From: a virus
Length of the DNA: 30,914 bases
Virus record (IMG/VR): IMGVR_UViG_3300042090_002726
Span: 1 to 30,914 of that record
Reading direction: 5' to 3' (one strand)
The position numbers and the translations under genes are program-made. Positions 1-30,914 of the stretch are shown here, one piece after another. The number at the start of each line of letters is the position of its first letter. Positions within the stretch are counted from its first letter, which is position 1. The notes below the pieces were generated by a model that had not been told where the DNA came from, did no database searches, and saw only the letters and a list, made by a program, of their open reading frames with translations.

Positions 1-759
1 CGAGCCGAAGGTCTCGGGGTAGCCGTAGTCGGGGCCGCCGTCGCCGGCGTCGCCGGTCACATCGGTCGAAGTCGCGGTCGCCCGGTTCCACACCTTGGCG
101 TGGCTCTTGCCGCGCACGCTGCGGTCGCTGTCGTGGACTGAGAACGTCTCGCAGTCCTCGGGAGTGATTGTGACGGCCGCGATCGACGCCCCGCTCGCCG
201 TCGTTCCCGCGCCCTTGGGGACGAAGGCGAGCATCCCCTGCGCGAACTTCCCCACCGCGTCGAAGCGGCGCGCCAGCCGCGTCACCAGGTGCATGTCGCT
301 CTCGCCGGTCTGGGCGATAATTTTGTCGATGGCGATCGAGGCCAGGGCGCCGTCGACCGCCGCCTTCAGGCCGTTGTCGCTCGCCACCTCGCTGAGCACG
401 TCGCCGAGCGTCTTCGGCGCCGTCCATGCGCGGGTCTTCTGGGTCTTCAAGGTCTTTTTCAAATCGGCCGACTGGCCCGTCACATGGAACACCGCCGGGC
501 CGCCGCTCTTGGTCACGTCCTGAATGATATAGGCCCCGCGGTCGACCGCGCCGCCGAACTCGTGGAAGCCGAGCGCGATCGTCAGCGTCGCGCCGCGCCG
601 CGGCTTGGCGAGCAGCCCGTCGTAGTTCGACAGGGTCAGCTCCATCTCGTCGGCCTTGTCGCCGTCGTGGCGGGTCACCCGGCCTTTGAGCACGCGCGGG
701 TTGATCTTGGACGAGACGTCCTGGCCGCCGATCGAGATTGCGAGAACCGGCGTCGCCAT
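1..759 (-). CDS. D: Tail protein D (P2 gpD, late control protein D family), 3' end outside window
   Basis: The first 253 residues of a P2 gpD-type protein are visible; the frame stays open to position 1, so the C-terminus is missing. It begins MATPVLAISIGGQDVSSKI and carries the fold typical of gpD/gp27-like tail hub proteins, including a central FHVTGQSADLKKTLKT stretch. In P2, gpD is the hub or tail-tip protein that bridges the tail tube and the spike. The ATG at 759 lies 2 nt beyond the TAG of gpX, so it is probably translationally coupled. Its place directly after U and X is exactly the P2 order (T, U, X, D). The family call is from motif and order recognition. I see no evidence that it keeps the transcriptional role suggested by the old name late control. 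Confidence 0.88.
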   Translation of the reverse strand, partial: MATPVLAISIGGQDVSSKINPRVLKGRVTRHDGDKADEMELTLSNYDGLLAKPRRGATLTIALGFHEFGGAVDRGAYIIQDVTKSGGPAVFHVTGQSADLKKTLKTQKTRAWTAPKTLGDVLSEVASDNGLKAAVDGALASIAIDKIIAQTGESDMHLVTRLARRFDAVGKFAQGMLAFVPKGAGTTASGASIAAVTITPEDCETFSVHDSDRSVRGKSHAKVWNRATATSTDVTGDAGDGGPDYGYPETFGS

Positions 760-761
760 CG

Positions 762-977
762 CTAATCCCAGAGATTGACGGTCTGCTTGGGCGGCGGGGC
801 GACGGCGGCGACAGCGGGCAGGACGATCGTCAGGTTCTCGGGCAGAACCGGCGGCTCGGAGGCGAGCCCGGGATTGGCGGCGAGGATCGCTTCGGCCGCG
901 CCGGCGACGTAGCCATAATTGAGCCACGCCAGCGCGTCGACCATGTCGCCCTGGGCGGTGATGTAGGTTGAGCTCAT
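762..977 (-). CDS. X: Tail protein X (P2 gpX, LysM-like)
   Basis: A 71-residue protein with the P2 gpX pattern: a QGDMVDALAWLNYG start, then AILAANPGLA and a Pro-rich PPVLPENLTIVLP segment. The gpX family resembles a LysM domain and is a small baseplate or tail-completion component. The ATG at 977 overlaps the stop of the preceding RMF-like gene (ATGA), and gene D follows 2 nt after its TAG. Its first eight residues, MSSTYITA, and the QGDM segment recur almost unchanged at the start of the upstream gene. The duplicated DNA is 27 bp identical (953-979 and 1162-1188) plus a further 12 bp (942-953 and 1142-1153). X looks like the donor of this segment, because QGDM-type sequence is native to the family. 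Confidence 0.9.
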   Translation of the reverse strand: MSSTYITAQGDMVDALAWLNYGYVAGAAEAILAANPGLASEPPVLPENLTIVLPAVAAVAPPPKQTVNLWD

Positions 978-1186
978 GGGCCGTCCTCGTACTCTGCGGT
1001 TTCACACCCCCACTTCCAACCCTCGTCCCATCCCGCGGCTTTGAGCCGGTCGACGCCGCGATAGGGGTTTTCGATCTGCCTCTTGCAATCCCAGTAGGCC
1101 TCGAAGCCCTCGTCCCGAGCGTCCAGATATTCTTTTGACAACATGTCGCCCTGCATCACGGGGGCGGTGATGTAGGTTGAGCTCAT
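974..1186 (-). CDS. RMF/CrpP-like small protein inserted between tail genes U and X
   Basis: A 70-residue protein. Residues 1-15 copy the gpX N-terminus with three extra residues (PVM). The rest matches the ribosome modulation factor pattern: an ARDEGFEAY helix, NPY, then GWDEGWKWG. From the Gly of EGF to the Tyr of NPY is 16 residues, the same spacing as I recall for Escherichia coli RMF (GY...CPY), and both end in W-x-x-G-W. RMF binds 70S ribosomes and promotes hibernating dimers. Small RMF/CrpP-fold proteins also occur on mobile elements, with unclear roles. The gene overlaps U upstream and X downstream by ATGA on both sides, so it is fully embedded in the tail operon. It has no P2 counterpart at this position. 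Function here is unknown; it may modulate host translation late in infection. Confidence 0.72.
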   Translation of the reverse strand: MSSTYITAPVMQGDMLSKEYLDARDEGFEAYWDCKRQIENPYRGVDRLKAAGWDEGWKWGCETAEYEDGP

Positions 1187-1596
1187 GGCCAGATGCTCCA
1201 CACCTGCCCAGCGCCGTCGTCGTGGGCGGCGAAGGTCAGGTTGTATTCGACGCGCCCCGGATTGCCGGCGGCGTCGTGAAAGCTCTCCTGCGGGTCGATT
1301 TCCTCCAGCCGGTATGGCCCGGAGACAGACCCCGAGCCGGTCACCAGGCAATAGACCTCGCCCGCCTCGCACGCCGCCTCCAGCGCCAGCGCCTGCGCCG
1401 CCGCGCCGGCGCCGTCGTCGTTCGGGAAGATGACGCCGTGGATCGTCAGCGTCCGCTTGTCCGGGCCGAGATACTGGCCGGCCGGACGGCGGCCGATGAT
1501 CTTATGCTCGGCCCACTGCGCCTTCACCTGGCGGGAGAGTTGATCGAACGCCATCGCCCCCATTTCGAAGACGTATCCGCCCCAGCACATCAGCAT
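1183..1596 (-). CDS. U: Tail protein U (P2 gpU, tail terminator family)
   Basis: A 137-residue protein with gpU features: a start MLMCWGGYVFEMGAMAF, then LSRQVKAQW and HKIIGRRPAGQYLGP, and a later LTIHGVIFP strand. In P2 and Mu-like phages gpU helps end tail-tube growth. The ATG at 1596 shares one base with the tape-measure stop (TGATG); a second ATG two codons in is an alternative start. The stop overlaps the ATG of the RMF-like gene. Family assignment is confident from the N-terminal pattern, the length and the position right after the tape measure. Confidence 0.9.
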   Translation of the reverse strand: MLMCWGGYVFEMGAMAFDQLSRQVKAQWAEHKIIGRRPAGQYLGPDKRTLTIHGVIFPNDDGAGAAAQALALEAACEAGEVYCLVTGSGSVSGPYRLEEIDPQESFHDAAGNPGRVEYNLTFAAHDDGAGQVWSIWP

Positions 1597-3725
1597 CAGC
1601 GCGCCTCCGGCCCGTCGTGCAGCGCGCCGGCGAAGCTGGCGCGATGCGAAGCGACGCCGAGGCCGCCGTTGATCGAGGTCACGAGGGAGGCCGCCTCGCG
1701 CAGCTTGACGATCAGCGCGTCGAGCGGCGAGGCGTCGATCTTCGGCTTCACCGTCTGGCCCAGCGCCTTCAAGTCGGCGCTCGCCTGCTTGGCCTTGTCC
1801 GACGCGCGCTCGATCTCGCTGGCGTCGACCTTCGGCTTCGTCGGCTCGGCCGCCGACGCGTCGAGCCCGGCGCGCAGGCGCCCGGCGGCGATCATCGCCG
1901 GGTCGGCGGCGGCCGAGGCTTTGGCGTTCGCGCCGGCCGGCGCGACGGAGAAGTCCGCGCGCAGGCGCCGCGCGTCGTCGACCAAGTCATTAAAGGTGTC
2001 CGCCGCGGCCAGCGCCCAGCCGAGCGGCCCGAGAAAGCGTCCGCCTAACGCGCGGGCGCCCCCGGCCGCGGCGCCGGCCTCCGCTGCGGCGGCGGGGGCT
2101 TCCCCCCCGCGTATGAACCGTCCTATCCCCTGGCCGATCCCGACGACGCTCTTGCCGAGCCAATAGGTGATCGCGGCGAGCGCGCCGCCCGACGCCAGCG
2201 TGCTCTCGATCGGATGGTTCGCCGCCGCTCGGCTGAGCCCCGATATGCTGCTGGCCAGCATGTCGAGCCCGGCGGCGAGTGGTTTCATCGCCGGCTCGAA
2301 GGCGACGCCGGCCAGCGTCTCGAGCGACGACTTCGCCGCCTGCCATCCGACCGTCGGATCGCCCTTGAGCAGGTCCGCCGCGTCGAGCCCCCGGTTGAGA
2401 GGGTTCTCGATCAGCTCCCTGGTGCGGGCGAACTGCGGCAGATCGGTGACCGCCATGAAGGCCGCTTTGAGCTCGTTGCGGTTCGACATCACCGTCGACA
2501 GCAACATCATCTGCTCGTCGGGATTGGAGGTCGCCTTCTCGATCGCCGGCCAAAGTACATCCTGCGCCCAGTGGACTGGATCATGGCCGAGGACGCCGGC
2601 GCCTTTGACGCCGCCCGGCTCGATGCGCTTGACGCGGCCGCCCTTGTCCCGCTCGACTTTCGTCTCGTCGAGCAGCCCGAGCTTGTCGAGCGCGTCGAGC
2701 GACGGCCCCATCAGGTGGCCGCCCATGATCCCTTCGCCGAGCGTCGCGATCATCATGCCGGTCGCGTCGCCGCCGAGCGAGGCCAGCAGGTGTGGCAGCT
2801 CGTCGCGAATGAACTCCATGCTCCAGTTCCGCGCGAAGGCGCCCCCGCGCTGGTAGACCTGGAAATAGTCCTCGAAGCTGATCTTCGCGCCCATGGCGTT
2901 CTTGGCGCGCTGGGCTGCGTCGAGGACCGCGATGGTCTGGGCCGCGTCCCTCGCGTAGCCGCCCTCCTCGACTGCGCGCAGGGCCGGGTAGGCGGCGGCG
3001 AGGCCCTCGCCGGGGTGGTCGCGGTCGGCCAGCGCCGCCATCTTCAGATAGGGAACGAGCGCGTTGCGCGCCTCCTCGTCAGTGGTGAAGACGGCGCGCG
3101 CCTCGCGCGCTTCCTTGAGGATGTCCGTCAGGGTGAACTGCGGAAACTGCTGTTGCAGGCTGACCGCGAGCGAGCGCGCGTCGGCGATCTGCGCCGGGCT
3201 CATGCCGGCGATCTTCTGGGCGATCGTCTCGCTGGTCAGATGCGCGCCGCCGCCGATGATCGTTTCGATGGCCTTGGGGCCTTCGAACAACGCAGTCATC
3301 TCAGCCGCGTTTTCAATGAACTGAGCGACCCCCGACGGCTCGCCCTTGCCGCCCGGACCGGGCCGGCCGCCCGGCGCGCCGGGCGGCTTCTTTCCCGCTA
3401 TGGCGTCGAGCTGCGCGTTGAAGCCCTTCAGCGCCGCGGTCGCCTTGTCGATGTCCTCCGCCGTCGCGACCCACGGCGCGCCGCTGATCTTCTTCTCGGC
3501 CTCGGCGGCGTTGAAAGCGGAAGCTTCGAACTTCTTCGCCTGCTCCGCCGCCGCCATGATGGCGCGGCCTTCCTCGACCCACTTGTCGGGGCGAAGGGCG
3601 GCGTCGGCGCTTCCCGCCTTCCGCGCCGCCGCGCCGAACTGTTCGAGGTCTCTTGCCGCCTCCCTCGCCGGCCCGGTCAGCCGGTTGACCAGCTCGAGAA
3701 CGACTTCGAGCGTCATGTTGGCCAT
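1596..3725 (-). CDS. Tail tape measure protein (P2 gpT-like)
   Basis: A 709-residue protein located directly after E/E', as expected for a contractile-tail tape measure. It starts MANMTLEVVLELVNRLTGPAREAARDLEQFG, then has helical, Lys/Glu/Ala-rich stretches and a Pro/Gly linker around residues 113-130 (KKPPGAPGGRPGPGGKG). Hydrophobic segments near residues 515-590 include LASGGALAAITYWLGKSVVG and FLGPLGWALAAADTF. These are the membrane-inserting type of segment seen in many tape measures. The ATG at 3725 lies just past the E' stop at 3728. At about 0.7 kb of codons it would imply a medium-length tail of roughly 100 nm by the usual 0.15 nm per residue rule, which is inference. Confidence 0.9.
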   Translation of the reverse strand: MANMTLEVVLELVNRLTGPAREAARDLEQFGAAARKAGSADAALRPDKWVEEGRAIMAAAEQAKKFEASAFNAAEAEKKISGAPWVATAEDIDKATAALKGFNAQLDAIAGKKPPGAPGGRPGPGGKGEPSGVAQFIENAAEMTALFEGPKAIETIIGGGAHLTSETIAQKIAGMSPAQIADARSLAVSLQQQFPQFTLTDILKEAREARAVFTTDEEARNALVPYLKMAALADRDHPGEGLAAAYPALRAVEEGGYARDAAQTIAVLDAAQRAKNAMGAKISFEDYFQVYQRGGAFARNWSMEFIRDELPHLLASLGGDATGMMIATLGEGIMGGHLMGPSLDALDKLGLLDETKVERDKGGRVKRIEPGGVKGAGVLGHDPVHWAQDVLWPAIEKATSNPDEQMMLLSTVMSNRNELKAAFMAVTDLPQFARTRELIENPLNRGLDAADLLKGDPTVGWQAAKSSLETLAGVAFEPAMKPLAAGLDMLASSISGLSRAAANHPIESTLASGGALAAITYWLGKSVVGIGQGIGRFIRGGEAPAAAAEAGAAAGGARALGGRFLGPLGWALAAADTFNDLVDDARRLRADFSVAPAGANAKASAAADPAMIAAGRLRAGLDASAAEPTKPKVDASEIERASDKAKQASADLKALGQTVKPKIDASPLDALIVKLREAASLVTSINGGLGVASHRASFAGALHDGPEAR

Positions 3726-3727
3726 GG

Positions 3728-4155
3728 TCAGCGCCCGTAGAGCCGGTCAAGGTGCATGGCGGCGCGTCGCGCGAGCCTCACGATCGTCGGCGCCGGCTGC
3801 GCCAACACCCATTCGCGGCTATAGGGAAACGCCAGGCCGATGTCGTCGAGGACCTCGTCGAGGTCTAGCGGACACCGGCGACGAATTCCCCCACCGAGGC
3901 CAGCAGGCGCGAATAGTCCGAGCCGTGCATCGCGTCGAGCGCCTTGGCGTCGGCGTCGACCAGCCTCAGCGCCAGGACGCGCAGCCCGCGGTCGGGCGAC
4001 CTGATGTAGGCCTCGATGTCGGCGCCGGTCGGCACCCGCACCTTGAGGGCGCGGAATTCGACGCCGGCGAACTTGAATGGGCGTCTGAGCTCGAATTCCT
4101 CGATGCCCCAGCCCTTCGACGCGTCGACCAGCTCGTCTTTCTTGTCTTCAGGCAT
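3728..4155 (-). CDS. E+E' frameshift fusion (predicted -1 ribosomal frameshift)
   Basis: A -1 shift in the last part of E opens a frame with no stop until TGA at 3728-3730, two bases before the tape-measure ATG. If slippage occurs at GTG GGG GAA (3886-3892), the product is 90 residues of E plus 52 of E', 142 in total. The E' part contains LDEVLDDIGLAFPYSREW and then LAQPAPTIVRLARRAA. That helical make-up and size fit E' extensions. The E' frame uses high-GC third positions, as real coding frames do here. P2 makes E+E' by -1 frameshift from the same gene position. The existence of the extension is well supported by layout; the exact slip site is inferred. Confidence 0.72.
3865..4155 (-). CDS. 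E: Tail assembly chaperone E (P2 gpE-like)
   Basis: A 96-residue protein with the gpE pattern: an acidic N-terminus, EEFELRRPFKFAGVEFRALKVRVPTGADIEAY, and a C-terminal helical part ending GEFVAGVR. In P2 and many tailed phages the two products of this locus, E and the frameshifted E+E', act as chaperones loading the tape measure. It sits between tail tube FII and the tape measure, as in P2. A possible slippery run lies ten codons before the TAG stop. The Shine-Dalgarno is weak (GGGGTTGGCGGC before ATG). Confidence 0.88.
   Translation of the reverse strand: MPEDKKDELVDASKGWGIEEFELRRPFKFAGVEFRALKVRVPTGADIEAYIRSPDRGLRVLALRLVDADAKALDAMHGSDYSRLLASVGEFVAGVR
3886..3892 (-). other. Candidate -1 frameshift slippery run GGGGGAA
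   Basis: On the minus strand E reads GTG GGG GAA TTC. The five G residues let a Gly tRNA on GGG re-pair one base back, and the -1 frame from here is open for 52 codons. The A-site match is imperfect (GAA to GGA), so this is not a canonical heptamer. It is the only homopolymeric slip candidate I saw before the E stop. Confidence 0.5.
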
Positions 4156-4183
4156 GCCGCCAACCCCTGTTTGAAAACCGCTT

Positions 4184-4699
4184 TCACGACCCGATGGCGT
4201 CGGCGATCATCGCCGCGACGTCGGTTCCGTTCCAGGTGTCGACGCCGTTCTCGATATCGATGTCGAAGATCGACGCGCCATCGACGGTCAGGTTCAGGGC
4301 GTCGAGCGCGATCTTGATCTTCATCATCGCCTTCTTGGCCGCCTCCCACTCGCCGAAGTCGTTCTCGATCACTTCGCCGCGCATGTAGAGGTAGAGCGAG
4401 TGGGTCGCGTTCTGGTCGCCGTCGAGATAGGCGCGCACCGAGAAGGCGACGCCCTTCGACACGAGGAAGGCGCTCTGGGCGATCACCTGCGGGTTGACCG
4501 CGCTGAGCGAGCACTCAAACTCAAATTCGTCGTAGCCGAGCGCGTGCTGGCGCGGCGCGACCATGCCGCCGCCGCGGTACTTCTCCATGTGCTTCTTGAT
4601 CTTCGGCAGCGTGCACTTCTCGCCCGAGCCGGCCATGCCGTAGCCGTCGATGTTGAGGCTGAACGATTGGAGGATGTAATCGAGCTGGTTGGTCGTCAT
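4184..4699 (-). CDS. FII: Major tail tube protein FII (P2 gpFII family)
   Basis: A 171-residue protein with the tail-tube signature: an N-terminal SFSLNIDGYGMAGSGEKCTLPKI, then HALGYDEFEFECSLSAV, and a C-terminal KIALDALNLTVDGASIFDIDIENG. It forms the inner tube of the contractile tail through stacked hexamers. It follows the sheath gene with a 4-nt gap (TGA GCCT ATG) and precedes E, matching P2. The length matches the family's usual 170 or so residues. Confidence 0.93.
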   Translation of the reverse strand: MTTNQLDYILQSFSLNIDGYGMAGSGEKCTLPKIKKHMEKYRGGGMVAPRQHALGYDEFEFECSLSAVNPQVIAQSAFLVSKGVAFSVRAYLDGDQNATHSLYLYMRGEVIENDFGEWEAAKKAMMKIKIALDALNLTVDGASIFDIDIENGVDTWNGTDVAAMIADAIGS

Positions 4700-4703
4700 A
4701 GGC

Positions 4704-5945
4704 TCACCCGTTCGCCGAGATCATGTTGGCGAGCGCCGCGACCTCCTGGTCGTAGTAGGAGTCGTTCTGGCTCGCGGTGTAGATGATGTGCTCCATCGGC
4801 ACCGGCCCCATCGGGTCGATCGACCAGTTCCAGATCCCCTGGCTGGTCTGCGACGAGGGGTTGAGCTCCGCGTCGAGCCAGCAGCGGCCGCCGACCAAAA
4901 AGCCGACCTTCTTCGCCCACTTGAACCAATCGTTGGCGCGGTTGGTCATGTCCTGGAGCAGTTGCAGCCCCGCCGGCTTGTCGACCGCCCACAGCGTCAC
5001 CTCGTCGAGCGCCTCGTAGACCTCGTCGAGGCAGGTGCGCACCGCCTCGAACATCCAGTTCGTGTCGGCGGAGAGGTTGCGGTTGCCCCAGCGGCGGAAG
5101 CCGCCGTAGGTCAGGCCGGCCTGCTGCGCGGCGTTGATGATGGTGGTGATGCGCGCGGCGTTGAGCGTGTTGGCTTCGCAGTCGGGGTCGCTCATCGCCC
5201 AGTCGATCGGGTTGGAGACGCCGCCGACGCCTTGCAGCGCCTGGTTCGACGGCGAGAACCAGAAGCCGAGGTTCTCATGCACGTAGGCGGTCAAGCCCGC
5301 CATCGAGGCCGACGCGGGCAGCGCGACATAGGCCGAGGTCGCCGTGTCCCACACCATCACGTTCGGATAGAACAGCAGCAGGCGATCGGACGAGTAGAGC
5401 GCGGCGGCGGCGACGCAGTCCTCGTCGCTGGTCGACGGGCAGTCGGCGTAGACGCGGCCTCTAAGCCGCTCCGCCACCGGCAGCGCCGCGGTGACCACCG
5501 GGTTGGCGAGCGGGCCGCCCCCGGTCGCCGTCGGCAGGATCGAGGTGTAGCCGGGGGCGATGATGGTGCGCGGCGGCACGCCGAGCTTCGCGCGCGCGCC
5601 GAGCAGCGCGTAGAGGCCCGTCTTCGCAGCCTGCGAGCCGATGATGTTGCTCATCGTCGTGTCGGGATCGGCCGCATCGGCGACCCTCACCACCACCACC
5701 TGGCCCGCGCCCTCGGCGTAGCATTGCTGCACCGAGCTGAGCAGGGTGCCCTCGACGCCGAGCTTCAGCGCCGCGGTCGGCTGCGAGTCGAGCAGCACCG
5801 GCTCGTTGAGCGGAAACGTCGCCTCCTCGGCCGACGCCGCGGTGCCGATCAGGCCGATCACGCCCGAGGGGTTGAGGGAGACCGGCTGCGTCGCGGACTC
5901 GACCTCGTCGACCTCGACGCCATGGAGGAAAATGGTGGAGCTCAT
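4704..5945 (-). CDS. FI: Major tail sheath protein FI (P2 gpFI family)
   Basis: A 413-residue sheath protein. It begins MSSTIFLHGVEVDEVESATQP. It has the sheath core APGYTSILPTATGG, an internal domain with RGRVYADCP and SSDRLLLFYPNV, and the conserved C-terminal GGFRRWGNRNLS and LVGGRCWLDAELN. Sheath subunits contract on infection and drive the tube through the envelope. The ATG at 5945 overlaps the stop of the upstream hydrolase gene (ATGA). The GAGG Shine-Dalgarno lies inside a perfect 14-bp palindrome. The gene is first after a predicted activator-dependent promoter at 6000-6046. Confidence 0.94.
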   Translation of the reverse strand: MSSTIFLHGVEVDEVESATQPVSLNPSGVIGLIGTAASAEEATFPLNEPVLLDSQPTAALKLGVEGTLLSSVQQCYAEGAGQVVVVRVADAADPDTTMSNIIGSQAAKTGLYALLGARAKLGVPPRTIIAPGYTSILPTATGGGPLANPVVTAALPVAERLRGRVYADCPSTSDEDCVAAAALYSSDRLLLFYPNVMVWDTATSAYVALPASASMAGLTAYVHENLGFWFSPSNQALQGVGGVSNPIDWAMSDPDCEANTLNAARITTIINAAQQAGLTYGGFRRWGNRNLSADTNWMFEAVRTCLDEVYEALDEVTLWAVDKPAGLQLLQDMTNRANDWFKWAKKVGFLVGGRCWLDAELNPSSQTSQGIWNWSIDPMGPVPMEHIIYTASQNDSYYDQEVAALANMISANG

Positions 5946-6547
5946 GAAGCCTCGCGAGGCTGGTTTAAAGGCCGCTTGACGGCGTTTCGAAACAGGGCGA
6001 ACTTGGCTTTCGTTCGCCCCGCTCGGCGAGGGTGAACAACTTCACCAGCAGCCCCGGCTTCGACGAACGCGATGACGCTGGCGCGCGCGATCACGCTTAG
6101 CGCCACGCGGCCGCCCCAGTTGCCCGACAGCAACCGGATCGATCCGTCCGGCTCGATCCCTTCGACGAAGCCGACGTGTCCGGCTGGTCCGCGCCGGGTG
6201 CGCATCACCGCCAGCGCGCCGATGCGCGGGCCGGCGAGCCGCGGGCCGTAGCGCAGCGCCGACGCGGCCGCGCGGCTGGCGAGCGGCGGCCGGCCGACGC
6301 GCCTGAGCACGAAGCTGACGAAGTCGGCGCACCACGGGCCGACCGTGCCGACGGGGTTGCGCGCGCCGAGCCAGCGCGCCGCCTCGACCAGCGCCGCGCT
6401 TTCCGTCGCCGCGACCATCGCCGTCGCGCTCGCGGCGGCCGGCTGCAGCGTCGGCGGCGCCGGCGCGCGGCCGGCCGCCGCGGCGTCGGCCGCCCCCGTC
6501 AGCGCCGCCAGCGCGAGGCCGAGCGCAAGACTGAATGGCCGGTTCAC
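5942..6547 (-). CDS. Secreted CHAP/NlpC-type cysteine hydrolase
   Basis: A 201-residue protein with a signal peptide (NRPFSLALGLALAALTGAADA). The cysteine hydrolase core has WCADFVSFVLRRVGRP (catalytic Cys) and PAGHVGFVEG (His), with LLSGNWGGRVALSVI afterwards. This resembles the TIGR02594/CHAP-like amidase-peptidase group. I chose GTG at 6547 because AAAGGAGG lies four bases upstream. An ATG at 6562 overlaps the previous stop and is the alternative. It probably cuts peptidoglycan, either in tail-mediated entry or exported late. The last 35 or so residues (from AGEVVHPRRAG) are outside the catalytic core and span the third activator dyad, so this tail may be coding sequence constrained by a promoter. 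Position between fibre and sheath genes is unusual relative to P2. Confidence 0.75.
   Translation of the reverse strand: MNRPFSLALGLALAALTGAADAAAAGRAPAPPTLQPAAASATAMVAATESAALVEAARWLGARNPVGTVGPWCADFVSFVLRRVGRPPLASRAAASALRYGPRLAGPRIGALAVMRTRRGPAGHVGFVEGIEPDGSIRLLSGNWGGRVALSVIARASVIAFVEAGAAGEVVHPRRAGRTKAKFALFRNAVKRPLNQPREAS
5948..5961. repeat. Perfect 14-bp palindrome covering the sheath ribosome binding site
   Basis: AGCCTCGCGAGGCT ends two bases before the sheath ATG. The GAGG Shine-Dalgarno is in its 3' arm, so a hairpin could hide it when the region is not being translated. The upstream gene's stop overlaps the ATG, so ribosomes finishing that gene would open it. This suggests translational coupling; the regulatory role is inferred. 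Confidence 0.5.
6000..6046 (-). promoter_or_regulatory. Predicted activator-dependent late promoter for the sheath-tail operon
   Basis: The dyad GGTGAAGTTGTTCACC (6031-6046) is followed 25 bp downstream by the -10-like hexamer CAAGTT (6000-6005). No -35 box is visible, as expected for a Mor/C-type activated promoter. The dyad is identical in sequence to the one upstream of the lysis genes. It lies within the 3' end of the hydrolase gene and directly before FI, FII, E, tape measure, U, X and D. Confidence 0.6.
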
Positions 6548-6558
6548 GCGTCCTCCTT

Positions 6559-7236
6559 TCATGCCGCCATCAGCAGCGCGGCGGGGCGATAGCGGCGCCG
6601 CGCGCGCGAGGCGGCGGCGAGCGAAGCGGCTTCGAGCGTCGCGACCGCCGCGGCGCTCGCCGGCGCCGAGGCCGCCGCTGCGAGCGTCGCGTCGGCGAGC
6701 GCCAGCGCCAGCGTGGCCGTCGCCGGCGCCTGGACGCCGGTCGCGGCGAGCGTCGCGCCGACGATGGCGGAAGGTCCGCCCCCGAGCGGGAGAGCGCCGA
6801 GGGCGAAGCCGCCGAGCGGCGGCGAGCCGGGCGAAGCGCCGAGATCGATCGTCGCCGAGCCCGTCGCCGCCGCCGCGCCGGCCGCCGCGGCGCCTGCGTC
6901 GTCGAGCGTCGCGACCAGCGCGCTGGAGGCGACCGCCTGGTCGGCCGAGGCCAGCGCCGCAGCGTCGAGCGTCGGCGCGGCGCAAGCGCCGGCGAGCGCC
7001 GCGCCGGCCGCCGCGAGCGTCGCCGGCGCGAGCGCCGCGGCGGCCGCGGCGTTAGCTGGCGCGGAAGCGGCGGCCGAGAGCGTCGCCGCGCCGGTCGTCG
7101 CCGAGGCCGCGCCGGTCGCCGGCGCGCAAGCGCTGGCGGAGAGCGTCGCGGCGACGAGCGCGCCGCCGGCGAGCGTCCCGCCCGAGGTCGCGCTCGCGCC
7201 GAGCGGCAGATGGCCGAGGGGCGCGAACCCGAGCAT
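6559..7236 (-). CDS. Ala-rich repetitive tail-associated protein
   Basis: A 225-residue protein, about half alanine, made of degenerate repeats with an ATLxAxxxAPA theme. It has two copies of a GFAPLGHLPLG-like motif: one at the start and one near residue 145 (GGFALGALPLGGG). Similar short 'LGxxxLG' N-termini and ATL-type repeats occur in phage tail-fibre-region proteins. I infer a surface-exposed fibre or appendage component. The ATG at 7236 is 3 nt past the TAG of the chaperone gene and no Shine-Dalgarno is evident, so translation is probably coupled. The stop overlaps the hydrolase gene's alternative ATG. A long frame on the other strand covers the same DNA but is Arg-rich and not credible. 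The N-terminal motif and exact operon junctions argue for this frame. Confidence 0.6.
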   Translation of the reverse strand: MLGFAPLGHLPLGASATSGGTLAGGALVAATLSASACAPATGAASATTGAATLSAAASAPANAAAAAALAPATLAAAGAALAGACAAPTLDAAALASADQAVASSALVATLDDAGAAAAGAAAATGSATIDLGASPGSPPLGGFALGALPLGGGPSAIVGATLAATGVQAPATATLALALADATLAAAASAPASAAAVATLEAASLAAASRARRRYRPAALLMAA

Positions 7237-7239
7237 CGG

Positions 7240-8025
7240 CTAGGTCAGGCCGGCGACGGCGACGGTCGGCGCCGTCAGCGTCAGGCCCGCGGCGTTGGCT
7301 GCGGCGACGACATTCGCCAGCGCGCTTTCGAAGACCGTCAGCGCCGCCTGCAACGCGTCGCTCGACGGCGCCGCCGGCGCCGCCTGCTCGAAGGCCGTCA
7401 GCGCCGCCGACAGCGCGAACAGCGCCGCCGAGACGGCGACCACGCGCTGGGCGAGCGTCGGCGCGTCGAGCCCCAGCACGGTCGCCCAATTGACGAACGC
7501 CGTCTTCGCCGGGTCCACGCTCGGCGCCGCGGCGCCGGGGCCGACCATGGCGGCGGCGACGATGTAGGCGTTCTGGTGGGTCGCGCTCGACGCGACCTGC
7601 TCAGTCAACGCCGCGCAGGCGACGCGCGCCGCCGCGATCGCGGCGGCGGCGAGCATGGCGAGCGTCGGCGAAACCGAGCCGCTGGCGACGAGATCGCCGT
7701 CGTCGGCGTCGAGCGCCAGCGCCCCGATGGCCGCGGGCGGCGTCGCGCTGAGGCCCGAAGCGGCCGGGTCGCCGAGCGCCGTAACGATCACCGCCGCGCC
7801 GTCGGGCGCCCACCAGGTCTCGCCGCGATGGTCGACGATGAGTCTCCACGCGCCGCCGGCGAACACGGCCGCCTGCCGCGCGCCCGCCGTCGGCGGCGCC
7901 ATCGTGGTCGAATGGGCCGGATAGAGCCAGACGCCCGGCTCCAGCGGCGATGGGTCGGCGGTCGACGGGCCGAGGTAAGAGCCGTCAGCGGCGCTGTAGT
8001 TGTAGACGGCGGGAGCGTCGGACAA
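7240..8025 (-). CDS. Tail fibre assembly-like protein
   Basis: A 261-residue protein that starts at TTG with AAGGA about eight bases upstream. The N-terminus has the tail-fibre-assembly (chaperone) pattern: YNYSAADGSYLGPS, DPSPLEPGVWLYPAHSTTMAPP, then FAGGAWRLIVDHRGETWW. The C-terminal 150 residues are Ala-rich helices not typical of the short chaperones. Tail fibre assembly proteins help fold and mount fibre tips. It follows a tail-collar gene, the usual context for such a partner. The N-terminal similarity is clear. The role of the helical extension is unknown; it may be a fused structural part. Confidence 0.68.
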   Translation of the reverse strand: MSDAPAVYNYSAADGSYLGPSTADPSPLEPGVWLYPAHSTTMAPPTAGARQAAVFAGGAWRLIVDHRGETWWAPDGAAVIVTALGDPAASGLSATPPAAIGALALDADDGDLVASGSVSPTLAMLAAAAIAAARVACAALTEQVASSATHQNAYIVAAAMVGPGAAAPSVDPAKTAFVNWATVLGLDAPTLAQRVVAVSAALFALSAALTAFEQAAPAAPSSDALQAALTVFESALANVVAAANAAGLTLTAPTVAVAGLT

Positions 8026-8037
8026 GCGCGGGGTCCT

Positions 8038-8892
8038 TCAGTAGCGGATGCAGACCAGCCAGGCGACGTTTTTCGGCGCCGTCTCGGCCGAGCCGGCGGC
8101 GCCGACGCTGATGCCGGTGGTCGCGGAATTGACGGTGAGGCCTGTCGTGGCGGTCCCAGTGTTCTGAGCCGCCCCGGTGCCGTTCGTCTGCGCGACTGCC
8201 ACGCCGCCGCCGATCGAACCTAAGGTCTCGGTGTGTCTATGGCCCGGATCGGTCACGTTGTGCGCGTGGCCTCCGTCGGTGACGCTGTGCGCGTGCGAAG
8301 CGTACATGTCGGCCTGGTAGGAGCCGAGCGCGCGCCCGCTGTCGAGGCCGCGGCCGTTGTCGAGGCCGCGAATGAACACGCCGCGGGCGTCCGGAATGCG
8401 AAAGGTGGACCCGTCGCCCGGCGAGAATTGCCCCGAGCTCCACGCCGCGTCGGACGCCGCCAGGTTGCCGCTGGCCTGCGCGTAGACCCACAGCGCGGCG
8501 TAGGCCGCGCGCGAGAGCAGCGCGCCGTTTAGGGCGATCGTCCCGGGCGGCGGCGTCGCGCCCGGCGCGATGACGATCTCGCCCGCAGCCGGCAGATCCG
8601 GCGCCAGCGGCGAGACGAACGCCAACGCGGCCGCCGTCGCCGATATCGCCGAGCCGGAGTTGGAAGAGGCGAGCACGGTCGCGCGCGTCAACGTCGGGCC
8701 GGTCGACGAATAGCCGCCGTAGCCGATCTCCCAGTTCGCGCCATCCTCGATGACGTAGGAGACGACGTCGCCGTTATTGACGCCCGCGGCGGCGAAGGTT
8801 TGATAGCCGGCGACCGCGCCGCCGAGCGTGATCGCGCCGGTTCCCGGCGCGCTCGCCGCCGTCATCTTGGCGCGATTGACCAGCTTGGCCAT
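8038..8892 (-). CDS. Tail collar domain receptor-binding protein
   Basis: A 284-residue fibre-type protein. The N-terminal half contains VNNGDVVSYVIEDGANWEIGYG and TLTRATVLASSNSG, a common phage tail attachment module. Around residues 100-185 is a tail-collar domain: APGATPPPGTIALNGALLS, AYAALWVYA, FRIPDARGVFIRG. His-rich repeats follow (SHAHSVTDGGHAHNVTDPGHRH), of a kind that binds metal in trimeric fibre stalks. The C-terminal APKNVAWLVCIRY is the typical end of collar proteins. It probably forms the distal receptor-binding tip. The ATG at 8892 comes one base past the previous TGA. Confidence 0.85.
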   Translation of the reverse strand: MAKLVNRAKMTAASAPGTGAITLGGAVAGYQTFAAAGVNNGDVVSYVIEDGANWEIGYGGYSSTGPTLTRATVLASSNSGSAISATAAALAFVSPLAPDLPAAGEIVIAPGATPPPGTIALNGALLSRAAYAALWVYAQASGNLAASDAAWSSGQFSPGDGSTFRIPDARGVFIRGLDNGRGLDSGRALGSYQADMYASHAHSVTDGGHAHNVTDPGHRHTETLGSIGGGVAVAQTNGTGAAQNTGTATTGLTVNSATTGISVGAAGSAETAPKNVAWLVCIRY

Positions 8893-8893
8893 C

Positions 8894-9295
8894 TCAAGCG
8901 TTGCCGTCGGTCAGCGTGAACGAGGTGATTTGGATGTTCTGCCCGGCGGCGAAGGTCGGGTTGTCGAACGAAAGGTCGCCCGAACCCTGGCCGACCGCGC
9001 CCTGCATGTGGCAGGTCGCGCCGGTCGAGTCCATGACGCGGAAATGGCCGGCCGTCCCTGCCGCGCTGGCCGTTCCCGTCCATGGTCCGCTCGCCTGGGT
9101 TTCCGAGCCGCCGCTCGCCGCGTTCTCCTCGGCCGCGGGCAATGTCAGCGTCGCCAGCAGCGCGCCGGTCTCGCTCGCCGCGCAGTTCGCTGGCGGCGCG
9201 CCGGTGTAGAGCAAGAGCTTCGCCGAAGCGCCGATGGTGGCGACAATGGCGTTGAGCCGCGCGTTGCGCACGGCGGTCGAAAATTGGATGCTCAC
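8894..9295 (-). CDS. Small tail structural protein, fibre region
   Basis: A 133-residue protein beginning at GTG with GGAG seven bases upstream (SIQFSTAVRNARLNAIVATIG). It contains KLLLYTGAPPANCAA and FRVMDSTGATCHMQGAVG, and ends NIQITSFTLTDGNA. This β-rich pattern is familiar from unnamed phage structural proteins that sit next to collar fibres. It lies downstream of the REP-like repeat and 2 nt before the collar gene. I know no more specific function; a fibre adaptor or base is the likely role. Confidence 0.75.
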   Translation of the reverse strand: MSIQFSTAVRNARLNAIVATIGASAKLLLYTGAPPANCAASETGALLATLTLPAAEENAASGGSETQASGPWTGTASAAGTAGHFRVMDSTGATCHMQGAVGQGSGDLSFDNPTFAAGQNIQITSFTLTDGNA

Positions 9296-9330
9296 CTGAC
9301 ATCTCCATCAGCGCGCCGCGGCGCGATCTC

Positions 9331-9446
9331 CCTTCTCCCCGCTTGCGGGGAGAAGGTTAGGATGAGGGGCGGGGCGTGCGGGAGGCGGCGCGGCGAAGCG
9401 ACCGGCCCCTCACCCCAACCCTCTCCCCGCCTCGGCGGGGAGAGGG
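9331..9446. repeat. Rhizobiales-type palindromic REP-like element
   Basis: Two strong hairpins face each other. One is CCTTCTCCCCGC-tt-GCGGGGAGAAGG (9331-9356). The other is CCCTCTCCCCGC-ctcg-GCGGGGAGAGGG (9419-9446). Between them TGAGGGGC (9363-9370) pairs with GCCCCTCA (9405-9412). The whole forms one long imperfect inverted repeat of about 116 bp in the only sizeable gap of the fibre block. Such CCCTCACCC...CTCTCCCCGC palindromes are scattered in host chromosomes of this order. Its presence inside a phage operon suggests acquisition from the host, and it could also act as a transcription or mRNA-stability element. Confidence 0.8.
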
Positions 9447-9463
9447 GGCGCCGCGCGAGCGGC

Positions 9464-9994
9464 TCACGCATAGGCTCCTCCCACGAGGTTGCCGAAGATC
9501 GTCTGGCCGCCGTCGAAGCTGTCGAACACCAGGCAGTCGACCGCGCCGGCGCTTGTCGACAGCTCGGGCGCCGCGCCGTCGGGCCACTTGACGCCAGCGA
9601 AGCTCGCCGTTCGTCCGCCGGTCGCATCCTGCGCCAGGTAGACGACGACGCGCTGGTCGCGCCCGGTCGTCGGCCAGCGGGCGAAGGCGAACGCCGCCGC
9701 GCCCTCAAGCGTGAAGCCGAAGGTGTTGCCCTGCGAGCAGTCGATCGAAGTCGCGCCGCTCGCCGGCTGGAAAGACAGCGCGCGCGTCGTCGCCGCCGCG
9801 TCGGCGAGGCCACGCGCGGCGACCGAAGCGCCCGCGCCGCTCGCCGCGACGGAAGCGCCGGCGACCGGAGAGACGCTGGCGACGGCGTTGGCGCCGTTGG
9901 CCTGCAACGCGCTGGGCGACGCCGCGCCGATCGTCAGCGCCGCGGCCGCGGCGGCGACGACGAGCGGCGAAGGCGCGGTCGCGATCGTCAGCAT
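9464..9994 (-). CDS. Fibre-region structural protein with Ala-rich N-terminus
   Basis: A 176-residue protein. Residues 1-70 are Ala/Ser/Gly-rich (APSPLVVAAAAAALTIGAAS). The C-terminal 100 residues form a β-type domain with GNTFGFTLEGAAAFAFARWP, VVVYLAQDATGGRTASF and LVFDSFDGGQTIFGNLVGG. The latter is a familiar phage tail or fibre terminal module. The ATG at 9994 overlaps the upstream gene by 7 nt. The REP-like element begins 17 bases past its stop. Likely a minor fibre or baseplate component; no precise function can be assigned. Confidence 0.7.
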   Translation of the reverse strand: MLTIATAPSPLVVAAAAAALTIGAASPSALQANGANAVASVSPVAGASVAASGAGASVAARGLADAAATTRALSFQPASGATSIDCSQGNTFGFTLEGAAAFAFARWPTTGRDQRVVVYLAQDATGGRTASFAGVKWPDGAAPELSTSAGAVDCLVFDSFDGGQTIFGNLVGGAYA

Positions 9995-10365
9995 GTCACC
10001 CCCTGCGTCACGGTCACCGCCAGCGGCGCGGCGGCGCAGAGGTTGATCGTCGCGCCGTCGGCGATCGCCAGCAGGTCGGCGACGTAGGCGCCGGGCGCGA
10101 TCTGCGCCGTCATCGCCGCCGGGACGACCCAGCTCAGCAGACCGTTCGCGCCGCCATTGATCAGCAGACCGTTGTCGGTCGACAGGTCGAGCGCGATCTG
10201 CGTCGCGTCGCTGGCGAGCCGGACCTGCATGCGGAAGGCGATGCCGGTGAGGTCGATCGCCGTCGACGAATTGGCCTGGGTGAAGCCGAGCGAAGCGCGC
10301 AAGTCGCCGTTGGTCGCAAGACTGAGCGACCCGGAGATCTGCGGCAGGGCGAGGATGTTGGTCAC
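9988..10365 (-). CDS. Small β-rich tail/baseplate protein (BppU-like pattern)
   Basis: A 125-residue protein starting at GTG (TNILALPQISGSLSLATN). It contains FTQANSSTAIDLTGIAFRMQVRLASDATQ, then LLSWVVPAAMTAQIAPGAYVADLLAI. This looks like the N-terminal β-domain found in phage baseplate upper proteins. The comparison is from pattern only. It follows fibre gene H by one base and overlaps the next gene, so it belongs to the fibre operon. It may serve as an adaptor between baseplate and adhesins. Confidence 0.65.
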   Translation of the reverse strand: MTNILALPQISGSLSLATNGDLRASLGFTQANSSTAIDLTGIAFRMQVRLASDATQIALDLSTDNGLLINGGANGLLSWVVPAAMTAQIAPGAYVADLLAIADGATINLCAAAPLAVTVTQGVTC

Positions 10366-10366
10366 G

Positions 10367-11677
10367 TCAGGCGGTCCGCATCAGCGTCGTCGTCGTCAGG
10401 TAGACATGAGTCGCCACCGTCCCCCCTGTGTTGGCCTCGTCCATGCCGCTTTCGAAAGCCTGAGAAGCAATGACCGTCCAGGTCTGGTCGTCGGCGACAT
10501 AAGTCGCGTTCGATCGGAACGCCGCGTAAGCCGTCGCGACCGCGCCGCCCGATGACGTGTAGCTCTGCCCGATCGTGTCGGCGGAGGCGTTGCTGTAGTT
10601 AAACCCCGTCGCCGTCACGACCGTCCCGACCTTCAGCGCCTTCCCGGCGCCGTTGGCCGCCGCGTCGACGTATTCCTTGGTCGCCGCCTGCATCGGCGCG
10701 GTTGGGTCGGCGGCGAGCGCGAGCGGGCCGGTCATCGTCCCGCCCGCCAGCGGCAGATAGCCCGCGCCGCCGACCTTGCCGTCGACGTATTGCTTCGTCG
10801 CCGCCCCGAGGCTCGCCGTCGGGTCGGCGGCGAGCACGAGCGCGCCGCTCATCGTCCCGCCCGAGAGCTTGAGATAGCCGGCGAGCGAGGCCGTCAGCGA
10901 GGCGATCGTCGCCGCGATCGCCGCGAACGCGCCGGCGACCTGTTGCAGCGTCGGCCACGGCCAAGCGAAGCCGCCCGCGGTCGGCGCGCCGGCGGCGAAC
11001 TCGGCCGCGCTCGCCGGCCGCCCGACCCCCATCGCATTCGCGCTCGTCGTCGGCGTCACGACGTCGGCCGGCTGCGAGGCGGCGGCGACGCCGAAGGTGC
11101 GGGCGGTCCAGCCGCCCGGGTTCGTCACGTCGCTCTTGGTTAGCGGCGCGACGCATGTCGGCAAGTTGGCGTTGAAGGCGGCCTCGACCTGGTTCATGGT
11201 CGCATAGCCCGCCGTCGGCGGCGTCACGACGACCGAGCCGGCGACCGAATAGGCGACGGCCGCGGTCCAGGCGAGATCGCTCGTCTGCCCCTGCGCCGAC
11301 ACGGTCTTCTGCAAATTCGTCGTGCCGACGACGCAACAATTGCCGAGCGCGTCGAGGATGGCGAACTCGGTGATGTTGAACGGCCCGATCTCGGCCCCGC
11401 CGATCGCCGCCGGGATCTCGCAGGCGATGTCGAGCTGGTCGGCGTTGTTGGCGTCGACCGAAACCGAGTTGATGGTGTTTCCGCGCCACACTTCATGGGT
11501 GACGCCGTTCGTCGCCACCAGCGCCGAGATCGACGGCACGGCGCCATTGCCGTCGCCGACCACCAGCGTGCCGCCGGCGATATTGAGCGGGGTCCCGGTT
11601 CCTCCCGCCGCCTGGTAGGCCGCCTGGGCGGCGAGGAAATACTGGGTGACCTGCGTGGCGTAAACTTGCGTGGTCAT
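10367..11677 (-). CDS. H: Tail fibre protein H-like (tail-collar fibre N-terminal domain)
   Basis: A 436-residue fibre. The N-terminal 150 residues match the tail-collar fibre domain of P2/Mu-type fibres: TPLNIAGGTLVVGDGNG, THEVWRGNTINSV, EIPAAIGGAEIGPFNITEFAI, then VVGTTNLQKT. Two copies of a roughly 30-residue stalk repeat follow, each with GGTM(S/T)G, LAADPTA and AATK(Q/E)YVD. The C-terminal 90 residues are a distinct tip (TATGFNYSNASADTIGQSY). The ATG at 11677 overlaps the gpI stop. It is shorter than P2 H and splits its receptor-binding function with the downstream fibre parts. Confidence 0.88.
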   Translation of the reverse strand: MTTQVYATQVTQYFLAAQAAYQAAGGTGTPLNIAGGTLVVGDGNGAVPSISALVATNGVTHEVWRGNTINSVSVDANNADQLDIACEIPAAIGGAEIGPFNITEFAILDALGNCCVVGTTNLQKTVSAQGQTSDLAWTAAVAYSVAGSVVVTPPTAGYATMNQVEAAFNANLPTCVAPLTKSDVTNPGGWTARTFGVAAASQPADVVTPTTSANAMGVGRPASAAEFAAGAPTAGGFAWPWPTLQQVAGAFAAIAATIASLTASLAGYLKLSGGTMSGALVLAADPTASLGAATKQYVDGKVGGAGYLPLAGGTMTGPLALAADPTAPMQAATKEYVDAAANGAGKALKVGTVVTATGFNYSNASADTIGQSYTSSGGAVATAYAAFRSNATYVADDQTWTVIASQAFESGMDEANTGGTVATHVYLTTTTLMRTA

Positions 11678-12300
11678 GCGGCGGCCTTCAGAGGCAGAAC
11701 GGTGACATGGGGCAGCGCGCGCGTCGAAGCGCCGACGTAGAGCTGCGGATCGTGCGGCGCGCCCCCGAGCGGCAGGATCGTCATCCGCGGCGTGACGCAG
11801 CACGCCGCGCCGACGTTCAAGGGCGCGGCCGGCTGGGCGGCGACTTGGCGCACCCGCGCCAGCACGTCGCGCACGTTCTTGCGCGCGTTGGCCGACGCGG
11901 CGACCGCCGACAGGTCGGGCGCAGGATCGCCGGGAGCGACGGCGACGTCGACGACGAAGTCGGGCCAGACGAGGCCGGCGATCTCCCAGAACTCGCGCAC
12001 CGTCACGCTTAAGCCCGTATCGAGCGCGATTTCCTGCTCCAGCGCGGCGGGCGAGCCGTAGGCGCCGTGATCGGCGAAGCTGGAGGCGATGCGGGCGCGA
12101 TTTCCCGCGTCGTCGCCGGGCGCCCAGAAATGAATGCTGCGCTCCCAGGCGAGCGGGGCGATGAACGCCTCGTCGCAGCTCGCCGGCTGGCGCTCGCGGC
12201 GGATCGCGGCGACGTCGGCGCCGAGGATGCGATTGTCCTCCGCGCTCTGAGCGCTTTCGAACGGCGTCGCGTTGGGCGGCAGCAGGTCGGTCGCGCTCAT
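11674..12300 (-). CDS. I: Baseplate protein I (P2 gpI family)
   Basis: A 208-residue protein with the gpI pattern: LLPPNATPFESAQS at the N-terminus, then PLAWERSIHFWAPGD (the family's conserved Trp-containing motif) and VREFWEIAGLVWPDFVVDV. The C-terminal 70 residues, ending TILPLGGAPHDPQLYVGAS, are an extra module. gpI is a baseplate wedge component linking to fibre H. It overlaps J and H by ATGA on both sides, in exact P2 order. Confidence 0.9.
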   Translation of the reverse strand: MSATDLLPPNATPFESAQSAEDNRILGADVAAIRRERQPASCDEAFIAPLAWERSIHFWAPGDDAGNRARIASSFADHGAYGSPAALEQEIALDTGLSVTVREFWEIAGLVWPDFVVDVAVAPGDPAPDLSAVAASANARKNVRDVLARVRQVAAQPAAPLNVGAACCVTPRMTILPLGGAPHDPQLYVGASTRALPHVTVLPLKAAA

Positions 12301-13187
12301 GATGACCTCGCCTGCCAGACGACGCGCGCGCCGGAGAGGATCGGCGCGGCGAAGGGATCGCCGCCGACGGCGTAAGCGGGCGAGCGCACCACGACGTCGT
12401 AGACCAGGCCGGGCGCGGAATAGCCGAGCACGGAGGCGATATTGCCGGGCGACACCGACGCGCCGATGGCGCGCCGCGCCGCGGCGAAGGCATTGAGCGC
12501 CGCCGTCTGCGCCGCGACCACGGCGTTGGGATCGGCGCCGGGCGAAAGGATTAAGGTCGCGTCGACCGCATAGGGCGCCGGATTGATCGCGCGCACCACG
12601 ATCTGGTCGTTGACTTTGCGATTTGGCCGCGGAAACGCGGCGCGCGCCGCGGCGAGCGAGGCGGCCGACGGAACGCCGTTGGCCGCGACGCCGAGGCAGA
12701 CGATCATCACCTGGCCGGGCGAGACGCCGGCGACTTCCGCGCCGTAGACGGCGACGTCGGCGAGATCGGTCGGCGCCGCCGACAGCGCTTTGTAGCGATA
12801 GCCGCCGTACGTGCCGCCCTGGCTCAAGGCCTCCCAGGCGAGCTGCGCCCGCCGCTTCAACGACGGATCGAGCTCGCCGGCGGCGCGGAAGGTGTCGAAG
12901 GCCGCCGCGACGTTATCGAGATCCGTTCCCTCCGCCCAAGCCAGGCTGGTCGCCAGCACCGCTTCGTTGATGCGCTGATAGACCAGGCTCTCGCGATAGG
13001 CGCCCGTCTCCTGCAGCTTGACCGCCGGCTCGCTTTCGAGCGCGCCGGTGTCATAGGCGATCCCCGCCGCCTGCATCCGCTGGGTGAAGTCGGCCAGCCG
13101 CGCCTGCACGATCGCCGCGAACGACCACGTCGCCACCGCCGCGGGCTGCGGCAGGCTCGACAGGTTGATGTTGGCGAAATTGCTCAT
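12297..13187 (-). CDS. J: Baseplate wedge protein J (P2 gpJ family)
   Basis: A 296-residue gpJ-type wedge protein. It contains LESEPAVKLQETGAYRESL and INEAVLATSLAWAEGTDLDNVAA, the typical YRES...A.GxxLDxLA signature. Mid-protein features are KRRAQLAWEALSQGGTYGGYRYKAL and VYGAEVAGVSPGQVMI, and RPNRKVNDQIVV precedes the C-terminal domain. It assembles six-fold wedges of the baseplate. The ATG overlaps the stop of W and the stop overlaps the start of I. Confidence 0.92.
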   Translation of the reverse strand: MSNFANINLSSLPQPAAVATWSFAAIVQARLADFTQRMQAAGIAYDTGALESEPAVKLQETGAYRESLVYQRINEAVLATSLAWAEGTDLDNVAAAFDTFRAAGELDPSLKRRAQLAWEALSQGGTYGGYRYKALSAAPTDLADVAVYGAEVAGVSPGQVMIVCLGVAANGVPSAASLAAARAAFPRPNRKVNDQIVVRAINPAPYAVDATLILSPGADPNAVVAAQTAALNAFAAARRAIGASVSPGNIASVLGYSAPGLVYDVVVRSPAYAVGGDPFAAPILSGARVVWQARSS

Positions 13188-13564
13188 GCGAACATCGCCG
13201 GCAACGCCACGTTCACCGTCTGCATCGGCACTACCACCGAGTAATCGCCGAGATGGCCGTTCGGGTAATAATCGCCCGCGAGCGCGAAGCCGGCGACGCC
13301 GTCGGGGCCGAGCCGCGTCGCCGCGACCTGCTTGAGCCGGAACCCCGGCTCCCACTTGCGCAACGCCTCGGCGATCGCCGACCAGTGGGCGACGATCGAC
13401 GGCGGGCTCTGCGGCCGGTCGATCATGTCCGGGCCGTCCGAGCCGTAGGGCCTGGCGATGACGCGCGAGCCGATCGCCGTCGAGACGATGTCGAGGATCG
13501 ACTGGACGCAATGGCCCCAGCCGGTCAGGACGGCGCCCGTATTGCGATCGATCCCGGTGCGCAT
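13184..13564 (-). CDS. W: Baseplate protein W (gp25/GPW lysozyme-like family)
   Basis: A 126-residue member of the GPW/gp25 family: GIDRNTGAVLTGWGHCVQSILDIVSTAIGSR, then VIARPYGSD, and ALRKWEPGFRLKQV. It is a conserved baseplate wedge protein in contractile tails. It overlaps J by ATGA and starts 2 nt after the Ser/Ala-rich protein stop. Length and motifs are as expected. Confidence 0.92.
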   Translation of the reverse strand: MRTGIDRNTGAVLTGWGHCVQSILDIVSTAIGSRVIARPYGSDGPDMIDRPQSPPSIVAHWSAIAEALRKWEPGFRLKQVAATRLGPDGVAGFALAGDYYPNGHLGDYSVVVPMQTVNVALPAMFA

Positions 13565-13566
13565 GG

Positions 13567-13914
13567 TCAGGAGGCCGACTTCTTCGACGAGGTCGACGAA
13601 GAGCTCGCGGACGATGCGCTCGACGCTGAAGACGCCGACGACGCGGAGGAGGCCGATGAGGCGCTCGACGCCGAAGACGCGCTCGACGCGCTGGCGGCGA
13701 GGCTCGCCGTCGGCGCGATCACGCCTTCGAGCACCAGGAAATAGACGTGGCGCGGGATCGCCTCGAACACGTCGCCCTTCTGGCGCCGCTTGCCGGCGAT
13801 CTTCATCGCGTTGCCGATCGCCTTGACCACGGTGTAGCTGACCTTGGTCGTATCGACCTTCGCCTTGCCGACCGAAAGTCCGCGGCGCGGTCCCGATCGC
13901 TTGATCACAGCCAT
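13567..13914 (-). CDS. Unknown protein with Ser-Ser-Ala tandem tail, between V and W
   Basis: A 115-residue protein. Residues 1-70 are basic and folded-looking (SYTVVKAIGNAMKIAGKRRQKGD, then PRHVYFLVLEGVI). Residues 70-115 are a low-complexity tail of about nine SSA units, ending in SSSSTSSKKSAS. The serine codons in the tail are mixed (TCC, TCG, TCT, TCA and AGC). The repeat is therefore kept at the protein level rather than being a fresh slippage product. P2 has no gene here, between V and W. It overlaps nothing and is spaced 13 nt from V and 2 nt from W. I do not recognise the family. A flexible tail suggests a linker or surface-exposed baseplate part. Confidence 0.75.
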   Translation of the reverse strand: MAVIKRSGPRRGLSVGKAKVDTTKVSYTVVKAIGNAMKIAGKRRQKGDVFEAIPRHVYFLVLEGVIAPTASLAASASSASSASSASSASSASSASSASSASSASSSSTSSKKSAS

Positions 13915-13927
13915 TTCAAGAGCCCTT

Positions 13928-14503
13928 TCATTCGGTGAAAGCCTTGGTCGCGAGGTTGGAGACGTCGGCGAAGCCGCCGGTGTCGACCGTCCCCAGCATC
14001 GCCACCGGATTGGCCGCGCCGGCGCCGCCGAGGTAGGACGTCCCGGCGAGCACGATCTTCACCCCCGTCAGCGTGATCGTCCCGTCCTCGACCTTGACGC
14101 TCGACGGGCCGCATTCGAGGAACGCCGCCGTGTCGGTGGTGCGCAGCCGCGCGGCTCCGCGCTGCGCCTCGATGTCTTCGGCGGCGCTTTGCGACGGCGC
14201 CGGGTTCTGGTCGTGGAAGCCGCCCGGAAGCGCCACCGCATTGGAAAGATCGCCGTCGGGGCAGAGCAGTATCACCTGCTGGCCCGCCTTCATCGGCCGC
14301 CAGCTCTTGCCCGACCCGGCGTGGGTGAAGAGGGGAACCGCATGGGTCGGGACCGGCGTCGTCGCGTCGCCGATGTTGGCGACGATCGAATTCGTCTTCG
14401 GGTCGAAGCTCATCACCACGCCGGGGCGCACATAGTTCGACTGCCGGCGCTTGAGATCGGCGATCTGGTATTCGAGCGCTTCGACACGGGCGACGAGGCT
14501 CAT
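13928..14503 (-). CDS. V: Baseplate spike protein V (P2 gpV family)
   Basis: A 191-residue gpV-type protein. It opens with a short coiled segment (RVEALEYQIADLKRR), then an OB-like domain with VRPGVVMSFDPKTNSIVANIGD, and THAGSGKSWRPMKAGQQVILLCPDGDLSNAVALPG. The C-terminal part forms a β-helix type spike (SVKVEDGTITLTGVKIVLAG). The trimer punctures the outer membrane at the tail tip. The family apex motif HxH that binds iron is not obvious at the C-terminus. The ATG overlaps the stop of gp37. Confidence 0.9.
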   Translation of the reverse strand: MSLVARVEALEYQIADLKRRQSNYVRPGVVMSFDPKTNSIVANIGDATTPVPTHAVPLFTHAGSGKSWRPMKAGQQVILLCPDGDLSNAVALPGGFHDQNPAPSQSAAEDIEAQRGAARLRTTDTAAFLECGPSSVKVEDGTITLTGVKIVLAGTSYLGGAGAANPVAMLGTVDTGGFADVSNLATKAFTE

Positions 14504-15093
14504 GAATTATCCCCCCCGTTGAGGGGATCGGCGCCCGTCAGCCCGGAAGCGGCGGGAGCGCCGGCCGCCGGCGCGTTCCAGGTGGCGACGCCTTCGACCA
14601 GCGCCTGCGTCAATGCCGCGATCGCCGTGTCGGGCGGATCGTTGGGCGCGCCGATCAGCGCGCGCGACGTCCACGTCACCTGCCACAGCGCCACGCCGAG
14701 CGTGTCGAGCTTGCCCGAATATTCGTTGCGGCCCTCGACCTCCTCGGGCTGAAACACCCCATCGAGGCCGAAGCGGTTGGAAGCGACGGCGAGCTCGACC
14801 GCGCTCGCCAGCAGCAGCGCCGCCGTGTCGCGCCTGACCTTGCCCGGCTCCGCCGTGTCGCGGGCGAAGACGACGGCGGCGAAGCGGATGGGGACGCACC
14901 AGCGCCCGTCCGACCAGCGCGAGGCGCGTCCGGCGCCGACGATCGCGACCCGCACCGCCGGCGCCAGGGTGGCGAAGCGCTTGACCTCCTCGAGGTCGAA
15001 GGTGCCCCCGTGGGCGCCGACGTTGACGCCCGTCCCGAGCTTGGCGCGGAGCGAGGCGACCACCGCCTCGCGAAGGACGAGCAGGTCGTTCAC
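14500..15093 (-). CDS. Mu gp37-like head-tail connector protein
   Basis: A 197-residue protein starting at GTG (NDLLVLREAVVASLRAKLG) that overlaps the gpG stop by GTGA. It has DLEEVKRFATLAPAVRVAIVG, DGRWCVPIRFAAVVFARD and LGVALWQVTWTSRALIG. This matches the Mu gp37 (DUF1834-type) family. It is thought to lie at the head-tail junction or to be a tail terminator. Here it is the last Mu-type gene before the P2-type baseplate genes begin, so the Mu-to-P2 switch falls at 14500. Confidence 0.83.
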   Translation of the reverse strand: MNDLLVLREAVVASLRAKLGTGVNVGAHGGTFDLEEVKRFATLAPAVRVAIVGAGRASRWSDGRWCVPIRFAAVVFARDTAEPGKVRRDTAALLLASAVELAVASNRFGLDGVFQPEEVEGRNEYSGKLDTLGVALWQVTWTSRALIGAPNDPPDTAIAALTQALVEGVATWNAPAAGAPAASGLTGADPLNGGDNS

Positions 15094-15569
15094 TGAAGGC
15101 GCCTCTCGATGAACTTCGCCGCCGCGGCTTCGAGGTCGGCCGCGTTGTCGGCGCTGATCCCGAGATAGGGCCGCGCCGGGATGGTCACGCGCTTGGCGAA
15201 CACGTCGCGGCCGCCGAGCCTGAAGTGCAGCGCCTTGGCGTTCTTCGGCACGATCGTCGCGCCGAACTGATGCACCTTGGCGCCGATCCACCCGGTTCCC
15301 CAGCGCGCCTGCGTTCCGCTCGCGTCATGGTCGATCGAGCGATAGAGGTGGGTTCCGGAGACGAACAACGCCGGGCGCCCTTCGCGGGTCAGAGGCCACT
15401 TGTTGCTGTCGGGCGACGTCTTCTCTTCCTCGATCCGCCGCTGCGTCTGCTGCTGGCCCATCCGCGCCAGGCCGTCCATCAGCTCGAAGAATTCGATCCG
15501 GCCGAGCGCCTCCAGTCGCGCCAGCGTCGGCTCAAGGCCGACGACGTCGACATGGACGCCGACGCTCAC
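15090..15569 (-). CDS. Virion morphogenesis protein (Mu gpG / P2 gpS-like)
   Basis: A 159-residue protein of the phage virion morphogenesis family: ARLEALGRIEFFELMDGLARMGQQQTQRRI, then SPDSNKWPLTREGRPALFVSGTHLYRSI, and GTGWIGAKVHQFGATI. The C-terminal IPARPYLGISADNAADLE is the family end motif. It is needed for tail or head completion in Mu-like phages. In Mu, gpG follows gene gp30 (F), but here it is moved beyond the capsid genes. It overlaps gp36 and gp37 neighbours (ATGA, GTGA). Confidence 0.9.
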   Translation of the reverse strand: MSVGVHVDVVGLEPTLARLEALGRIEFFELMDGLARMGQQQTQRRIEEEKTSPDSNKWPLTREGRPALFVSGTHLYRSIDHDASGTQARWGTGWIGAKVHQFGATIVPKNAKALHFRLGGRDVFAKRVTIPARPYLGISADNAADLEAAAAKFIERRLQ

Positions 15570-16006
15570 AGCGCCCTCATCCGGTCGCGCGTGAACATGC
15601 GGCCGTCGGCCAGCAGCACCGGTTCATTGGGCGCCACCTCGGGCTCGCGCGAGGGCGTCGCGACCAGCGGGATGGCCGCTTTCCCTTCGCCGACGTCGCG
15701 CAGGAACTGGATCGCGCGCTTCTCCGCCTCGGCGACGATTTCGTTGCGCGTCCCGGGCGTGTTGGAGAGCTGGCCCATCGCCAGGTCGCAATTGAGATTG
15801 GTCAGCAGCGTCGCGCCGTCGGCGGTCGGATTGAGCGGCAGCGCGTAGCGGCGGGCGAAGTAGGCGTCCATCACGGCGCTGGCGGCCGCCAGCGCGACGG
15901 CGATGCGCGCGCTGCTGCGCGCCTCGGCCGCCGGGTCCCACGCCGCGAGCGTGACCAGCTCCGGGCTCCATTTGGCGTCGAGATCGGCTTCCGCGGCGTA
16001 GGACAT
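15566..16006 (-). CDS. Mu gp36-like protein (DUF1320, head completion)
   Basis: A 146-residue protein of the DUF1320/gp36 family: SYAAEADLDAKWSPELVTLA, then VALAAASAVMDAYFARRYALPLNP, and GEGKAAIPLV. The YFARRY.LPL motif is typical. It is a head-completion or connector component. The ATG at 16006 was chosen because the family begins 'MxYAxxxDL'. An upstream in-frame extension would run into the hairpin region. Its stop overlaps the ATG of gpG. Confidence 0.88.
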   Translation of the reverse strand: MSYAAEADLDAKWSPELVTLAAWDPAAEARSSARIAVALAAASAVMDAYFARRYALPLNPTADGATLLTNLNCDLAMGQLSNTPGTRNEIVAEAEKRAIQFLRDVGEGKAAIPLVATPSREPEVAPNEPVLLADGRMFTRDRMRAL

Positions 16007-16024
16007 GGCGCAAATCCGGGAAGG

Positions 16025-16106
16025 CCCGCGGCTCGCGCCGCGGGCGGTCGTGGGAAACAAGGCCGGTTACGGCGTTGGCCGCGCGCGGGACGCGTTCCGC
16101 GCGCGG
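16025..16106 (-). terminator. Paired GC-rich hairpins between gp35 and gp36
   Basis: One hairpin is CCCGCGGC-tcgc-GCCGCGGG (16025-16044). The other is two copies of the self-complementary CCGCGCGCGG (16079-16088 and 16097-16106). They fill most of the 106-bp gap. No clear T-run follows, so full termination is doubtful. They could attenuate transcription or protect the 3' ends of capsid mRNA. Confidence 0.45.
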
Positions 16107-16112
16107 CGCGGT

Positions 16113-16322
16113 TTAAGAGCGCTTGACGCTCAACAGCGGGTCGCCCTCGATCGCGGCGAGTTGCGCCGGCGTGATGGTCGACAGATCGACGACGATCGCC
16201 GTCGGCCCGAACTTCGTCCCCCCACGCCAGCGCCCGTCGACCGGGCCGACGACCGTGATCGTCTCGCCCTTCTTGCCAGCGGGTGCAGCAGCGGCGGCTT
16301 TGCTCTTGGGATCGTTGGCCAT
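16113..16322 (-). CDS. Small gp35-like protein
   Basis: A 69-residue protein, MANDPKSKAAAAAPAGKKGE, followed by a compact C-terminal module (RWRGGTKFGPTAIVVDLSTITPAQLAAIEGDPLLSVK). This resembles the small proteins found in Mu-like phages between the major head subunit and gp36, with the IxxDPxLxV ending. Role unknown. It is flanked by hairpins on both sides. Confidence 0.78.
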   Translation of the reverse strand: MANDPKSKAAAAAPAGKKGETITVVGPVDGRWRGGTKFGPTAIVVDLSTITPAQLAAIEGDPLLSVKRS

Positions 16323-16348
16323 GGCGCTCTCTGTCTCGGGAGGGGATG

Positions 16349-16370
16349 GCGGGGCCGATCGCGGCCCCGC
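16349..16370 (-). terminator. Hairpin after the major capsid gene
   Basis: GCGGGGCC-gatcgc-GGCCCCGC forms an 8-bp stem 40 bp past the capsid stop. It is followed by a C/T-rich tract on the minus strand. It may limit read-through from the strongly expressed capsid gene or stabilise its mRNA. Confidence 0.45.
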
Positions 16371-16410
16371 CGGCGGAAGCCGGGATCTCCGGCGCCGCCC
16401 TTGCTATTCG

Positions 16411-17358
16411 TCAGCTGAGCCAGGGGCTCATGAAGATGTCGACGATGTCCTGGTCGGTGTTGTCCATCACGCCGACCGCGCCGACCAAGGCCGCTTCGCC
16501 CGGCGCGCCGTCGACCGCCAGGAACTTCGACTTGATCAGGTCGCGCGCCGTCTGTTCGAGCGACGGGCCGCAGACCAGCACGTTCGGCTTGACGCCGAGC
16601 GGGCGGCCGTAGTCGCCCTTGAGGTTGATCATCGCCGCGCGCGCGGCGCGGAAGTTGGCGCGGTTGAGCGCCGCCTGGCTGCCGTAGGCGAATTGCCAGA
16701 AGCCGAAGCCGGCGTTGCAGCGCGCGTCGACGCCGTAGACGTACTCCTTCTGCATGAACACGCGGTCGGAGCTGCGCGGGTCGGTCTTGGCGATGAAGTC
16801 GAAGGCGCGGCGGGTCTGGTAGATCAGCGGCTTGACGTAGCGCGTGGTATCCATCAGGAACCACGCCGGACCGGCGCCGGCCTGCACATTGGAGACGCCC
16901 TGCGGATTGCCGTTGGCGTCGAGCACCGGATGCTCGGCGTCGAAGAAGTTCTGGCCGTCGTAGCACGGCGTGGCGAAGCCGGCGTCGAGCAGCGGGAAGA
17001 CCAGTTCGTCGGGAAACAGCGCCGCCGAGCGGCCCATCTCGGAGAACAGCGGCGCGAACAGGCCGTAGGTGTCGTCCTCGATCGACTCGCGCGGCACGCC
17101 GAGCGTCGACTCGAACGTCCGGTTGACGATGCGATAGCCGTAGGCCTTGATCGAGTTGATGACCCGGTCGCCGAGCCATTCGCGGATGCGCGGCACCTGG
17201 GTCATCCAGCCGTAGTTTTCGGCCGAGGCGCTCGACGGCACCTCCATCGCGACGCGGCCCCACTCCGGTTTGACGCCGGCGAACGCCTGGTTGAAACGCG
17301 TGTTGAAGCCCTCGAACATCGCTTCGAGGAGGGCGGGGGTAATCGGGCGAGGCGCCAT
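16411..17358 (-). CDS. Major head (capsid) subunit, Mu gpT family
   Basis: A 315-residue Mu gpT-type capsid protein. It opens with PITPALLEAMFEGFNTRFNQAFAG, then ENYGWMTQVPRIREWLGDRVINSIKAYGYRI. It has DGQNFFDAEHPVLDANG (the classic capsid motif) and KPNVLVCGPSLEQTARDL near the C-terminus. The length matches the family. The ATG has GGAG seven bases upstream, one of the best ribosome sites in this block, as expected for the most abundant protein. It follows the decorator with a 38-bp gap. Confidence 0.94.
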   Translation of the reverse strand: MAPRPITPALLEAMFEGFNTRFNQAFAGVKPEWGRVAMEVPSSASAENYGWMTQVPRIREWLGDRVINSIKAYGYRIVNRTFESTLGVPRESIEDDTYGLFAPLFSEMGRSAALFPDELVFPLLDAGFATPCYDGQNFFDAEHPVLDANGNPQGVSNVQAGAGPAWFLMDTTRYVKPLIYQTRRAFDFIAKTDPRSSDRVFMQKEYVYGVDARCNAGFGFWQFAYGSQAALNRANFRAARAAMINLKGDYGRPLGVKPNVLVCGPSLEQTARDLIKSKFLAVDGAPGEAALVGAVGVMDNTDQDIVDIFMSPWLS

Positions 17359-17396
17359 GAGGAAACTCCGTTAGGCCGTCGACGACGGCGAATTGG

Positions 17397-17831
17397 TTAG
17401 ACGAAGCGCACCCAGACGCCGCCGCTCGGATCGATCGCCCACAGGAAGCCGGCCTGCGGCTGGGTGGGGCTGCCGGAAGCGGGAGCGCCGGTCTTCGACA
17501 CGGTGTTGTCGTCGACTGCGTAGACGGGGCTTCCGACGTCGCCGAGCGCGACGGGATCGGTCGCGCTGTTGTTCATCAAGAACGTCCCGACCTTGGCGTC
17601 GACCGTCATCGCGCCCGCGGCGCCGGCGAGATTGTTGGCGTCGGCCTGCGCCACGCCGACCACCTTCAGCGCCGGATTGGCGCTGGCCGGAACCGCGACC
17701 GCGGCCGCGCCCGCGCCGGAGAGGGCGACCATGCCGCCTTCCCAGACGGCGGCGCCGGCGGCGACGGGGAACCGCCGCGTCGTGACGGTGGCGAGTTCCT
17801 TGATCAGGCGGGAGGCGACGAGAGCGGTCAT
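17397..17831 (-). CDS. Capsid decorator-like protein (Mu gp33 position)
   Basis: A 144-residue protein with LIKELATVTTRRFPVAAGAAVWEGGMVAL and a β-rich middle (VVGVAQADANN, TFLMNNSATDPVALGDVGSPVYAVDDNTVS). It ends FLWAIDPSGGVWVRFV. This matches decorator-type proteins placed between protease/scaffold and the major head gene in Mu-like phages. A role in stabilising the capsid surface is inferred from this placement. Confidence 0.8.
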   Translation of the reverse strand: MTALVASRLIKELATVTTRRFPVAAGAAVWEGGMVALSGAGAAAVAVPASANPALKVVGVAQADANNLAGAAGAMTVDAKVGTFLMNNSATDPVALGDVGSPVYAVDDNTVSKTGAPASGSPTQPQAGFLWAIDPSGGVWVRFV

Positions 17832-17890
17832 GGTCTGCCTTTCAAACGGGTTTCAACGGCGGCGGCTTTGGCGCGCGCCGCCAACAGGCT

Positions 17891-18403
17891 TCAGGCGGCT
17901 TCGCGTTGCGCCGCGCGCTTGGCGATGTCCGCCGCGAACGCCTTTGGGTCGAGGCCGAGCGCCTTGGCGACGGCGAGCTGCTCGGCGTTGAGCGCGACCT
18001 GGTCGGCGCCGGCGCCGCCGGTGGCCGGGTTGACGATTTCATTGAATGCGCTCGGGGCCGAGGCGACGAACTTCTCGAAGGCGGCGAGGCCTTCGGCAGT
18101 CGAGCACGCAGCGAGATAGAAATCCTTCGACGCCGGCGCGACCTTGCCCGCATGAACCGCCCCCTCGATCGCCGCGGTGATCTTGGCTTCGTGCGCGGCC
18201 TTCCCGTCGGCGGCGATCCTGGCCTCGGCGGTGGTGGCGCGGTTGAGCGCCAGCTCATAATCGGCGCGCGGCACGAACCTGGCGAGGTCGGGCTGCTCAG
18301 CGTTGAGCGCGGTCGCGACTTTAAGCGCGCCGATCGCCGTGACGATCTCGGGCGCGGTCGCCGTCTCGGCGAGGCCGAGCGCGGCGGCGATTTCCTTGAG
18401 CAT
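17891..18403 (-). CDS. Nested scaffold protein (Mu gpZ-like) from an internal start
   Basis: The ATG at 18403, in frame inside the protease gene, is preceded by AGGAG with a six-base spacer. That is a stronger ribosome site than the protease start has. The product would be 170 residues, beginning MLKEIAAALGLAETATAPEI and rich in Ala/Glu helices, ending in KRAAQREAA. In Mu the scaffold gpZ is made from an internal start in gene I, so a nested gene is expected. The sequence evidence is the Shine-Dalgarno plus the domain boundary; expression is not shown. Confidence 0.68.
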   Translation of the reverse strand: MLKEIAAALGLAETATAPEIVTAIGALKVATALNAEQPDLARFVPRADYELALNRATTAEARIAADGKAAHEAKITAAIEGAVHAGKVAPASKDFYLAACSTAEGLAAFEKFVASAPSAFNEIVNPATGGAGADQVALNAEQLAVAKALGLDPKAFAADIAKRAAQREAA

Positions 18404-18883
18404 TGGGAACTCCTGTGCGTTGAGAGCGGTCATGACGAAGTTCGGCCGGTTGACCAGACTCGCGCCGATCAGCGCCTGCACTTCGCCGTCGGGCGAATAG
18501 GTGAAAACCGGGGAAATGAAGCGGTACTCGCGCGCGGCGATCGCTTTAGCGGCGCGCGGCGTCCAGTCGACGCGTCCCCAGATTGCGCCGCCGCGAAGCT
18601 CCATCGCCTCGACCCAGCCGCCGGCAGGCGCCTCTTTGCCGTTGACGGCGAGCTTGTCCTGAGCGTGCTCGTAGTCGACGACGAACGGGGGGGCGAATTG
18701 CGCGACCAGGCGCGCCGGATCGCTGACCTTCCACTGGCGGCCGTCGCGGCCTTTGAGGACGGGACCTGCCGGCAGCAATTGCACCCACTCCAGCGCCGAG
18801 CCCTCGGATGAGAGCGCCAGCGCCACGCCCTCGCCCGAGTTCAGCGCCAGTCCATGGGAGGGGGTTGCGGTTTTCTCGGTCAC
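17891..18883 (-). CDS. Prohead protease (Mu gpI-like) with C-terminal scaffold region
   Basis: A 330-residue protein in the Mu gpI family. It has EWVQLLPAGPVLKGRDGRQW, VVDYEHAQDK (the DYEHA motif with the likely catalytic His), GAIWGRVDWTPRAAKAI, and YRFISPVFTYSPDGEV followed by GASLVNRPNF. The last 170 residues form the helical scaffold. Start choice is uncertain: GTG at 18883 gives an N-terminus beginning TEKTATPSHG but has no Shine-Dalgarno. GTG at 18826 has GAGG nearby and is possible. A longer frame from 18934 would place the activator dyad inside the coding region and is unlikely. Given the predicted -10 at 18889-18894, the 18883 start would be close to leaderless. Confidence 0.88.
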   Translation of the reverse strand: MTEKTATPSHGLALNSGEGVALALSSEGSALEWVQLLPAGPVLKGRDGRQWKVSDPARLVAQFAPPFVVDYEHAQDKLAVNGKEAPAGGWVEAMELRGGAIWGRVDWTPRAAKAIAAREYRFISPVFTYSPDGEVQALIGASLVNRPNFVMTALNAQEFPMLKEIAAALGLAETATAPEIVTAIGALKVATALNAEQPDLARFVPRADYELALNRATTAEARIAADGKAAHEAKITAAIEGAVHAGKVAPASKDFYLAACSTAEGLAAFEKFVASAPSAFNEIVNPATGGAGADQVALNAEQLAVAKALGLDPKAFAADIAKRAAQREAA

Positions 18884-18888
18884 GTGGC

Positions 18889-18935
18889 TAATTGGCCGAA
18901 CGCGCCGCGTCGCCGCTCTGGTGAAATTGTTCACC
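18889..18935 (-). promoter_or_regulatory. Predicted activator-dependent late promoter for the head operon
   Basis: The dyad GGTGAACAATTTCACC (18920-18935) is followed 25 bp downstream by the -10-like CAATTA (18889-18894). The arms are identical to those of the other two sites; only the central four bases differ. It stands at the boundary between the gp30 gene and the protease/capsid genes, behind a hairpin pair that may end upstream transcription. Confidence 0.62.
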
Positions 18936-19166
18936 CTCGAGGGCGTCTCGCCCCTTCCCGCCCCAAACGCGGCAAAATCGATCGGCGCCGTCCCGGCAGG
19001 ATCGACGTTGAAACGGGAATTTTAAGCCCAGACGGCAAAGTCCGACCCGGCTGCTACGATCTCTTGCGTATCCGATCGGCGCGCCGCTCCTGGGGCGTTT
19101 TCGGCGGGGTTTGAAACCGGCCGCCGGCGGGCGTATATTCCCGTTCGGCCGAGCCAGACGTTGAGC

Positions 19167-19199
19167 CGGGCTTCTGCCCGCGGGGAGGCGACGCTCCCC
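19167..19199 (-). terminator. Double hairpin after the gp30 gene
   Basis: GGGGAG-cgtcgc-CTCCCC and CGGGC-agaa-GCCCG stand in tandem 7-39 bases beyond the gp30 stop, with no T-run. They lie in the 322-bp stretch 18884-19205 that holds no credible gene, just before the head-operon promoter. I see nothing else there. Ending the packaging operon here is plausible but unproven. Confidence 0.42.
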
Positions 19200-19205
19200 C
19201 GGCCT

Positions 19206-20462
19206 TCATTCCCCTTCACGAACCGCGTTCGCCCGCCGCTGCAGCGCTTCGAGCCGGCCGGCGCGGACCGGGTAGAGGCTCTTCAGGTAGAGCTCCCCCG
19301 GCGCGGCGGCGGCGCGGCGGATCACCGCCTGCCAGGTTCGCCCTTCGATCGTTCCGATCAGCAAGAGATCGCGCGCGCCTTCGGTGAGCGCCACGCCCGC
19401 GTCGATCAGCTTCTGCACGATCGCGTAGTCCTTCGCCGTCACGCTCGGCGCGCCGGCGCGGTCGCGCCGCTTGGCGAGCTGCTTGGTCGCATCGGCGACC
19501 GACAGCATCACCGCCCGCGCCTCGCCGCCGATCGCCGCGGCGAGCTCCGCCGTAAGCGCCGCGAAGGGAACGGCGATCTTGCCGCGGTTGATGACCGCCG
19601 GATCGCGCGAGGTCGGGTCGAACGGAATTATTCCCGAGACGATGCGCTTCATCAGCCACGAGTCGGCGAGATCGGCCACCGCCGCCGCGCGCGCTTCTTC
19701 GCTCATCGCGTCGATGCGGCCGGCGATGAACTTCGCCGCGTTCTCGCTGCGCGCCTGGCCCGGGTTCTGCGCCCAGCCGGGATCGATCCCGACCGGCACT
19801 TCCTCGACCTCGCCGGTGCGCTTGTTGACGAAAGTCTTCGTCCCGAAGTCGGGCGGCTCGTCGGGATCGTCGGCGACGTAGCCGAAGCGCTCGGCTTCGG
19901 CGTCGGAAAGCTGGCGCGCGCGGCATTTGCACCCCCAGCCGTTCGGCGGGTAGTGCGTGCTCCACCACGGGTCGTCGACGCTGAGGATCGTCCCGACCCA
20001 GGCGAGATGCTCCGGGCGCGGATGCTCCGAGATCGTGTGCAGATATTGCAGGAAGGGCAGCACGCGCTTCGTCCGCTCGACGCGCTCCCATTCGCCGGCG
20101 GCGTAGGCCGAGTTGACGTTGGCCCAATAGATCGTCTGCAACCGCCTGGGCGAGCCGAGCTGGACGATCCGCTCTTCGCCGGTCGCCGGGTCGATCGCCG
20201 GCGCCTTCCCCCACCAGCCCTTGGCCTTGAGCAGCGGCTCCAGCCCGGCGCGGAATTCGGCGAAGTCCTGGCGCTCGCGGATCGCCTTCGATAGCGCGTC
20301 CTTGACGTCGCCGAGGATGTCGTAACCGGCGCTCTTGGCGACGGTGAACGCCGTCGCGTGCTCGTCGAAAGAGAAATCGCGCCAGTCGAAGCTCGGCTTC
20401 AGCGCCTTGGCGTCGAAGTAGCGCTGGACCTCGGCGGGCGGATGGTCGAACGCGTCGGCCAT
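19206..20462 (-). CDS. Head morphogenesis protein (Mu gp30 / SPP1 gp7 family)
   Basis: A 418-residue protein with the phage head morphogenesis (SPP1 gp7-like) domain: PPAEVQRYFDAKALKPSF at the start, then LQTIYWANVNSAYAAGEWER and YLHTISEHPRPEHLAWVG. The characteristic metal-binding-like WWSTHYPPNGWGCKCRARQLS sits near residue 170. The C-terminal DUF-like half contains RRDRAGAPSVTAKDYAIVQKLI. It assists portal and prohead assembly. It starts 4 nt beyond the portal stop. Confidence 0.92.
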   Translation of the reverse strand: MADAFDHPPAEVQRYFDAKALKPSFDWRDFSFDEHATAFTVAKSAGYDILGDVKDALSKAIRERQDFAEFRAGLEPLLKAKGWWGKAPAIDPATGEERIVQLGSPRRLQTIYWANVNSAYAAGEWERVERTKRVLPFLQYLHTISEHPRPEHLAWVGTILSVDDPWWSTHYPPNGWGCKCRARQLSDAEAERFGYVADDPDEPPDFGTKTFVNKRTGEVEEVPVGIDPGWAQNPGQARSENAAKFIAGRIDAMSEEARAAAVADLADSWLMKRIVSGIIPFDPTSRDPAVINRGKIAVPFAALTAELAAAIGGEARAVMLSVADATKQLAKRRDRAGAPSVTAKDYAIVQKLIDAGVALTEGARDLLLIGTIEGRTWQAVIRRAAAAPGELYLKSLYPVRAGRLEALQRRANAVREGE

Positions 20463-20466
20463 CGCT

Positions 20467-22131
20467 TCAAGCCTTGCCGAGCCCGAGATCGCCGAGCGCG
20501 CGCGCCTTCAGGCCCGCGGCGGCCAGGCGCTTGGCGAGCGGGTCGGCGTCGATCTCGCCGGCGAGCCGGTCGAGCGCGGCGACGAATTCTTCGTAGCTCT
20601 TGGCTTCGCGCGCCGCCGCCAGCACCTTGGCGACGATCGGCGAGAGCTGGGGCGCCCAGTCTTCGGCGCCGGTCGCGGCGATTTCTTCGACCTCTTCGAG
20701 CGCCACCGCCGAGCCGCCGTCCTCGGCGTTGAGCGCCAGCGGCCGGGCGCCGTTCCAGGCGCGGTCGAGCTGCGCCGGCGTCTGCGCTTTCGGGATGGCG
20801 CCCCCGCTGGCCGGCGCGGCGAGCAACTCTTCGTCGGGGTCCGGTTCGCCGAAGCCGACCTTCTCGCGCGCCTCGCGCATCGACACTTTGAGGCCGAGCG
20901 GCACCAGCGCGGCGAGCGAATTGGTCAGCGCCGCGACGTCCTCCGGCTCGGCGACCGGGAAAATCGCGTAAGGCTTGGGCGCGTCGGCGCCGAAATTGAG
21001 CGCGCAGAACGGCGTCACCAGGTCGCGGTTGATCGTCGCCGCGAGCTGGTCGGCGTCGTCCTCCTTGATGTCGATGCGCACCAGGTTGTGGATCTTCGCC
21101 TGCGCCAGGCCGCCGGCGTGGCCGTCGGTCGACATGGTCTGGCCGAGCACCACCTTCGAGAGCTGCTCGTCCATGAACCGGGCCATGTTCTCGAACGGCT
21201 TGTCGGCGAACCCCTTGGCCTCGATGAAGTCGATCGCCATGCTCTCGGGGATGATCGCCGCCGCGTCGACGGCGATCTGCGACACCGCCGTCAATAGCTT
21301 GCGCCGGTCCTCCGCCGTCGCCGCCGGGTGATACTTGCCGACCCGGATCGGCATGCCGAACACGTCGAGGAACGCCATCCAGTCTTTGAGCGTGTAAGTC
21401 TTGAACATCCACGACCACGCCGCCAGGCGGGCGAAGCCGCAGCGGATCGGGATGCCGCTCTTCAGCTTCGGCTTGTGGACGATGAACTTCGCCGGCGGCA
21501 ACGCCACGCCGTCGATGGTGCCGAGCACCGCCAGTCTCAGCTCCGAGCGCGAGACGAAGTCGAAGGTGAAGTATTTCGGGTCGCGCCACTTGTAGGCGGC
21601 CGGCCGCCAAAGCCCGTCGCGTTCGCCCCAGACGATCTCGATCGCGCTGTAGCCCTTGCCGAAGGCGTCGGTGAGGTCGCGCAGCATGTCGCGGAACTGC
21701 GGCTCGCCCAAGAGGTCGCGCACCGCGTCGGCGATCTTCTTGTCGACGCGCTTCTCGCTCGACGGCTCGACCACCGCGCGCAGCGCCGAAATCGCGCGCT
21801 TGCGGGTCGACAGCACCGAATTATAGTGCGCGTCGCGCTCCTCCATCTCCTCGGCGAGCTCGAGGAAGAAGCGATGGTCGCCGCGGATGGCGTTCCTGAG
21901 GATCGTCGCCATGCGCTCGGGCGTCAAGCCGGAGGCGATCGACTGGTCCCAGAAGGCGCGGACGCCGATGAGTTCCGGCCGCGCGATCTCCTCTTTCAGC
22001 GTCTCGCGCTCCTTCAGCGCCAGATAGCGCCGCGCGTCCTGGCCGTCCGGGCCGAGCACCGGCGACGGGCCGTGCATGCCGGTCCGGTCTTCCTCGGCGA
22101 TCATGTCTCGGGGCGCATCGGGCGTGATCAT
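20467..22131 (-). CDS. Portal protein (Mu gp29, DUF935 family)
   Basis: A 554-residue DUF935 portal. It includes LEEEMEERD-like DAHYNSVLSTRKRAISAL, AFGKGYSAIEIVWGERDGLWRP, KFIVHKPKLKSGIPIRCGFARLAAW and the conserved FGMPIRVGKYHP. VVLGQTMSTDGHAGGLAQAKIH precedes the C-terminal helical tail. It forms the dodecameric DNA entry channel. The ATG at 22131 overlaps the stop of the small zinc-ribbon-like gene. The C-terminal 120 residues are Ala/Glu-rich and variable, as is usual in this family. Confidence 0.94.
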   Translation of the reverse strand: MITPDAPRDMIAEEDRTGMHGPSPVLGPDGQDARRYLALKERETLKEEIARPELIGVRAFWDQSIASGLTPERMATILRNAIRGDHRFFLELAEEMEERDAHYNSVLSTRKRAISALRAVVEPSSEKRVDKKIADAVRDLLGEPQFRDMLRDLTDAFGKGYSAIEIVWGERDGLWRPAAYKWRDPKYFTFDFVSRSELRLAVLGTIDGVALPPAKFIVHKPKLKSGIPIRCGFARLAAWSWMFKTYTLKDWMAFLDVFGMPIRVGKYHPAATAEDRRKLLTAVSQIAVDAAAIIPESMAIDFIEAKGFADKPFENMARFMDEQLSKVVLGQTMSTDGHAGGLAQAKIHNLVRIDIKEDDADQLAATINRDLVTPFCALNFGADAPKPYAIFPVAEPEDVAALTNSLAALVPLGLKVSMREAREKVGFGEPDPDEELLAAPASGGAIPKAQTPAQLDRAWNGARPLALNAEDGGSAVALEEVEEIAATGAEDWAPQLSPIVAKVLAAAREAKSYEEFVAALDRLAGEIDADPLAKRLAAAGLKARALGDLGLGKA

Positions 22132-22403
22132 GGCCAGGTCTCATAGTCGGCGATGAAGGAAGCCGGGTCGCCGCCGGCGGCGAGAACGCCGCTGGCGAAG
22201 CCGCGGACGTAATCGACGTCGGCAGGGCTCTGGCAGCGCGGGCAGAACCAGCGTGGCGGCTCCTGCGCGACGCGGACGAACTGATGCTCCTTGCACGCGT
22301 CGCGACGCGCGCGCTCCTCCCGCAGCCGACGCATGGCCTCCTTAAGCTCGGCGGCCGGGATCGGGCCGAGCGTGATGCGGGTGGTTCTCGACCGCCCTCT
22401 CAC
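22128..22403 (-). CDS. Small zinc-ribbon-like protein between terminase and portal
   Basis: About 91 residues, with a basic N-terminus (RTTRITLGPIPAAELKEAMRRLREE) and a possible zinc site made by CKEHQF and WFCPRCQSP. The C-terminus is a helical segment, VRGFASGVLAAGGDPASFI. Two GTG codons (22406 and 22403) can start it, with AAGGAGG upstream; 22403 gives the GTGA overlap with the terminase stop. It could help terminase-portal docking, but this is only position-based inference. I do not recognise a named family. Confidence 0.72.
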   Translation of the reverse strand: MRGRSRTTRITLGPIPAAELKEAMRRLREERARRDACKEHQFVRVAQEPPRWFCPRCQSPADVDYVRGFASGVLAAGGDPASFIADYETWP

Positions 22404-24019
22404 CACAGCCCCTCCTTGCCGCGCCGTTCGTCTTCGTCTTCGTCCGGGCGCGCCTCGCGGGCCGTGCGCGGGCTGTCGTAATCGTAGGCGATCATCGTCG
22501 CCCGCGTCGCCGCGTAGGCGAGCATCAAGGCGACCGCCGCGTCGCCGTGGCGGTCCTTCGCCTCGCCGCTCTTTACCGCCGGCATGAAGGGAACGCCGCC
22601 TTTGACCTGGACGAGACGAAGATCGGACGCGATGTCGGCGTCGGCCGGAATGTCGATCGCGTCGTCTTCAAAAGCGGTTTTAAGCGGCTGCGCGTTCTCG
22701 CGGTACCACTCGACCGTCAACTTGACCGCCTCGCAGCGTAGCGCGCCGAAGTCCTGTTGCGCGTTCTCGGCCAGCGACATGCCGAGCCCGGTGGCGTCGT
22801 GCTTCGACGCCCCGAAACGCGGCAGCCGCGCCATCACGTACTTCTGCGCCTGGCGCTGCTGGTCGAACGGGATGCGGCGCATCTCGACCACGAACGGCGT
22901 GACGCGCCGCAGCGTACGGGCGATCGCCAGCGGCCATAGCACCGTCAGGTCGGAGACGCGCCCATAGTCGGCGCCGAGATAGTGCCACAGCGCCGGGTCG
23001 AGCGTCTTCAGGACCGGCAGCAGCTCGCGCTCGCACCACGCCTCGACGTCGGCTTCGCGCAAATGCGCCGGCCAATGGGTGAACTCGGCCGGCCGCGTCA
23101 GCCGCAGCACCGGAATGCCCGGCCGCGCCCGCGCCTCGATCAAAGGGCCGGGGAGCCACGTTCCCGTTCCCTCGCTGGGAATGCAAAACAGCTCTTCGTC
23201 GGCGGCGTCGCCGTATTCGCGGACGATGCCGGCGCGCCAGGCCGCCTCGCCCTCGACGCTCCACGCTTCTCCGGTGCGCAGACACACCCGCTGATAGAGC
23301 CCGTCCTTCAGCGCGTCGTCGAAATCGAAGCGGACGAAGCCATAGCCCTTCGTCCCCGAGCGCGCCTCCTTGACCAGCGTGTTGTAGTAGTTGCCCTCCC
23401 CGTTGTGGGTCGAGATCACCAGCACCCGGCCGCCCCAGATCAACAGGGCGAGCGCCGCCTTCATCAGCGCTTGCAGCTCGTCGTGGAAGCCCGCCTCGTC
23501 GATGATCACGAAGCCCTGGCGGCCGCGCAAGCTGCGCGGCCGCGACGCCAGCGCGACGATCTCGAAGCCGGAGGCGAAGCGGATGCGGAAGGCCGAGATC
23601 GCCTTGTCCGGCCCGTCGTCGAACAGGAACTCCTCGACCCCGCCCTCGACCAGCGCCTCGTTGAACGCCTTGGCCCACATCGCGCAGCAGTCGATGAACT
23701 CGCGCGCCATGTCGAGGTTGTAGCCGATGTAAAGGCTGTCCATGCCGCCTTCGGACCGCGCCGAGGCCGACGTCAGCACGGCCTCTGCGCCGACGCCCCA
23801 GGTCGCCCCGGTGCGGCGGCTCTTCTCGACCACCGTGACGCGATAACGCGCCGTCGTCGCCAGCAGCCGCTGCTGATAGGGCAGCAGGATCTTGTCGAGC
23901 GAAGCGCGCGCGTCGAGGCCGGGTCCGGCGACCAGAGAGTCGCGCCGCAGCCGCGCCCATTCCTGCTCGGTGATCGCGCGGGCGGAAGCGATTTCGGCGG
24001 CGGTCGGGAGCGCGCTCAT
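22400..24019 (-). CDS. Large terminase subunit (Mu gp28 family)
   Basis: A 539-residue terminase. The ATPase half has VEKSRRTGATWGVGAEAV (Walker A-like), GFVIIDEAGFHDELQ (Walker B) and VLVISTHNGEGNYY (coupling motif). The nuclease half has HYLGADYGRVSDLTVL (RNase H-like Asp), SKHDATGLGMSLAENA and AKDRHGDAAVALMLAYAA (third acidic site). It cuts and pumps phage DNA by headful packaging with host ends, as in Mu (family knowledge). The ATG at 24019 overlaps the upstream stop (ATGA); an open extension to 24334 in the same frame is a shadow. Confidence 0.95.
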   Translation of the reverse strand: MSALPTAAEIASARAITEQEWARLRRDSLVAGPGLDARASLDKILLPYQQRLLATTARYRVTVVEKSRRTGATWGVGAEAVLTSASARSEGGMDSLYIGYNLDMAREFIDCCAMWAKAFNEALVEGGVEEFLFDDGPDKAISAFRIRFASGFEIVALASRPRSLRGRQGFVIIDEAGFHDELQALMKAALALLIWGGRVLVISTHNGEGNYYNTLVKEARSGTKGYGFVRFDFDDALKDGLYQRVCLRTGEAWSVEGEAAWRAGIVREYGDAADEELFCIPSEGTGTWLPGPLIEARARPGIPVLRLTRPAEFTHWPAHLREADVEAWCERELLPVLKTLDPALWHYLGADYGRVSDLTVLWPLAIARTLRRVTPFVVEMRRIPFDQQRQAQKYVMARLPRFGASKHDATGLGMSLAENAQQDFGALRCEAVKLTVEWYRENAQPLKTAFEDDAIDIPADADIASDLRLVQVKGGVPFMPAVKSGEAKDRHGDAAVALMLAYAATRATMIAYDYDSPRTAREARPDEDEDERRGKEGLW

Positions 24020-24414
24020 AGCAGCACCCCTTGCGTGGGGTCCGCCAGCGCAGCGGCCGTCGCCTTCTTCGTTCTCGGACGCCTCGGCCGCTCGCGCGGC
24101 GAGAAGTCCGCTAGCGCCCCAAGGCCGGCGGCCACGCGCCGTTCGGCGGCGGCCTCGGCGAGATCCTGCGCGAGCATGACCGTCGCAGTCGCGAGCTGGC
24201 GGCGATACTTGTGCGCGAGACGCACCAGGTGGACGCGCTGGCGCTCGCTGAAGTCCTTTTCGCGCGAATGCTCGGCGATGAACGCCATGTCGCGCGCGAA
24301 CCGCTTGTCCCAGCAGCCCGGCAGGAACGAGCAACCGGCCAGCGCTCGCGCAATCAGCGCATATCTTGACCGATCATCCGCCGGCGCCGGCGCGGCTTGT
24401 CCCTCGGCCAACAT
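24016..24414 (-). CDS. Unknown protein upstream of terminase
   Basis: A 132-residue protein with a compact helical middle: SRYALIARALAGCSFLPGCWDKRFARDMAFI, then SERQRVHLVRLAHKYRRQLA. The C-terminus is basic (RERPRRPRTKKA). The ATG at 24414 shares a base with the gp27 stop; a GTG one codon earlier is an alternative. I have seen this helical pattern in unnamed proteins near the terminase of alphaproteobacterial Mu-like phages. A DNA- or packaging-related role is a guess. Confidence 0.78.
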   Translation of the reverse strand: MLAEGQAAPAPADDRSRYALIARALAGCSFLPGCWDKRFARDMAFIAEHSREKDFSERQRVHLVRLAHKYRRQLATATVMLAQDLAEAAAERRVAAGLGALADFSPRERPRRPRTKKATAAALADPTQGVLL

Positions 24415-24992
24415 CACGACGCCCTCTGGATGACGCCGAGCTGCTCCATGATCCGCGCGCGCGTCTCGGCGGTGATGCCCTTCTCCCTGGCGACCTTGTC
24501 GACCGCCGCGCCGACCTGGCGGCTCGCCGCGTCGAGCGCGCGGCGCTTGGCCTCGCTGGAGATCGTCTGCGCCTCGACGCTGTGCTTGAGCGCGCGCGCC
24601 AGCTCCATCGCCCCCTTGGGCGTGAAGGAGCCGGCGTCGGCGTCGAGCATTTCCGTGATCAGCGTCTTGATCAATTCTCCGATGACGACGTTGGCCTCGT
24701 CCATCCGCTCGGCGGTGAACTGCGGCGCCAGGCCCTCGAACAGCGCGCGGCGCTCGGAAAGCCGCGCCGCCGCCGCGGCGACGCGCATCGCCTTGCGGTT
24801 GAAGGCGCTCTTGCTGATCAGCGGGCAGCCCTTGTCGGCGAGGCGCCCGTTGAGCTCGGAGAGGATGTCGGCCTGGGTCCGGCTGCGCTGGTTGAGCTCG
24901 CCCATCGCCCAGATGATGTCGTCCTGCGCCTCTTCGGGAGCGAGGTCGAGCGACGACAACCGCCCGCGGCCGAGACGGTCGGCGGTTCCCAT
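24414..24992 (-). CDS. Mu gp27-like protein (DUF3486, small terminase candidate)
   Basis: A 192-residue DUF3486-type protein: DRLGRGRLSSLDLAPEEAQDDIIWAM, then RTQADILSELNGRLADKGCPLISKSAFNRKAMR, which looks like a helix-turn-helix. The C-terminal half is coiled and helical (TSSEAKRRALDAASRQVG region). It is regarded as the small terminase or DNA-recognition partner of gp28 by position and HTH. It begins just past the gp26-like stop. Confidence 0.9.
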   Translation of the reverse strand: MGTADRLGRGRLSSLDLAPEEAQDDIIWAMGELNQRSRTQADILSELNGRLADKGCPLISKSAFNRKAMRVAAAAARLSERRALFEGLAPQFTAERMDEANVVIGELIKTLITEMLDADAGSFTPKGAMELARALKHSVEAQTISSEAKRRALDAASRQVGAAVDKVAREKGITAETRARIMEQLGVIQRAS

Positions 24993-24994
24993 CT

Positions 24995-25297
24995 TCAGAT
25001 CTCCGGCGGCGAGGGCCGCTTGACGCCGTCCAGCGCGATGCGCCGCTCGACATGATCGAGGCCGCGGAGCGTGATTTCGGCGATCAGCACCGAGCCCGCT
25101 TCGGTCAGATGGATCGCGCCGACGTCAGCGAGGAAGCGCAATTGCGCGTGCAGCCAATCGCGCGTGCGGTTGATCGCCCAGCGTTCGGCCAGCTCGTCGC
25201 GCAGCAGCGACGAATTGAGCCGCCGGTCTGACTGCTCGGCGAGCATGCGCAACACGACGAGGCGCGCTTCGCGCTCCATGATCTCGGAAAGGCTCAC
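24995..25297 (-). CDS. Mu gp26-like winged-helix protein
   Basis: A 100-residue protein starting at GTG, with a GTGA overlap with the DUF2730 gene. It contains EREARLVVLRMLAEQSDRRLNSSLLRDELAERW, then RDWLHAQLRFLADVGAIHL and VLIAEITLRGLDHVER. This resembles the small winged-helix proteins at the gp26 position of Mu-like phages. It may bind DNA or serve in packaging. The segment EREARLVVLRML and the VERRIALDGVKRP ending fit the family. Confidence 0.85.
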   Translation of the reverse strand: MSLSEIMEREARLVVLRMLAEQSDRRLNSSLLRDELAERWAINRTRDWLHAQLRFLADVGAIHLTEAGSVLIAEITLRGLDHVERRIALDGVKRPSPPEI

Positions 25298-25614
25298 CGT
25301 CCGTGCTCCAGAAGGTTCTCCTGCAATCGCTCGGCGATCGCCTGGATCGGCGCGACGCGCTCGACGATGACGGCGAGCTGGCCCTTCATCTCCGTCATCG
25401 ACAGTTGCAGCTCGTGCACCGTCTGGACGCCGGGCAGGTGCGCGACCTCGGTCTCCAACTTCGCCAACCGCGTCTCGTGCCGGTTCTTCGTATCGATCAG
25501 TTCCCCGACGTCGCGCCGGTTGCGGGCGGTGAGAATGGCGTAGACCGAAAGCGCCAGCGCCCCCACCGAGCCGAGCGCGGTCGCCGCCTGCCACAGTTCG
25601 CTCCATTCCAGCAT
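25294..25614 (-). CDS. Mu gp25-like membrane-anchored coiled-coil protein (DUF2730)
   Basis: A 106-residue protein. The N-terminal segment (residues 8-29, QAATALGSVGALALSVYAIL) is a transmembrane anchor. RNRRDVGELIDTKNRHETRLAKLETEVAHLP follows as a coiled coil, with more helix to the end. This matches DUF2730 at the Mu gp25 position. The topology (inner-membrane anchor and periplasmic coiled coil) would suit an inner-membrane spanin component. A lipoprotein lies nearby at 25962-26369, which could be the outer partner. Confidence 0.82.
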   Translation of the reverse strand: MLEWSELWQAATALGSVGALALSVYAILTARNRRDVGELIDTKNRHETRLAKLETEVAHLPGVQTVHELQLSMTEMKGQLAVIVERVAPIQAIAERLQENLLEHGR

Positions 25615-25629
25615 CGCGTCCCCTCGCTC

Positions 25630-25935
25630 TCACCCTTCGTCGCGCTGGCCGACATAGGTCCGCTCGCCCGCGCGCGGATAGGTCCCCGGGTCGCCGGGGA
25701 CCGCCGGCGACGAGACCGCCAGCAGCAGGCCCGCCAGCGCGAGGATCGGGCCGACCTCGGCGGCGTAGGGCGCGCCGAAGGCGGCGAGCAGCGCCGCGAC
25801 ATCCTCGATCGCCTTCGCGTCGTCCGCGAGATCGCCGAAGCGCTCGTCGTAGGCGCGTTTGAGATCGGCGATCGGAAAGGCCGCCCACCCCTTGAGCCCG
25901 GCCTCGACCTCGGCGACGGAAATGGTCAACGCCAT
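25630..25935 (-). CDS. Unknown phage protein with C-terminal hydrophobic segment
   Basis: A 101-residue protein with a good AGGAG site before its ATG. It starts ALTISVAEVEAGLKGWAAFPIADLKRAYDERFGDLADDA. Near residues 62-80 is a hydrophobic segment (GPILALAGLLLAVSSPAV), and it ends in a polar tail (GDPGTYPRAGERTYVGQRD). A tail-anchored membrane protein in the lysis/gp25 area is a fair description. I do not recognise the family by name. Confidence 0.72.
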   Translation of the reverse strand: MALTISVAEVEAGLKGWAAFPIADLKRAYDERFGDLADDAKAIEDVAALLAAFGAPYAAEVGPILALAGLLLAVSSPAVPGDPGTYPRAGERTYVGQRDEG

Positions 25936-25961
25936 GGCGGTTCTCCTGCCGCGGCGAGCGC

Positions 25962-26369
25962 TTAGCCGCCGGACGCGGCTGCGGTCGTCGACGAGGGCGG
26001 CGCCGCCGTGACCGTGGTCGACTGGCCGAGCGCGGCGCAGATGTCCTTCACCGCGACGGTGGCGACGCTCGCGGCGACGCTCTTCTGCAGGAAGGCGTTC
26101 ACCTTCGCCTCGGCGCTGGAGTCGTTGATGATCGCCGCGGCGAGCGCGTAGGCGCCGCATTGATAGGGCGCGAGCAACTTCGCCTGCGCCACCGCGTTGC
26201 CGATCAGGGTGTTGTTGACCGTGATCAGCGCGTTGTTGAGCGCAACCACGTCCTGCGTCGTCGTCGTCAGATTGCTGTCGAACGCGGTCTGCTGCGCGCT
26301 CGAGCACGAGGAAAGCGCCATCCCCGCAACAAACGCGGCGGCGACGGCGGCGGTTTTCAGGAACGACAT
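25962..26369 (-). CDS. Lipoprotein with Ser/Thr-rich tail
   Basis: A 135-residue protein with an export signal and lipobox: KTAAVAAAFVAGMALSSCSS, Cys at residue 22. The mature part is helical (QDVVALNNALITVNNTLIG and LLAPYQCGAYALAAAII, then VAVKDICAALGQ). The last 20 residues are Thr/Ser/Ala-rich. The ATG at 26369 lies inside the last codons of the lipase gene (13-nt overlap), showing tight coupling. It is in the lysis neighbourhood, so an outer-membrane spanin-like or lysis-timing role is possible. It is not Pro-rich like classic o-spanins. Confidence 0.75.
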   Translation of the reverse strand: MSFLKTAAVAAAFVAGMALSSCSSAQQTAFDSNLTTTTQDVVALNNALITVNNTLIGNAVAQAKLLAPYQCGAYALAAAIINDSSAEAKVNAFLQKSVAASVATVAVKDICAALGQSTTVTAAPPSSTTAAASGG

Positions 26370-27028
26370 GGGTTCATCCTTTCGGCTTCCAAAGCTTGAA
26401 CATCGGCCCGATAGAGTTGAAGGGCGTGATCGCCGATCTTGGCCGCCAGTTCGTCGATCGCGCCCGGCGGCTCGGGCAGCGGCGCGCCGATCGCCACGCC
26501 GCGCGTCGCGTGCCTGAAAATCGGCCGCGGCGGAACGGTCGGAACCGGGTCGCCGCGACGGCGGTATTCGACGCACTCGAGCGTCCCACGCGCGACGAGC
26601 CGGCGAAGCGCGAAGTTGAGCGCGAAGGCGACGCGCGGCGCGCCGAAAGTCACCAGCCGCGGCTGCGGCGATCGGCCTTCGGTGACATGCAGTCCGGCGA
26701 GCCCCAGCGCCAGCGCGCCGCCGAGGCTGTGGCCGGTGAAGACGATGCGCTTGTCGGGAGGCAACTCGCGCCGGATCGCCGCCCACAGGTCGCGCGCGCC
26801 GGCGCCGAAGCCGTGGTGGCACCAGCCGATCTCGTCGAAGCGCGCCGGGCGCCAGTCGAGGTCGCGCAGCCAGTCGGCGAGATCGTCGAGATGGGTGCCG
26901 GGGCAGACGACGACCAGCTCCCGGCCGCGCGGCAGGAGGCAGCAACGCGCGTCGACCGAAACCGTCACGCTCTGCGGCCCGCGATAGGCAAGCGCGCAGA
27001 TATCGGCGAGGTCGGCGTGCGACAGCAT
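26357..27028 (-). CDS. Class-3 lipase / α/β-hydrolase
   Basis: A 223-residue lipase of the class-3 type. The nucleophile elbow is VFTGHSLGGALALGLAG (Ser at about residue 103), preceded by LVVVCPGTHLDDLADWL, a lipase oxyanion-loop stretch. LVTFGAPRVAF is the expected following motif, then a possible Asp in RRGDPVPTVPP and a His in KIGDHALQLY. No signal peptide is visible, so it would act in the cytoplasm or be released at lysis. It sits in the phage lysis block, between the DUF2158-like gene and the lipoprotein. Membrane lipid breakdown during lysis, or a carried fitness gene, are both possible. Not typical of Mu or P2. Confidence 0.85.
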   Translation of the reverse strand: MLSHADLADICALAYRGPQSVTVSVDARCCLLPRGRELVVVCPGTHLDDLADWLRDLDWRPARFDEIGWCHHGFGAGARDLWAAIRRELPPDKRIVFTGHSLGGALALGLAGLHVTEGRSPQPRLVTFGAPRVAFALNFALRRLVARGTLECVEYRRRGDPVPTVPPRPIFRHATRGVAIGAPLPEPPGAIDELAAKIGDHALQLYRADVQALEAERMNPCRS

Positions 27029-27032
27029 GACG

Positions 27033-27317
27033 TCAGCTCGCCTCGCTCGCGCGCCGGCGCACCAGCGTCAACTCGCGCGGATCGAAGTCGAACTCGACCA
27101 GATCGTCGTCGGCGTTGTGCCACTGGCAGCCGATCTTGCCGCTGTCGGCGGCGCGAACGGTCATGTGCACGCGGTCCGAGTTCAACCGAACGATGTCGCC
27201 GACGGCGAACGAGCGCGCGGCGCTGCTCTGGGCCGCCAGCGTCCCCGTCGTCTCTATCCGCGGTTCGGGATGCGAGGCGCCCGGGTCGCTCACGGCGCCG
27301 GCCAGCGCGCGCGCCAT
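27033..27317 (-). CDS. DUF2158 (YodC-like) small protein
   Basis: A 94-residue protein with the DUF2158 core at residues 35-85: SFAVGDIVRLNSDRVHMTVRAADSGKIGCQWH, then VEFDFDPRELTLVRR. This fold resembles a small β-barrel seen in bacterial YodC-type proteins. The N-terminal 30 residues are variable. It starts one base past the holin-like stop and ends 4 nt before the lipase. Function unknown. Confidence 0.78.
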   Translation of the reverse strand: MARALAGAVSDPGASHPEPRIETTGTLAAQSSAARSFAVGDIVRLNSDRVHMTVRAADSGKIGCQWHNADDDLVEFDFDPRELTLVRRRASEAS

Positions 27318-27318
27318 C

Positions 27319-27507
27319 TCACTTTTGCCCGATCGCGGTGCTGGTCACGGCGCGCAGGCCGACGACGACCAGGCCGAGCGCCGCCGCGACCCCCGGCGAA
27401 ATGCCGAGCGTCGTCCAATCGACGCCGCAGAAATAGGTGACCGCGGCCGGCGCGACGGCGACGAACAGGCCGAAGGCGACGGTCCGGAAACCCTTGAGCG
27501 CTTTCAT
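27319..27507 (-). CDS. Holin-like membrane protein
   Basis: A 62-residue protein with two membrane segments: FRTVAFGLFVAVAPAAVTYF (residues 7-26) and VAAALGLVVVGLRAVTST (residues 40-57). It has a basic N-terminus and a good AGGAG before the ATG. It follows the endolysin across a terminator-like hairpin, the position expected for a holin or pinholin. Small two-segment phage membrane proteins of this type are often called holins; timing function is inferred. Confidence 0.7.
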   Translation of the reverse strand: MKALKGFRTVAFGLFVAVAPAAVTYFCGVDWTTLGISPGVAAALGLVVVGLRAVTSTAIGQK

Positions 27508-27537
27508 GACGAACTCCTGCTTTGAAGGGGGTTGAAA

Positions 27538-27562
27538 GCCGCCGCGAAGGCGGCGCTTTTTT
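27538..27562. terminator. Hairpin between endolysin and holin genes, T-run on the plus strand
   Basis: GCCGCC-gcgaa-GGCGGC (27538-27554) is followed on the plus strand by GC and six T residues, a classic intrinsic terminator in that direction. On the minus strand the same stem is preceded by AAAAAA and followed by TTT, so weak bidirectional action is possible. It may block antisense transcription into the endolysin gene, or partly separate endolysin and holin expression. Confidence 0.6.
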
Positions 27563-28404
27563 CACGCGGTCGCCTTATCGAGAGCGACCCAGGTCGCCGG
27601 ATTGATATCGTTGGTGACTGGCAGCCCGACGGCGCGCTGGAAGACGCCGAGCGCGGCGCGGGTCGCGCCGCCTTCCGTTCCGTCGACGCCGAGCGCCGGG
27701 TTCGCGCCGACCTTGCGCAGCCGCCATTGCAGGTCGGCGATCGAGCCGTGCGGATAGCCCGATGCGGTCGGGTGCGCATGCGTGTCGCCGTCCTCGTTGC
27801 GTGGGCTCCCGCCATGCGAGGGCGTCGGCTCGACGTCGGGCGGCAGTTCCACCTGGTGCGGGCCCGGCAGGCCATGCAGCGCCCAGGTCGGCAGCGGGCC
27901 GTCGCCGAAGGCGGCGTACTCCGCCCTGACGTAGCCTTCGAACATCGTCCACGTCGCGGAGCCGATCGCGCAGATGTCGTCGTGATTGCCGCCCGCCGCG
28001 CCGAGATCGTGGTGCATGCAATAGCCGCGCCCCTGGCCGCCGACCGCATGCTGGCAGGGGATGCCGTAGAAGCGCAGCAGCCACGCGACCCGCTTCGCGA
28101 GTGCGCGGAGGGTGACGTCGGGGATGCCTTTGGCGACGAAACCGGGAACCTCGATCGAGACGCCGCGCCCGTTGAAGGCGCACTCGGCCCACGCCTTCAT
28201 CGACAGCGGGACGAGCTGGGTATCCTCTGTCCCGTCGGCATTCATGCAGATGTGCGCCGAGGCCTTCACCGCCGGCTTACACAGCCACGCGACCGAGCCT
28301 TCGTACCCGCCCTCCATGTCATGCACGATGACGAGGTCGTGCGCGATGAGCGCAGGCGTGTAGTTCGGCGACGGGACTTGCTTGACGGGGGCCAATTGGG
28401 TCAC
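27562..28404 (-). CDS. N-acetylmuramoyl-L-alanine amidase endolysin with peptidoglycan-binding domain
   Basis: A 280-residue endolysin. The amidase_2-type domain (about residues 15-190) has DLVIVHDMEGGYEGS (first His), KASAHICMNADG, and YCMHHDLGAAGGNHDDI, with His/Asp ligands for zinc. A Pro/His-rich linker follows (about residues 195-225). A peptidoglycan-binding domain covers residues 225-280: DLQWRLRKVGANPALGVDG and TRAALGVFQRAVGLP. It starts at GTG, 4 nt past the stop of a tiny ORF. No signal peptide is seen, so it needs the holin. It is the first main gene after the lysis-operon promoter. Confidence 0.92.
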   Translation of the reverse strand: MTQLAPVKQVPSPNYTPALIAHDLVIVHDMEGGYEGSVAWLCKPAVKASAHICMNADGTEDTQLVPLSMKAWAECAFNGRGVSIEVPGFVAKGIPDVTLRALAKRVAWLLRFYGIPCQHAVGGQGRGYCMHHDLGAAGGNHDDICAIGSATWTMFEGYVRAEYAAFGDGPLPTWALHGLPGPHQVELPPDVEPTPSHGGSPRNEDGDTHAHPTASGYPHGSIADLQWRLRKVGANPALGVDGTEGGATRAALGVFQRAVGLPVTNDINPATWVALDKATA

Positions 28405-28408
28405 GGGT

Positions 28409-28504
28409 TCACATCCTCAGCATGATCTGGACGACGAGCCAGGCGACGGCGAGCGCCTCGACGAGATCGGGCGGCCGGAAGGATGCGCTGATGTCGAAGG
28501 GCAT
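28409..28504 (-). CDS. Possible 31-residue membrane peptide ahead of the endolysin
   Basis: A short ORF, MPFDISASFRPPDLVEALAV then AWLVVQIMLRM, with a hydrophobic C-terminal half able to span a membrane. It ends 4 nt before the endolysin GTG and starts about 35 bases past the expected transcription start. The ribosome site (CGGAGC) is too close to be good. It may be a leader peptide or a small lysis protein. Confidence 0.4.
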   Translation of the reverse strand: MPFDISASFRPPDLVEALAVAWLVVQIMLRM

Positions 28505-28546
28505 GCTCCGCTCCGCGCCGACGCCGCCTGGCGGCTGTCGCGACGA

Positions 28547-28592
28547 GGATTAGGAGCGGCGTCGTCCCGAAAGCATGGTGAACAACTTCACC
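28547..28592 (-). promoter_or_regulatory. Predicted activator-dependent promoter for the lysis operon
   Basis: The dyad GGTGAAGTTGTTCACC (28577-28592) is followed 24 bp downstream by a -10-like TAATCC (28547-28552), without a -35 box. It lies 31 bases past the mor stop, as expected for the middle promoter that Mor opens in Mu. The dyad centre would be about 45 bases upstream of the start site, close to the -43.5 I recall for Mor in Mu. A short hairpin (28605-28618) stands between mor and the dyad. Confidence 0.65.
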
Positions 28593-28622
28593 CCTGCGAT
28601 CGGTCGAGGCGAGCCTCGTGGT

Positions 28623-29039
28623 TTAGCGCCGCGCTTCGCCTTTGCAAAGCACGCTAAAGAGATCGGGCTGCGGCGACGTCTCGCGCAACTGCGCCTTCGC
28701 CTTGAACACGGCGCGGCGGGTCACCGCCGCCATCGCGGCGATCTCATTGGCCGACAGCTTGCCTTCGCGGATCGCCTCGCGGATGCGCCGCGCGCGCGCG
28801 TTGCGGCCCTGGCCCGAGACCGGGTCGGCGGGCAGGTCGATCAGCTCGCCGCCGTAGAGATCGCAGATCAGCGCCGCGCCCTTCTCGCCCATCGCCGCCG
28901 TCAGCCACGGCGCGGCGCGCGGGTTGCGGGGAACCGAAATTCGCAAGCCCCCGCGCGCCCTCGCCAGGCCGAGCGCCGCTTCCAGGCCCGCGCCTTCGGC
29001 GATCTCGCGATAGAGGTTGGCGAGCCAAACGTATCTCAT
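28623..29039 (-). CDS. mor: Mor-family middle/late transcription activator
   Basis: A 138-residue Mor/C-family protein. The dimerisation part has YREIAEGAGLEAALGLARARGGLRISVP, then LTAAMGEKGAALICDLYGGELIDLP. The C-terminal HTH has IREAIREGKLSANEIAAMAAVTRRAVFKAK. In Mu, Mor binds a dyad upstream of the middle promoter and recruits RNA polymerase where no -35 box exists. Here the gene is last in the early unit, and 31 bases beyond its stop lies the first of three matching dyads. The ATG at 29039 is one base past the upstream TGA. I see only one activator gene, so this one may serve both the Mor and C roles. Confidence 0.9.
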   Translation of the reverse strand: MRYVWLANLYREIAEGAGLEAALGLARARGGLRISVPRNPRAAPWLTAAMGEKGAALICDLYGGELIDLPADPVSGQGRNARARRIREAIREGKLSANEIAAMAAVTRRAVFKAKAQLRETSPQPDLFSVLCKGEARR

Positions 29040-29040
29040 C

Positions 29041-29286
29041 TCACCGCCCCGGCCTCCTGCAGCGGACGCCCGCGTCGTCGCGCAGAACCGTGACCACGAC
29101 GCCGCGATTGAGGACGTAGGTGAGGCCGTCGGCGTGAACCGCGCACTCAGCCGCGCCGATCGCGCGCGCGGCTTCCGCGGCGCGCGAAAGCGACAGGCCG
29201 ATCGTCTCGCGCAAGGTCTCGACGTCGAGGCCGCCGGCGCGTTCGAGGAAGCGCACCAGCGCATGATCGGAGACGTTGACGATCAT
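29041..29286 (-). CDS. Small conserved phage protein upstream of mor
   Basis: An 81-residue protein, MIVNVSDHALVRFLERAGG, then DVETLRETIGLSLSRAAEAA and ECAVHADGLTYVLNRGVVVTVL. This pattern (SDHAxxRFLERxxGxDVExLR...VxxxxGxxYVLxxxxVVTVL) recurs in unnamed genes of Mu-like phages of Alphaproteobacteria. Function unknown; it resembles toxin-like short β-α folds but I see no catalytic motif. ATG overlaps the stop of the disrupted winged-helix gene. Confidence 0.8.
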   Translation of the reverse strand: MIVNVSDHALVRFLERAGGLDVETLRETIGLSLSRAAEAARAIGAAECAVHADGLTYVLNRGVVVTVLRDDAGVRCRRPGR

Positions 29287-29649
29287 GGCGCCGCCCTCCG
29301 GTCGACCGGCCGCGCGCTGTAACCGACCCCGAAGTGCGTCTCGACGACGAAGCCGAGCGCCGCGCCGATCAGGCGCGCCTCGACGGCGAGGGTTCTCAGT
29401 GCGGACTCCACATCGTCCGGACCGCCGTCGCGCCGATGGCCCCACAGCGCGTCGATCATCTCGCCCTTCGTCACCAATGCGGGCGCGTTGGCGGCGACGG
29501 CGAGAAAGAACCGCCGCGCGACGGCGGCTCCTCGGACGCGCGCCGCCGCGCCAAAGCCACGGGTGCTTAACGCTGCAGTAGATGGCGTCGAGATCCTCGC
29601 ATCGCGTCGCCGGCGGCGCGTTTCTCGTCAGGATCACGCGGACCGTCAT
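29283..29649 (-). pseudogene. Frame-disrupted winged-helix (OmpR-type C-terminal) protein
   Basis: The ATG at 29649 overlaps the preceding stop (ATGA) and opens MTVRVILTRNAPPATRCEDL, then DAIYCSVKHPWLWRGG. From about position 29560 the coding signal moves to the +1 frame. There GAAVARRFFLAVAANAPALV and TKGEMIDALWGHRRDG, DVESALRTLAVEARLIG and THFGVGYSARP form a winged-helix domain that stops with an ATGA overlap at 29283. The +1 frame has no ATG or good alternative start. The 367-nt span is one base longer than a multiple of three. Either an indel has broken the gene, the sequence has an error, or ribosomes shift at CTT TGG C. No stop interrupts the first frame, so the unshifted product would run on in frame through the next gene's start. 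Confidence 0.7.
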
Positions 29650-29885
29650 GGCGCCCTCTCGATCTCGGCGACGAATTCGGCCGGCAGCTTGTCGCGCCAG
29701 GCGGCGATGAGCTTCAGCGCGCGGACAATCGCGCGCATGGCGGGAAAGCGCGAGCGCATCAGCGTGACGTCGGAAAGCGGACGCTTGACATGGCCGAAGG
29801 CGATCGAGCGCTCCAGGTTGGCGGCCCACTGCTCGCGCTCCATGGCGTCGAGCGCCGCCTCGTCGATCAGCTCGGCGATCTTCAT
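29646..29885 (-). CDS. Small unknown early protein
   Basis: A 79-residue helical protein, KIAELIDEAALDAMEREQW, then SIAFGHVKRPLSDVTLMRSR and AAWRDKLPAEFVAEIERA. It overlaps both neighbours by ATGA. It has no recognised motif. In Mu-like phages this part of the early region holds small accessory genes between the replication genes and mor, so host-takeover or regulation roles are possible. Confidence 0.7.
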   Translation of the reverse strand: MKIAELIDEAALDAMEREQWAANLERSIAFGHVKRPLSDVTLMRSRFPAMRAIVRALKLIAAWRDKLPAEFVAEIERAP

Positions 29886-30217
29886 CGCGCCTCTCCGCTG
29901 TTGGCGACGCGTTGCGCCGCGCGGCGGGCGCGCCAGGCGGCGAGCTGGCGGCGGCGATAGATGAGGAAGGCGGTCGCGGCCGCCCCGTGCAACGCCTTGG
30001 CGCGTTCGAACGCTTCATGACCGCCGGGCGCTCCCAGCGCCTCGCGCGCCTGGCGCGCCAGGCGGACGCTTTCCGCCGCGATCAGGTCGTAATCGCGCTT
30101 GGCGATCGCCGCGCGCGCTTCCCGCGCCTCGGCCTCGGCGCGCGCGCGCTCCGCCGGCGAATGGCGCGCCGCCAGCGCCATCAGCGCCTCGCGTCCCATT
30201 TCATCGACGGTCGGCAT
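29882..30217 (-). CDS. Small coiled-coil early protein
   Basis: A 111-residue Ala/Arg/Glu-rich protein with a long predicted helix (SPAERARAEAEAREARAAI) followed by DYDLIAAESVRLARQAREALG. A basic tail (IYRRRQLAAWRARRAAQR) ends it. The ATG at 30217 has GAGGGAG upstream. No family recognised. The coiled, basic make-up could suit nucleic-acid or protein binding. Confidence 0.7.
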   Translation of the reverse strand: MPTVDEMGREALMALAARHSPAERARAEAEAREARAAIAKRDYDLIAAESVRLARQAREALGAPGGHEAFERAKALHGAAATAFLIYRRRQLAAWRARRAAQRVANSGEAR

Positions 30218-30235
30218 GTCAGGCGCTCCCTCGCT

Positions 30236-30769
30236 TTAAGGCCGGTCCCACAGCGTTTCGAACTCGGTTTGAAACGCCTTGATCAGCGCCGGGTCGTCGG
30301 TGAGCATCAGGTCGTTGTCCTGGCGCTTCTCGCCGCCGGCGGTGAAATTGGCCGCGCCGAAGCGCAGCAGCTCGCTGTCGACGACATAGGCCTTGAGGTG
30401 CATCCAGGGGCCGCGCCGCTTTTCCTTGATCGAGACGGTCGGCTCGGCGATCAGGGCGGCGAGCGCCGCGTCGATGCGTTCGCCGCGCGGGCGGTCCTGG
30501 CGCGCGTCGCCGAGCAGGCGGATGCGGACGCCGCGTTCGGCGGCGCGCGTCAACGCCTCCATCACCGGAACGTCGGTGAGGACGAACGCCGCGCCGTCGA
30601 AGGCATCGCCGGCGCCGTCGATGGTCGCGACGTCGATCGCTTCGAGGTTCTCCGCCGGCGAATAATGCAGCTCGTAGCGCGGCGCCGGCGGTTGCGCGGC
30701 CGCCGGCGCGAAGGCGACCAGCGCCAGCGCGCCGATCGCCTGAACGCCACGCGCCCAGTTGCTCTTCAT
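30236..30769 (-). CDS. Secreted phospholipase-D-superfamily nuclease (Nuc-like)
   Basis: A 177-residue protein with a signal peptide (NWARGVQAIGALALVAFAPAAA, likely cut after the Ala run). A single PLD/HKD site follows: HLKAYVVD (H-x-K-x4-D) then FGAANFTAGGEKRQDND, near residues 118-148. One HKD per chain and this size match Nuc-type endonucleases, which dimerise. The ATG at 30769 has AAGGAG nine bases upstream; an open extension to 30841 lacks a site. It would act in the periplasm. It could break incoming DNA (superinfection exclusion) or recycle DNA after lysis. It overlaps the upstream gene by ATGA. Confidence 0.85.
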   Translation of the reverse strand: MKSNWARGVQAIGALALVAFAPAAAQPPAPRYELHYSPAENLEAIDVATIDGAGDAFDGAAFVLTDVPVMEALTRAAERGVRIRLLGDARQDRPRGERIDAALAALIAEPTVSIKEKRRGPWMHLKAYVVDSELLRFGAANFTAGGEKRQDNDLMLTDDPALIKAFQTEFETLWDRP

Positions 30770-30914
30770 GCCGCAGTCTCCTTGCGTTTGGCGAGCGCGG
30801 CGCGCAGCCGCGTGCCGAGCCAGCCGGCGAGCCGGTCCCAATGCCGTTCCGTGTAGAACCCGAACGCCGACGGCAGGCCGCGCCGGTAGCCGTAGAGCTC
30901 GAAGTCGGACGGCC
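30766..30914 (-). CDS. Partial unknown protein (C-terminus only)
   Basis: About 49 C-terminal residues run in from the window edge: SDFELYGYRRGLPSAFGFYT, then RHWDRLAGWLGTRLRAALAKRK and a stop overlapping the nuclease ATG (ATGA). The aromatic and basic make-up is coding-like, with high-GC third positions. I do not recognise it. As the nuclease is coupled to it, the two may work together. Confidence 0.65.
   Translation of the reverse strand, partial: PSDFELYGYRRGLPSAFGFYTERHWDRLAGWLGTRLRAALAKRKETAA

Follow-up and report, generated by a model that had tools for sequence, protein, structure and literature searches.

We find that a class-3 lipase lies downstream of the amidase endolysin in what is probably the lysis cassette of a Mu-like phage, and that this place is kept in many related phages, which suggests that such phages enlist enzymatic help in breaking the cell membranes. 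The cassette is on the minus strand of viral record IMGVR_UViG_3300042090_002726, analyzed here as a whole (the window, 30.9 kb, which may be less than the complete genome). We put it at about even chances that the lipase, released by the holin, helps break the membranes at lysis without a classical two-component spanin, with an adjacent lipoprotein as an auxiliary.

The genes form a tight minus-strand row and, as named in the initial annotation, are found where it had placed them. The first is an N-acetylmuramoyl-L-alanine amidase (27562-28404), an endolysin with matches to Amidase_2 (PF01510, 8e-12), phrog_1493 (2e-12) and, for its C-terminal peptidoglycan-binding domain, PG_binding_1 (PF01471, 4e-9). 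No hydrophobic or transmembrane (TM) segment was found at its N-terminus at a threshold of 1.3. The 62 amino acid long holin candidate (27319-27507) is called from two hydrophobic segments and its position, its sole holin match being at chance level (phrog_443, E = 0.99). It shows weak similarity to its counterpart in relative L011, and that protein is in turn related to a domain fused to the lipase in relative L058. Then follow a DUF2158-like protein (27033-27317; phrog_3261, 6e-8; PF09926, 7e-4, at 19.7 bits below the Pfam gathering cut-off of 22.3), the lipase (26357-27028; 223 amino acids), the lipoprotein (25962-26369; 135 amino acids), a 101 amino acid ORF (25630-25935) and a homolog of Mu gp25 (25294-25614; DUF2730, releasin family; PF10805, 8e-11). 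Next come a Mu gp26-like gene, the first of the packaging genes (24995-25279; phrog_436, 6e-24; NF050184, 1e-28), and the Mu gp27 small terminase (24414-24992; PF11985).

From the holin candidate to gp27, neighboring genes are 1-26 nt apart or overlap, and a scan for sites of the sigma-70 type found none within the block. The start of the lipoprotein inside the end of the lipase gene, already noticed in the initial annotation, is borne out: the two genes overlap by 13 nt, the ATG being 10 nt ahead of the lipase stop codon, and AAAGGA is found upstream of this ATG. The same order recurs in other records for all the named genes, the 101 amino acid ORF excepted, and dN/dS relative to L003 is 0.18-0.62 across the amidase, holin, DUF2158, lipase, lipoprotein and gp25 genes, a sign of purifying selection. 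Given this recurring order and these ratios, the row is more than chance. The portal (Portal_Mu, 5e-105) and the gp27-type small terminase (Phage_Mu_Gp27, 7e-28) place the phage among Mu-like phages; its host is probably a Gram-negative bacterium, and probably a member of the Hyphomicrobiales.

The lipase assignment is convincing by profile, fold, triad and dN/dS. Its Lipase_3 match (PF01764, 3.8e-15) reaches 56.5 bits against a curated cut-off of 22, and it also matches phrog_21992, “esterase/lipase” (4e-27). The triad Ser101-Asp160-His201 is invariant in 16/16 sequences, the window included, and the GxSxG motif reads GHSLG in 15 of them and GHSMW in L036. Asp160 aligns with the Asp of NDIVP in Thermomyces lipase, which we take to be the catalytic Asp of that enzyme. 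The structure model (pLDDT 84) matches Thermomyces lipase 6xok with a Z of 22.2 (rmsd 2.3 over 189 residues), and dN/dS is 0.32 relative to L003. The predicted activity is hydrolysis of acyl esters. Fungal class-3 lipases, feruloyl esterases and plant phospholipase A1 share the fold, the triad and the GHSLG motif. In contrast to the fungal and plant class-3 enzymes, the window lipase is short, shows no signal peptide that we could see, and sits in a phage lysis cassette.

How constant is this place? The initial annotation had put the lipase in the lysis block, and the position in many relatives, together with one in-frame lipase-holin ORF, supports it. In a profile search with the lipase, an amidase endolysin lies upstream in 14/16 loci; the misses are L027, where the contig ends, and L028, so scored because its lipase is truncated. 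Starting from the amidase instead, 14 of the 20 viral contigs found carry the lipase; the window's twin contig and near-duplicates are counted in both sets. The lipase also occurs beside two divergent amidases (one in L009), and in L088 beside a glucosaminidase and a TM protein. In L058 the lipase continues in frame, as one ORF, with a holin-like domain; a free holin may also be made there because an internal ATG (8259) has AAGAGGA upstream. In some lipase-bearing records of 38.7-64.3 kb no Mu large terminase was found, and terminase and portal family searches assigned no type to these non-Mu records; one of them carries tail sheath and baseplate genes. The DUF2158 gene, which the initial annotation had counted in the block, is present in the window but is undetected in several lipase cassettes and is therefore no fixed part of the cassette; we dropped it as such.

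Farther afield, a contig scan with lipase alignment A1 matched 261 stretches, with no relative among them, and INPHARED searches with three of the lipases gave weak remote matches or none. Other genomes of the order hold 20 remote lipase matches. No lysis gene is annotated in the stretch inspected around the lipase of XacN1; in Shewanella phage QDWS the lipase is approximately 3 kb from the endolysin.

Spanins had not been obvious in the initial annotation, and our scans agree. A signal-anchor scan at a threshold of 1.6, used for the relatives, misses the Mu i-spanin; a looser version, applied to the window and two controls, recovers both spanin subunits in Mu (gp23, its orientation a tie) and POA1180 (gp54). 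With the looser scan, there is no spanin pair in the window's lysis block and no N-in, C-out partner: only gp25 (N-out) and an internal fragment of the lipase pass. Outside the block, N-in calls (e.g., 7240-7548) fall in other genes of the window, and we read them as chance. The isolated Ochrobactrum phage POA1180 carries two overlapping spanin-like genes that take up the space from endolysin to DUF2730; in the window, lipase and lipoprotein lie there. Simple alternation of the lipase with a spanin is contradicted by the five lipase-less amidase-type contigs, where no clear spanin pair is seen either, and by RS1 and ThpS-P1, which show no lipobox match and, by eye, no i-spanin. A clean alternation was dropped on these grounds, and also because L022, which bears the lipase, encodes an i-spanin-like N-in TM/coiled-coil protein (8335-8700) next to its lipoprotein. 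This protein and an 88 amino acid N-in TM protein in lipase-bearing L011 are possible i-spanins next to a lipase, and a 40 amino acid lipoprotein in lipase-less L043 could be a small o-spanin.

The window lipoprotein has the lipobox LSSC with Ser at +2, as expected of an o-spanin, and lipidation and sorting are predicted. It is the only match of a strict lipobox scan in all six frames of the window; a relaxed pattern adds one minus-strand frame in the tail region (6559-7236) and three plus-strand frames, which we take as chance. In 9/9 relatives that carry its family, the lipoprotein is likewise the only lipobox match on the plus strand of the locus. Three Cys, two of them internal (71 and 111), are invariant in 10/10 sequences including the window, and dN/dS relative to L003 is 0.30. 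Profile searches assigned no family, and the phages database gave no match even at E = 1. The C-terminus is rich in Ser, Thr, Ala and Pro. The stretch 97-115, which contains K, D and C, passes just the loose TM threshold of 1.3, and we find no C-terminal TM of the kind that, with a lipobox, marks a unimolecular spanin.

It could be argued that the outer membrane is disrupted by this lipoprotein itself, as an o-spanin-like protein of new fold whose partner is unrecognized, and that the lipase only speeds particle release in the manner of LysB. The sole lipobox and the invariant Cys pair favor this, disulfides being stressed for two-component spanins in the available part of Kongari et al. (PMC6139136), as do the other small Cys lipoproteins of lipase-less L043, L057 and L062 and the N-in TM proteins near the lipoprotein in L022 and L011. 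However, the window's block offers no N-in, C-out partner and the lipoprotein no C-terminal TM, its PHROG spanin matches are at chance level (best E = 0.038) and its structure model (pLDDT 42) is unusable, so we consider the proposal unlikely.

The initial annotation had proposed that the gene set could attack all three envelope layers together. The inner-membrane coiled-coil protein that it had enlisted for this turns out to be a DUF2730 protein matching Mu gp25 (37.5% over 56 amino acids), which is annotated “releasin” in AF083977. Its N-terminal TM is predicted to be N-out, C-in by the charge rule. Since the available text of Chamblee et al. (PMC9239132) describes the DUF2730 releasin family as N-out, C-in, the coiled coil would be cytoplasmic. 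With this predicted topology, gp25 was dropped as an i-spanin. The SAR endolysin expected as partner of a releasin is missing, the amidase having no hydrophobic N-terminal segment; this lowers the case for releasin function, not for family membership, because DUF2730 is also reported there alongside cytoplasmic endolysins. The order gp25/DUF2730, gp26, terminase is shared with the Mu gp22-gp25 region (AF083977; PMC9239132, as far as available). The lysis genes of Mu comprise a SAR endolysin and the spanins gp23/gp23.1, whereas the window has a cytoplasmic amidase, the lipase and the lipoprotein, with no pair found.

In the mechanism we favor, the amidase and the lipase, both cytoplasmic and presumably expressed late, would accumulate in the infected cell and exit through the holin lesion. 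The amidase would cut the peptidoglycan, and the lipase would hydrolyze phospholipid acyl esters in the exposed membranes, most likely in the inner leaflet of the outer membrane and the outer leaflet of the inner membrane. The lipoprotein, encoded in the overlapping frame, may aid this step from the outer membrane as a local destabilizer or docking partner, and the envelope would yield without a classical two-component spanin. That the lipase instead attacks the cytoplasmic membrane from inside, to accelerate or replace the holin, we think rather improbable: the lack of a visible signal peptide, the in-frame ORF of L058 and the weak support for the holin candidates of these cassettes speak for it, but membrane damage that came early would, unless it is timed, kill the cell before virions are assembled, and L058 may make its free holin too.

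Lipase effectors pair with lipoprotein immunities, and the two genes might be cargo for lysogenic conversion or competition, the lipase as the toxin, the lipoprotein for immunity or as a superinfection factor. The lipase model does match a T6SS lipase effector solved with its immunity protein (9cys), and a search with the lipoprotein finds the lipase upstream in 8/8 loci (one the twin, two pairs near-duplicates), its family being found only with the lipase. However, the Z of 13.1 is far under those of fungal lipases, and the family was not found in lipase cassettes L019, L021, L054, L058 and L039. The constant position between endolysin and gp25 across many relatives, the tight spacing and the lack of a sigma-70-like site also argue against such cargo, which appears very unlikely. 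There is slighter probability still that the lipase is mosaic cargo outside lysis, for lipid remodeling or as a neutral passenger: it was not found in 5/20 otherwise similar amidase-type contigs although the sequence read continues, nor in RS1, POA1180 and ThpS-P1, but lipases down to 40% identity keep their endolysin association, and across 13 records lipase identity correlates with amidase identity (Spearman 0.45, Mantel p 0.007), for which shared phage ancestry may be a partial cause.

Among the literature matches listed, the nearest precedent for a lipase in lysis by a Gram-negative phage is phage WO, with an alphaproteobacterial host, for which a patatin-based lytic cassette has been proposed (PMC9203015); another listed paper (PMC8951688) proved unrelated by its lipase passages. 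In the available part of that report, as in the window, a lipid hydrolase lies beside a holin-like protein and canonical spanins are unrecognized; some WO variants carry a phospholipase D-family endonuclease, and a PLD-like gene (30772-30236) is present in the window too. WO combines a patatin (PLA2-like) with no canonical endolysin there, whereas the window combines a class-3 lipase with an amidase; both cassettes are proposals. LysB, described in the accessible part of PMC5707550, is a mycolyl-arabinogalactan esterase of mycobacteriophages; the window enzyme is a Lipase_3 protein in a Gram-negative setting, and we claim no shared sequence family. A LysB-like role in efficient progeny release may be argued from position only. 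More tentatively, a set of Hyphomicrobiales phages might break the outer membrane enzymatically, a holin-released class-3 lipase taking the part of spanins with help from an outer-membrane lipoprotein, as a Gram-negative counterpart of LysB in a cassette moving between different phages.

Two-component and unimolecular spanin cassettes also contain a lipoprotein, going by the excerpt of PMC6139136; the window differs in its extra lipase, with no i-spanin and no C-terminal TM found. Table 1 of that paper lists 91/677 phages in which no spanin was found, and the part of PMC12819732 at hand treats as an open question whether disruptins or other disruptors of the outer membrane occur in phages without spanins. 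Enzymatic membrane breaking at lysis is little explored, and the cassette names a concrete candidate for an outer-membrane breaker, its active site being intact. Should lysis require the lipase, outer-membrane breakers would gain a further class; otherwise, the conservation of a lipase next to endolysins would still have to be explained.

Two small ORFs were left out of the initial annotation. Directly upstream of the amidase, by sequence reading, is a 31 amino acid single-TM peptide (28410-28504, minus strand) that is 90% identical in L003 and its near-duplicates and 52% in L024; it may not belong to the block. The 101 amino acid ORF received no family in Pfam, PHROG and further profile searches, and BLASTP found no similarity to an ORF in a similar place in L054. 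Elsewhere it is found only in the window's near-identical twin contig, and several relatives have a different small two-Cys protein at its place.

The 30,914-base record carries a Mu-type portal and gp27 on its minus strand, and its large terminase is 97% identical to that of a relative, L004. The minus-strand gene order, 5' to 3', is a 31 amino acid transmembrane (TM) peptide, an amidase (28404-27562), a two-TM holin candidate (27507-27319), a DUF2158-like gene (27317-27033), a class-3 lipase (27028-26357), a lipoprotein (26369-25962), a 101 amino acid open reading frame (ORF), gp25/DUF2730 (25614-25294), gp26, and gp27. Intergenic gaps are 1-26 nt from the holin through gp27, lipase and lipoprotein share 13 nt, and 54 nt separate amidase and holin. 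A simple scan of 24400-28700 gave no sigma-70-like site and two terminator-like matches (the chance rate), both on the plus strand within the gap that separates amidase and holin. An all-GC hairpin of six pairs lies in this gap (27538-27555), with a T-run on the plus strand only. No hydrophobic segment was found at the N-terminus of the window's amidase. The 31 amino acid single-TM peptide directly upstream of it (28410-28504, minus strand) is conserved in relatives L003 and L024. What lies between lipoprotein and gp25 varies in mosaic fashion: where the window has its 101 amino acid ORF (25630-25935, minus strand), several relatives encode a small protein with two Cys that begins MAAP.

The lipase matches Pfam Lipase_3 (3.8e-15) and phrog_21992 (4e-27). 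Its AlphaFold model (16 sequences, pLDDT 84) matches the fold of Thermomyces lipase (6xok; Z 22.2, rmsd 2.3, 189 residues), plant phospholipase A1 (Z 18.4), and a T6SS lipase effector (Z 13.1). Ser101, Asp160, and His201 are invariant in all 16 lipase sequences, the window's included, and none of the 16 has a signal peptide as judged by eye. Against L003, the nearest distinct relative (88% identical), dN/dS is 0.32, a value equal to that of the amidase. In the 38.7-kb record L058 the lipase frame (7608-8456) runs without a stop into a 65 amino acid holin-like domain, which shares 51% identity over 39 residues with the holin candidate of another relative, L011. An internal ATG at 8259 is preceded by AAGAGGA, which resembles a ribosome-binding site, and a free holin could be made from it as well.

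How often does this cassette recur? A near-identical twin of the window, one contig found under L002, L005, L013, L029, and L047, is counted in the following figures and is not independent. Searching by lipase alignment gave 16 loci (L013 is the twin; L014/L015 and L025/L026 are near-duplicates), and with these included an amidase-type endolysin lies upstream in 14, in divergent form in L020, L025, and L026 (profile E about 1e-11). The two others are L027, whose sequence begins 380 bases before a lipase seemingly split over two frames, and L028, where a longer Lipase_3 protein (1599-2291) ends soon after GHSLG. The L028 neighbors are a TM gene and an M15-type peptidase. The lipoprotein profile is present in 11 of the 16. 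The amidase search found 21 loci spread over 20 contigs; of these contigs, 14 have the lipase, counting the twin and a single pair of near-duplicates. Among the remaining six, L046 stops about 300 bases past the amidase, and no lipase was found in the stretch read of L043, L044, L049, L053/L057, and L059. All eight loci found by lipoprotein alignment have the lipase upstream; they comprise the twin and five distinct cassettes, two of these seen twice.

Four lipase-bearing records (52.7, 54.4, 64.3, and 38.7 kb) yielded no Mu large terminase. Since these may be fragments, this is only suggestive that the cassette is not confined to Mu-like phages; the 52.7-kb record has tail sheath and baseplate genes. 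This record (L063) encodes a reverse transcriptase (G001, 8446-9678; RVT_1 8e-17, phrog_1423) adjoining a tail protein, an arrangement like that of a diversity-generating retroelement.

LysB is a known example of a lipid hydrolase in a lysis cassette, and a patatin has been proposed in the lytic cassette of phage WO (PMC9203015). Among the best matches in the open-access literature, none described a class-3 lipase as part of the lysis cassette of a Gram-negative phage. A PLD-family endonuclease is reportedly present at times in phage WO lytic cassettes. The window has a PLD-like protein (30236-30772, minus strand; PLDc_2 3e-19) whose N-terminus resembles a signal peptide; it falls near NucT/DrmC-type models and scores under their cut-offs. 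A CHAP / TIGR02594 peptidoglycan-hydrolase-like protein lies at 5942-6985 (minus strand); in the relative L008, a CHAP protein is found a short way upstream of the amidase.

The lipoprotein has an LSSC lipobox, and Ser at +2 favors the outer membrane under the Lol rule. Searches found no family for it. All 10 sequences compared keep its three Cys, and the lipobox is a non-canonical PAGC in L020 and L023. Other lipoproteins with internal Cys occur in the lipase-less L043, L057, and L062, and a secreted Cys protein whose site reads PASC or PAGC is present in the lipase cassettes L019, L021, and L054. Lipoproteins of this sort are therefore shared widely among these cassettes and are no strict partner of the lipase. 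In L062 (reverse complement, 1601-2092), a lipase-less Mu-like prophage stretch, holin-like and lipobox segments share one open frame.

The initial annotation saw no obvious spanin genes, and this stands: the lysis block yields no pair in a scan that recovers the spanins of Mu and of the Ochrobactrum phage POA1180. Scanning all six frames of the whole window for a strict lipobox returned a single ORF, the lipoprotein; four further frames from a relaxed scan were taken as chance. At a threshold of 1.6 the i-spanin scan missed Mu gp23. A looser scan recovered it (orientation a tie), together with gp23.1 and with gp25 (N-out). For POA1180 it found a spanin-like pair, gp54 (N-in) and an overlapping VHGC lipobox frame beginning upstream of annotated gp55. 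This o-spanin-like gene (L089, 4427-4750) has a mis-set start, and gp54, its i-spanin-like partner, is annotated as exonuclease SbcC. Applied to the window's lysis block, the looser scan picked up nothing beyond gp25 (N-out) and a fragment internal to the lipase. The window's gp25 matches Mu gp25, which releases a SAR endolysin and belongs to a family also found with cytoplasmic endolysins (PMC9239132).

Our favored reading, at about even odds, is that the lipase is a lysis enzyme which the holin releases and which attacks phospholipid, while the lipoprotein serves as an auxiliary at the outer membrane. The strongest evidence against it is that sister cassettes without the lipase also show no clear spanin pair and that the lipase-bearing L022 has a possible i-spanin (8335-8700, TM and coiled coil; 1.6 scan). 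These phages may instead handle the outer membrane through the lipoprotein or through something unseen, or may need no dedicated protein for it. A second lipase-bearing relative, L011, has a possible i-spanin at 4654-4920 (1.6 scan), the lipobox scan gave a 40 amino acid lipoprotein in lipase-less L043, and neither lipase, lipobox hit, nor i-spanin was seen in phages RS1 and ThpS-P1. With the scan that recovers the controls, the lack of a pair in the window is better founded and the relatives look messier; the odds do not change.

An amidase profile scan of bacterial genomes gave at least three loci, two with the lipase among the matches listed; the records of L037 and L039 name Hyphomicrobiales or Rhizobiales and that of L038 Proteobacteria. 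The metagenome-assembled genome (MAG) of L039 encodes Mu-like large terminases that share 76-78% identity with that of the window, which points to Hyphomicrobiales as the probable host. It contains three lipases of the window's family. Two have an amidase upstream, with a glycosyltransferase-like gene between amidase and lipase in L087, a locus of the same MAG; the third adjoins a glucosaminidase and a TM protein. Of 397 genomes from the order Hyphomicrobiales, 21 match the lipase profile at 1e-10, the 20 beyond this MAG scoring at most 72 bits.
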